From contig AWVY01000017.1 of NCBI GenBank assembly GCA_004143605.1, forward strand, positions 1-49,683: DNA of 49,683 nt, read 5' to 3'. A program made the translations under genes and the position numbers. The notes under the pieces were generated by a model. It saw only the letters and a program-made list of their open reading frames with translations, ran no database searches and was not told the DNA's origin. Positions 1 through 49,683 of this stretch are shown one piece after another (position 1 is the stretch's first letter; each line of letters opens with the position of its first letter). The stretch comes from Desulforamulus aquiferis. GTDB taxonomy: Bacteria > Bacillota > Desulfotomaculia > Desulfotomaculales > Desulfotomaculaceae.

Positions 1-1
1 C

Positions 2-29
2 GAATATAGGTAGTTTCTCGACAATCTGG
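2..29 (+). repeat. Dispersed 3'-end element, copy 1
   Basis: The 17-base core GAATATAGGTAGTTTCT is at 2-18 and is followed by CGACAATCTGG. The same core occurs at 23262-23278 and, on the other strand, at 38536-38520. Each copy is followed at once by an intrinsic terminator hairpin. The gene it belongs to lies before the window, so its upstream context cannot be judged. Confidence 0.7.
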
Positions 30-54
30 GCCTCCCATTAATGGGGAGGCTTTT
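30..54 (+). terminator. Intrinsic terminator of the gene left of the window
   Basis: GCCTCCC at 30-36 pairs with GGGAGGC at 44-50 and is followed by TTTT. It ends a plus-strand gene outside the window and faces the convergent dehydrogenase-like gene. Confidence 0.7.
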
Positions 55-108
55 CACTTGCAATCCAAGGATTTATTTTAAGGAGGTAGCCTTAGTGGCG
101 TAGACAGC

Positions 109-1232
109 TTAGGAAACAGTTTTACTAAACAAGGATACTAGGTGGTCCAGCTTGGTATCCCGGGGGTTTGTTCTGCAATGCTGACATTCTAGGACCTTTT
201 GAGATAGAATTTCTATGAGCATGGGGATGTCTTGGGAATTAAAGGATGAGGGAAGGTCAATATCACTAATTAATTTAGCAACACCATCCACTGATTTTAG
301 TGCAGCCTCGTTAATAGGTAAATCACTAACCTTCTCTCCAAAACATTTGGCAATATTAACAAATTTATCTGGACAGGCCATGGCATTGTATTTCATAACC
401 CTTGGCAAGATAACTGACCAGGCCTTTCCGGCGGCAATTTTGCTATGATTAGCTAAGGTTGTAGTCATGGCAAATACATTTCCAAGGCCAGAATTTGCTG
501 AGCCAAGGGCGGCATATAAGCTGCATTTTGTACAGCAGTGGCCGACTCCAAATCCCGCCGGTTTGCCACAAAACGGCGCAGATTTTTGGCTGTGAGCTCA
601 ATTGCCTTGAGATTCAATATGTCTGTTAGCTCATAGCTGCCTAAAGAAACATAGCCATCTATGGCTATAGATAAAATCTGAAGACCAGTTTGCCCTGCCA
701 TTGTTGCATTCAGTACTTGAAGCATATAGGGGTCCATGATAACCAGCTTAGGTGTTGGAACCCTGTCCATAATAATTGTTTTATTGGATAAATCATCTGT
801 AATCACAGACCAATTATGAAACTCGGAACCTAGACTTGCATTGGTTGGCACAGCAATGACAGGAGCCTCCTGGCAGGTTGACTCGCCAGGATTTTTTGTA
901 AGTGATGAAATAACCTTGGCGGTATCAATGGCACTACTTCCACCTACGGCCAGCAGAATGTCACATTCTTCATTTCTGTATTGATTTAATCCCTGTTCCA
1001 CTATCTCAATGGTGGGACAGCAGTCCAATTCATCGAATATGACATAGGCTAAATTTTCTCTGCTTAGAGACTCCAGTATATCAACAAGCAGTCCGGATCT
1101 TTGGCTTTTTTTGTCAGTGCATATGAGGACAACTTTACCAGCATATTTCTTTACTTGTTTGCCAAGGGTCTTTCTGGTGTCAATTCCGGCCAAGATTTTA
1201 CAAGGAGTGTTAAAAAGATAGTCTTTAAACAT
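109..1232 (-). CDS. Iron-type alcohol dehydrogenase homologue lacking the metal ligands
   Basis: The fold is that of family III (iron-dependent) alcohol dehydrogenases, about 374 residues after repair of one break near 510, where a C is missing on the plus strand. The NAD-binding glycine motif GGSSAIDTAK and a PTNASLGSE segment are present. Aligned to E. coli FucO, the four metal ligands (Asp196, His200, His263, His277) are all replaced: TGxDALTH becomes TGLQILSI, VHGMAH becomes VFAMTT, and the TPHG histidine becomes Ala. NAD binding therefore looks kept while the metal site is lost. The start is the ATG at 1232, behind GAGGTG, rather than the upstream in-frame ATG. It has its own sigma-54 promoter and activator sites, which ties it to the isethionate genes. 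It might be a metal-free oxidoreductase or a sensor protein; its function is not known. Confidence 0.85.
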
Positions 1233-1271
1233 GATGTCACACCTCAATAGTTCTTACTTGATTAAAATAAA

Positions 1272-1287
1272 AGCAATTTTTATGCCA
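1272..1287 (-). promoter_or_regulatory. Sigma-54 promoter of the dehydrogenase-like gene
   Basis: Read on the minus strand this is TGGCAT-N5-TTGCT, with the -24 GG and -12 GC twelve bases apart. It is the same as the promoter at 3202-3217. It lies about 40 bases before the ATG at 1232. Confidence 0.85.
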
Positions 1288-1363
1288 AAACAAAAAACCT
1301 TATATTGCTTGAGGAATTTAGAAATAAATACACTTAGGATGCGAATTTACAACAAAAACAAAG

Positions 1364-1410
1364 AAAAAACCGTTGCACAACAGCAACGAGGTTGCTGTTG
1401 TGCAACGGTT
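1364..1410 (-). terminator. Perfect 20-bp-arm palindrome: activator terminator
   Basis: Arms 1368-1387 and 1391-1410 are perfect inverted repeats with a 3-base loop. On the minus strand the hairpin is followed by a T run (1369-1364), and it begins 4 bases after the activator's stop codon, so it should terminate that gene. The same DNA holds the activator-site dyads described separately. Confidence 0.8.
1372..1406. promoter_or_regulatory. Upstream activator sites 1 and 2 (GTTGC-N6-GCAAC twice)
   Basis: Two dyads GTTGC-N6-GCAAC sit at 1372-1387 and 1391-1406, with centres 19 bp apart. The same dyad pair occurs at 3020-3056. They lie about 100 bp upstream of the sigma-54 promoter at 1287-1272, the normal place for enhancer sites of a bacterial enhancer-binding protein. 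The likely ligand is the Fis-type helix-turn-helix of the adjacent activator. Confidence 0.75.
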
Positions 1411-1414
1411 AAGA

Positions 1415-2825
1415 CTAAATTAAATTATATCTTTTCATTTTCCTGAAGATGGTTGATCTATCCATATGAAAAACCTTTGCTACGCTAGGGACACTTCCAT
1501 GTATATCCAGAGCTCTTTTTAATAGATCCTTTTCCACGTCTGCCATAATTTCATTAAGGGTTTGTTCGCCAACGTTAACCGATGTAGGCATCAAAACTTT
1601 ATCAAGATTAGTGTCCTGGTTGCCCATTAAATAATTGGGTAAATCACTAATTCCCAACAGTTCTTTTTCCTGAGTAACCACAAGACCTTGAATTAAGTTT
1701 TCCACTTCTCGGACATTTCCCGGCCATTTGTAATTCTGCAGGTAATTTTTAACTTCGTGGGTTAATGTAAGCTTTTTCTTATATTTTGTGTTGTATTTAT
1801 CCAAAAATATTGGACAAGGGGAGTAATCTCTTCTTTGCGCTCCCTTAAAGGAGGCAAGTCCAATACTGCAACCCTTAAACGGTAATAAAGATCGCTTCTA
1901 AATGTACCATTCTTAGAGGCCTCATCTAGATTTCTATTGGTGGCAGCGATAAAACGGACATCTACCTTTTTTACCTTGGTAGAACCAATTCTCATTACCT
2001 CTTGATCCTGTAATACCCTTAATAGTTTGGCCTGCATGGCCAGGGGCAGCTCGCCGATCTCATCAAGAAATAGGGTTCCTTTATCGGCCATCTCAAAATA
2101 GCCGGGTTTTCCTTTGGCATTAGCTCCGGAAAAAGCACCGGGATCATAGCCAAATAATTCAGACTCGATTAGGTTTTCCGGGATGGTAGCACAATTAATT
2201 TTGAAAAAAGGCTCCTCTTTTCTCTGACTGTGCTCATGGATTTTTCTAGCAAAAACATCTTTGCCCACACCGGTTTCCCCGAGAATTAAAACGGTTGTAT
2301 CTGTGGCCGCAATACGCTGGAGCAATTGCATAAGCTTAATCATTTTAGGACTTTCAATGATGGTATTTTCATTTTTATGTTTTTTTGAAAACAAATAATG
2401 AATTTCCTGATGGTATTTTTCAATTAACTCTGCCTGGGAAGATATTTGTTCCTTAAGCTGTGATAGGACAGTAACATCCCTTACATAGGTCACTACATAG
2501 GCTACCTTGCCATTTTGGTCAAATACCGGATAGCCATTTAATATTACCTTACGTCCCTCTTTAGTTTTTTGAACTGAGGTCTGGGGTTTTCCGGTTTTAA
2601 CAACAATAGGATTAAGGGCGGTGTCGTAGACACCCTCCTTGGTTAAATCGTGTACCAGGCGACCCAATAGATTTTCTTTTTTAAGACCTGTTAACTTTTC
2701 ATAGGTGCTGTTTACTTTGATGGTTTTTCCCTTGGCATCACTGATATATATGCCATCAGAAAAACGTCCAAAATGTTATCTAAAAATGCTTCTATCTCAT
2801 ATGCCTGTGCCTTTACTAAATCCAT
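1415..2825 (-). CDS. Sigma-54-dependent activator (PAS, AAA+, Fis HTH)
   Basis: This is an NtrC-family enhancer-binding protein of about 470 residues after repair of two breaks in five-base A runs on the plus strand (near 2760 and 1803). An N-terminal PAS-like sensor domain (about residues 10-130) is followed by the AAA+ domain with Walker A GETGVGKD (about 183-190), the sigma-54 contact loop GAFSGA (about 230), Walker B GTLFLDEIG (about 250) and a C-terminal Fis-type helix-turn-helix (LKRALDIHGSVPSVAKVF). The contact loop has Ser where most family members have Thr. The start is the ATG at 2825 behind GGGGAGGTG. It lies between two units that both have -24/-12 promoters and matching dyads, so it very likely controls both. 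The signal sensed by the PAS domain, perhaps isethionate or redox state, cannot be read from sequence. Confidence 0.93.
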
Positions 2826-3019
2826 GGAAAGCACCTCCCCTGGAAAGTTATTCATTGTCTGTTGCAGGACATTATTTGTTAACTAAATGTATTTTAACAT
2901 GATATAATCAGTTTGTTCGCGAAAATACGACAAAATTGTACAAATATTTATTTTTATTACCATGTAGCGCCCTTAAAATAGTAAAAATGATAAGTTCTTT
3001 CACATTAGTGTTTAATTTG

Positions 3020-3056
3020 GTTGCAGCAACGCAACTGGATGTTGCTGCTTTGCAAC
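3020..3056. promoter_or_regulatory. Upstream activator sites 3 and 4 (GTTGC-N6-GCAAC twice)
   Basis: Dyads at 3020-3035 and 3041-3056 have centres 21 bp apart, two helical turns. They match the pair at 1372-1406 in their conserved bases and lie about 165 bp upstream of the sigma-54 promoter of the TRAP/islAB operon. They may also let the activator control its own divergent gene. Confidence 0.75.
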
Positions 3057-3075
3057 CGGGGCTTGTGACGTTTGT

Positions 3076-3125
3076 ACCAATGTCGGGCCTTGATTTTGCT
3101 GAAATGTCTCCTGTGTGACATTGGT
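3076..3125. repeat. Inverted repeat ACCAATGTC / GACATTGGT
   Basis: ACCAATGTC at 3076-3084 is an exact inverted repeat of GACATTGGT at 3117-3125, with 32 bases between. A further GACATTG follows at 3128. It lies between the activator sites and the promoter, so it could be a second regulator's site or a DNA-bending site. Its role is unknown. Confidence 0.45.
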
Positions 3126-3201
3126 GCGACATTGCAACCTGAACGGGCCAGGTGTATACAATGTTAAGTTTGTTTTAAGGTTTCATGGGTGTTTGAAAGC
3201 T

Positions 3202-3217
3202 TGGCATGGTTATTGCT
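3202..3217 (+). promoter_or_regulatory. Sigma-54 promoter of the TRAP-islAB operon
   Basis: The sequence is TGGCAT-N5-TTGCT, with the -24 GG at 3203-3204 and the -12 GC at 3215-3216. It is identical in its conserved parts to the promoter of the dehydrogenase-like gene. The leader to the first ATG (3350) is about 120 bases. Confidence 0.88.
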
Positions 3218-3307
3218 TTAATAAAGGTCAAGGTAGTACGAAGAATGAAAGGAACAATGAGGGGGTGGGTTAGCCCAAAGGACTTTTATTAAAGTTTACT
3301 GTTATAA

Positions 3308-4383
<1,076 letters not shown>

Positions 4384-4396
4384 TTAGGAGCTAGCT

Positions 4397-4428
4397 CTAT
4401 ATGGGAGGGCTATGGTCCTCCCATATAG
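4397..4428 (+). other. Intercistronic hairpin after dctP
   Basis: CTATATGGGAGG at 4397-4408 pairs perfectly with 4417-4428 around an 8-base loop, and no T run follows. Such hairpins after a binding-protein gene usually protect its mRNA or give partial termination, so more receptor than permease is made. Confidence 0.65.
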
Positions 4429-4485
4429 GAAAACATGATTTGGATTACAGGTTAATTAATAAGCAACTACAGAGAGGCGATGCCA

Positions 4486-6380
4486 ATGGCTAATCAAAAG
4501 AATGCTAATACGGTGCCACAAAGCCCAACTGACCCCAAGCCTAGAAACTGGTTGCGGTGGTTGGATGACAATCTGGAAAAACCCATCCTTTTAATAGGGA
4601 TGTTGTCAATAATATTAATCATTACCTTTCAGACCTCTTACCGTTATATAATCACCCATTTATATGATGGTTCCGGTGCAGCTACCTGGACAGAGGAATT
4701 AGCCCGCTATATCTTTATTTGGATTTCTTATCTGGCCATTCCATTGGCGATTAAGGCAGAAGCAACATTAGAGTTGACATTATCTACGACCGCTTACCGG
4801 AACGTATTCAGAGGATTTCTTGGATTGTTGTTGATGTATGCTTCCTGGCCCTTAGCAGTGTAGTGTTCTTTAAGGGGTTAGATCATATAGAAATGATGCT
4901 GAATTTACCCCAAACTACACCAGCTTTACAGATTCCCTATTTTATTCCTTATTTAATACTTCCCATTGGTTTTGGACTAATCAGTTTAAGGGTCATACAA
5001 GATTTATATAAGCAGGTAAAGGAATGTGGACTTAAAGATACAGCCTTTGGAATCATATTTTGTCTAGCCTTAGCTTCACCCCTGCTATTTGGTTTTGAAA
5101 TGGATGCTTTAGCCTGGCTGTTCGGTTACTTTGCTATCTTTTTAGTTATCGGTGTTCCCATTGCAATTGCTTTAGGCTTATCCGGTCTTGCTACCATTAT
5201 TGGTGCAAAGACTTTGCCTATTGATTATGTGGCACAGTTAGCATTTACCTCTATAGATAGTTTTCCCATTATGGCTATACCCTTCTTTATTGCAGCGGGT
5301 GTCTTTATGGGGGCAGGGGGACTTTCTAAAAGATTACTGGCCCTGGCTGACGAGCTGCTTGGCTCCCTGTATGGTGGTATGCACTGGCAACTGTTGCAAC
5401 CTGTATGTTCTTTGCCGCCATCAGCGGTTCTGGTCCTGCCACCGTTGCGGCAATTGGGGCATTAACAATTCCGGCTATGATTCAAAGAGGTTACGATAAG
5501 CACTTTGCGGCAGCTCTGGTAGCCTGTGCCGGTGCCATTGGCGTAATGATACCACCCAGCAACCCCTTTGTGGTGTACGGTGTTTCAGCAGGCTTCCGTT
5601 GGCAAGCTGTTTATGGGCGGTATCGTTCCTGGACTTTTAACTGGGGCGGTATTAATGGTGATAAGTTATCTCTACTCTAAAAAGAACAACTGGAAAGGTG
5701 AGGTGCGGGAACGTAGCTTAAAGACCTTTGGACGAGCTTTCTGGGAGGCAAAATGGGCCTTAATGGTTCCTGTCATTATCCTTGGAGGTATCTACGGCGG
5801 GCTAATGACACCAACCGAGGCCGCAGCAGTTTCTGCATTCTATGGGCTAATAGTTGGCGTATTTATCTATAAGGAAATTAACCTTAAAAATATTACCCAG
5901 TGCTTTATGGATGCCTGCAGTACCTCAGCTATCGTAATTGTACTGATGGCTATGGCAACAATATTTGGGAACATAATGACCATTGAACAGGTACCTAATA
6001 AAATTGCCTCTTTCATTTTAAGTATAACTGAAAGTAAAATTTTTATTTTGCTGATGATCAACGTGTTGTTGCTGGTGGTTGGTACCTTTATGGAAGCCCT
6101 GGCAGCCATCGTAATCCTAACCCCCATACTATTACCTATTGTAATTCAGGTAGGTGTGGATCCAATTCATTTTGGTGTAATCATGGTCGTAAACTTGGCT
6201 CTAGGCTTCATCACTCCCCCCGTTGGTGTTAACCTGTTCGTGGCCAGCGGTGTTGCTAAACTTAAGATGGAGAATATCTCCAAGGCTGCTTTACCATTAT
6301 TATTCGCAATGATTGTTGTGTTACTGCTTGTTACTTATATTCCTGAGATATCAATGTTTCTGCCCAGCTTATCTAAATAA
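4486..6380 (+). CDS. dctQM: Fused TRAP transporter permease DctQM
   Basis: The small membrane subunit (DctQ, about the first 190 residues, with WTEELARYIFIWISYLA) runs without a stop into the large subunit (DctM, from about DALAWLFGYFAIFLVIGVPIAIALGLSG), giving one protein of about 632 residues with roughly 16 membrane spans. Three breaks need repair: near 4843 (a T missing), near 5380 (a G missing) and near 5597 (two bases missing or one added). No ribosome site precedes the DctM part, so a real fusion is likely. The ATG at 4486 is better spaced from GAGAGG than the ATG at 4480. With DctP it forms a sodium- or proton-driven uptake system, probably for isethionate. Confidence 0.88.
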
Positions 6381-6402
6381 CCTGTCCAAGAATACAAATG
6401 AA

Positions 6403-6469
6403 TTTTGGCGACAGTTTCTAACCATCTAACTGACCTAATTACTCGCAGGGGTAGAAACTGTGCCCAAAA
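6403..6469 (+). other. Long intercistronic stem-loop before islA
   Basis: Arms 6403-6420 and 6452-6469 match at 16 of 18 positions (TTTTGG..ACAGTTTCTA) around a loop of about 31 bases. No T run follows on the plus strand, so it looks like an mRNA stability or processing element between the transporter and the lyase rather than a terminator. Confidence 0.6.
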
Positions 6470-6526
6470 AATAATAAGCAAATAATTAAAGATTTAGCTA
6501 ATCATCTAAATTAGGAGGATGAAATA

Positions 6527-9010
6527 ATGACAACTTGTTGTACTGTATTATCACCCCACGAACAAAGAATTCAGGAAGAAATGTTAGGTAAAGAGGATTT
6601 TAAAAAGGGTAGGGAAAGGATTTATAAAATTCTGGAGAGCTTTCACACCCAGCGTCCCATCATTGATGTGGAAAGGGCCAAATACTTACTGATTCCATGA
6701 AGCAAACTGAGGGGGAACCCTTAGTTCTAAGATGGTCCAAAGCCCTACTGCACATTGCAGAAAATATGACTGTATATATCGATGATAGCAACTTGCTGGT
6801 AGGTAGAGGTGGCCAGCCCGGTAGATACGGTATGCTATTCCCCGAATTAGATGGTGATTTCCTTGACGTAGCAATTGAGCAGCTGCCAAGCCGTGTTGAA
6901 TCTCCCTTCAACATATGTCAGGCTGACGCTGATATTGTAATCAATGAAATTGCCCCCTACTGGAAAGGGAAAACCTTCCATGAAAAGCTTGCCGAGGCAC
7001 TACCAAAGGACACCCTAAGGTATACCTATGATCCTAAGGATCCCCTTAAATCCAGATTCATTGTTAACGAAACTGCTTCATTCCGCTCTTCTATTCAGTG
7101 GGTACACGACTATGAAAGGGTATTAAAGAGAGGCTTCAAAGGCATTAAGGAAGAGGCCCAAGAGAAGCTAGCCGCCCTTGATCCCCTAAGCCCTGTTGCC
7201 AATATGGAGAAGGCACCTTTCCTCCAGGCGGTGATCAATGTATGTGATGCCATCATTCTATGGGCAAACAGACATGCCAAATTAGCTGCGGAGCTTGCTG
7301 AGAAGGAAGCTGATGCAACTAGAAAGCAAGAATTAATGGAAATTGCAGAAATCTGCGCCTGGGTGCCTGAAAATCCTGCCCGAAATTTCCGGGAGGCAGT
7401 TCAATCCCAGTGGTTTACCCAAATGTTTTCCAGGATTGAGCAAAAAACAGGTACTATTATATCCAACGGACGTATGGACCAGTACCTATATCCATTCTAC
7501 AAAAAGGATATCGAAGAGGGTCGCCTGACTGAAGAAGGTGCCGTTGAATTGCTGGAGTGCATGTGGGTGGCTATGGCACAATTCATCGACCTGTATGTTT
7601 CCCCAACTGGCGGTGCCTTTAACGAAGGCTATGCTCACTGGGAAGCGGTAACCATTGGCGGTCAGACACCAGATGGAAGTGATGCCACCAACGAACTAAC
7701 CTACTTATTCCTGAAGTCCAAGCAGGAGTTCCCGTTAAACTACCCTGATCTGGCAGCCAGAATTCATGCCCGCTCACCAGAACGTTATATGCATGAGGTA
7801 GCTCAGACCATCAAAGAGGGTTCCGGCTTCCCAAAATTAATCAACGACGAAGAGGTTATTCCCCTATTGCTGTCCAAGGGTGCAACCTTTGAAGAAGCCT
7901 ATGACTATGCTGTATCCGGTTGCTCTGAAGCCAGAATGCCCAACAGAGACACCTTTACCAGCGGATGCCCTTATATTAACTTCGCAGCAGCAGTAGAAAT
8001 GGTTCTACACAATGGAAAGATGCTCCTGCATGGGGATGAGGTTATTGGTCTGCAAACTGGAGACCCAAGGGAATTTAGTACCTGGGAAGAGTTTTGGAAT
8101 GCTACTTAGCCCAAACCACCGAATTTTTAAAGCAAGCCTTTATCCAGCAGCATGTTATCATAAATTTACGTCCCAAGCATTTTGCCAGCCCACTGGTTCA
8201 TCCCTGCATGATCTGTGCATGGAAAACTGCTTGGATCTCCATACACCTGTAATACCCGGTGGTATTGATTTAGGATATTTTGAGCTGATGGGTTATGGAA
8301 CTGTGGTTGATTCCCTGGCCGCTGTTAAGAAGCTGATTTTTGAAGATAAGAAGTTAACCATGGCCCAGTTAATTGAAGCATTAGAATGTAACTTTGAGGG
8401 TAAGGAAGCAGTTAGACAAATGCTGCTTAATGCTCCCAAATACGGCAACAATGATCCCTATGTGGATTCCCTTGCTAAGGACGTTGACCGTGAAGCCCTT
8501 GAGTTTACCAAGAAATATTCCAAGGAGTTAGGTGTACATTTTGACCTGAGACTGGTGCCCTTTACTTCCCATGTGCCCTTTGGCAAGGTGGTCAGTGCTT
8601 CTGCCAACGGCAGAAAGGCATATACTCCATTAGCTGACGGCTCTTCCGCCTCCCACGGTGCAGACGTCAATGGTCCAACTGCTGTATTGCTATCTAACTT
8701 TAACTCTAAAAACTACAACTTTAGGGAGCGTGCCTCCAGACTGCTAAACATTAAGTTCACACCGTCTTGTGTAACCGGGGAAGAGGGCACGAGAAAACTG
8801 GCCTCCTTTATTAGAACCTGGTGTGATCTTAAGCTATGGCATCTCCAGTTCAACATTGTTAATAAGGAAACCCTACTGGCAGCCAAGAAGGATCCCGACA
8901 AATATCGTGGGCTTATCGTAAGGGTCGCCGGCTATAGCGCTTACTTCTGCGATTTGTCTCCAGATTTACAGGATGACATTATTGCCAGAACAGAGCACAG
9001 CACCATCTAA
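6527..9010 (+). CDS. islA: Isethionate sulfite-lyase (glycyl radical enzyme)
   Basis: The enzyme cleaves the C-S bond of isethionate (2-hydroxyethanesulfonate) to acetaldehyde and sulfite. After repair of three breaks (near 6685 A, 8096 T, 8190 T) the protein has 828 residues. The thiyl-radical Cys466 and catalytic Glu468 lie in SGCSEAR, and the glycyl radical Gly803 lies in RVAGYS. Arg187, Gln191, Trp372, Arg676 and Phe680 fall exactly two residues before Arg189, Gln193, Trp374, Arg678 and Phe682, the substrate pocket of characterised IslA/IseG as I recall it. This makes the assignment much stronger than a generic pyruvate-formate-lyase-like call. The start ATG at 6527 follows TTAGGAGGAT. 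The TRAP genes upstream and the activase downstream complete the unit. Sulfite would serve as electron acceptor. The close relative HpsG (dihydroxypropanesulfonate lyase) is the main alternative. Confidence 0.93.
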
Positions 9011-9028
9011 ATACAAATAGGTTATCCT

Positions 9029-9060
9029 CTGTAAGTCCTGCTGTTTCGCAGGGCTTACAG
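9029..9060 (+). other. Hairpin between islA and islB
   Basis: CTGTAAG-T-CCTGC pairs with GCAGG-G-CTTACAG around a short loop. CCCATTTTGTT follows, which is a poor T run, so termination would be partial and the lyase would be expressed above its activase. Confidence 0.6.
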
Positions 9061-9085
9061 CCCATTTTGTTAAGGAGGGGATTTA

Positions 9086-10014
9086 GTGAGTGCAGCCGGT
9101 AATATAGATAGAAACAAAAGTGGTTATATATTTAATATTCAACGATATTCAGTACATGATGGGCCGGGCATTAGGACTATTGTATTTTTAAAGGGCTGTC
9201 CCTTGAAGTGCCGGTGGTGTGCCAACCCTGAATCTCAGCATCTTTTGCCCGAACTGGCCTTTAATAATAACAAATGCATCGGTACAAAGGAATGCAAAAT
9301 GTGTATTGAGGCCTGTGAATTGGGTGCCATTAGGGAGAATACCAGTGAAAAGGTTGAAATAGACAGGGCAATCTGTAATAACTGTGCCAGATGTGCTGAC
9401 ATATGTCCCTCCAGGGCTTTAAACATGTATGGCAAGCCCATGACTGTAGAGGAAGTTCTAAAAGTTGTCGAAGAAGACAGTATGTTTTATACTAGATCTG
9501 GTGGGGGAATTACCTTAAGTGGTGGGGAACCATTATCCCAGGCTGACTATGCCTGGGAACTGCTGAAGGAAGCAAAACGCAGGAGGATTAATTCAACCTG
9601 GAGACCTGTGGCTATGCAGACTGGGATAGCTTAAACAAAATTAGTCAACAGCTTAATACCGTGCTTTATGATATCAAATGCATTAATAATGATAAGCATA
9701 AGGAGTATACCGGAGTCTCCAATGAATTAATACTTAACAATTTTGTAAAGCTGTGTGAGGCATTTCCTAACCTTTCCATTATGGTTAGAACTCCAGTAAT
9801 ACCGGGTTTTAATGATACGGAAGAAGATATTAAAGAAATTATTGACTATATTAGGCAATTCCCAAATGTAGACTATGAGCTGCTGCCCTACCATCGTTTG
9901 GGACAGCCCAAATATGAATATCTAGGGAAGGAATATCCCATGCCAGAAGTGAAACTGGTTGATGAAAAAATGAAAAGCCTAAAGAAGCTGGTGGGAGAGT
10001 TCTTTGGGAAATAG
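9086..10014 (+). CDS. islB: Isethionate sulfite-lyase activating enzyme (radical SAM)
   Basis: This radical S-adenosylmethionine activase of about 309 residues would install the glycyl radical on IslA. The SAM-cluster motif CxxxCxxC is in GCPLKCRWCANP, after YSVHDGPGIRT. A ferredoxin-like insert follows with two 4Fe-4S Cys sets (CIGTKECKMCIEAC and CNNCARCADICP), as in activases of the eliminating glycyl radical enzymes, and then SGGGITLSGGEPL. One base (a C of CCC) is missing near 9596; with it the usual ETCGYADW segment is restored. The start is the GTG at 9086 behind AAGGAGGGG. Its place directly after islA and the same pattern in known isl operons support the pairing. Confidence 0.92.
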
Positions 10015-10037
10015 TAATTAAATGGGGGAAAGAGGCA

Positions 10038-10385
10038 TTGGAGAAGACGAAGGTTTTATTTCATGTTTCAGAAAATGAAGTATGGCCAAAGGCATTAACA
10101 AATATTCAAAACTTCCTTAAGGATGTAAGTGATAATCAGGTGGAGATCGAGCTGGTGGCTAATGCTGGGGCTGTAAATTTTTATTACGATAATGATAAGG
10201 TAAATTTACATGAGCAAATGAGCAGCTTATCCTCCCGGGGTGTTAAATTCGCAGCCTGTCGTAATGCCCTTCAGGCTCATTCCTTAAAGGAAGAGCTTCT
10301 ACCTGAATTTGTTCAGGTAGTTCCGGGAGGAATAACGGAGATCGTAAAAAAACAAAGTATGGGCTTTATTTATATAAAGCCTTAA
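10038..10385 (+). CDS. DsrE/DsrF-like protein
   Basis: This small intact protein of 115 residues is of the DsrE-like family (COG1416 type). It has the alpha/beta pattern with LVANAGAVNFYYDN, and one conserved Cys in KFAACRNALQ followed by VVPGGITEIV. Relatives take part in sulfur transfer or are uncharacterised. The start is the TTG at 10038 after GGGGGA. It is the last gene before a terminator, in the same operon as isethionate lyase, so a role in handling the sulfur released as sulfite is plausible but not shown. Confidence 0.8.
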   Translation: MEKTKVLFHVSENEVWPKALTNIQNFLKDVSDNQVEIELVANAGAVNFYYDNDKVNLHEQMSSLSSRGVKFAACRNALQAHSLKEELLPEFVQVVPGGITEIVKKQSMGFIYIKP

Positions 10386-10400
10386 AGGATTTGCTGGTCG

Positions 10401-10429
10401 AGCCGAGGATATTTATCCCCGGCTTTTTT
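10401..10429 (+). terminator. Terminator of the isethionate operon
   Basis: AGCCGAGGAT pairs with ATCCCCGGCT (one mismatch) at 10401-10424 and is followed by a six-base T run. It separates the isethionate operon from the hydroxyproline genes. Confidence 0.8.
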
Positions 10430-10486
10430 GATTTAATGATACAGTATACTAAAATAACATTGCTTAGAATTGTAACCTTTTCAAGG

Positions 10487-10492
10487 TATAAT
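10487..10492 (+). promoter_or_regulatory. Possible -10 box for the hypD unit
   Basis: TATAAT lies about 85 bases before the activase start. No good -35 box was found at the usual spacing, and no -24/-12 element is present, so this unit appears not to share the sigma-54 control. Confidence 0.35.
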
Positions 10493-10575
10493 AAAGGGAT
10501 AGACAAAAGTCTATTGCAGACTGTAGAAAAAGATACAAGGGTTTTAATAATCCCGAGCAGCGACATGAGGTGCAT

Positions 10576-11477
10576 ATGGAAAAAGCAACCATCTTTAATA
10601 TACAAAAGTTTTGTGTTCATGATGGACCTGGCATTCGCACAACGGTTTTCTTTAAGGGTTGTCCCCTAAACTGCCTGTGGTGCCACAATCCTGAGAGTCA
10701 GCATTTCCAAAGAGAAATACTGTACAATCAAGAAAAGTGTACTGGCTGTGGCCAATGCCTGCAGAGCTGCCTGTACCAGGCAATTAGGTTAGATGGAAAA
10801 TACATAGTTCAGGAAAAGAAAAAGTGTGTCCTATGCGAAGCGTGTATCGAACACTGTATCAATAATGCCAGGGAAGTTTCGGGAAAAGAGTATTCCCTGA
10901 AAGAGGTTCTAAATGAGATAGAAAGGGATAGGCCATTTTATGAGCAGTCGGGAGGCGGGGTAACCTTCTCTGGGGGTGAGGCCCTTTGCCAGATAGACTT
11001 TGTTACTGAACTTGCTAAGTTATGCAAAAAGAGAGGGATTTCTGTTGCCATAGACACCTGTGGTTATGTGCCTTTGAGAGCTTTGAGAAGGTGTTGCCAT
11101 ATGTGGATTTATTCCTATATGACTTAAAGTTAATGGATGCTTCCCTTCATAAAAAGTATACGGGACAGGATAATCAGCTAATATTGGAGAATTTTAGAAA
11201 GCTCTCCGCCAGTGGGGGGAACATAAATTTAAGAATACCATTGGTAGAAGATATAAGCTCCCAGGATATTAACCTAAAAGCAACCATAGATTTTATCCAG
11301 GGAATGAATATATCCTTGATTAACTTGCTACCCTATCATTCCATTGGAAGTAATAAATACACAAAATTAAACAGGAAATATCAGGGGGAATCCTTTAAAG
11401 CGCCAACGGAACAAAGATTGGCAGAAATCAGCCAGTTATTTAGTAAAAAAGGTTTTAATATTAAGATTGGGGGTTAG
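10576..11477 (+). CDS. Hydroxyproline dehydratase activating enzyme (radical SAM)
   Basis: This is a second glycyl radical enzyme activase of about 300 residues, placed before hypD. It has CVHDGPGIRTTVF, the SAM-cluster motif in GCPLNCLWCHNP, two 4Fe-4S sets (CTGCGQCLQSC and CVLCEACIEHC) and SGGGVTFSGGEAL. One base is missing near 11082, in CCTTTGAGAG; the repaired frame reads DTCGYVPFESFEKVLPYVD. The start is the ATG at 10576, five bases after GAGG, rather than the GTG at 10570. It is clearly different from the IslB-type activase 1.5 kb upstream, so each radical enzyme here has its own activase. Confidence 0.88.
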
Positions 11478-11481
11478 AACT

Positions 11482-13855
11482 TTGGACAGGGGCATGAATG
11501 AAAGAATAAAAAGGCTGAGGAATCAGAGTTTAACCGTTGAGCCCAGCATATCCATTGAAAGGGCAAGGTTGGTAACCGAAGCTATCAAAGGTATGCCGGT
11601 ACGGTGGAAACACCAATCCTAAGAGCCTTAACCTTTAAACATATCTTAGAAAACCAAACCCTTTGCATTAATGAAGGAGAACTTATTGTGGGGGAAAAGG
11701 GGGAGGGACCACAATCAGCTCCAACCTACCCTGAATTATGCTGCCATACCCTGGATGATTTTGAAGTTATGAACAACAGGGATAAGATCTCTTTTAAAGT
11801 TAGTGAAGAAAGTAAAACCATCCAAAGGGAAAGAATAATACCCTATTGGCAAAAAAGATCCCTACGGGAACATATCTTTAAGCAGATGACCCAGGAGTGG
11901 AAGGATTGCTATGAAGGTGGTATCTTTACCGAATTTATGGAACAAAGGGCACCGGGTCACACGGTAGCAGATGGGAAGATGTATCAAAAGGGCTTTTTAG
12001 ACTTTAAAAAGGAAATTGAAAAATCTATTGAAGGGATAGACTACCTTAATGATGGGCAGTCCTATGAGAAAAAAGCACAATTAGAGGCCATGAAAATCTG
12101 CTGCGAAGCCATAATTATTTATGGCAAACGCTATGGTGCTTTAGCCAGGGAGCTGGCAGAAGAAGAGCAGGACCCCAGAAGAAGGGCGGAATTACAGGCT
12201 ATTGCTCAAAATTGTGAGGTAGTACCGGCCCATAAACCAGAGACCTTTGCCCAGGCCATTCAGATGTATTGGTTTGTTCATCTAGGGGTAACCCTGGAGC
12301 TTAATAATTGGGACTCCTTTAGTCCGGGACGTTTGGATCAACATTTAAATCCCTTCTACCAAAAAGACCTGGAAGCAGGAATATTGACTGAGGATCAGGC
12401 AAAAGAGCTTTTAGAATGCCTTTGGGTAAAGTTTAATAACCAGCCGGCCCCTCCAAAGGTTGGAATTACTTTAAAGGAAAGCGGGACCTACACAGACTTT
12501 GCCAATATCAACAGCGGTGGGGTAAAATCCGACGGCTCAGATGGTGTCAATGACGTATCCTTTATAATATTAGACGTAATGGATGAAATGAAATTGCTTC
12601 AGCCCAGCTCAAATGTTCAGATTAGCAGGAAGACACCTCATCGATTTATAAAAAGGGCCTGCGAGATATCACGAAAGGGCTGGGGACAACCGGCCCTATA
12701 TAATACAGATGCCATTATACAGGAGATGTTAAGGGTAGGAAAGGATATTGTTGATGCAAGGGAGGGCGGGGCCAGCGGCTGTGTTGAGACCGGGGCCTTT
12801 GGTAAAGAGGCCTATATTTTAACAGGTTACTTTAACCTGCCTAAAATCCTAGAGCTTACCTTAAATGACGGTTTTGATAACAGAACAGGAAAACAACTTG
12901 GCTTAGCCACCGGAAACGCCGTAGATTACAGATCCTTTGAAGAACTATTGGAGGCATTTGCAAAACAGCTGAATCACTTTGTAGATATCAAGATCAAGGG
13001 CAATCATATCATAGAAAAATTGTATGCAGCCATATGCCTTGCCCATTTCTATCAATCGTTGTAAGTGACTGCATCTTAAGTGGAAAGGATTATAATGCCG
13101 GGGGTGCTAGATATAACACCTCCTATATTCAAGGTGTAGGCATTGGAACCCTCACCGATTGTCTTTCCTCTATTAAATACAACGTTTTTGAACAAAAGAG
13201 ATTTTCCATGGCAGAATTGCTGCAGGCATTGGCAGATGATTTTGAGGGTCATGGGTACGTTCATAATAGCGTTCTCAATAAAACCCCTAAATATGGCAAT
13301 GATGATGATTACGCCGATCAATTGATGCTAACGGCCTTTAATGCATTTTATGAATCTGTTAACGGTCGGAAAAATATGAAGGGTGGAACCTACCGTATTG
13401 ATATGCTGCCAACCACCTGTCATGTCTACTTTGGCTCAGTAACGGGGGCTACCCCCAATGGTCGAATTGCAGGCAAGCCACTTTCGGAGGGCATTTCCCC
13501 AGAACAGGGTTCAGATAGGCGTGGACCAACTGCAGTGATCAAATCCGCTGCCAAGATGGATCACCTTCGCACCGGGGGAACACTCTTAAACCAGAAATTT
13601 AGTCCTTCGGTGGTGGCTGGTGATGAAGGGTTAGAAAATATGGTTTCCCTGGTACGAACCTATTTTAATATGGACGGACACCACATTCAGTTTAACGTAA
13701 TAGATAAAAGGACATTACTGGCAGCCCAGGAAAGACCCGAGGAATACAAAGACCTAATTGTAAGGGTGGCCGGTTACAGTGATCATTTTCATAATCTTAG
13801 CAAGGAATTGCAGGATGAAATCATCGCCAGGACAGAGCAGTCTTTTAGTTGTTAA
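11482..13855 (+). CDS. hypD: trans-4-hydroxy-L-proline dehydratase (glycyl radical enzyme)
   Basis: The enzyme dehydrates trans-4-hydroxy-L-proline to (S)-1-pyrroline-5-carboxylate, which proline reductase genes elsewhere would reduce to proline. After repair of two breaks (near 11590 and 13031) it has 791 residues. With the TTG start at 11482, behind GGGGG, its numbering matches Clostridioides difficile HypD as I recall it: Phe152 and His160 (FMEQRAPGH), Asp278 (NNWD), Cys434 and Glu436 (SGCVETG), Tyr450 and Thr645. The glycyl loop RVAGYS is near the C-terminus. Such agreement at every pocket position makes the call firm. No proC was seen in the window. It gives the cell a way to use collagen-derived hydroxyproline. 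Confidence 0.93.
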
Positions 13856-13857
13856 AC

Positions 13858-13893
13858 AAAAGGCCGGGAGTTATTGCATAAACTCCGGCTTTA
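13858..13893 (+). terminator. Terminator of the hypD unit
   Basis: AAAGGCCGGGAGTT pairs with AACTCCGGCTTT (small bulge), and the stem starts just after the hypD stop codon. The T run is weak. Confidence 0.6.
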
Positions 13894-13910
13894 GCCTTAC
13901 TTGGGATAGG

Positions 13911-15260
13911 TTAAGTTTTGAACCAATCAGATTGACTTTCATCCATCAAGACATCATCTGATACTATTTTTACCAGCACCCTGGTATTTGCATTAGCCGG
14001 AGGCTTTAGATATATGGTAAAGGTGGCACTGGAGCGGGGCTCCAGATTAAGGATATCAGAAATTTTTTGGTCATATACTTTGCCATTTCCTGCGTCTAGA
14101 GCTGCGTAGACTTTAGTATTGGCAGCCACAGCTGACCCATCATTATGAACTGTCACCTTTAGCTCAATTTGACGTGTAGTACCTGGTAGGTCCACTGGTG
14201 TGTTATGACCGGCTGGGGTATTAAGGGTAATATTTGGGCCTTGCGGTCTCTGTATTCATCTGGTATTTGTCCGATTTTCCAACCTGTGCCGGTGGTTTCT
14301 ACATAGTAATATTTTTCACCCTGAAATTCATAATAGACACCGGAAAGGTTTTCCCCTTTAACTCCCACGCCATATGGCAGGATCTCCGGGTAGCATAACT
14401 AAAACTACCCCGAAGTTCATTTCTTTAAGGATGGAGGCCAGCAGTATACTGGTATCTTCGCAGTCGCCATTTTGTTCTACCAGTGTTTCAAGGGGGTATC
14501 TGGCATACTGGTCATAGCCTTTGGAAGCGTTATCTGATATATATTTTAAATTTTGCACAAAGGAGACCACAAACTCTACTGTCTGGTTGGGCGAATACCC
14601 TTCCTGCTTTACCACTTCCATAAACTTGGCTGCTATCCTAGAAATAAACACGTCATCCACGGGATCTGTGACATAGACCGAATAGTCATTGGTAGGAATG
14701 CGTTTCAAGCCGGTGTAATAATCATAAGCCTCTTGGGGAATTTGCATCTGGTAGGTCCATTTTTTGCCCCCAAAGCTCCAAACAAATTCTCTATCAATGT
14801 TGTTTGCAATGGTTTCTAGGGAATTATCAATAATTTTTCTATTATTGGACGTAATGTTAATTGTTTGGCTGGTGGAATCCCAGTGGACCTCTGCACCAAG
14901 GGCTTCGCTGACAAATCTGAGGGGAACCAAGGTTCTTCCGTCTTGAATGGATGCGGGCACAGGTAGATCAACGGGAGCACCGTTTTTAAAGGCCACAGGA
15001 TGTCCTACTATAAGTAATGCTTCATAATCACCATTACGTGCAATAATGGTTTGGTTATAGCTGTTCCAGGTTACGCTGGCCCCCAGTGCTTCAAAAACAC
15101 CCCGTAGAGGAACCATAGTTGTACCCTGCTCTATCCTGGGAGGTACATCAAGACTTAGACGGGTTCCATCTACTATAACCGTTGGGGTACTGCCTCCTGC
15201 AGGTAAGCCAAGCATAATAATCAACAGCAGTGCAATGAGGAAAACAGGCCACTTTCTCAA
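13911..15260 (-). CDS. Secreted copper-amine-oxidase-N / transglutaminase-like protein
   Basis: The repaired protein has about 450 residues; bases are missing near 14378 and 14368 and near 14238. A signal peptide (MRKWPVFLIALLLIIMLGL) leads into two copies of the copper amine oxidase N-terminal repeat (TMVPLRGVFEALGASVTW and TLVPLRFVSEALGAEVHW). A transglutaminase-like core follows, with the likely nucleophile Cys in NGDCEDTSILL and a His in the repaired DPAHMAVGV. The tail, about 90 residues, looks like a beta-sandwich domain. It probably acts at the cell surface on proteins or peptidoglycan; the substrate is unknown. The start is a TTG at 15260 behind GAGGAGG. It is convergent with hypD. 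Confidence 0.8.
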
Positions 15261-15345
15261 AAATCTTCGCCTCCTCGAAAGCTTCTTTTGATCATATTTT
15301 CGACAAACCTTTTATGGGTTCCTGCTAACTAGGTAGTAAATGCTG

Positions 15346-16083
15346 TTAACCTAAGGCAGTTATAACTGCATATAGGGCGGTTGCCAAAACTAAAATTGAA
15401 ACACCCTGTTGGAACTTTTCCTGGGGTACCTTTGGGAAGATAATGTAACCCAAGAAGCCCCCCAGGATAGCAAAGGGAATCAGTGTGCCTGATAAAATAA
15501 AGGTTTCTAAGTCCACGGCTCCAATACTGGTTAAAGAAAAAAGGCTTACCAGATAGGCAAGGACAAAAAATGCAGAGGTGGTTGCCCGAAAATGGTCCTT
15601 TAACAACTTTTGATTGTTTAGCAATAGGATTACAGGTGGACCCGGCATACTGATACTACCTGTTAGGATACCGGATATAATTCCTGTGGAGGTTTGCCAT
15701 ATTTTATCCTTTGTCATTTTAACGGTAAAGCCTACTAACATGATTAAGCTGGAAAGGGCGGTAACAATTCCGATGGCAAGCTTAAGTAACTCAACATCAA
15801 AATGGAGGTGAATAAAAATGCCTATAGGAATGCCTAAAATGCTTCCTAAGAAAAGGTTTTTAACTATATTTGTTTTTACCAAACTCCTAACCCGGAAGGT
15901 AAGTACGGATAGGGTCACCAGAGAGATCATCATGTTAAGAATAACCGCAGTATGAGAATCATACACAAGGAGTAGGAGTGGAATGGCTATTAGAGCAAAA
16001 CCAAACCCAGTTATACCCTGCAACATAGCTGCCAGGGTAACAATAAAGGCAGACGCAAGCCAGAGGACGTCAAAGTCTATCAA
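15346..16083 (-). CDS. TauE/SafE (TSUP) family exporter
   Basis: This intact integral membrane protein of 245 residues has about eight spans and the TSUP pattern, two halves each with a Gly/Pro-rich signature (GITGFGFALIAIPLLLL and TGSISMPGPPVILLLNNQ). Members export or import sulfur-containing anions; TauE and related proteins are linked to sulfite or sulfoacetate export in sulfonate users. Being 6 kb from a sulfite-releasing lyase and next to an SsuABC-like transporter fits sulfite export, but the substrate is not proven by sequence. The start is a TTG at 16083 after AGGAG. Confidence 0.82.
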   Translation of the reverse strand: MIDFDVLWLASAFIVTLAAMLQGITGFGFALIAIPLLLLVYDSHTAVILNMMISLVTLSVLTFRVRSLVKTNIVKNLFLGSILGIPIGIFIHLHFDVELLKLAIGIVTALSSLIMLVGFTVKMTKDKIWQTSTGIISGILTGSISMPGPPVILLLNNQKLLKDHFRATTSAFFVLAYLVSLFSLTSIGAVDLETFILSGTLIPFAILGGFLGYIIFPKVPQEKFQQGVSILVLATALYAVITALG

Positions 16084-16118
16084 TTGAAGTCAACTCCTAA
16101 CTAATTATAAGATTAGCA

Positions 16119-16480
16119 CTAAATAACTTTTCCCAAGCAGTAGCCCATAAAGGCAGCTATTAAGGCAAAAATAGTGCTAAGTGCCATATAAAGCAGGGAT
16201 ATAGGCAACTTACCCTTTCTTATCAATCAACGGACTCCATTTCAAAGGTAGAAAAAGTAGTAAAGGAACCTAGGAAACCGATACCAAGCAACAACAATAA
16301 GTCAGCATTAAATAAATGCTGGGCAAAAAGAAAGCCTAACAAAAAAGAACCCACCAGGTTTACTGTAAAGGTGCCGAAGGGAAAGGGGTAATTATGCTTG
16401 GATTGGATTATACTAGTTACCAGGAATCTACCAGTGGCACCTAAAAAGCCACCTGCAGCGACCAATAATAAGTCCTTCAT
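16119..16480 (-). CDS. crcB: Fluoride ion channel CrcB/Fluc, second subunit
   Basis: This small four-span fluoride channel protein has about 120 residues once one T missing near 16224 is restored. It shows the family marks GGFLGATGRFL, FPFGTFTVNLVGSFLLGF and GFLGSFTTFSTFEME. It follows another crcB, as is common in Gram-positive bacteria, where the two paralogues probably pair into a heterodimer. It protects the cell by letting fluoride out. No fluoride riboswitch was recognised upstream. Confidence 0.88.
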
Positions 16481-16512
16481 AAAAAACCACCTGCATTCTC
16501 AGGAATCTTTTC

Positions 16513-16913
16513 TTAAGTGTTCTGTTGCTCCTCCTGTATCTTTCTAAACAAGACTATTGCCAGATGAACACCCATGAAGGAGAGGGATAGCCCCCCTGCT
16601 AAACTAATAATTACATAAATTGCTGCCAGTTCATATTTTGCATGGATAATATAATTCATGGTCTCTACGGAAAAGGTGGAAAAGGTAGTAAGGGAACCAA
16701 TAAAGCCTGTATTAATAGCCAAAAGGTATTTTTTTGGCAAGTTCCAGTTCAATATGCTGGCATAGGCCACAAAGCTTAATAAAAAACAACCAAGGAAGTT
16801 GGCAGTAAGTGTGCCAAAGGGAAATAATGCTGTTGTTGCCCCGTTAAAGGTACTAATAAAATACCTAAAGGCGGCTCCTGCCATGCCCCTACACCCACAG
16901 CTAAGTAATTCAT
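16513..16913 (-). CDS. crcB: Fluoride ion channel CrcB/Fluc, first subunit
   Basis: The CrcB paralogue has about 133 residues, with AGAAFRYFIS, FPFGTLTANFLGCFLLSF and GFIGSLTTFSTFSVET. One G of a G run is missing near 16889; the repaired N-terminus is MNYLAVGVGGMAGAAFRYF, starting at the ATG at 16913 behind TAGGAG. It begins 10 bases after the universal stress gene and precedes the second crcB, so the three form an operon. Confidence 0.88.
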
Positions 16914-16922
16914 CTTTATCTC

Positions 16923-17357
16923 CTACTTTACAATTACTACCGGACATTGAGCCAGCCGAACCACCTTATGGCTCACACTTCCCAGAAAAAATTCCTTAAC
17001 ATTACTTAAGCCCCGGCTACCTATAATAATCTGATCATATTGCCCCTCATTGGCAAAGGAAACAATTGCTTCAGGAATCTCTCCATTTACAGTAATAAAA
17101 CTGGCTTTAATATTTTCGTATTTATTAAAGGCTTCTTCAAAGGGCTCAAAAATGGAGCGGACTCTTATATCTGACAATCTGTTGTATTCATCCTCATTTA
17201 CACCTAGATATATGGACATGTCTTTGGTTAAAGGAATGACAGATAACACTGTCACCTCCAGCTTAAGTCCATAACCGGACAGCTTGATAATATAATCAGA
17301 TGCCCGGATTGAATTATCGGAACCGTCAGTAGCTAATAGAATCTTTATATGAAACAC
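16923..17357 (-). CDS. Universal stress protein (UspA family)
   Basis: This intact protein of 144 residues has the ATP-binding Usp fold: ILLATDGSDNS at the N-terminus and the nucleotide motif GSRGLSNVKEFFLGSVS (G-2x-G-9x-G-S). It likely binds ATP and aids stress survival in the cytoplasm. The GTG start at 17357 has a weak ribosome site; an ATG just inside could be the real start if a base was lost in CATATAAAG. It is the first gene of an operon with two fluoride channels and is divergent from the ABC transporter. Confidence 0.88.
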   Translation of the reverse strand: MFHIKILLATDGSDNSIRASDYIIKLSGYGLKLEVTVLSVIPLTKDMSIYLGVNEDEYNRLSDIRVRSIFEPFEEAFNKYENIKASFITVNGEIPEAIVSFANEGQYDQIIIGSRGLSNVKEFFLGSVSHKVVRLAQCPVVIVK

Positions 17358-17546
17358 CCCATTTAGTATGTTTTACATTTAACATAACACTATTTATTAA
17401 CCATAGCAAGTTGGGGGCTATTAGCAAGCTTTGAAATGGGGTTAACAAGTATATTCTTTTATGTAGATGTTTTGTAATTAGGCAGGATTATTAAATTTTG
17501 TGTTAAATTTTAAATGTAAAATACAAATTAGCGAGGCGATGATTTT

Positions 17547-18516
17547 TTGAAGAAGTTTGTTTTAGTTCTGGCCTGTTTATTCCTGATAGGTCTTATAACA
17601 GGCTGTGGGAATGTAAATCAAGAACCAGCAGCAGAAGTTCCGTATCCAGAAAAAATTGTAATCCAGGCGCCACCAGCACCCCCAACAGCACCGCTGCTAA
17701 AGATGCTTGAAAATAAGCCTTTGGTGACAAAGTTGCTATAGAACTAATCCTCTATAAAAGTGTTGAGGAGGCAACCGCTAGGATTGTAAACGGGGAGGCA
17801 GATTTTACCGTATTACCTGTCAATACCGCATCAAAATTATTTAGCAAAGACATGGATATTTCACTTGCTAACGTAAGCACCTGGGGAATTTTATATCTCC
17901 TCTCCTCTGATAATATTTCAAGCTGGCAAGATTTAAAAGGGAAGGAAATTCATGTTGGTGCCCAAGGGGCAAGCCCGGATATCATTACCCAGTATCTGCT
18001 GGGAAAAATGAAGTCTCAAGTAATGAAGTAATACTAAAATATGCAGGCTCTCCTGAAATTGCTCAGATGCTAATTCAAGGACTTGCCAGTACGGCAGTAC
18101 TCCCGGAACCCCTGGTTACCAATGTCTTAAGCAAAAATCCTAATGTTAAACAAGTTTTTGATTTTGAGCAGGAATGGCAAAGAGTTGAGGACTCAAGCCT
18201 GCCACAGGCCGGGATGGTTGTGCAAAATAAGTTTGTTGAGAAGTATCCGGAAGCACTGGATATAATTCAGAAGTCTTACCAGCAAGCCACAGAGCAGACA
18301 ACAGCAGATCCCTCTTCAGTGGCAAGCCTTGTTCAGGAAAAATTTGATATGCCAGCCAAGGTCTTTGAGAACTCAATGGCTAGAATAGATGTAAGATTTG
18401 TAAATGCCCAGGATGCTAAGGCAGACGTTGATAACTATCTATCTAAGCTGCTGCAATTTTCGCCGGAGATGGTTGGAGGAAAAGTACCAGATGATAAATT
18501 CTACTTGGCTAAGTAA
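17547..18516 (+). CDS. ABC transporter substrate-binding lipoprotein, SsuA/NMT1-like
   Basis: The repaired binding protein has about 323 residues. Its lipoprotein signal peptide ends ITGC, and the two-lobe fold has the typical SWQDLKGKEIHVGAQGASPDIITQYLLGK and QGLASTAVLPEPLV segments. Bases are missing near 17709 (G of GGG) and near 18010. The TTG start at 17547 follows a T run; if one T was lost there, an ATG at 17539 would be in frame instead. The family takes up sulfonates, taurine, nitrate or pyrimidine precursors. Neighbouring sulfonate genes favour a sulfonate, but this is inference. Confidence 0.82.
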
Positions 18517-19246
18517 GGGCTTGTCCCTGCTTAGCCTGATATTTTTCTTAGGCCTTTGGCAAGTAATATCAGGTTTCTATAAACCCGTCATAGTGCCCTC
18601 ACCAATGGAAACTGTCCAGGCTTTGGGTAATCTTATGGCAGGAGGGAAACTCTGGGAACATGCCGGTAATTCCATTGGCAGGGGATTAATAGGATTTTCC
18701 ATTGCTCTGCTGATAGGGACGCCCGTGGGTTTGTTAATGGGTCTTAGTAAATTGATTAGGCAAATGTTCCAACCCTATGTGGTAACACTTCAAGTGGTTC
18801 CTGTTATATCGTGGCTTTTGCTGGCAATGATTTGGTTTGGCTTTGAGCGGGTGCCCATTTTTGTGGTTGTTATTAGCACATTACCGCTGGTTATTATTAA
18901 TCTAGTTCAAGGTGTACAAAATGTGAATCCCCGACTTACTGAAATGGCTAAAACCTTTAAGGTTGAAAGGCGTGCATTAATAGTGGAGGTTTATTTTCCC
19001 CAGGTATTGCCATATCTCTTTGCTGCCATGTCGGCGGGGTTGGGTACGACCTGGAAGGCTGTGGCCATGGCCGAATTTTTAAGTGCCCAGAGGGGAATTG
19101 GTGCAGGGATGGCCACTGCCAGAATAAACTTGGAAACCCCGGAGGTATTTGCCTGGACACTGCTGTTAGTTTTGATGGGTTTAATAACCGATAGGGCCTT
19201 ATACATTGTTAACAGGCGCTTAACCCGCTGGAGGAATGCTGTATGA
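18491..19246 (+). CDS. ABC transporter permease, SsuC/TauC-like
   Basis: This intact inner-membrane permease of 251 residues has about six spans, and its EAA-type loop reads EMAKTFKVERRALIVEVYFPQVLPYLFAAMSAGLG. The N-terminus (LWQVISGFYKPVIVPSPMETVQAL) is typical of SsuC/TauC. The ATG at 18491 lies inside the end of the binding-protein gene, behind GGAGG, so the two are translationally coupled. It passes the substrate delivered by the preceding lipoprotein, with energy from the ATPase that follows. Confidence 0.88.
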   Translation: MINSTWLSKGLSLLSLIFFLGLWQVISGFYKPVIVPSPMETVQALGNLMAGGKLWEHAGNSIGRGLIGFSIALLIGTPVGLLMGLSKLIRQMFQPYVVTLQVVPVISWLLLAMIWFGFERVPIFVVVISTLPLVIINLVQGVQNVNPRLTEMAKTFKVERRALIVEVYFPQVLPYLFAAMSAGLGTTWKAVAMAEFLSAQRGIGAGMATARINLETPEVFAWTLLLVLMGLITDRALYIVNRRLTRWRNAV

Positions 19247-19956
19247 TTAAACTGGAGGGTATTAAAAAGAGACTGGGAGGTATGCAGGTTTTAGAGGACT
19301 TATCCTTTACGGTGCAGCCAGGTGAAATTGTATGCCTTTTGGGGCCTTCTGGATGCGGTAAAACAACTACCCTTCGTATGTTGGCCGGTTTGGATGAACC
19401 CGATGAGGGACATATTCAAGGACTTGATGACATAAAAATAAGTTACGCCTTTCAAGAATCGAGGCTCTTACCTTGGAAAAGTGTAGAGGACAATTTGCAT
19501 TTTGTTCTTAAGAGCCAGATAGAGCTTCCAGAGAGGCAGGCATTGATTGAGCGTTACCTTGACTTAATGGGCTTAGGGGCATATAAAAAATTTTACCCTG
19601 AAGCTTTGAGTGGTGGAATGAAGCAGCGATTATCCTTGTGCAGGGCCTTTGCTTTCCCCCATCAATTATTGTTAATGGACGAACCTTTTAAATTCCTGGA
19701 TGCACCCCTAAGGCTTTCACTGGTAAGGGAGGTAGCCAGGATGTGGGAGTTTAGCGGCAGCAGTATTATTTTTGTAACCCATGATGTGGCAGAAGCTCTG
19801 CTTTTAGGTCATAAGCTGTTGGTTTACTCAAAAAGACCTACCTTGGTAAAGGCTGAGTTTGGTATTGATATACCCCATAAGGACAGGGAGTTAGGGGATG
19901 AAAGATTAGCCCACATTTATGGGCAATTAATGACGGCTCTACAAAAGGAATACTAA
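19243..19956 (+). CDS. ABC transporter ATPase, SsuB/TauB-like
   Basis: This intact 237-residue nucleotide-binding subunit has Walker A GPSGCGKTT (about residue 33), signature LSGGMKQR, Walker B LLLMDEPF and the switch His in FVTHDVAEAL. The D-loop reads FKFLD where GALD is usual. It overlaps the permease gene by four bases, which fixes the ATG start. It powers the preceding importer. Confidence 0.9.
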   Translation: MIKLEGIKKRLGGMQVLEDLSFTVQPGEIVCLLGPSGCGKTTTLRMLAGLDEPDEGHIQGLDDIKISYAFQESRLLPWKSVEDNLHFVLKSQIELPERQALIERYLDLMGLGAYKKFYPEALSGGMKQRLSLCRAFAFPHQLLLMDEPFKFLDAPLRLSLVREVARMWEFSGSSIIFVTHDVAEALLLGHKLLVYSKRPTLVKAEFGIDIPHKDRELGDERLAHIYGQLMTALQKEY

Positions 19957-20013
19957 GAAGCTTTGACAACCGGTACTTTCATAAATTTCTGTGATGCTTT
20001 ACGTAACTATGCC

Positions 20014-20075
20014 TGGATACTATCCGGGCTTGGGTAATTAAAGTGCTGAAAGACGTTTGTTATATAGCGTCTTTC
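20014..20075 (+). terminator. Two hairpins after the ABC operon
   Basis: GCCTGGAT pairs with ATCCGGGC near 20014-20032, and GAAAGACG (20048-20055) pairs with CGTCTTTC (20068-20075). Neither has a strong T run. They probably end the ABC operon or form a leader for fabH. Confidence 0.4.
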
Positions 20076-20099
20076 TTGTGAAAGGAAAGGTTGAAGTAT

Positions 20100-21098
20100 A
20101 TGTCAAAGAAACTGATTAGAGCCGGTATAGCCGGTATAGGGATCTACGTCCCTAAAAGAAGATTATCTAACAGTGAGTTGGAGGGGATGGTTCAAACCAG
20201 TGATGAATGGATTAGAACCAGAACAGGCATTGCCGAGCGACGTATAGCCTCCCCCGATGAAGCCACATCGGATATGTCGGTTATTGCCGGGAAGAAGGCC
20301 TTGGAGAATGCGGGAGTTAAGCCGGAGAATATTGACCTAATTATTGTAGCCACAGTAACACCTGATATGATATTCCCAGCTACCGCCTGCCTTGTTCAAG
20401 AGAGACTAGGGGCAAAGAGGGCGGCAGCCTTTGACCTGGAGGCCGGATGCAGCGGCTTTGTTTATGCACTGTCGGTGGCCAGTCAGTTTATTACTTCCGG
20501 AACCTATGAAAATGTGCTGGTAATTGGGGCAGACACCCTATCAAGGATAACCAATTGGCAAGACCCTAAGACCTGTGTTCTAATGGGTGATGGAGCTGGG
20601 GCAGTTGTCCTAAAACCTTCCCCCGAGGGCTATGGGATTCTTTCCATTAAGCTTGGTGCCGATGGCTCCGGTGGCATGCTACTAAATCTTCCAGCGGGAG
20701 GCTCAAGACTCCCAGCCAGTGAAGAAACCATAGCTGCAAATCTGCATACCTTTTATATGAATGGAAGGGAAGTATTTAAGTTTGCCGTAAAGATTTTTGA
20801 AGAAGTGACTGTAGAAGCTCTTTCGGCAGCAGGTCTTTGCAAAGATGATATAGACCTGTTGATTCCACATCAGGCCAATATCAGAATAATTGATGCTGCA
20901 GCTAAAAAATTAAATCTTCCTTTGGACAAGGTGTTAGTAAATATTGACCGCTATGGGAATACTTCCAGTGCATCCATCCCCCTAGCCCTTTGGGAGGGAC
21001 TTCAAACGGGACGCATTAAGCAAGGCAACCACTTAGTCATGGTTGGCTTTGGTAGCGGCTTATCCTGGGGAGCACTGGTCATAAAGTGGTGTGATTAA
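20100..21098 (+). CDS. fabH: 3-oxoacyl-ACP synthase III (FabH)
   Basis: The enzyme starts fatty acid synthesis by condensing an acyl-CoA with malonyl-ACP. The intact protein of 332 residues has the Cys-His-Asn triad in LEAGCSGFVY, IPHQANIRI and DRYGNTSSAS, and the N-terminal SDEWIRTRTGIAERR. The start is the ATG at 20100, nine bases after AAAGGAAAGG, not the TTG at 20091. It stands alone here without other fab genes, so it may be a specialised copy; branched-chain primers are usual in Firmicutes. Confidence 0.92.
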   Translation: MSKKLIRAGIAGIGIYVPKRRLSNSELEGMVQTSDEWIRTRTGIAERRIASPDEATSDMSVIAGKKALENAGVKPENIDLIIVATVTPDMIFPATACLVQERLGAKRAAAFDLEAGCSGFVYALSVASQFITSGTYENVLVIGADTLSRITNWQDPKTCVLMGDGAGAVVLKPSPEGYGILSIKLGADGSGGMLLNLPAGGSRLPASEETIAANLHTFYMNGREVFKFAVKIFEEVTVEALSAAGLCKDDIDLLIPHQANIRIIDAAAKKLNLPLDKVLVNIDRYGNTSSASIPLALWEGLQTGRIKQGNHLVMVGFGSGLSWGALVIKWCD

Positions 21099-21116
21099 AA
21101 TTTGGCAACATTATTA

Positions 21117-21140
21117 CCCCGGAGAATCCCCCGGGGCTTA
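21117..21140. terminator. Shared terminator between fabH and hsp20
   Basis: CCCCGG pairs with CCGGGG around a short loop between two convergent genes, and TTATTATTTT follows on the plus strand. Confidence 0.7.
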
Positions 21141-21149
21141 TTATTTTGA

Positions 21150-21596
21150 CTATTGAAACTCTACATTAATTCGTTTTCGGTCAGTCCCCTTTGTTTTAGG
21201 AATTCTTATATCCAGTACACCATTTTTGTATACTGCCTGAATACCCTCCGGGGAAGTTCCAGGCGGAAGAGTTATGGAACGTTGAAACTTACCTACAAAT
21301 CTTTCCTGACGGTACATCTGATTTTCATTAATCTCATTAAACCTGTTAATATTACCGGAAATATTAAGCAGATTATTATCAATCTCTATATGGACATCCT
21401 CTTTCTTTTCTAAACCGGGAATATCACAGGAGGCTATTACCTCACTATCAGTTTGGTAGAGATCTATTCTAGGAATGCCAAAATCATGACCGAGATCAGT
21501 ACTTAGCATTGGAGAGAAACTGGTGGTGAAAAATCTATCCATTTCCCGGCGCATATTTTGCATGTGATGATATGTATTGTATGGAGTTAAACTCAT
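21150..21596 (-). CDS. Small heat shock protein (Hsp20/alpha-crystallin)
   Basis: This intact chaperone of 148 residues has an alpha-crystallin domain (from about IPRIDLYQTDSEVIASCDIPGL) that ends with the typical NGVLDIRIPK, where the IxI-type groove motif lies. It holds unfolding proteins in the cytoplasm without ATP. The start is the ATG at 21596 behind AAAGGAGG. No CIRCE element was seen upstream. Confidence 0.9.
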   Translation of the reverse strand: MSLTPYNTYHHMQNMRREMDRFFTTSFSPMLSTDLGHDFGIPRIDLYQTDSEVIASCDIPGLEKKEDVHIEIDNNLLNISGNINRFNEINENQMYRQERFVGKFQRSITLPPGTSPEGIQAVYKNGVLDIRIPKTKGTDRKRINVEFQ

Positions 21597-21656
21597 AAAA
21601 AACCTCCTTTTTGCAAATAGGTTTTTGCAAATCAGGTCAATTTTATGCATTCTAAC

Positions 21657-22099
21657 CTAATACCTAGGCAGTTTTCTTTGCTCCTCGTAGTAGGAGGTTA
21701 CCCCTATTTCTCTCATACGGTCATTCTTCTCCAGCCACCTTTGCCGGAGCATAGGGTTCTCCTGTTTATTACAGGGATAGTCCTGGCATTGAAAGCAAAA
21801 ATCTATACCCTTTTCCTTAAAGCAGGTTCTTACAGCACAGTTAACAGGGCATGAACAATTATCGGCCTGCAGCCACCACAGGAACCCTTAGAAAAAGAGT
21901 CTAGAATTTCTTTGAATTCCGTAAAATTTGAGAAGGCTGGGGTTTTAGTTGACATAATTTTAGCTAATCTATCATAATTTCCCAGTAGTTCAAGTAGCCT
22001 AGTGCTTAATTCTTTTATTTCCCCTCCCTCAAATCCTGCACACCGATTACAGTCTAAACCACAGGGAGCCAAATGTTTTAGTATATCATTATAATTCAT
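21657..22099 (-). CDS. Cys-rich DUF3795 protein
   Basis: The repaired protein has about 147 residues; one G is missing near 21862. The N-terminus LAPCGLDCNRCAGF and the later CGGCRADNCSCPVNC, TCFKEKGIDFCFQCQDYPC are the Cys pattern of the DUF3795 family, which probably binds zinc or an iron-sulfur cluster. The function is unknown. It has its own upstream gap of 298 bases to pdaA. Confidence 0.8.
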
Positions 22100-22397
22100 T
22101 ATTTCCCATCCCTTCCATTCTTTATAATAAGTTAATTAACTAAATTATTTAACTAAAGGAATTATATACCAGTAGGCATCATTTCTACAACAAAGTTGTA
22201 AGTAAGGTAAGTATATAATGAATTCTTTGCTGCATTTTTGGTTGTTTAAAATGCGGTTTTTTATTTTAAAAGATTTAAGGATTTTTCGTGAATCTTTGAC
22301 ACATTATTACTTTTTATACGTCTATGTTATATAGATACCTCACAGATTTTACTCGCCACGCATAGGATACCCCGATATAAAACAGGGAGAATATAAA

Positions 22398-23255
22398 ATG
22401 AAGAAAACTATAATAGTAATTGTTTTCCTTCTGTTTACCATGTTTGCTACAGGTTGTGATGATTTATCAACAATAACTGCTCCTGTTACCAAGTATGCTA
22501 TGAATGAGCCTACTACCAATATAGTGCCTTTAAATATTTCAACCCCCGAAGCCTCACAACCAGCTATTGAAGCTGACAAAGAGGTTCCTGAGATTTCTGA
22601 AGTTCCTGAAATTCCTGAGATGCCACAACCTCCGCAGCCAGTGAAAGAAACCTATCTACCTGAAGGGGCCAAGGCCATAAGAAAAGGTGATACAGAAAGG
22701 CCCGTGGTATATCTAACCTTTGATGGTGGGCAGCCAACAGAACCGGTAGATGATTTTTTAGACATATTGGAGGCCAATGAAGTAAAGGCTACCTTTTTTA
22801 TTACCGGGAATTATTTTTCTAGGGATGCTTTGAAGGAATCTATATTAAGAATGGTGGAAGAGGGGCATTCGGTAGGAAATCATACAGCCACCCACCCCAG
22901 TTTACCGAGGCTTTCTCCTCAGGAGATTGAAGAAGAGATTAATTTTGTCGGGCTTAATTTTCGCCAATTAACTGGTCAAGATATGACTCTCCTTCGCCCG
23001 CCCTATGGCGATTATTCCGACCAAACACTGGCTATAGCCAATGAACTTGGTTATAAGACTATTCTATGGAGCGTAGATTATAGAGATTGGCAAACCCTTA
23101 AAGGAGGGCCTGAGGAAGCGTACACTCATGTTATGGAACACCTGCATAACGGAGCTATCATTTTAATGCACTTGAACTCAAAGGACAGCCTGGCCGCCTT
23201 AGATAAGATAATAAAGGAATTAAAGCTCAGGGGATTTCAGATGGAAGCCTTATAA
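22398..23255 (+). CDS. PdaA-like polysaccharide deacetylase lipoprotein
   Basis: This intact protein of 285 residues has a lipoprotein signal ending ATGC, then a Pro/Glu-rich linker (about residues 50-85) and a NodB-type deacetylase domain. Motif 1 reads YLTFDGG, where the usual second Asp is Gly (Asn in B. subtilis PdaA); motif 2 is GNHTATHPSL and motif 3 LRPPYGDYS. Order and spacing match PdaA, which deacetylates N-acetylmuramic acid for spore cortex lactam. It probably acts on peptidoglycan outside the membrane. A repeat element with a terminator follows 6 bases after the stop codon. Confidence 0.87.
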   Translation: MKKTIIVIVFLLFTMFATGCDDLSTITAPVTKYAMNEPTTNIVPLNISTPEASQPAIEADKEVPEISEVPEIPEMPQPPQPVKETYLPEGAKAIRKGDTERPVVYLTFDGGQPTEPVDDFLDILEANEVKATFFITGNYFSRDALKESILRMVEEGHSVGNHTATHPSLPRLSPQEIEEEINFVGLNFRQLTGQDMTLLRPPYGDYSDQTLAIANELGYKTILWSVDYRDWQTLKGGPEEAYTHVMEHLHNGAIILMHLNSKDSLAALDKIIKELKLRGFQMEAL

Positions 23256-23261
23256 AAACCT

Positions 23262-23288
23262 GAATATAGGTAGTTTCTGACAATCTGG
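23262..23288 (+). repeat. Dispersed 3'-end element, copy 2
   Basis: The core GAATATAGGTAGTTTCT is at 23262-23278, followed by GACAATCTGG, one base shorter than copy 1. It sits between the pdaA-like stop codon and that gene's terminator. The preceding AAAACCT could pair with the 3' arm of the terminator, offering a competing fold. Confidence 0.75.
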
Positions 23289-23289
23289 A

Positions 23290-23317
23290 AACCTGCCATG
23301 GAGGCAGGTTGTTTTTT
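23290..23317 (+). terminator. Terminator of the pdaA-like gene
   Basis: AACCTGCC (23290-23297) pairs with GGCAGGTT (23303-23310) and a T run follows. Confidence 0.88.
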
Positions 23318-23515
23318 GTGAACAAATTTTACTTATCATTACCAAGGGTTTTTTTCAAACTTCTAGGTCTTGCAAGCAGGAGAATTTAATTAATTTGTTA
23401 AACTTTATTTAAGTTAAAATATTTAAGAGATTTAATGCATAAATAATCGTAGGTAGGAGGTGAAAAAGTAAAAAAGGTTAAAAATTAGAAAAAAATAATT
23501 GGGAGGGTTTGTTAG

Positions 23516-24503
23516 ATGAAATTTTCAAAAAAAGTCTAGTAATGTTATTATCTATCTCTTTACTGGCCATGGCCCTTGCTGGGTGCGGTTCCTCACAGTC
23601 AGGAGAGCAGAAAGAGGCTGACAAAGCTTCGGTTGAAAAGAAATTTATCAATATCGCTACCGGTGGTACTGCTGGTGTTTACTATCCCCTGGGTGGAGCT
23701 ATTGCTGAAATCTTAAACAAGAATATTGAGGGAGTAAATGCAACTGCCCAGACCACAGGGGCTTCTGCTGCTAACGTAAACCTGTTGAATGATGGTAGTG
23801 TACAAGTTGCCTTTATTCAAAATGATATTTCTTATTACGCAACAAATGGTACAGAATTGTTCGCAGACAAAAAAGTTGATGGATTAAAATGTCTTGCCAC
23901 CATTTACCCCGAAACTATTCAGATAGTTACCCTTGAGAAATCGGGTATCAAGAGTATTGATGAATTAAAGGGTAAAAGAGTAGCAGTGGGTGCCGCCGGT
24001 AGCGGTGTTGAAGCAAATGCACGTCAGATTCTGGAAGTTAATGGTATTACCTATAATGATATTACTGTTCAATACCTTTCCTTTGCAGAGGCAGCAAACA
24101 GCCTCAAAGATGGTAATATCGACGCAGCCTTTTTGACTGCAGGATTCCCAACAGCAGCCATTCAAGATATAGCTGCTCAGCATAAGGTTGTATTGCTACC
24201 AGTTGCCGATGATGCAGCAGATAAACTCATTGAGAAATATCCCTATTACACCAAGACCACCATACCTGCAGATGCTTATCCCAACCAGGATGCTGATGTA
24301 ACTCTGTCAGCGTTAAGGCTATGTTGGTAGTTACTGATAAGATGGATGACCAGACCGCTTATGATATAACAAAGGCGATCTTTACTAATCTAGAATCCTT
24401 AAAGGCCGCCCATAACGTGGGTAAATTTATCAGTAAGGAATCTGCTAAAGACGGTATTTCTATCCCCATGCATCCGGGTGCAGAAAAATATTTCAACGAA
24501 TAG
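23516..24503 (+). CDS. TRAP transporter TAXI-family substrate-binding lipoprotein
   Basis: The repaired protein has about 329 residues. It has a lipoprotein signal ending LAGC, then INIATGGTAGVYYPLGGAIAEILN, the hallmark of TAXI solute receptors, and LKGKRVAVGAAGSGVEANARQIL. Two bases are missing: one A in the run at 23527-23533, which hides the true ATG at 23516 (eight bases after GGAGGG), and one near 24303. It delivers substrate to the fused permease downstream. TAXI systems often carry glutamate or 2-oxoglutarate, but the substrate here is unknown. Confidence 0.9.
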
Positions 24504-24518
24504 TAGGTCGTAAGGAAT

Positions 24519-25048
24519 ATGTATTTACTTGCCAGACATAGGGTAGGGGCAGGCGCCTGGTGCTGGGGCTATTTTTGATTACCTTGTTCTTTCTGCCACT
24601 GCCCGTATTAACGGTAGCTGAAAAAGACAAGTTTAATCAAATCCTAATACCGATGGTTTTAGATAAGACCTTTACCATCGAGTATATTCATTCTGTTCAA
24701 AAAACACCGGTGCAAGAAAAATTTATTCTTGCACCGGGCAATAAAATCATTTTAACAGAGACCACTTTTCAATCCTTCGGTGTTGGAACCCCTTTTCTTG
24801 CTGACGAGGGCACTTTGGTTAATAAAAATGGTACCTTTGTCCTCACCGACTTAAGTAGAAGCTTCGAGAGTATAAACCTCGGCTTCCTGCCTCTAACCAA
24901 GCATACCATTGTTTACCGTAATGATACCTACAATTTTTCAGACTACTTCAAACCTAATTCATTAATAATCGTGCAAGCTGAGCAATATACTCCTGCAAAA
25001 ATTATCTGGCAGGTGTTAGGCTGCAGGAGGGAGGTTCGTATTGACTGA
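24519..25048 (+). CDS. DUF1850 protein of the TAXI TRAP system
   Basis: The protein has up to about 176 residues, with an N-terminal hydrophobic segment and the DUF1850 marks FTIEYIHSVQKTPVQEKF, ETTFQSFGVGTP and HTIVYRNDTY. DUF1850 genes are typically found between TAXI receptors and their fused permeases, as here, so it is probably an accessory subunit. If one G missing near 24558 is restored the ATG at 24519 starts the gene; otherwise a GTG at 24560 would. It overlaps the permease start by eight bases. Confidence 0.78.
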
Positions 25049-27003
25049 GCGTAACCATAAATTGACTGAAGAGAATGTAAAGGGAGACAATATTAATTTA
25101 AGAAAATTCTTGGCCAAATATGATAGGGAGTCTGATTATAGATGTTTCTCTGGAATCGGAGCCTATTTGGTGGCCTTTATTGCTATATCATTTTCATTAT
25201 TTCAACTTTACACGGCCATGTTTGGAGTGTTAGATGCTCACTTACAGAGGGCTGCTCACTTGTCCTTTGGATTAGCCCTGGTTTATATTCTCTACCCAAC
25301 TAGGCGTAGTTGGTGCCGTAATTCCATGCACTGGTTTGATGCCCTGCTTGCTGTGGTGGCAACCTCAATGCCCTTATACATTATTGTCTTCTATAAAGAC
25401 CTAGTAATGAGGTCCGGCATTGTGACACCTACAGATATGGTGATTGGAGTATTAGGGGTTTTCCTGGTGATGGAGGCAGCCCGCAGGGTAGTTGGCTGGC
25501 CTATAGTCATTGTAGCCAGTGTTTTCCTGGCCTACGCCTTTGCAGGACCTAATATTCCAGGGGTATTGGCCCACCAAGGGGTCAGCCTAAAGCATCTGGT
25601 GGGTCATCTGTTCTTCACCACAGAAGGTATTTTTGGTATTCCCCTTGGTGTCTCTGCTACCTTTATATTTCTATTCATTTTGTTTGGTGCATATTTGGAG
25701 AAGACCGGTTTAGGAAAGTTTTTCATAGATTTAGCTAATGCAGTGGCTGGATGGGCCAGCGGTGGCCCGGCCAAGGTCTCTGTTTTATCAAGTGGTTTGA
25801 TGGGTACAGTATCTGGAAGCTCGGTTGGTAATGTGGCCGGAACAGGTTGCCTCACTATTCCAATGATGAAAAGCCTTGGCTATAGGCCGCAATTTGCCGG
25901 AGCGGTGGAAGCGGCTGCTTCCACCGGGGGACAGCTAATGCCGCCTATTATGGGGGCAGCGGCCTTTCTTATGGCGGAATTTGTGGGTATCCCCTATATT
26001 AATGTAGTAAAGGCCGCCACTATTCCGGCCCTGCTGTACTTTATAGGTATCTGGATTTGTGTACATTTAGAGGCTAGGAAGTATGGACTTAAGGGAATCC
26101 CCCGGAACCAACTGCCCCAGGTGGGCAAGCTGATACTGGAAAGGGGACACCTGGCAATTCCCTTGGTTGCTATCATCTATTTGCTTATATCCGGCTATAC
26201 TCCATGCGTGCAGCCTTGTGGGCCATTGGACTTACCATCTTGGCTGCCATGCTGCGCAGTTCAACGCGTATTACCCTAAATGATATTATCCAAGGTCTAG
26301 AAAAGGCGCCAGATCAGCCTAGGTGTGGTCATAGCCTGTGCTACCGCAGGAATAATTATAGGTGTGGTCACTAAGACGGGACTTGGTTTGAAACTTAGCT
26401 CAGCCTCATAGATCTGGCCCAGGTCAACTATTGCCGACTCTGTTCTTTACTATGATTTCTTCAATATTACTGGGGATGGGTGTCCCCACAACGGCAAACT
26501 ATGTAATTACATCAACCATAGCCGCTCCGGCCATAATTCAATTGGGTGTTCCGGTGTTGGCGGCCCATATGTTTGTATTTTACTTCGGCATTATCGCTGA
26601 TGTTACGCCTCCTGTAGCCCTGGCAGCCTTTGCTGCCTCTGGTATAGCTAAAAGTAAGCCCATGGAAACAGCACTAAATGCTTCGAAATTAGCCATTGCT
26701 GCATTCCTTGTGCCCTATATATTTGTTATGTCGCCGGCTCTGCTTATGATTGATACCACCTTTACCCAGGTGCTGCTAATGATAGCCACCTCAGTGGTGG
26801 GGATGACGGGTGTCGCCGCAGCAGTTTCCGGCTACCTGCTTACAAATGCCCGCTGGCCCGAAAGAATACTACTATTTGCCGGTGGTCTGCTTATGATACA
26901 TCCCCATCTACAAACAGATTTATTTGGATTATCCCTGCTGGTTGGAGGGTTTATAATTCAGAGGGTTAGGTATGGTTGGGAAAAACAGTCAAGGGAAAGA
27001 TAA
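25041..27003 (+). CDS. TRAP transporter fused permease (4TM/12TM, TAXI type)
   Basis: The large membrane subunit of about 655 residues fuses the small and large TRAP domains. Marks include VIGVLGVFLVMEAARRVVGWP, SGLMGTVSGSSVGNVAGTG, AASTGGQLMPPIMGAAAF and LGMGVPTTANYVI. Five single bases are missing between 26200 and 26430 (near 26201, 26297, 26312, 26405, 26428), all in short runs of A, G or C; restoring them gives one open frame. The TTG start at 25041 follows GGGAGG. With the TAXI receptor it forms a cation-driven importer. Confidence 0.88.
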
Positions 27004-27025
27004 AGGTATAATCTCAGAATAAAGA

Positions 27026-27052
27026 AATACCCAGGCTAATAGTCTGGGTATT
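27026..27052 (+). terminator. Terminator of the TAXI TRAP operon
   Basis: AATACCCAG (27026-27034) pairs perfectly with CTGGGTATT (27044-27052), followed by CTTGTGTT. Confidence 0.8.
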
Positions 27053-27071
27053 CTTGTGTTAACAGAAAATC

Positions 27072-27529
27072 TTAATAGCTGGCAGCAATCTCTTTTAATA
27101 CTTCCTCGGGGGATTTAGCAACACCCAATGCATTTAATGCTGTCTGTAATATATCTCTAGGACAGTCTTCCATGGACCACTCATATTCGAAACCTTCTCC
27201 GTATAATTCATCTGCCTCTCCCTAGGGACTAACATTACATCAGGAAAGTTTTGTCCGAGCGTACAACCTAATAAACCTATAGTAACATCAAACAGGAAGG
27301 GCTCACCATCAAGATAAACCTCAACCCAAAAATGTTCATAGGCCACCCCATTAGGATGGATTTTTCCCTTTTGAATAAAGGCATCAAGGTTTTTTCGCAG
27401 CAACAGACCACAGGTGATAGCCGAAGCTGACTTTGGCCAGTGGCTCTGTAATTTGTACCCCATGACCGCGCTTCTTACAGCGGCACCTATGTCTAAAATT
27501 TCCTTAACTTGATCTAATTGACAATACAT
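27072..27529 (-). CDS. Uncharacterised protein, weakly transglutaminase-like
   Basis: The protein has about 152 residues after one base missing near 27218 is restored. The clearest stretch, GVAYEHFWVEVYLDGEPFLFDVTIGLLG, resembles the His and Asp region of transglutaminase-like proteins (HxWVEV...lDvT). A Cys precedes it in SASAITCGLLL, which would complete a Cys-His-Asp order, but this is a weak match. The tail reads YEWSMEDCPRDILQTALNALGVAKSPEEVL. The start is the ATG at 27529 behind AAGGAGTG. It follows the ArsC-like gene closely and may be co-transcribed. Confidence 0.7.
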
Positions 27530-27542
27530 TATTTCACTCCTT

Positions 27543-27875
27543 TTATTCCCAACTCTTCCAGATGTCCGGAGCGTGACCCAAGGTAGCCTTTTTACCATTT
27601 CGCACGATGGGTGTCTTAAACAACAGGGGTTGTTCTAGAAGGATTTGCTCAACATCGTGGACTATATATTTTAGATTTCTTTTCCGGTATTCCTTTCCCT
27701 CCGTATCTATCAAATCATTCAGTGGTATGGAGGAGGTTACACTTTTTAGTTCACCCTTACTCAAACCTTTAATATGCAAGTCAATAAATTGGTATTTAAC
27801 GCGTCTTTCTTTAAAATAACGTTCGGCCTTTCGGGTATCCTGGCATTTCTTTGTCCCAAAGATTTGTATATTCAA
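27543..27875 (-). CDS. ArsC/Spx family reductase-like protein
   Basis: This intact protein of 110 residues has the thioredoxin-like ArsC/Spx fold: IQIFGTKKCQDTRKAERYFKERRVKYQFIDL with a single N-terminal Cys, and the late LFKTPIVRNGKKATLGHAPDIW. The lone Cys and missing classical Arg triad suggest the YffB/ArsC-like group of unknown substrate, not a proven arsenate reductase. The start is a TTG at 27875 behind GGGTGG. It lies just before the uncharacterised gene at 27529. Confidence 0.82.
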   Translation of the reverse strand: MNIQIFGTKKCQDTRKAERYFKERRVKYQFIDLHIKGLSKGELKSVTSSIPLNDLIDTEGKEYRKRNLKYIVHDVEQILLEQPLLFKTPIVRNGKKATLGHAPDIWKSWE

Positions 27876-27958
27876 AGTAAACCACCCTTATCCATTATTT
27901 ATAACAGGATAAACCTATTTAGGGCAAAATTCAAGTGAATTTAAATAATAATGGGGAC

Positions 27959-28638
27959 CTATAGATTATGATTTAAAAAGTTAGCAACAATTGTGCAAAC
28001 CTGTTCCTTCTCCTGATCCCAGCATAACAAATGACCGGAATTAGGAAGTAGATAGAGCTGCTTGTTTGTGGTTCCCGCCCTTTTGTATATATATTGGGCA
28101 CTCCTGGGGTGAACAGTATCATCCTTCAAACCTTGCACCACCAGAAGGGGAATGTTAATACTTTCAAGCTTACCCTTGGTTTTATTTAGAAGCAGCTTAA
28201 AATTCACTACTGCCTTAGGGGTGTTTTAAGTACATTTGTTGCGTATACCTTAAGCCTTCTGTAGTCTCTTTTTCTTAGACCACCCAAAAGATTCTCAATA
28301 ATTGCCTGACTATTACCAACAAAAATGGGGGTGCTAAGTAAAACTAAGGAGTCAATCTGGTGTTTTTTGGCTAATTGCACGGCAATTAAACCACCCATGG
28401 AGAAACCAATAATACTAACATGTTTTGTTATACTAAATAGCTTTAATAGCTCTATCTCTGCGGATGAGAGCCAGTCTTGATATGAGCAATTTTTGAGGCC
28501 TGCCCAACCATGACCATGACCCGCCAGGGTAGGTACTGCAACGAGAAAATTCTGGGACTCCAAATATCGAGCTAAAGGAATTACCTCCTGGGGACTGCCG
28601 GTAAAACCATGAATAATTAAACATGCTTTTTGCTCCAT
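27959..28638 (-). CDS. Alpha/beta hydrolase (carboxylesterase/monoacylglycerol lipase type)
   Basis: The protein has about 226 residues after a G missing near 28222 is restored. It shows LIIHGFTGSPQE (oxyanion region), the nucleophile elbow GFSMGG, the acid in GLKDDTVHP and the base in LPNSGHLLCWD, like Est30-type carboxylesterases. It is the last gene of the tetR-aas-lplT group, 24 bases after lplT, so it may release fatty acid from a lysolipid or acylglycerol. The start ATG at 28638 follows GGAGGTG. Confidence 0.87.
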
Positions 28639-28661
28639 ATCCTTACACCTCCATGTCGACT

Positions 28662-29868
28662 TTAATCTTTATAATTGGCCGATTTAGTTGGCGCATACCA
28701 AAACTTAGTCAACAACATGATAAACAAGAGGAAAAACATGATCATGGCCGTTGCTGATATGGCTGTATTAAGACCTACCCCTGCCTGGTAGCAACTGTGT
28801 ATAGGCCAACTCCTAGAAACATAAAGGTATTCTCCACAAAATTCTGGATGGCAATGGTCTTGCCGGTGCCTATGGTCTGATTACCTATTTGCTGAAGGCA
28901 AGTATTCATTGGCACTAAAAAAATTCCACCAAGACAGCCAGCCAGTAAAAGCAGGGCTAAGGTTAGGGGCAGGGTGTTCACCAGGGTAAAGGCAAACACG
29001 CATCCGGCCATAGCGAAGCCGAAAAAGCTGCAGCGGAAATAGGTTTTGACAGTGATAAAATAGGGAGTAATTATGGCACCAAGCGCAATACCTATGCCTG
29101 TGACCGCAATAATTAAGCTTATGGAGGTATTTGAGCTGATGCTAGGGTTATGGGTAACCAGGCAATAATGATTAATCTTAGTACTGCCGAGGCTAACCAG
29201 AAGGTTCCGGTTCCCACTAATGTAAATAGTCCTTGGGGATTAGATAATAACGATAAACTATCATTACGAAATTCCCGGACAGCTCTGTTATAGGTGATTG
29301 AAAAATCACCTTCTTTGGCTGGGATTAGCAAGTTAAAGCATATGGATAATGAGTATAACAACAGACAGATTAAAAGAGATACCATTATAGAAATATCGGA
29401 TAAAATCCCCCCCACCACTGAACCACAAAGTATTGCCAGAATGGTAAAACTCTCAATTTTTGAGTTAGCCTTAAGTAATTTTCCCTCGTCCTCTGCCAGT
29501 TCTGGGAGGATACCGTATTTAGCGGGACTATAAACTACAGCGCCTGTACCCACCACGGCGTAGCATAGGACGGGGTTGACATCAAAGATCAGCATAAGGA
29601 TACCAAAGGACTTGATAATATTACCCAATATTAACACCTTAGCCTTTGAATGCTTATCAGCAATTCTACCTACCCAGGGTGCTAAAACTATATAGGACAA
29701 AAGAAAGGCACTTTGTACTAGGGGGAGGTAGTAGCCGGGGTAGGAATTGCCTTTTAGAATGGCCAAAGTTATAAAAAGGATCATATTATCAACAAAGGCT
29801 GATAGAAATTGTGCTACCAGCAGGGCGGGCAGAGGCTTAATACCTTTAAGGTCCTTAAGTGTCAACAT
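28662..29868 (-). CDS. lplT: Lysophospholipid transporter-like MFS protein
   Basis: The repaired protein has about 402 residues and some 12 spans; bases are missing near 29145 and 28787. It carries FLSAFVDNMILFITLAIL, APWVGRIADKHSKAKVLILGN and VYSPAKYGILPEL, as in LplT, which flips lysophospholipids inward. The ATG at 29868 overlaps the end of aas (ATGTTGA). In E. coli lplT and aas are also adjacent and act together: LplT imports the lysolipid and Aas re-acylates it. The pairing here supports the same job. Confidence 0.87.
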
Positions 29869-31967
29869 TTGGTTGCCTCCTCCGGCAGTTGTTCGTAATC
29901 TCAGCATAATCAGTTTTTCCACTTGGCAATAAGGGTAGTTTGTCTATGATTTCTACCCTGGCAGGCAATAATAGCATACTCTGGTTAACCCCCATTAGAA
30001 AGTTCCTTAGAGAAGTTCTGCTGGCTGTTTTTAATGTGGTGAGGAGGACGATTATTTCTCCCTTTTTACTATCAGCGAAGCTTATGGCAGCAACCTCAGA
30101 GGTCATAAAACACTGTTCAGCCAGTTCTTCCACCAGGTTTAGGCTAATCATTTCCCCTGATATCTTGCTAAATCTCTTTAATCTAGATTTGATTTGGATG
30201 TAACCCTGGTAATCCACCTCTACAACATCACCGGAAGCATACCAAGACTCCACAGGGACAAATCCCTTGCCATGAACTAAATAGCCCTGCATAACATTGG
30301 GGCCTTTGATTAGCAGGTTACCACCAGACATCACACCTTCAACCTCTTGTAATTTCCAAGATATACCTGGCAAGAACTTGCAACCGTATCTTTTTTGTTG
30401 AAGATGGGGGTGTTTATACTTAACACTGGGGCGGTTTCGGTGGTTCCATAACCTTCTAATATGCGGATGCCGAACTTATCCAGCCAGAGTTTTCTAGTTT
30501 CCTCCTTTAATTTTTCTGCTCCGGCAAAGACATAACGAATGCTGTAAAAATCGTAGGGATGGGCATTTTTGCCATAACCGTTTAAAAAGGTGGATGTTCC
30601 AAATAGAATGGTGGCGCTAAAATCATAGGAAAGCTCCGGGACAATTTTATAATGCAGGGGGTTGGGATGAAGATATACCTCCATGCCGCTAAATATTGGC
30701 AGAAGAGTACCCACTGTTAATCCAAAGCTATGAAAAATGGGCAATACGTTTAGAATTTTATCCCGGGAGGTAAAGTCTACCACACTGGACACCTGATTTA
30801 TATTAGCCATAATATTGCCATGACTTAAAACCACACCCTTAGGCCGGCCCTCACTGCCGGAAGTGAAAAGAATTAGTTTATGGTTTCTAGCCGGGGATTT
30901 TTTCTTCCTAAAATACTGTAATAGAGCTATAAGTTTATCTCCGAGGGTTACCGTCCCTTTAACGTCCTCAAGGTAAATAATAATGTGTCGGTGGGCCAGC
31001 AAATCTACTAATTTACCTAAGCCTGCCTTGGTAATAAACTGGCGGGAGGTAATAATGGTTTTTAAATCTGCTGTTTCTGCACTAGCCAGGATATTTTGTA
31101 TTCCGGTAGAGAAATTTAGTATTGCCGGGGTTTTTCCCTGGTAAAAAAGAGAGAATAAAGTAACCACATTTGCCGCTGCATTGGGTAGTAAAACGCCAAT
31201 ATTATTTTCAGTTGATATTTTTGAGGATAGCTTATTACTTATTAGATAACTAGCTATAATTAAGGTGCGGTAGCTCATAGTTTGTCCGGCATCTCTGACT
31301 ATGGTTTTGTTGGGACCATGAGTTCTAGCTGAGATTAATAGTTGGTTAAAGAGATTATTGAGCTGCTGATTTTTAGATGCAAAAAGTGTTTCCTGCATGA
31401 CCTCTTGAATTTTCTCACTAAAGTACATTTTTTGGTTGCGGTAGCTTTTGCCCGGGTCCACTGCCAGCTTAAAAGGCTCACCGGCATATATTTGTGCGTC
31501 AGGCAACCAGCAAGTTTTTAATTTATCCTTTAGTCGGGAAGCTTTAGAGTACTCAAGGCCCGATATGGCCAATGGGTAGAGGGTTGCACCTGTCTTATGG
31601 GCGATTAGCCGATACCGTCATAGACCTTCATTAAACCGCCGGTTGTAGAAATACGTCCTTCAGGAAATAAAACCACTGGGGTACCAGCCATAACAATTTG
31701 TACTATCCTTTTAAGACTATAGGGGTTTAAGGGATCTATATCTATATGATTGCAGTAGCGAAGGAACCAGGAAAAGCGCCTGGCGATGGCAGTATTAGCT
31801 ACAAAGACAGTATTTGAAGGCAGCAGTAGATACAAGAAAACCGCGTCCAAAAAAGAAACATGGTTTGATATTATAACCGAGGGACCGTTAAATCTAAGAC
31901 GTTGAAAATTAATTAACTTTATTTTGAAGAGAAATTTAAATAAGTACAGTAACAGGGATCTTAACAT
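29862..31967 (-). CDS. aas: Bifunctional acyltransferase / acyl-ACP synthetase (Aas-like)
   Basis: Three missing bases (near 31611, 30378 and 29907) divide one gene of about 702 residues. The N-terminal 1-acyl-glycerophospholipid acyltransferase (about residues 1-190) has ISNHVSFLDAVF and LFPEGRIST. The AMP-forming acyl-ACP/acyl-CoA ligase follows with LFTSGSEGRPKGVVLSHGN, ILEGYGTTETAP and the C-terminal LPSGKTDYAEI. Together they activate a fatty acid and attach it to a lysophospholipid at the membrane. The start ATG at 31967 follows GGAGGTAAGG. A palindromic site (31992-32007) 24 bp upstream suggests control by the TetR protein. Confidence 0.87.
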
Positions 31968-31991
31968 TATTCCTTACCTCCATTACATAGA

Positions 31992-32007
31992 GTTAACAAA
32001 TGTTAAC
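31992..32007. promoter_or_regulatory. TetR operator before aas
   Basis: GTTAACAAATGTTAAC is a near-perfect palindrome, almost the same as the site before tetR (GTTAACAATTGTTAAC). It lies between tetR and aas. Confidence 0.7.
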
Positions 32008-32032
32008 TTGAGGGTAAAAATAAAGAAATGTA

Positions 32033-32604
32033 TTAACTTAGTAGTATTCTTACCTTTGCTGCGACACGTTCTTTTAATTGAGGAAAATCTGGAAAAACCT
32101 CATGGAAATAGTGGTACTGAGACAAGGCTCTAACATCAGGCCTGAGTAAAGGCTAAGTAAAAAATAGCTCTCTTCACGGGGTATTTCCCCTTTATTGATA
32201 CCATCCTCAATAATTGATTTGATTAATAAATGGGGTCTAATGTCATCTGAAAGCCTATCCCAAAATTTGTAATGAGAGAGTAATGCAAAACGAATTTCAG
32301 AAGGGTGTGCTTGGTATAAATCATAGGTTATGGCTACAATCTTGCAAAGCTTATCAACGGAAGAAAGGTCTTCTTTGCTTATGTTGCTGATGCGCAGGCA
32401 GTAGTCCTTGATTATTTCTTTAAAAATATAAAGGGACATAGCTTCTTTTCCGTTGAAGTGCTTATATAAAGCAGCTTCAGTAACCCCGGCTGCCTTAGCA
32501 ATATCCCTAACTGATACTGCATCATAACCCCTGTCAGCAAAGAGATCAATACTGGCCTTTAAAATATCTCCTTTTTTTCCCTGATGTGAAAAGATGTGTT
32601 TCAT
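32033..32604 (-). CDS. TetR family regulator
   Basis: The protein has about 190 residues after one base missing near 32136 is restored, which gives the C-terminus QYHYFHEVFPDFPQLKERVAAKVRILLS. The N-terminal helix-turn-helix reads ASIDLFADRGYDAVSVRDIAKAAGVTEAALYKHFNGKE. The ligand domain is not diagnostic; an acyl-CoA or fatty acid is plausible because the next genes handle lipids. It probably represses itself and aas through the two GTTAAC palindromes. The start ATG at 32604 follows AAGGGAT. Confidence 0.87.
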
Positions 32605-32618
32605 AGGAATCCCTTCTT

Positions 32619-32634
32619 GTTAACAATTGTTAAC
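32619..32634. promoter_or_regulatory. TetR operator before tetR
   Basis: GTTAACAATTGTTAAC is a perfect 16-bp palindrome, 15 bp upstream of the tetR ATG. It matches the site before aas at 15 of 16 positions. Confidence 0.75.
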
Positions 32635-32771
32635 CAAAGTATACCATTTAGTTAGTTTTTGTCAATAATTAATAAAAAGACTTTTTAGTTCAAATTTACC
32701 ATAATTGTATAAGCAGGAATTTAATTCCAGTTGACGAATCTATTAATTATAGCTCGGGGGGAGGGAGAATA

Positions 32772-34049
32772 TTGCAAGTAAGGTTAAATCCAATCTGGCT
32801 AATCATGATATTACTGGTGGGAATCTTTAGTATTCTCTACATTTGGTTCGCACTGCATCCAGGCCGGGTCAATCCAGCAGTGCTTCAATATTTTAGCTTT
32901 GAAGAGGTGGAGCGGGGAAGGGAATACGGCCAATTGCCTAGGTTGTTATTCATCACAGGCTTTTTACTTCAGTTATTCTTCCTGCTGTGGTTGGTTTTTA
33001 GCGGTTGGGGAGGTACAATGTCTCGCTGGGCTCAACAGCTCACGGGCAGTTATTGGGGCGGGGTATTGGTATTTTTCCTTGTATTGTGGTTAGCCATGAG
33101 ATTAATCAGGTTACCCTTTAACTTTATTAATGGGTACTACTGGCAACATAAATGGGGTTTCTCCACCCAAACTATGAGTTCTTGGTGGTTAGACTATTTT
33201 AAGGGAGCAGGCTTAGAATTGGCTTTATCAGCCATAGGGGTACTCCTACTATTCTGGGTCCTGGGGAGGTTCCCCAAAACTTGGTGGCTGGTGGGAGCTG
33301 CCTTTATATCGGTATGGGTTATTATCCAGAGCTATCTTTGGCCGGTATTGGTTTCCCCACTATTTAATCGCTTTGAGGTTGCTAAAGACCCAGCTGTTGT
33401 TAGTATGGTGCAGGAACTATCAGAAAAGGCAGATATACCAGTGGATCAGGTGCTGGTTATGGATGCCAGCCAGCGGACAACAAGGGCAAATGCTTATTTT
33501 GCCGGATTAGGTCAGACCAAACGGATTGTTCTTTATGACACTCTGCTGGAAAATTATCCGCCGGAGCAAGTTAAAGCTGTGGTGGCCCATGAGATGGCCC
33601 ACTGGGGTCAAGGTCATATAACCAGGGGGATTGCCCTGGGTATTGCTGGCAACTTTATTGTTTGGGGTCTATTGTTTATAGTTCTCAGGGGCGCAGTAAT
33701 CTCTTACATGCGTTACCCTCCTTACACCTGGGCTGTGATCATGCTGTTCTTTGTTATGATTTCATTCATCAGCAGTCCCATAGAGAGTTCCATATCCAGA
33801 AGTATGGAGAGGGAAGCGGATCAGGTTTCCGTAGAATTAACACAAGATGCCCAGGCTGCGATAGACCTGCAGGTTGCCCTGGCGTCTAAGAATTTATCTG
33901 ATCTATCCCCACCGGCCTTTATTACCTGGTTTAGCTACTCCCATCCGCCAGCCCTAGAGAGAATAAAACTAATAGAGCAGATGGAGAAGGTAGATAATTA
34001 TATTAAACCAGGGGTGTTTATATTTAAGCTAAATGTAACTTTAAAGTAA
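32772..34049 (+). CDS. M48 family (Ste24/CAAX-protease-like) membrane metallopeptidase
   Basis: This intact protein of 425 residues has about seven spans and the zinc site VAHEMAHWGQGH (HExxH) with a downstream Glu in SMEREADQVSVEL. NRFEVAKDP and ASQRTTRANAYFAGLG are typical of Ste24-like proteases. It cleaves membrane or misfolded proteins, by analogy. The TTG start at 32772 follows GGGGGAGGGAG. It is separate from the HtpX-type M48 gene at the end of the window. Confidence 0.9.
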   Translation: MQVRLNPIWLIMILLVGIFSILYIWFALHPGRVNPAVLQYFSFEEVERGREYGQLPRLLFITGFLLQLFFLLWLVFSGWGGTMSRWAQQLTGSYWGGVLVFFLVLWLAMRLIRLPFNFINGYYWQHKWGFSTQTMSSWWLDYFKGAGLELALSAIGVLLLFWVLGRFPKTWWLVGAAFISVWVIIQSYLWPVLVSPLFNRFEVAKDPAVVSMVQELSEKADIPVDQVLVMDASQRTTRANAYFAGLGQTKRIVLYDTLLENYPPEQVKAVVAHEMAHWGQGHITRGIALGIAGNFIVWGLLFIVLRGAVISYMRYPPYTWAVIMLFFVMISFISSPIESSISRSMEREADQVSVELTQDAQAAIDLQVALASKNLSDLSPPAFITWFSYSHPPALERIKLIEQMEKVDNYIKPGVFIFKLNVTLK

Positions 34050-34099
34050 GCAAAGTCTAAGGGATTCTGCTGTATAATGCTAATCAGGAGGTGCTAACT

Positions 34100-34438
34100 A
34101 TGGATGTAAGGGAACAATTATATGTGGATCTCATGATGCTTCCTGAACCTGATAGCTGCGAGGCCAAGAAATTAATTGACGAAGGATATTTGACAATACA
34201 ACTTCAATATACTCAGAAGGCACTGGATTATATTGCAAACTTTATTGAGTCAAAAACAGATGAATTATATCAGGCAATCAATGAGGCTGGCCCGGACACC
34301 AGAAGAGGAGAAATAATGAAAAGGGCGGGCATAACCCAATTCGGAGTCTTTATGGATGTGGCAAATAAAATGGTCCAGGAGGGTAAATTAACTAAACAAA
34401 GCAGCAAATATTTACCTGTCTCATCGGGTGAAAATTAA
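34100..34438 (+). CDS. Uncharacterised helical protein
   Basis: This intact protein of 112 residues has no family I recognise. It is acidic and mostly helical by pattern, with EAKKLIDEGYLTIQLQYTQKALDYIANFI and a basic RRGEIMKRAGITQFGVFMDVANKMVQEGKL that might be a winged-helix-like or coiled segment. No membrane span or signal peptide is visible. The start ATG at 34100 follows AGGAGGTG. A terminator follows directly. Confidence 0.7.
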   Translation: MDVREQLYVDLMMLPEPDSCEAKKLIDEGYLTIQLQYTQKALDYIANFIESKTDELYQAINEAGPDTRRGEIMKRAGITQFGVFMDVANKMVQEGKLTKQSSKYLPVSSGEN

Positions 34439-34440
34439 GA

Positions 34441-34474
34441 AAACCAAGGGGGTAGCGGCGCTCCCCTTGGGTTT
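34441..34474. terminator. Terminator between two convergent genes
   Basis: CCAAGGGG (34444-34451) pairs with CCCCTTGG (34463-34470), with A-rich and T-rich flanks, so it can work in both directions. Confidence 0.8.
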
Positions 34475-34486
34475 CTTTCTGTTTGG

Positions 34487-35655
34487 TCAGCCCATGATTG
34501 TTCCGAAGATCTTGCCTGCCAAAGTAGACATGATAATAACAAGAAGGATGTAAACGGCGGTCTTTTTAGTTCCCATAATTTGGCGGATAACAATCATATT
34601 GGGTAAGCTTAAGGCTGGCCCCGCCAATAGTAGGGCCAAAGCAGGACCTTTTCCCATGCCGCTGCCTAAAAGACCTTGTAAAATTGGCACTTCCGTTAGG
34701 GTAGCAAAGTACATGAAGGCGCCGAAAACTGAGGCTAATAGGTTAGCCAGAGGGAGTTTCCGCCAACAAGGGCTGCAATATAGTTCTCAGGTATGATACC
34801 TGAATCCAATCCCGGGCGACCCATGAGGAAACCTGCAACCATAACCCCCGCAAGAAGCAAGGGGAATATTTTTTGGCAAAGTCCCAGGTGGAGTCAAGCC
34901 AATCCTTAATTTCATCCTTTTCAAACCATAGTTTTAGCATAATGGCTAAAAACACTAATAAAATAAGAGTTAGATACCAGTGCACATTATATACTGCATT
35001 GAAGAATCCCACTGATTCAGGGGGTTTACCCCAGGCGGCAAAAATTAAGATTAAAACCATGGTGAAAAATATGCAGCATACTGAGTCAGAGATCTCTTGT
35101 CTTCAGGTGGCGGAGGCATGGTTAGGGCTGCGGCTTCCTTTTCTCTTTCTTCCTTCAAAAAAATGAAGTGCATCAATAAGCCAATTATGATAGAGAAAAT
35201 CACTGCACCAACTGCCCGGGCGATGCCCAGTTCGATTCCTAGAATCCTTGCGCTAAGGATGATTGCCAAAATATTTATGGCAGGGCCAGAGTAAAGGAAT
35301 GCTGTGGCTGGGCCGATCCCGGCACCCCTGGTATAAATACCTGCGAAGAGAGGAAGTACAGTACAGGAACAAACCGCCAGTACGGTACCAGAAACTGAAG
35401 CAACACCATAGGACAGTATTTTATTGGCCCCTGCACCAAAATACTTCAGTACCGATGCCTGAGATATAAAGACAGCAATGGCGCCGGCTATAAAAAAGGC
35501 GGGTATTAAGCAGGTCAGTACGTGTTTTTGAGCATAGTCCTGGAGCATATAGAAGGACTCCAGGATAGCTGATATTACTCTGGGGTTTTCTAAGGGTATA
35601 TAAAAGGCTGCTAAAAATACTCCTGCCATAAGTAAAAAATATTTCTTTCCTTCAT
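34487..35655 (-). CDS. ArsP/DUF318-type permease
   Basis: This membrane protein of about 390 residues is of the PF03773 permease family, which includes the organoarsenical exporter ArsP. Marks are VAVCSCTVLPLFAGIYTRGAGIGPATAFLYSGPAINILAI and LTEVPILQGLLGSGMGKGPALALLLAGPALSLPNM. Four bases are missing (near 35645, 35078, 34867 and 34753). The repaired start is MKERKYFLLMAGVFLAAF at the ATG at 35655, behind AGGAGG. It is divergent from AhpD-like and thioredoxin-like genes, a common set for this family. Metal, arsenic or redox functions have been proposed; the substrate is not known here. Confidence 0.85.
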
Positions 35656-35713
35656 GGTGAAACCTCCTTGGTACTGGTAAACTAAGTGATTTAACTAGCA
35701 ACATCTAATGTTT

Positions 35714-35723
35714 TATAACTATA
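35714..35723. promoter_or_regulatory. Possible shared operator TATAACTATA
   Basis: TATAACTATA lies 59 bp upstream of the permease and recurs inverted (TATAGTTATA) at 36260-36269 before the thioredoxin-like gene. In A+T-rich DNA the match could be chance. Confidence 0.3.
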
Positions 35724-35884
35724 TTCTATAATTCTAATACTAATACTAATAATGTATAAATACAAGGGGTATTTAATCATTAGTTATAAAAATATATTAT
35801 TGACACATGGATAAAGTGAGTTAAAATTTAAGATAATTATCTATGTAAAATTGTGGAATATTATTAAAGGAGGGATAAGCTGTT

Positions 35885-36208
35885 ATGCGCATGTTGGCGG
35901 AGTTTTTTCCTGAATTTACCCAAAAGCTAGATGAAATGGATGCCCTTTATAATGAGAAGAGGATGATTGATGAAAAGACATACCAGTTTATATGTTTTGC
36001 CCTATCAATCAAGACCAGATCTAAACCATGTGTCTTAAAGCACTTCAAAGGGGCCCTGGAGGCTGGGGCCACCGTACAGGAAATTGCTTACGTATTTGCC
36101 TTGGTTATGCGTGAGGCTGCCGGAGCAGATGATTGCTGGACCCATGATGTTATTGGGGATTGGAAAGAGATCCTAGCAGGAAATATTAAATGCGATTGTC
36201 AGAAGTGA
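35885..36208 (+). CDS. AhpD/carboxymuconolactone decarboxylase-like protein
   Basis: This intact protein of 107 residues has the CMD/AhpD-like helical fold. The Cys and His of the usual CxxCH-type site appear as KPCVLKHFKGALEAGA, with one Cys replaced, so a classical disulfide centre is incomplete. YVFALVMREAAGADDCW follows. Relatives act as peroxidase partners or are unassigned. It shares an upstream region with the divergent permease and precedes a thioredoxin-like gene, which suggests a redox set. The start ATG at 35885 follows AAGGAGGG. Confidence 0.85.
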   Translation: MRMLAEFFPEFTQKLDEMDALYNEKRMIDEKTYQFICFALSIKTRSKPCVLKHFKGALEAGATVQEIAYVFALVMREAAGADDCWTHDVIGDWKEILAGNIKCDCQK

Positions 36209-36259
36209 TATATGAACCTTGCGCCCTGCTATTTTAAATGATATATTATATAATAATTA

Positions 36260-36269
36260 TATAGTTATA
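36260..36269. promoter_or_regulatory. Possible shared operator TATAGTTATA
   Basis: This is the inverted match of the site at 35714-35723, 17 bp before the thioredoxin-like gene, in an A+T-rich gap. Confidence 0.3.
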
Positions 36270-36286
36270 TAAGGGGGCGTTTTATT

Positions 36287-36526
36287 TTGGATATTAAGGT
36301 ATTAGGGCCGGGATGTCAGAAATGCAAAACTCTGGATACTATGGTAAGGGAAGTAGTTGCCGAGCTAAACCTCCAAGCTAATATTGAAAAAATTGAAGAC
36401 ATTCCCCAAATAGTACAGTATGGAGTTATGTTGACTCCGGGTCTTGTAGTAAACGGTAAGGTGAAAGCCTCAGGTAAACTACCAAGTAAAGAAGAGCTTA
36501 AAAAAATATTAGCCCAAGAGCAATAA
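36287..36526 (+). CDS. Thioredoxin-like redox-active disulfide protein
   Basis: This intact protein of 79 residues has the small thioredoxin fold: DIKVLGPGCQKCKTLDTMV with a CxxC site, and the cis-Pro in VMLTPGLVVNGKVKASGKLPS. It is of the redox-active disulfide protein 2 type often found beside DUF318 permeases. The TTG start at 36287 follows GGGGGCG. A terminator follows. Confidence 0.88.
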   Translation: MDIKVLGPGCQKCKTLDTMVREVVAELNLQANIEKIEDIPQIVQYGVMLTPGLVVNGKVKASGKLPSKEELKKILAQEQ

Positions 36527-36540
36527 TATAAAGCGAATAT

Positions 36541-36577
36541 AAAGCGAAAGTAGGGTTCAACCGTACTTTCGCTTTTT
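36541..36577 (+). terminator. Terminator of the thioredoxin-like gene
   Basis: AAAGCGAAAGTA (36541-36552) pairs perfectly with TACTTTCGCTTT (36564-36575), followed by TT. Confidence 0.88.
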
Positions 36578-36705
36578 CAATAATGTGTATGATTTACTGG
36601 GTTGGTCAACCCTTAACAAAAGGATTCTATAGATAGTATTATTGAAAACTAAAGATAATGCTGATAGAATGAGACAAGCTGTTAAGATTTTAAGGGTGAA
36701 TACTC

Positions 36706-37110
36706 ATGGATCTAAGCATACTTGAGGGTACATTTGCTGTTTGCCGGCTGCAGCCGGGGGTTGTACCTGGGTGGGCATTTTCCAATAAGGATTTTGTTTC
36801 AGTGACCAGTACAGAGGAAGAAGTCTCTATAGTTTGCAATGTTGCCAATGTGCCCCAGGGAGTAATATGTGAACAGCCCTGGGTGGTCATTAAAGTAAGA
36901 GGCCCCCTTGATTTTGGTCTTACAGGGATATTAGCAAGTCTAGCCAACCCTTTAGCTAAAGCAGGTATATCTATCTTTGCAGTTTCTACCTTTGATACCG
37001 ATTACTTATTAGTTAAAATGCAAGACCTGCCAAAGGCTAGACAAATATTATTGGATAATGGTCATTGCTTCGATGGATTTGCTCTGAATGTTGCTGTTTC
37101 AACAGTCTGA
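36706..37110 (+). CDS. ACT domain protein
   Basis: This intact protein of 134 residues has two ACT-like parts: a first part with FAVCRLQPGVVPGWAF and FVSVTSTEEEVSIVC, and a second with GPLDFGLTGILASLANPLAKAGISIFAVSTFDTDYLLVK. It matches the COG3603-type proteins, which bind amino acids and are thought to be sensors. It stands alone. The ATG at 36706 follows AAGGGTG. Confidence 0.87.
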   Translation: MDLSILEGTFAVCRLQPGVVPGWAFSNKDFVSVTSTEEEVSIVCNVANVPQGVICEQPWVVIKVRGPLDFGLTGILASLANPLAKAGISIFAVSTFDTDYLLVKMQDLPKARQILLDNGHCFDGFALNVAVSTV

Positions 37111-37140
37111 AGGACTATTCGACCTTTAGGTGAATGATCC

Positions 37141-38420
37141 TTAAATGTCGGAGAATTTCTTAGCGCCGGATATTATTGATTTTAAAAATACAGATTTCAG
37201 AGGTTCTATGGCCATTAGTGCCTTGTAGGGGGTAGATTTTTCTAGGAGGCTGCCGATTCTTCCTAAGGCCCTGTGCTTAACTTACCAGGATCATCAAAGA
37301 CTAGGTTGGCCAATTTTCCCCTTTCAATAGCCATGGCAATGTATCTGTCGAAGGTCGTTTCCGGCGTAAAAACCCTACGAGGCGTGGCTTCATGGTGATT
37401 CCTCCTGTCTTGCAGCCGAATAACAGACCCCACAGCCCAGACAGAGCTCCTCCTGCAATTGGATCGAGGACTTTGATTTTTCCGAGTTTCCTTTTATTAT
37501 ACCTATTGCACCCACTGGACAAGCCTTAACACATAATCCGCACCCTTTACACTTAGCCTGATGGATTTCCATAATCCAGTTGGAGCTGACAATAGCCTTG
37601 GAAGGTTAAAGGTTTTTATGGCTTGAAACATTCCGCAGCAACAGCTACAGCAGTTACAAATATACCCTACAGATTTTTGTACATTATCTGCTGTTTGGGC
37701 AAGTCCTGCAGCTTTACATTCCTCTAATATACTCATTGCCCGGGAAGTTGATATTCTTTCAGCAATTCCATTTTTTATTAATAGCTGGGCACCGCCGTTT
37801 AGGGTCAGACAAGTTTGCTGGGGGCTATCGCATCCTTTGCCAAGGTGGTGACCTTATGACGGCAGGCACACAAAGAAACCCCTATATCGGTAGCTGATTT
37901 GATGATGTTGGTGGCCCTTTCCCAGTCGAGCATTTCAGTATAATCTGTTTCTGGTAAAGCTTCTTCCCTTACTAGTGATCTGCCAATCTGGGTAGACCCT
38001 TCAAAGATTGATTTGGCGAAGCGGTCATCGGCCATCATATACTCCTCAAAGAGTTTAGCTAATTCTGCCATGGGCAGGTCATCCCGGTACGCATGAAGGT
38101 GAACTCGAAAAAGCCAATGACTACGGGTGCCAGGGCAACATAATATTGGCCAGCGAATTCTATGTCGAAAACCAAACCCCGGTGGGCTAGATCTGTGACG
38201 CGTTCCTTAAGTTCCTTTTCAGTAACCCCCAACTTTTGTGAAAGAGTACCATGGGTGTGGGGCGAAGTGGTATTTGGCTGGCAAAGTTTGCCTCCTCGGG
38301 TGTAAACAGCAGTCGGAGAATTTTAATAAAAACCTCCGAATCCGGGGCGCCTGTTACATTTAAATCTAATCTTTGCTGAAGTAGATGATATTCCCGATCT
38401 GGATTAACGATATGGCCCAA
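37141..38420 (-). CDS. 4Fe-4S ferredoxin-domain protein with N-terminal helical part
   Basis: Seven missing bases (near 38250, 38092, 37848, 37606, 37415, 37391 and 37265, all in short G or C runs) break one gene of about 428 residues. The N-terminal 100 residues look like a winged-helix-type domain (MGTLSQKLGVTEKELKERVTDLAHRGLVF). The middle has scattered Cys (SLCACRHK, CNCCSCCCGM), and two ferredoxin clusters follow, KCKGCGLCVKACPVGAI and LCLGCGVCYSAC. This order is known in anaerobic Firmicutes; the partner is not known. A role in electron transfer or sensing is possible. It lies downstream of the chemoreceptor terminator. Confidence 0.8.
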
Positions 38421-38476
38421 GACTAATCCCCTTTCTATTTTTCAACTAGCATGTTCAAATACTACACAGACCTGCT

Positions 38477-38509
38477 AAAAAAGTCAAACCCGGGAAAAAT
38501 CCCGGTTTT
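38477..38509 (-). terminator. Terminator of the chemoreceptor gene
   Basis: On the minus strand AAACCGGG pairs with CCCGGGTTT (one bulge), followed by a six-T run at 38483-38478. It follows repeat copy 3. Confidence 0.8.
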
Positions 38510-38536
38510 CAGACTGGCGAGAAACTACCTATATTC
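38510..38536 (-). repeat. Dispersed 3'-end element, copy 3
   Basis: The core is at 38536-38520 on the minus strand, followed by CGCCAGTCTG. It sits about 25 bases after the chemoreceptor stop codon and just before its terminator. A CCCGGG before the core could pair with the terminator arm and form an alternative fold. Confidence 0.75.
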
Positions 38537-38561
38537 GTGTTTTAATAATCCCGGGTTTTAT

Positions 38562-40117
38562 TTAGATTCTAAATTGAGCTATTGAAACTTGAAGTCTGCT
38601 GGCTATATTTGCTAATTCCTGGGTAGCACTGGCCACCTGTTGAATGGTAGAGGTTACCTGCTCATTGCTGGCAGAAAGACCCTGAGTACCTTCGCTGGTT
38701 TGCTGTGCGCCGTGGGAAATTTCTTGGACCAGTACAATATTATGGTTTATGGCTTCGATGATATTGTTAAGGCTATGCCAGCCTGGTGGGCAAGTGCTAC
38801 CCCTTCTTGAACGTCGCTGGAGCCCTGTTCCATAAAACTAATTGTACTGTTAATGCCTGATTGAATTTGTGATATTATTTGACCTATTTCTTTAGCTGCT
38901 GTAGCGGACTGCTCCGCAAGCTTTCTAACCTCATCGGCCACCACAGCAAATCCCCTGCCTTGGTCCCCTGCACGTGCCGCCTCAATGGCGGCGTTTAAGG
39001 CTAGCAGGTTAGTTTGGTCAGCTATTCCGGTGATTACATTAGTTATATTACCTATCTTTGCCGAGAGGGTTCCTAAATGTTGAATGGATTCGTTTGCCTC
39101 ATCGACTGACCGGGCAATGTGATTTATTTTGTCGGTGGTCTTCATAACCGTATTACCACCGGAGGTAGCCACTTCTATAACTTTGACAGATTCTTCTGCA
39201 GTGATACTGGCATTTTCCAGGCTTTTTTCTGCCATAGCCGCTACCTCGGAGGTGGTACTGGCCACCTCTTCTGCTGTACCTGTTACCTCTTGGGCTGACG
39301 CTGCCAGCTGTTGACTGTGGGCGGCCACTGACTGGGCCACCTCCGTAATTTCTGTAATCAAGTTTTTAAGCTGCTCCCGGGTTTGATTTATAGATGCGGC
39401 TAGTTCACCGATCTCGTCCTTGGTTTTCACCTCTATTGCTTGGGTAAAGTCACCAACTGCCAGATGTTTAATACCTGCTTGAATTTTTTTAACCGATTCG
39501 GTGATGCTTCGGGTAATAAGAACTGCTGATATAACTCCTAATAAAATAGCAATAAGGCTAAAGGTTATAACAGTTTGCCGACCTTTACTTGATGTATCAA
39601 TGGTACGCTGAATTTCTTTTTCACTGGTCTGCCTATTTTCGTCAATTCTTTCTTGAATGGTTTGGTTTATTGAGGCTGTAATTGGAGTAAGGGTGCTACC
39701 TACGGCGGTTGCCTCCAATGTTTTTTGCTCCTTAAGGAGTGGAATCATTTTTTGACTAATGGATTGATCGTATTCCTGAAAGTCCAAAAGAACCTTTTCA
39801 TATTTTGGTTGTTCTTCAGGGGAAGAATTTGATATTCTTTCGTTAATTAGTTTTTTAGTTTCAACAACATTGGCGGTGTATTCATCAAGAAACTTTGCGT
39901 CACCGTAGGTTGTATAGCCCCTAATAGCCAGGGCCACATTTTGGAAGCTGTTTTTTATTTGATAATCTAAGGTTACCCGGTCATACAGGACATCTACTGA
40001 ATGCAAGTCTTTGTCCGTTGAGTTCATTACATGCACACCCTGCACAGTTATAAGGGATAGAAGTACCACGAGGATTAAAAAACCTCCTCCAATTTTCATG
40101 CCTACCGATAGTCTCAT
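38562..40117 (-). CDS. Methyl-accepting chemotaxis protein
   Basis: The protein has about 518 residues after one A missing near 38777 is restored. It has an N-terminal membrane span, a four-helix-bundle sensor domain (about residues 35-185), a second span ([18 protein letters not shown]), a HAMP domain and the signalling hairpin with [25 protein letters not shown] and [15 protein letters not shown]. The ligand is unknown. The ATG at 40117 follows AAGGAGGT. Repeat copy 3 and a terminator follow. Confidence 0.93.
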
Positions 40118-40278
40118 TGGGGGATGACCTCCTTAATAATGATTGAAAACTAGGAAAAGGATCTCTTTAATTGGTTCGTTCTCTTAATTTTATATGGATC
40201 CTGAGTTGAAAACATTGCTTTTACAGAATCTTAGTTTCTTCGTAAGGTTAATGTAATAACAATTACCGGAAAAATAGA

Positions 40279-40306
40279 AAGAAGTAGAGGAAGGCCCTCT
40301 ACTTCT
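40279..40306 (-). terminator. Terminator of the cell-wall gene pair
   Basis: AAGAAGTAGAGG and CCTCTACTTCTT are perfect inverted repeats at 40279-40290 and 40295-40306, starting inside the stop codon, followed on the minus strand by TCTATTTTT. Confidence 0.85.
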
Positions 40307-41118
40307 TAGATGCTGTTTTTATCTGAATTGCGTTGAACCACTTCGGATAGTGGAACTATTTTTATCCCTTCCTTTTCTATCATGGGGATAGCTGCTTTGA
40401 CTGATCTGGCAGTAACGTTACCTCCTTGCCCAACGTGACCAATAACAATGGCGTAGCCCTGTTTATGGGCAACCTTACAGGCTTTGCGAAACTGCTTGCT
40501 GATATGTTGATCTGATTTCACATCGTCTAGGAAGATATCCCTTTTTACTGAAGCTACACCAAGGGTTTTTGCCACCGGCATGATCTGAGATTTCATTGAG
40601 GTACGGCTATCTAAAACATAAAGTCCTTTATCCTTAGCAACCTCAAGCATGGGCAAAATCTTATCCCTTTGACTTGTTATCTTAGAACCTGTATGGTTAT
40701 TAAAGCCTATGGCATGGGGCACCGTATCAAGATTGTTAATAAAGGTTTCCTTTATTTCATCCTGGGTCATAGCTGAGGTTATTGCTCCAGGACCTAACCA
40801 GGACAGCTTACCCTTAACAGGTTCCATTGGCTGGTGCAGGATGACCTCATGACCGTTTTTATGTGCCATTTCACTATGGCTTAATGAGTTAGTAAGATTT
40901 GGCATTACTGCTGCAGTAATGGGGCGATCTAAGGTGAGAAGTTGTTCTACTCCATGACAATCCGCTCCACCAAAATCATCAATAACAATGGCCATAATAG
41001 GCCTGCTTACTGAAACCGTTTCGCGGGAAGTGGATAGATATCCTGTTATACCAAGGTAACCAATGGTCACAAGTAAACCTATAAGAATTATATATTTCAG
41101 ATATCGTTTCAGCACCAA
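40306..41118 (-). CDS. Divergent polysaccharide deacetylase family protein (YibQ-like)
   Basis: This intact protein of 270 residues has a signal anchor and the COG2861-type deacetylase fold: IMAIVIDDFGG, ITAAVMPNLTNSLSHSEMAHKNGHEVILHQPMEP and NNHTGSKITSQ. Metal residues Asp, His and His are kept. It is on one transcript with the amidase 15 bases upstream, so a role in envelope or spore-wall processing is likely. The start is a TTG at 41118; if one T was lost in GAGTTGG an ATG nine bases earlier would be in frame. Confidence 0.87.
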   Translation of the reverse strand: MVLKRYLKYIILIGLLVTIGYLGITGYLSTSRETVSVSRPIMAIVIDDFGGADCHGVEQLLTLDRPITAAVMPNLTNSLSHSEMAHKNGHEVILHQPMEPVKGKLSWLGPGAITSAMTQDEIKETFINNLDTVPHAIGFNNHTGSKITSQRDKILPMLEVAKDKGLYVLDSRTSMKSQIMPVAKTLGVASVKRDIFLDDVKSDQHISKQFRKACKVAHKQGYAIVIGHVGQGGNVTARSVKAAIPMIEKEGIKIVPLSEVVQRNSDKNSI

Positions 41119-41133
41119 CTCTTCATTCCCACC

Positions 41134-41823
41134 TTATTGATAATTTGTATTTTGTAATGATTTAGTTTCTGTCTCGGAGTTTCTTTTTATTTTTAGGTAT
41201 TCAATAATACCGTCTGCAGTGGCTTTGGCCAGAACGTGGCGGTATTCCTGTCCCATTAAGAGCTTTCTTTCTTCAGGATTGTTAATAAAACCCATTTCAA
41301 TTATTACACAGGGCATGCTTGTTCTTGTTAATATATAATAGCTTCCTGGCTTGTAAGACCTTTTCCCAATACCAGGTATTTTATGAAGTTCCCTTTGAAT
41401 CTGCTCTGCAAGGAGCTTGCCTTGAACAGATTTACCATAATAAAAGGTTTCAGGTCCCATACAACGTCTTCGTCCAACATTACAATGAATACTAACCATA
41501 ATATCTGCATCGAAATTCCTGGCAAAATCTATCCGACGTTCAAAGTCGTATCTTTTAGCTTCTTTTTTTCTTAGTCCAGGAACTGCATGATTATAGTCAC
41601 CATATCTGGTTAATATCACATCAACATTATTTTGCTTCAATATTTTTTCAACTTCGAAGGCTATTTCTAGGTTTATTTGTTTTTCCATTATTCCTTGTCT
41701 TATGGCACCTGGATCGTAACCACCATGACCCGGGTCAATAGCTACTTTACCAAGGGAGACTTCACCCCAGCAGATACTCGGACACAAAATAATTGTACAT
41801 AAAACAATTATTCTTATTAGCAA
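41134..41823 (-). CDS. N-acetylmuramoyl-L-alanine amidase (CwlD-like)
   Basis: This intact zinc amidase of 229 residues has a signal peptide, then VAIDPGHGGYDPGA, ILTRYGDY, MVSIHCNVG and CVIIEMGFINNPEE, which carry the zinc ligands and catalytic Glu. Length and order fit CwlD, which with PdaA makes muramic lactam in spore cortex, though other amidase_3 members are similar. A PdaA-like gene is at 22398. The TTG start at 41823 follows GGTGGTGAT. Confidence 0.87.
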   Translation of the reverse strand: MLIRIIVLCTIILCPSICWGEVSLGKVAIDPGHGGYDPGAIRQGIMEKQINLEIAFEVEKILKQNNVDVILTRYGDYNHAVPGLRKKEAKRYDFERRIDFARNFDADIMVSIHCNVGRRRCMGPETFYYGKSVQGKLLAEQIQRELHKIPGIGKRSYKPGSYYILTRTSMPCVIIEMGFINNPEERKLLMGQEYRHVLAKATADGIIEYLKIKRNSETETKSLQNTNYQ

Positions 41824-41933
41824 AAGATCACCACCAGGTTATCTATCTCCAGAATTATTTTGCCTAAAAAAAAAGAATATCATCCTGATAAAATAAAGAA
41901 AATCGCTAGCACTTGAATGTATTAATTGATGCC

Positions 41934-42618
41934 CTATAGAATGCTCATTAATAGATATAAAATTCCAAGTAATAGAGGTTGATGTATGAGATATATTAGG
42001 AGGGAATGTTGACCTAGGTAAACTAGATAACTTTTGGTGAAGTCCATTTTAAAAAGACTCTTTTTTCTTTGTACACTAATTTGCCTAGGGCTACTCCGAG
42101 AAGGAATAACCCAAACCAGGTATAAGGGGATAATAATCCATTGAATAAAAGGGTTCACCTAACAGGCCAACAGGTGCCAAAAGATTATTTGGCATTGTAA
42201 GCTGATTTTTATATTGACCCCCTAGAATAATAATGCCACCAAGAATAAATAAAAAAGAAGGATTGATATTTTTAATTATTGAGTAGAGCAAAATACTTAC
42301 ACCAAGAAAATGCAAAATTCCAAAGAAAATATTAGACCCAGGGACAGCATAGGCAGTAATGATTGTTATGACGAGGGCTATCATTAGTAAAATCAAGCCC
42401 CTTTTTAAATTATTTTTACTTAAGGTGCAGCTAATGCCTGATATAAAGATAAATATGGAGGCGGCCAGCTTACCGGAATAATAGATTAACCCTTGTTCAT
42501 AATTAATTGGAACATTATAGAATTCATTAAGATCGAATAGGAGATGAAACAGAACCATGATGATAATGGCAATTCCTCTGAAAAAATCCAACTCCCATAT
42601 CCTAGGGGATACATGCAT
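41934..42618 (-). CDS. DUF1624 membrane protein (heparan-alpha-glucosaminide acetyltransferase-like)
   Basis: The protein has about 228 residues after two bases missing near 42108 and 42068 are restored. It has about seven spans, with RIWELDFFRGIAIIIMVLFHLLFDL at the N-terminus and YLGQHSLLIYLIHQPLLLGILYLL at the C-terminus, as in DUF1624 and the wider acyltransferase-3-like group. The acetylated substrate is unknown. The start is the ATG at 42618, six bases after AAAAGGTG. Confidence 0.85.
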
Positions 42619-42746
42619 ATAAGTCACCTTTTCAGTTAGTTATATGGAACTATTACCATAGGTACTAAATATTTTTTAATGCTTTACTTTAGTATAAATA
42701 GTCGAAAGCTATATTATTTATTATAATAGTATCTTTATTAAAAGGG

Positions 42747-42772
42747 AAACGGTCACCCTAGGGTAACCGTTT
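42747..42772 (-). terminator. Terminator of speH
   Basis: AAACGGT...ACCGTTT form a nearly perfect palindrome with CCCTAGGG at the centre, 14 bases after the speH stop codon, followed on the minus strand by CCCTTTTAAT. Confidence 0.75.
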
Positions 42773-42786
42773 ATTAAATCGACATT

Positions 42787-43194
42787 TTATAGAGTGGCTG
42801 TTGCCTGTTGTTTAGCCTTCCTCAAACGATTAAGATTCTTCATTCCTCTACTTATTTCCATTACGTTGGCATCCTCCGCATTTAAATCTTGGGTAATACT
42901 TTCAAGGGCTATCCAGGGATCCACATGCTCTCCACAGGTAAAAATATCTACCGCGGCATAGGCTAGCTCCGGCCAGGTATGAATAGTTAGGTGGGATTCA
43001 GATATGACGACTACACCGCTTACACCCTGGGGCTCAAACCTGTGAAAAACTACTTCTCGAATTTCGGCCTTTGCTTTTTTTGCAGCATTTACCATGATAT
43101 TTTGAACGGTTTTTATATCATTTAACTTATCTTGATCACAATCCCATATTTCCGCTAATAATTGTACACCCAGCGGGTGTCCAAATACGCTCAT
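42787..43194 (-). CDS. speH: S-adenosylmethionine decarboxylase proenzyme
   Basis: This intact proenzyme of 135 residues makes the aminopropyl donor for spermidine. The self-cleavage site is at [11 protein letters not shown], where the Ser becomes the pyruvoyl group; [10 protein letters not shown] carries the active-site Cys. The length fits the bacterial class 1B enzymes. The start is the ATG at 43194 after GGGAGGT. No spermidine synthase was seen nearby. Confidence 0.93.
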
Positions 43195-43350
43195 TAAACA
43201 ACCTCCCAATATATAGTGTTAGAAGTAGTTTTTCCTAAAAAGTATTATATAAATCATGTAATCAATTTTAATAGGCATAACCATTTATTGGAACCAAAGA
43301 AGCTTTAAATCCATAGTATTTTAATATAAGATAGCAGGGAGGTAGATTTA

Positions 43351-44162
43351 TTGAATATGACTAATTTTGAACAGGTTGCCCTTTTTGAACAACGTTTTTG
43401 GCTACAAATTATGGGTGATCATGTAAGATTTATTTTTGATACATTAGCACCATCGGAAACCGAAGAGATAAGAAAGGCACAGTATTTTATAACCACCTTT
43501 GACCAACTTTTGCATCAAGCAAGACAACCTCTGGGCAGTCAACAAATAATAGCATTATCCCAGCAGGCACAGCAACAAACCCAGGAATTGCGTGTATTTA
43601 AGCTGGACTTAATCAGGCAGCATCTGGTAGGAGATATCGTCATTGGCTTACCACCTACCTTTATAAATCACATGGTTAACGAGTTGGATGAGTATCTTCG
43701 TGTCTTAGGATTCTTGGTGGCTGGCCAGATTCCGCCCATTCAGCACCCAGTTCAGCTTCACCTTACCTGGCTTCTTGATGCGGCGGGGCACGCCTCCGCT
43801 ATAGCTGGGGATGTTGATATGGTTGAAAAGAAGGTAATGGAGGACAGTCTGGTATTCACAGAGCATTTTGAACAGTTTTATATCAAGGCCACCGAAATGG
43901 CAGGCTATATGAGAACTGGCTTGAAGGAATTTCCAGCCTCAGCAGATTTAATAGACAAGTGGAACTGGAAATATTATTATTTATGGGCTTCCTAAGGGAG
44001 ATAGAGACTTTAGAGATTAGCAACCAACTATTAAGCACGCTAACACCTCTAATGCCGGATCATATGTTTAGGGAAGAATGCTATTATTTAACAAAACTTG
44101 CCTTGGCCTCAGAAGTCAAGCAGCCGGCTTGTGATCCAACCAAGCCTAGAACGGAACAATAG
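43351..44162 (+). CDS. DUF2935 protein
   Basis: The protein has about 270 residues after one G missing near 43961 is restored (KVELEILLFMGFL). It is helical, with two repeats that each have a bundle containing EQRFWLQIMGDHVRFIF and HPVQLHLTWLLDAAGHASAI, like DUF2935 proteins of spore-formers, which resemble ferritin-like bundles. Function is unknown. The TTG start at 43351 follows GGGAGG by eight bases. Confidence 0.82.
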
Positions 44163-44241
44163 CCTAATATTATTATGTAAAGAAGTGAATATCTGCCTCT
44201 TCCATAGGAAATCATATTTTCCGAAGAAGGGGTGTTTTTGT

Positions 44242-44976
44242 TTGGAAGAGCTATTTAAGGTTCTATGGAAAAGTATAGTAGTGTTTATCATGCTGGTGGT
44301 TTTTTCCAGGATAATTGGCAAAAAGTTATTATCTCAGTTAACTTTTTTTGACTTTACCATTGGAATATTAATTGGCACCATTACCGGCACCTTTGTAACA
44401 ACGGAAGTTAAAGGATTGATGGTCCTCCTTAGCCCGGTAATTTTAACCCTGCTGGTTGTGATGGTTGCCTTTCTTACAGTTAAAAGTATGCCCGTTCGCA
44501 AACTGCTGGAAGGTGAGCCGGTGGTTGTAATCCAAAACGGTAAAATAATGGAAAAAGGTATGCTTAGATTAAGGTATCATTTAGATGATCTAGAGATGCA
44601 GCTTCGGGAAAAGGGGATTTTTAATATTACAGAGGTAGAGTTTGCAGTAATGGAACCCCACGGGTATCTAAGTGTATTAAAAAAATCCCAGCATCTACCC
44701 GTAACTATGAAAGATATAGGCAAGCCAACCCAGTATAAAGGTATGGCCACAGAAATTATTAAAGACGGTGACGTTTTTGAGCAAAATCTGAGACAGAATA
44801 ATTTAACCTTTGCTTGGCTTTATGAGGAGTTAAGAAAAAGAAATATAGAGAAGTTATCGGATGTTACCTATGCTAGCTTGGAATCTGATGGAACGTTATA
44901 TACTGATGTTAAGGATGATAAATTGGAGTATGTGCAGAAGGTCGAGGATGGTCCAATAACTAAATTAAAACATTAA
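44242..44976 (+). CDS. DUF421 (YetF-type) membrane protein
   Basis: This intact protein of 244 residues has three N-terminal spans and a cytoplasmic DUF421 domain, with FSRIIGKKLLSQLTFFDFTIGILIGTITG, EGEPVVVIQNGKIMEKGMLRLRYHLDDLEMQLREKGIF and EVEFAVMEPHGYLSVL. YetF relatives are linked to spore or stress functions. The TTG start at 44242 follows GAAGGGGTG by about nine bases. Confidence 0.88.
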   Translation: MEELFKVLWKSIVVFIMLVVFSRIIGKKLLSQLTFFDFTIGILIGTITGTFVTTEVKGLMVLLSPVILTLLVVMVAFLTVKSMPVRKLLEGEPVVVIQNGKIMEKGMLRLRYHLDDLEMQLREKGIFNITEVEFAVMEPHGYLSVLKKSQHLPVTMKDIGKPTQYKGMATEIIKDGDVFEQNLRQNNLTFAWLYEELRKRNIEKLSDVTYASLESDGTLYTDVKDDKLEYVQKVEDGPITKLKH

Positions 44977-44990
44977 TAAATCATTGCCAA

Positions 44991-45008
44991 TATCAAAAAT
45001 ATTTGATA
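44991..45008. promoter_or_regulatory. ArsR operator before arsR
   Basis: TATCAA-N6-TTGATA, a perfect palindrome, lies 10 bp before the arsR ATG and overlaps an apparent -10 box (TATGATATAA). It recurs between arsR and arsM. Confidence 0.65.
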
Positions 45009-45018
45009 TGATATAACC

Positions 45019-45333
45019 ATGATTGATACAGTTAAAATCAGCAAAGCACTAAGTGATCCTATACGTTATAAAATTATGTTAATGTTGGCCCAGACCGAAG
45101 AGGGCTGTTGTCCCATGCCGGGAGAGGATGATCGACGACCGGGCTTATGTAATTGTGAGTTAATGTCAGAACTGGGATTGATCCAGTCTAGGGTATCATA
45201 TCATATGAAAGAGCTAACCCAGGCAGGTCTAGTTACAGAGGAGCCAAGGGGTAAGTGGAAAATTTATTTTATTAACACTGCTACTTTTAGAAAGTTTATT
45301 AAACAAATTGAAAAAGATTTTGCTTTGAAATAA
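45019..45333 (+). CDS. ArsR family metalloregulator
   Basis: This intact protein of 104 residues has the winged-helix fold (LSDPIRYKIMLMLA, MSELGLIQSRVSYHMKELTQAGLV). Cys pairs in EGCCPMPGEDDRRPGLCNCELM probably bind As(III) or another soft metal; extra Cys before the recognition helix is seen in several arsenic-sensing ArsR proteins. It should repress itself and arsM through the TATCAA...TTGATA sites. No clear ribosome site precedes the ATG at 45019, and the -10 box is very close, so the mRNA may be almost leaderless. Confidence 0.9.
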   Translation: MIDTVKISKALSDPIRYKIMLMLAQTEEGCCPMPGEDDRRPGLCNCELMSELGLIQSRVSYHMKELTQAGLVTEEPRGKWKIYFINTATFRKFIKQIEKDFALK

Positions 45334-45354
45334 GTAAATTTTTTTGCTTGATGA

Positions 45355-45371
45355 TATCAAAAAAATTGATA
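45355..45371. promoter_or_regulatory. ArsR operator before arsM
   Basis: TATCAA-N5-TTGATA matches the site before arsR. The spacer is a pure A run and one A may have been lost. It lies 17 bp before the arsM ATG, between the two genes. Confidence 0.6.
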
Positions 45372-45388
45372 CGAGGAGGTCTTGCTTT

Positions 45389-46205
45389 ATGGAAGATATT
45401 AGGAAGAAGGTGAAGGAGAGATATGCCAATGCCATTACCAAAAAGACTAGTTGTTGTGGACCTAAAGCCGGAGGTTGTTATGGAAATTCCCTGGATGAAC
45501 TTAATGTAATTACCGGCAACTTATACAGTAATGATGATTTAGAAGGAATACCCAGTGATGCAGTGATAGCCTCCTTTGGGTGTGGAAACCCAACTGCCCT
45601 GGCAGAACTTTACCCAGGGGAAGTGGTTCTTGACTTAGGAAGTGGGGCGGGCCTGGATGTATTGCTTTCGGCCAGGCGGGTAGGTCCCACTGGTAGGGCC
45701 TACGGATTGATATGACTGACGAAATGTTGGCAGAGGCCCGAAATAATCAAGCCAGATCTGGTTTGACTAATGTAGAGTTTATTAAGGGACACATTGAAGA
45801 AATACCATTAGAAGATAACAGTGTCGATGTGATTATTTCAAACTGCGTGATTAATTTATCAGGGGATAAAGATGAGGTGCTTAAAGAAGCGTATAGGGTT
45901 ATTAAACCCGGGGGAAGGTTTGCTGTTTCAGATATTGTGTTAATGAAGCCATTACCAGAAAAGGTACAAAAAAGTTTAATAGCCTGGACTGGCTGTATTT
46001 CAGGGGCCTTAACGGTGGAAGAGTACAGGGAAAAGCTTGCTGCTGCAGGATTTACCTCTATAGAGGTCCAACTTACCAGGGTTTATAACTTCTCAGAAAC
46101 CGATGCAGCAAATATTATGCCGGAGCTAGCAAAGGAGGAGCTAGAAAAGGTCAATGGAAACGTAGGGAGTGCTTTCATCAGGCTAATAAAAAGGTCGCAC
46201 CATAA
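45389..46205 (+). CDS. arsM: Arsenite S-adenosylmethionine methyltransferase
   Basis: The enzyme methylates As(III). After repair of two breaks (a G missing near 45709 and near 46192) it has about 272 residues. It has the SAM motif [16 protein letters not shown] and the Cys set of ArsM ([11 protein letters not shown] near the N-terminus, SNCVINLS, and TGCISGAL), which bind arsenic. The repaired C-terminus reads SAFIRANKKVAP, as in family members. The ATG at 45389 follows GAGGAGGT. It follows arsR within 55 bases and is probably controlled by it. Confidence 0.9.
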
Positions 46206-46213
46206 GTTCTATT

Positions 46214-46252
46214 GCAAAAAGGTCACCGCCTATGGAGAGATGACCTTTTTGC
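46214..46252. terminator. Shared terminator of arsM and the phosphoesterase
   Basis: GCAAAAAGGTCA (46214-46225) pairs perfectly with TGACCTTTTTGC (46241-46252), with T or A runs on both sides, between convergent genes. Confidence 0.85.
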
Positions 46253-46265
46253 TGACTTATATTTT

Positions 46266-46985
46266 CTATGGGTTACCTGTCCTGATAATTTCTGCAAACT
46301 CCTTAGGCAAGCCAAATTGTTCAATCTCCATGGCTGTATGTTCAAAATCATAGGAAACCTCGACTATCTCTGGAAGCATTTTACCTGCCTCAAGATTCAA
46401 AAGGACATAGGTAACATTAGGATTGCCGTGTTTTGGCTTGCCAACACTGCCAACATTAATAACCTGACCGTTGCTTACCTTTTTATAATAGGGTAAGTGA
46501 GTATGACCACAAAGCAAAATATCACAGGCACTTTCCGAGATTAGTTCTTCAAAATAGTGATCTTCTATATTCTCAAAGAGATATTCATTTAATTGTCTGG
46601 GGCTGCCATGTACCATTAAAAATTTCATACCTTCCATAGTAAATGCTAGCTTGTGGGGTAGCTGCCTTAGCCAAAGCTTATTTTCCTCACTGGTGTGTTC
46701 ATTAGTCCACCTAATGGAGGCCTCTCCAAGTTTTAAGGCCTGCTCGCTTTTATAATCACAACCACAAATAAATCTAGTATTTCCTATGGCATCGTCATAG
46801 TTCCCCATGACGGTGGGAATATTAGTCTGCCTTATTAACTCTATAACTTCATTGGGGCGAGGACCATATCCTACAAGGTCACCGGCACAATAAATATGAT
46901 CCACTTTTTTATTAGCCATGTCCTGTAATACGGCTCTAAAACCAAGTATATTGCTATGAACATCGGAAAATATTGCTAATTTCAT
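46266..46985 (-). CDS. Metallophosphoesterase (YfcE/MJ0936-like)
   Basis: This intact protein of 239 residues has the calcineurin-like motifs IFSDVHSN, YCAGDLVGYGPRP, VMGNYDDA, LMVHGSPRQ and LLCGHTHLPYY in order. These bind two metal ions. The family hydrolyses phosphodiesters or phosphoproteins; the substrate is unknown. It is convergent with arsM. Confidence 0.9.
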   Translation of the reverse strand: MKLAIFSDVHSNILGFRAVLQDMANKKVDHIYCAGDLVGYGPRPNEVIELIRQTNIPTVMGNYDDAIGNTRFICGCDYKSEQALKLGEASIRWTNEHTSEENKLWLRQLPHKLAFTMEGMKFLMVHGSPRQLNEYLFENIEDHYFEELISESACDILLCGHTHLPYYKKVSNGQVINVGSVGKPKHGNPNVTYVLLNLEAGKMLPEIVEVSYDFEHTAMEIEQFGLPKEFAEIIRTGNP

Positions 46986-47220
46986 ATATTAAAATACCCA
47001 CCTTTACTGATTTGATTTTATTTTACAATAGAATAGACCTGATATAATTAAGAATATTAAAATATAAAATTAAGTTTATGTTAAATTACAATCTCTTTAA
47101 TAATAAAACTATTATAGTAGGGGCAAATAGAGAAAAATTATACACCTATATGTCTTTTACTGGAGTTTTTTCACTACCTGGTATATAATTATATTAGAAT
47201 GCTTAGACAGGTGGGAGAAA

Positions 47221-47537
47221 ATGAAGGAAAAGATTTCTCAGCTAAAGGCAGATTTATTCAAGCTATCGCACATCCTACAAGAATACGTATTTTAGAACTC
47301 CTCAAGGATGGGGAATTATGTGTGTGTGATATTTTTGAGGAACTTAATGTTGAACAGGCCAATACTTCTCAGCATTTAGCTATACTAAAAAAGCAAGACA
47401 TATTGCAGAGCAGGAAAGAGGGACTAAGGGTCATCTACAGTATCAAATACCCAGAAATAATTGATATTCTGAAAACTGCGGACAACCTGCTTTTGCAACA
47501 GGCAAAGGATACCATGAGCACCTTCAATACCGATTAA
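47221..47537 (+). CDS. ArsR/SmtB family regulator, second copy
   Basis: The protein has about 105 residues after an A missing near 47256 is restored, giving MKEKISQLKADLFKAIAHPTRIRILELLKDGELCVCDIFEEL. ELCVCDI carries the Cys pair of arsenic-sensing ArsR proteins. The recognition helix is VEQANTSQHLAILKKQ. The ATG at 47221 follows GGGAG. No target gene is next to it in the same direction, so its target is unclear. Confidence 0.87.
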
Positions 47538-47547
47538 TAAATAAGTA

Positions 47548-47584
47548 AACACCGCTTGCCATTCTAAGTTGCAGCGGTGTTTTT
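47548..47584 (+). terminator. Terminator of the second arsR
   Basis: AACACCGCT (47548-47556) pairs with AGCGGTGTT (47573-47581), followed by TTT. Confidence 0.85.
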
Positions 47585-47606
47585 GCTTGTTTGCCATGAT
47601 TATAAA

Positions 47607-48203
47607 CTAGCCAGGGAATTTTTTGTTATCTTCCGAGGTATCTTTTTTTATTTTTTTCCAGAGTCCACGGGGATTTTTGATACGTCCAAGGAAAAAGGGA
47701 AATCTACTTCTTGAGTTAGCCTTATTTAGCCTTATTTTTTTCCTATCAATCCTCGCGGTTAGCTTGTTTGTTTTGTTGTAAATGAACAGAAAGATAAAAT
47801 ATGACAGGACCGATATCAGTAGAGCATTTATGGCACTACCGAGGAGATAGGCAGGTCCGGCAGTTTGGAAAAAGTCTATTACCTTATCAATAAAAGTAAG
47901 GTCATAATCAAAGGTATATTCCTGTGGCGGAGTATCATCATGACCTATTAGCCGGGCACCGGTTTTATAATTAAAGATATATAGAAAAGGAGAAATATAG
48001 GTTAATAATAGAGCCGGCAAAGTGACAGCTACAATATTCAGTTTAAGTATTTTTCCCAGTATTATACCCAGGGGAATATTAATTCCGGGCAAGGGAAGAA
48101 ATGCGAGACCGAACCCTAATGAGATGGATTTGGCCAATCTATAGGGACAATCCTTAAGTCTTAACAGTTTATCACAGGTATCTTGTAATTGTTTAAAAAT
48201 CAT
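47607..48203 (-). CDS. DUF2062 membrane protein
   Basis: This intact protein of 198 residues has SISLGFGLAFLPLPGINIPLGIILGKILKLNIVAVTLPALL, the DUF2062 pattern, and a Lys/Arg-rich tail in the cytoplasm. Function is unknown. The start is the ATG at 48203 behind GAGGTGG. Confidence 0.85.
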   Translation of the reverse strand: MIFKQLQDTCDKLLRLKDCPYRLAKSISLGFGLAFLPLPGINIPLGIILGKILKLNIVAVTLPALLLTYISPFLYIFNYKTGARLIGHDDTPPQEYTFDYDLTFIDKVIDFFQTAGPAYLLGSAINALLISVLSYFIFLFIYNKTNKLTARIDRKKIRLNKANSRSRFPFFLGRIKNPRGLWKKIKKDTSEDNKKFPG

Positions 48204-48345
48204 AACCACCTCATTATGACGAGTAAAGAATCAGGGCAACGATACCATTATAACACAATCATAAGTCACGGATGAAATGTTGAAATTACTTATAATAAAT
48301 AATTACAAACTTTTAATGATTTTTAAAAAGCAGAACGTATTACTG

Positions 48346-48379
48346 TACAGTTGACAGGTAAAACTGTATAATATATGAT
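48346..48379 (+). promoter_or_regulatory. merR promoter with operator
   Basis: TTGACA (48351-48356) and TATGAT (48374-48379) are 17 bp apart. TACAGTT (48346-48352) and AACTGTA (48362-48368) are exact inverted repeats spanning the -35 box and spacer, where MerR-type proteins bind. The first in-frame start is only a few bases past the -10 box. Confidence 0.6.
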
Positions 48380-48382
48380 GAG

Positions 48383-48850
48383 GTGATCAAAATTGGGGAT
48401 GTAATTAAATTTAAAATTGGGGAAATTGCAGAAATGGCAGGTGTCAGCAGGAGAACCATTGACTATTACACCAACCTTGGTCTGCTTAAACCGGTTAGAT
48501 CGGAGAGTAATTACAGGTATTATACCCAGGATGCCCTAGTACGTTTGAAATTCATTGAGATAATGAAAAACCAACGGTTTACCTTGGATGAAATAAAAGC
48601 ACGCTTTAGCTTTTTTGATATAACTTCTCCCCAGGCAGGGAAAAGTAAAAGTCAGGTAAAAACAGTAACCCTTGATGTCCTGGTTCAAGAATTTAAAGAA
48701 CTCGAAAAGCAGTTAGAGCAACTAAAGCCAAGCCTAAAGGATATGGATGCAGATCAAGCTTCCATGGTGACAAAGCAGGTTATGCTTCGAACTATGTCGC
48801 TGATGCAGGCCATGATCCTATATATTTCAGAATTGACTCCCTATGTATAA
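48383..48850 (+). CDS. MerR family regulator
   Basis: This intact protein of 155 residues has the MerR helix-turn-helix (FKIGEIAEMAGVSRRTIDYYTNLGLLKPVRSESNYRYYT) and a coiled-coil dimer helix (about residues 95-135). The C-terminal part has no Cys cluster, so a metal ligand is unlikely. The start is uncertain: GTG at 48383 has no good ribosome site, and a base may have been lost nearby. It precedes htpX by 65 bases and may control it together with itself through the palindrome at 48346. Confidence 0.85.
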   Translation: MIKIGDVIKFKIGEIAEMAGVSRRTIDYYTNLGLLKPVRSESNYRYYTQDALVRLKFIEIMKNQRFTLDEIKARFSFFDITSPQAGKSKSQVKTVTLDVLVQEFKELEKQLEQLKPSLKDMDADQASMVTKQVMLRTMSLMQAMILYISELTPYV

Positions 48851-48915
48851 CCTTTGCTGGCAGCTCTGTTAACAGAGTACCATAAATATTTTATATTTAA
48901 TGAGAGGTGGTTAAA

Positions 48916-49683
48916 ATGAATACTTTAAAAGTATGGTTATTAATGGGTACTTTATCCATACTCCTAGTTTTTCTAGGTGGTGCCATCGGTGGACGGTCAG
49001 GGGCGATGCTGTTTTTTATAATTGCCATGGGTATGAATTTCTTTAGTTACTATTTCAGTGATAAAATGGCAATCAAAATGACCAAATCTTATCCGGTTAC
49101 TGAATCTGATGCACCTGAACTTTACGAAATGGTAAAGAGACTTTCCAGACGTGCAGGTATTCCTATGCCAAAGCTTTATATTACTCCCTCGGATCAACCC
49201 AATGCCTTTGCAACAGGACGCAACTATGATCATTCTGCCGTGGCAGTTACCGAAGGTCTTCTGCGCTTGTTGAATAAAACTGAGCTGGAAGGTGTAATTG
49301 CCCATGAATTAGCTCACATTAGAAATAGAGATGTATTAGTTGGTACTATTGCTGCAGCCCTAGCTGGTGCCATTAGTATGATGGCAAATGCATTCCAATG
49401 GGCAGCTATATTTGGTATGGGGCGTGGTGACGATGAAGAGGGTGGAAGCATGGCCGGCGGTTTAATCATGGCTTTCATTGCACCCATTGCCGCCATGATT
49501 ATTCAAATGGCTATCTCCCGCTCCAGAGAGTATATGGCCGATGCAACCGGCGCTCAAATTGCAGGAACTACCGAAGGATTATCCAGTGCTTTACTGAAAT
49601 TAGAAGCAGGGGCACAGCGTATTCCGATGCAGGTAAATCCAGGAACTTCTCACCTTTTTATTATCAATCCCCTTGCCGGTGCT
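48916..49683 (+). CDS. htpX: M48 membrane metalloprotease HtpX (cut by the window end)
   Basis: 256 codons are present and the frame is open to the window edge, so the C-terminus is missing. The zinc site is VIAHELAHIRNRD (HExxH), with the third ligand Glu in SRSREYMADATGAQIAG. Two N-terminal spans (LLMGTLSILLVFLGGAIGG and AMLFFIIAMGMNFFSYYF) and ITPSDQPNAFATGRN are typical of HtpX, which degrades damaged membrane proteins. The ATG at 48916 follows GAGAGGTGG. It lies downstream of merR. Confidence 0.93.
   Translation, partial: MNTLKVWLLMGTLSILLVFLGGAIGGRSGAMLFFIIAMGMNFFSYYFSDKMAIKMTKSYPVTESDAPELYEMVKRLSRRAGIPMPKLYITPSDQPNAFATGRNYDHSAVAVTEGLLRLLNKTELEGVIAHELAHIRNRDVLVGTIAAALAGAISMMANAFQWAAIFGMGRGDDEEGGSMAGGLIMAFIAPIAAMIIQMAISRSREYMADATGAQIAGTTEGLSSALLKLEAGAQRIPMQVNPGTSHLFIINPLAGA

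Follow-up and report, generated by a model that had tools for sequence, protein, structure and literature searches.

Predicted sigma-54 regulon for isethionate uptake and cleavage in Desulforamulus aquiferis, with a conserved activator dyad

The window analysed here is a 49,683-nt stretch of Desulforamulus aquiferis contig AWVY01000017.1, and all coordinates are window positions. It holds a gene for an IslR-like sigma-54 enhancer-binding protein (1415–2835, minus strand, start approximate), followed on the same strand by the second transcription unit, a gene for an iron-containing alcohol dehydrogenase (109–1247). The plus-strand operon on the other side of the activator gene is made up of dctP, for a TRAP substrate-binding protein of the isethionate type (3350–4383), dctQ and dctM, for the TRAP permease (4480–6380), islA, for a glycyl radical enzyme assigned as isethionate sulfite-lyase (6527–9010), a gene for an islB-like activating enzyme (9086–10014) and a gene for a DsrE-like small protein (10038–10385), which also lies beside islB in L016, L017, L054, L055 and L057. 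The frames of the activator, dehydrogenase (near position 468), dctP, permease, islA and islB-like genes are broken in this assembly; in L056, a single open frame of 640 codons encodes the permease. The D. aquiferis genome also encodes sigma-54, in a frame-broken gene (PF04552, 168 bits, at G000:C2) with internal stops as in other genes of this assembly.

The activator pieces encoded in the window carry the GAFTGA-type loop GAFSGA, together with an AAA+ domain (PF00158) and a Fis-type helix-turn-helix (HTH_50/HTH_8) that are also present in relatives, and a PAS domain is found in the intact relatives, known from nine genomes. The best-scoring NCBIfam model for these pieces is PrdR, below its cut-off. 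The DctP pieces match the DctP of L056 at 75% and 69%, and the best solved relative of the latter is the isethionate-binding protein 8t9t (480 versus 180 bits). Intact relatives of the dehydrogenase adjoin the activator in G053 (L056) and G005 (L122); like the window pieces, they reach the cut-off of none of the NCBIfam models listed.

Four perfect copies of the dyad GTTGC-N6-GCAAC surround this one activator gene, next to dctPQM-islA-islB. Upstream of the isethionate operon, the distal dyads GTTGCAGCAACGCAAC (3020–3035) and GTTGCTGCTTTGCAAC (3041–3056) are centred 175 and 154 bp before the -24 element of the plus-strand promoter TGGCATGGTTATTGCT (3202–3217, TGGCAT-N5-TTGCT), distances being measured between the dyad centre and the first G of that element. 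On the other side, GTTGCACAACAGCAAC (1372–1387) and GTTGCTGTTGTGCAAC (1391–1406) are centred 93 and 112 bp before that of the minus-strand promoter TGGCATAAAAATTGCT of the dehydrogenase unit (1272–1287), which has the same TGGCAT-N5-TTGCT form and whose arrangement is repeated in relatives. The coordinates that a preliminary description had given for these four dyads and two promoters were all reproduced, as were its centre spacings of 19 and 21 bp within the pairs. It overlooked two weaker dyads closer to the promoters: GGTGCGACATTGCAAC (3123–3138), with one mismatch, centred 72 bp before the plus-strand -24, and a site at 1338–1353 (minus strand), with two mismatches, centred 59 bp before the other -24 and the weakest of the set. 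Both count by position alone, because at up to two mismatches the whole window holds 21 dyads against 15.8 expected. Perfect dyads number four against a shuffle mean of 0.03 and a maximum of two (300 shuffles). A match to the -24/-12 pattern is weak evidence by itself (three in the window at up to one mismatch, 1.56 expected), to which conservation adds weight. Searched as a pair with 1–8 bases between, the dyads occur in one of 398 genomes of the phylum, namely this one, at exactly these two places (reversed-pattern control, 0).

Orthologs of the activator are present in 8 of 113 genomes of the order, this one included, and in two more of the phylum sample. With the window left out, the 450-bp flanks of nine relatives with the activator contain 11 perfect dyads (shuffle mean 0.03) and 21 at up to one mismatch (0.24 in shuffles). 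GTTGC-N6-GCAAC is also the top palindrome found de novo in these flanks, with 11 sites against 5 in the best of 30 shuffles, and sites of the PrdR/NifA class, TGT-N10-12-ACA, were rejected on this result. When six of the intergenic regions were blasted, none gave a match below E 0.05, so that no alignment is left between them. The activator adjoins islA in the window and in L016, L017, L054, L056, L057, L124 and L125, and does not in G005 and G043. In these seven relatives the dyads are kept, perfect in six and with at most one mismatch in all, which bears out the conservation that the preliminary description had named as a check on its proposal.

The spacing of dyads and promoters is conserved as well. 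Among 18 promoter units, which leave aside the promoterless upstream flanks of L122 and L123, 15 have a dyad centred 57–73 bp before the -24 element (shuffle mean 0.12; the range was chosen after the distances had been seen), and 11 have a dyad pair 19–21 bp apart (shuffle mean 0.00, maximum 1). The proximal distances cluster at 59–63 and 69–72 bp; for the distal pair, no helical phasing to the promoter was seen by eye, and clustering is limited to the proximal distances. Exceptions are the TauE promoter in G027 (L057), which lacks a dyad, and two downstream promoters, that of L054, whose nearest dyad is at 82 bp, and that of L056, whose single dyad is at 50 bp. A scan of 480 bp with a stricter promoter pattern found none upstream of the activator in L056, L125, L122 and L123, and extension to 620 bp with TGGA allowed recovered the upstream promoters of L056 and L125. 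At glnAp2, the nearer (governor) sites bind the same activator, NtrC, whereas the nearer site here is a lone dyad, centred some 60 or 71 bp ahead of -24. In having activator sites in tandem before a sigma-54 promoter, the arrangement resembles that of NtrC at glnAp2 (PMC4740811).

The preliminary description had proposed a two-unit sigma-54 regulon. The analysis supports sigma-54 control, the placing of a single activator between promoters that point outward, the common dyad and the genes for isethionate uptake and cleavage; the regulon probably exceeds two units. A third unit in the same genome (G000:C38) has dyads 254, 178 and 157 bp before a promoter, TGGCATGATAATTGCG, that precedes an amidohydrolase gene and microcompartment genes; this promoter was missed by the promoter pattern, read by eye and then located, and no proximal dyad lies before it within three mismatches. 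Across 14 genomes, a relaxed pair pattern matched 13 places (control 0), 11 of them at units adjoining the activator or at the extra units of G005 and G027 and two elsewhere. The proximal dyad and promoter, searched as one pattern in 113 genomes, gave 13 matches (control 0), seven at such units and six elsewhere, and none in the D. aquiferis genome itself.

The locus very likely belongs to a regulon under one IslR-like sigma-54 activator of the one-component type, with shared dyads at the uptake operon with islA-islB, at the alcohol dehydrogenase and probably at a third unit, and the interpretation of the GTTGC-N6-GCAAC dyads as predicted binding sites of the neighbouring activator is well supported by their conservation. 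Activators of the sigma-54 family assemble from dimers into a ring that reaches the closed polymerase by DNA looping and brings about promoter opening. Here, the PAS domain would probably sense isethionate or a related organosulfonate, and the activator would bind a tandem pair of dyads about two helical turns apart, mostly some 120–180 bp before -24, together with one proximal dyad at roughly 60 or 71 bp. The bound dimers would then form the active ring, loop to the closed sigma-54 polymerase and lead to opening of the promoter. The predicted targets comprise the operon for TRAP uptake and islA-islB, the iron alcohol dehydrogenase and, probably, the unit elsewhere in the genome in which the amidohydrolase gene is followed by microcompartment and aldehyde-handling genes.

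The dyad pair at 1372–1406, behind the activator gene, is also a single perfect inverted repeat, followed on the minus strand by TTTTCTTT. The hairpin and T-run (1368–1410, minus strand) have 20-bp arms and a 3-nt loop, with a folding energy of −34.3 kcal/mol for the 61-nt stretch that holds the hairpin. A GC-containing hairpin followed by a T-run thus stands directly after the activator stop, in the form of an intrinsic terminator, and the pair probably terminates the activator gene. Judged from its letters, the element may be enhancer and intrinsic terminator at once. The members of such a pair are not independent, because the dyad is its own reverse complement and a dyad in one hairpin arm forces the other; any two dyads pair at 10 of 16 positions, so a tandem enhancer is a ready-made terminator. 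We see about even chances for a broader proposal, in which the activator's terminator is built of its own enhancer sites, the same DNA stopping the transcript and looping to the next promoter, and a module of three dimer sites, with the proximal site at a preferred helical position, is the standard enhancer for a larger group of activators that sense metabolites.

The element at 1372–1406 could instead do no more than terminate the activator gene. Its resemblance to the dyad would then be a leftover or due to chance, and the dehydrogenase promoter would be served by the upstream sites or lie outside the regulon. The perfect hairpin with its T-run right behind the stop codon would suit this, as would the three of ten orthologs (L057, L122, L123) that lack a dyad pair in the 60 nt next to the activator stop and the hairpin of L056, with just one arm within two mismatches of the dyad. 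Sigma-54 activators also work from a distance, a principle by which the upstream sites, some 1.7 kb off, could serve both promoters. We nevertheless consider such a reading unlikely: behind the activator gene of six of the ten orthologs, hairpin arms are dyads or near-dyads whose spacer letters differ; dyads outside any arm also occur between the activator and the second promoter (L016 at 9436, L054 at 8827); and dyads stand clear of the activator's end in L122 (144, 124 and 60 bp) and L123 (129 and 63 bp). If the overlap of enhancer and terminator is real, it shows how the same letters of a bacterial intergenic region can serve two purposes and how simply such a state could evolve. The D. aquiferis amidohydrolase unit, too, is preceded by a hairpin with dyad-like arms and a T-run. 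A literature search, judged from its listings, found no published overlap of this kind.

The assignment of the glycyl radical enzyme as isethionate sulfite-lyase is supported by its residues: those that bind the sulfonate or act in catalysis in IslA, Arg189, Gln193, Cys468, Glu470 and Arg678, are all matched, as are Ile192 and Phe682 (numbering of PMC8473560). Were it a sulfopropanediol lyase of the HpsG type, the inducer would be a C3 sulfonate. The intact enzymes of L054 (1601.6) and L016 (1577.1) pass the HpsG model of NCBIfam, NF048011 (cut-off 1000), on which the N-terminal IslA piece of the window alone scores 918, and the activator orthologs of G005 and G043 adjoin sulfolactate-type genes. 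Against this, the NCBIfam matches listed include no IslA model, the best solved relatives are two IslA structures and only then 6lon, which we take to be HpsG (1411, 1324 and 1239 bits), and DctP is of the isethionate-binding type. Ile192 and Phe682 of Bilophila wadsworthia IslA, moreover, are kept in the window and in L054 where 6lon has Leu and Ile, so the HpsG model seems wide enough to cover IslA as well. We regard an HpsG-type enzyme here as improbable.

The dyad is not specific to isethionate activators, a correction to the preliminary description: it also flanks activators of other pathways, seven perfect copies being counted in 103,382 bp and spread over 5 of 24 paralog loci, and uniqueness to isethionate activators was rejected. 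These five loci form one clade of five rows in the activator tree. There, the activators of ten Bacillota loci and of nine Desulfobacterota islA loci form a single clade (100/100) with the 24 paralogs outside; the nine come from 14 Desulfobacterota islA loci with an activator match, and DVU2827 of D. vulgaris and IslR of Desulfovibrio alaskensis are absent from the tree. Among the best 17 of 20 islA-type matches in Desulfobacterota (12 genomes, with second copies and near relatives that are not independent), nine loci lack dyads within 450 bp of either islA or the amidohydrolase gene; two of these nine have dyads upstream of a dctP-like gene.

Another regulator acting at these promoters might own the motif. 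The genes beside the dyad-bearing paralogs, which we take by eye to be thiolase-like and 4-hydroxybutyryl-CoA-dehydratase-like, accompany paralogous activators flanked by the same dyad, so the motif is no proof of this protein; the paralog loci were chosen for holding an activator and are hence silent on dyads without one. G007 has islA and an intergenic dyad with a sigma-54-like site, yet no activator ortholog, and its perfect dyads near islA lie within coding sequence. The dyads, however, follow the activator gene and not islA: the activator and its second unit have them in G005, and the region upstream of islA does not; the perfect pair is found in no other of the 398 genomes. We regard ownership by another regulator as improbable, and the neighbouring activator is kept as the predicted binder. 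Mobile elements often carry long inverted repeats, but a mobile repeat or chance palindrome family with no regulatory role is rejected as highly improbable, given the shuffled controls, only seven perfect dyads in 3.57 Mb with four of them here, a pair confined to one of the 398 genomes, spacer letters that differ site by site and a geometry to the promoter that is kept.

Literature searches returned little on the regulation of isethionate desulfonation, which, with that of taurine, feeds hydrogen sulfide formation by gut bacteria (PMC6386719). The preliminary description knew of no published binding motif for an isethionate activator; sites for DVU2827 had already been predicted in print, and islR is a named gene (PMC4641369, PMC6386719). 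IslR of D. alaskensis G20 is the predicted regulator of an isethionate cluster, and its knockout lost growth with isethionate and not with sulfite (PMC6386719). The relevant passages of that report are silent on binding site, promoter type and regulon, and its IslR, from another phylum, is likened to the activator here by description, not by aligned sequences. DVU2827, named as a regulator of pyruvate formate-lyase, is described as a one-component sigma-54 activator whose predicted sites precede TRAP genes plus the glycyl radical enzyme DVU2824; the amidohydrolase gene DVU2820 is proposed as a further target, which makes a two-unit regulon (PMC4641369). We take the operon beside it to hold D. 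vulgaris islA, then named pyruvate formate-lyase. The two systems are alike in a one-component sigma-54 activator and in predicted TRAP and glycyl-radical targets. A survey of Clostridiales sigma-54 regulons describes activators with Fis-type helix-turn-helix domains beside their target operons, multiple sites mostly 100–250 bp upstream and the promoter consensus TTGGCATNNNNNTTGCT (PMC6615313). Its XanR (abfD) and XcaA (thl) groups resemble the genes, named by eye, beside the dyad-bearing paralogs, by gene content and not by motif letters; unlike here, its relevant passages hold no isethionate group (PMC6615313).

The isethionate activator thereby gains a concrete, conserved predicted DNA target in Bacillota. 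In B. wadsworthia, IslA-IslB lie next to an aldehyde dehydrogenase, shell proteins and a PAS regulator (PMC8667426), whereas the shell-protein locus of D. aquiferis is on another contig and is tied to islA only by predicted activator sites. Within one genome, isethionate uptake and cleavage would thus be linked to a distant microcompartment locus, which could process the acetaldehyde from IslA.

The orthologs of G005 and G043 use a variant dyad, TTGCA-N4-TGCAA, without the outer G. The L122 and L123 activators have His at a recognition-helix position, and their sites have no G at the first position seen; as L122 and L123 are sisters in the tree, this is one event at most. An Arg-to-His change as the cause of the loss was set aside, paralogs with Ala or Pro at that position keeping GTTGC. 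The islA gene of G005 lies 400 kb from the activator, and the only site nearby, with a looser core scanned too, is inside islA. Around the activator, TTGC-N6-GCAA occurs six times in a 16-kb stretch of G005, at two units with three sites apiece.

The four perfect GTTGC-N6-GCAAC dyads of the window form two pairs, at positions 1372–1387 and 1391–1406 and at 3020–3035 and 3041–3056, with centres 19 and 21 bp apart, and the two sigma-54 promoters lie at 3202–3217 on the plus strand, before dctPQM-islA-islB, and at 1287–1272 on the minus strand, before an iron alcohol dehydrogenase gene. A scan of the window reproduced all of these positions and spacings as they were given in the preliminary description. 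Shuffled versions of the window contained a mean of 0.03 and a maximum of 2 perfect dyads (300 shuffles). Two perfect dyads separated by 1 to 8 bases occur in 1 of 398 sampled genomes of the phylum, which is the window's own, at exactly 1372–1406 and 3020–3056; the reversed pattern, used as a control, occurs in none of the 398. The anatomy of the circuit is real and its function very probable; the regulon is probably larger and less exclusive than the preliminary description took it to be.

Among the 113 genomes of the order, 8 encode an orthologue of the activator, taken at about 58% identity or more (next matches, 49% or less); two more from the phylum sample (G208 and G431) make ten, the window's included. 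In the nine relatives, the 450-bp flanks contain 11 perfect dyads (200 shuffles: mean 0.03, maximum 1) and 21 with at most one mismatch (mean 0.24, maximum 2). The expectation that related genomes would carry dyads near the activator was borne out, with perfect dyads in six of the nine relatives and dyads with at most one mismatch in seven; the flanks of G005 and G043 contain TTGCA-N4-TGCAA in their place. When all 5-base palindromes with spacers of 0–14 were counted de novo in the flanks of the nine relatives, window excluded, GTTGC-N6-GCAAC ranked first with 11 sites (best of 30 shuffles, 5). Blastn of six intergenic regions (two from the window, two from locus L054 and one each from L056 and L057) against the remaining loci gave only short matches, all with E above 0.05, so inheritance of unaltered sequence does not by itself account for the dyads.

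The arrangement of sites was compared across 18 promoter units from the ten activator loci, leaving out the promoterless upstream flanks of L122 (G005) and L123 (G043). A proximal dyad (two mismatches or fewer) is centred 57–73 bp before the −24 element in 15 of the 18 units, a range set after the distances had been seen, with actual positions at 59–63 or 69–72 bp; in the window, the proximal dyad lies at 3123–3138 and a weak one at 1338–1353. A dyad pair 19–21 bp apart occurs in 11 of the 18 (shuffle means 0.12 for the proximal dyad and 0.00 for the pair). With the window and L017 removed, the values are 11/14 and 8/14; L016 and L017 are near-sisters and represent one lineage in counts. The proximal site stands at 82 bp in the downstream unit of L054 and at 50 bp in that of L056, and no dyad was found at the TauE promoter of L057. 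A TTGC-N6-GCAA site combined with a strict promoter at about the proximal distance was found at 13 places in the 113 order genomes (control, 0), and 7 of these places belong to activator-linked or extra units; owing to imperfect proximal sites, the window's own genome has no match to this combined pattern.

The pair at 1372–1406 forms a single perfect inverted repeat, whose 20-bp arms enclose a loop of 3 nt. As the dyad is its own reverse complement, its presence in one arm forces a dyad in the other, so the four dyads, all present, amount to two or three independent events rather than four. On the minus strand the repeat is followed by TTTTCTTT and lies directly behind the activator stop codon; the 61-nt stretch containing it has a predicted folding energy of −34.3 kcal/mol and, judged from its sequence, looks like an intrinsic terminator of the activator gene. 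Hairpins with dyad or near-dyad arms lie 3′ of the activator stop codon in six of the ten orthologues (window, L016, L017, L054, L056 and L124). Their spacer letters vary, except that L016 equals L017, and pair at 6/6 positions in five and at 4/6 in L124. One arm of the L056 hairpin is three mismatches from the dyad, and the T-run is clear in five of the six and weak in L056; in L054 the stop codon lies within the stem. L125 has a dyad pair at the same place, but it forms a poor hairpin and no T-run follows it; the hairpins after the stop codon in L057 and L122 lack dyads, and no clear hairpin was seen there in L123. In L056 and L057 the upstream pairs are likewise 6/6 spacer-paired, so spacer pairing is not exclusive to terminator-like hairpins, which are distinguished by a T-run and by their position behind the stop codon. 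One DNA element is likely to double as enhancer and terminator, which would be the most interesting part of the case.

The window's dehydrogenase, activator, dctP, dctQM, islA and islB frames are broken. We read these breaks as assembly errors and not as pseudogenes, because each frame is open in at least one relative. Across window positions 1–14000 many long genes that are open in relatives are split by frameshifts, which indicates an indel-rich assembly. AAA+ and Fis-type HTH domains are present in the activator, with a PAS domain in intact relatives; its nearest named record is from D. aeronauticus DSM 10349, which places the genome in the Desulforamulus group. The glycyl radical enzyme is nearest to the IslA structures 5ymr and 7kq3. 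According to the text consulted of PMC8473560, 5ymr is D. vulgaris IslA and its sulfonate-binding residues are Arg189, Gln193 and Arg678; their equivalents, plus Ile192 and Phe682, are conserved in the window's enzyme. From operon content, we infer that DVU2824 is the IslA of D. vulgaris. The structure 6lon, which we take to be HpsG, has Leu and Ile at IslA positions 192 and 682. Intact IslA-type relatives score about 600 bits over the cut-off of the NCBIfam HpsG model NF048011, and given these scores automatic naming may label IslA as sulfopropanediol dehydratase. The best solved relative of the G053 (L056) DctP is the isethionate-binding protein 8t9t (480 bits; next, 180); the pieces of DctP in the window share 75% and 69% identity with the G053 DctP. 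The dehydrogenase and its intact relatives fall below every NCBIfam cut-off, that of the sulfoacetaldehyde reductase model included. A second glycyl radical enzyme and its activating enzyme (10570–13855) lie 3′ of the isethionate genes and score best, among NCBIfam models, with those for trans-4-hydroxy-L-proline dehydratase and its activase.

Seven perfect dyads occur in the window's genome, four in the window and three outside it, one of these on contig C38. Near the latter, a pair (two mismatches each) lies 178 and 157 bp before TGGCATGATAATTGCG, ahead of an amidohydrolase gene; no proximal dyad was seen in this unit. The locus (G000:C38:36081-44400; L184, L196) comprises a TauE-like gene, a predicted sigma-54 promoter preceded by three dyads, and the amidohydrolase, pieces of which share 66 and 74% identity with the activator-adjacent amidohydrolase of L054. 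RnfC-like, EutQ, BMC shell, aldehyde dehydrogenase-family and PduL-type genes follow, and we infer one operon from the amidohydrolase on. Because IslA makes acetaldehyde, as stated in the portion consulted of PMC6386719, the unit fits an acetaldehyde-processing compartment like that reported for isethionate in Bilophila in the part consulted of PMC8667426.

A full three-dyad module (162, 142 and 59 bp) precedes a methyl-accepting chemotaxis protein gene in G027 (L189 1941-3808, G027:C20), which suggests that chemotaxis there is under control of the sulfonate activator. As the second unit next to the activator, the window, G053 and G005 have a dehydrogenase, G006, G002, G008, G208 and G431 an amidohydrolase, and G027 TauE. 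The G005 activator precedes a dehydrogenase-pair unit (sites at 144/124/60 bp), and a second unit there is a sulfolactate-type cluster (144/125/60 bp); the 16-kb stretch contains no TTGC-N6-GCAA sites besides these six. The activator orthologues of G005 (L122 8609-15643) and G043 (L123) adjoin sulfolactate-type genes, for which the best solved relative is L-sulfolactate dehydrogenase 2x06 and the NCBIfam score is below cut-off; the G043 gene setting is C3-sulfonate-like.

In a tree of 51 activators, the ten Bacillota orthologues and nine Desulfobacterota activators, the latter taken from 14 islA loci with an activator match, form one clade (support 100/100), with 24 Bacillota paralogues outside it. 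In 17 islA loci of 12 Desulfobacterota genomes, the 12,156 bp 5′ of islA or amidohydrolase genes contain 11 dyads with at most one mismatch, compared with 18 in the other 294,342 bp (Fisher p 7e-9, related loci treated as independent). At least one such dyad is present in this 5′ region in 8 of the 17 loci and none in 9; two of the latter, L139 and L140, have three dyads each, perfect in L139 and with one mismatch in L140, 5′ of a dctP-like gene. Confinement of the dyad to the isethionate-activator clade is rejected, since 5 of the 24 paralogue loci, forming one clade, carry perfect dyads; the dyad thus marks a wider group of activators. In L081, L083 and L085, a thiolase-like gene (named by eye) is preceded by a dyad pair about 20 bp apart, and then by a single site ahead of a sigma-54-like promoter. 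The paralogous locus L022 has dyads before a gene resembling that for 4-hydroxybutyryl-CoA dehydratase; its NCBIfam matches were to HpaB only, below cut-off.

The circuit is a new member of an already known kind of system. In the text consulted of PMC6386719, islR knockout abolishes growth on isethionate. The consulted text of PMC6615313 describes 39 activator groups of Clostridiales and contains no isethionate group. In agreement with the preliminary description, the literature text covered, as distinct from logos in figures and supplements, yielded no letter-by-letter motif for an isethionate activator. An intergenic perfect dyad lies 84 bp before a sigma-54-like site in G007 (L193 2072-2178, G007:C1), a genome in which no activator orthologue was found, and on the same contig islA occurs as one full and one interrupted copy (L053, G007:C1:2976000-2995500).
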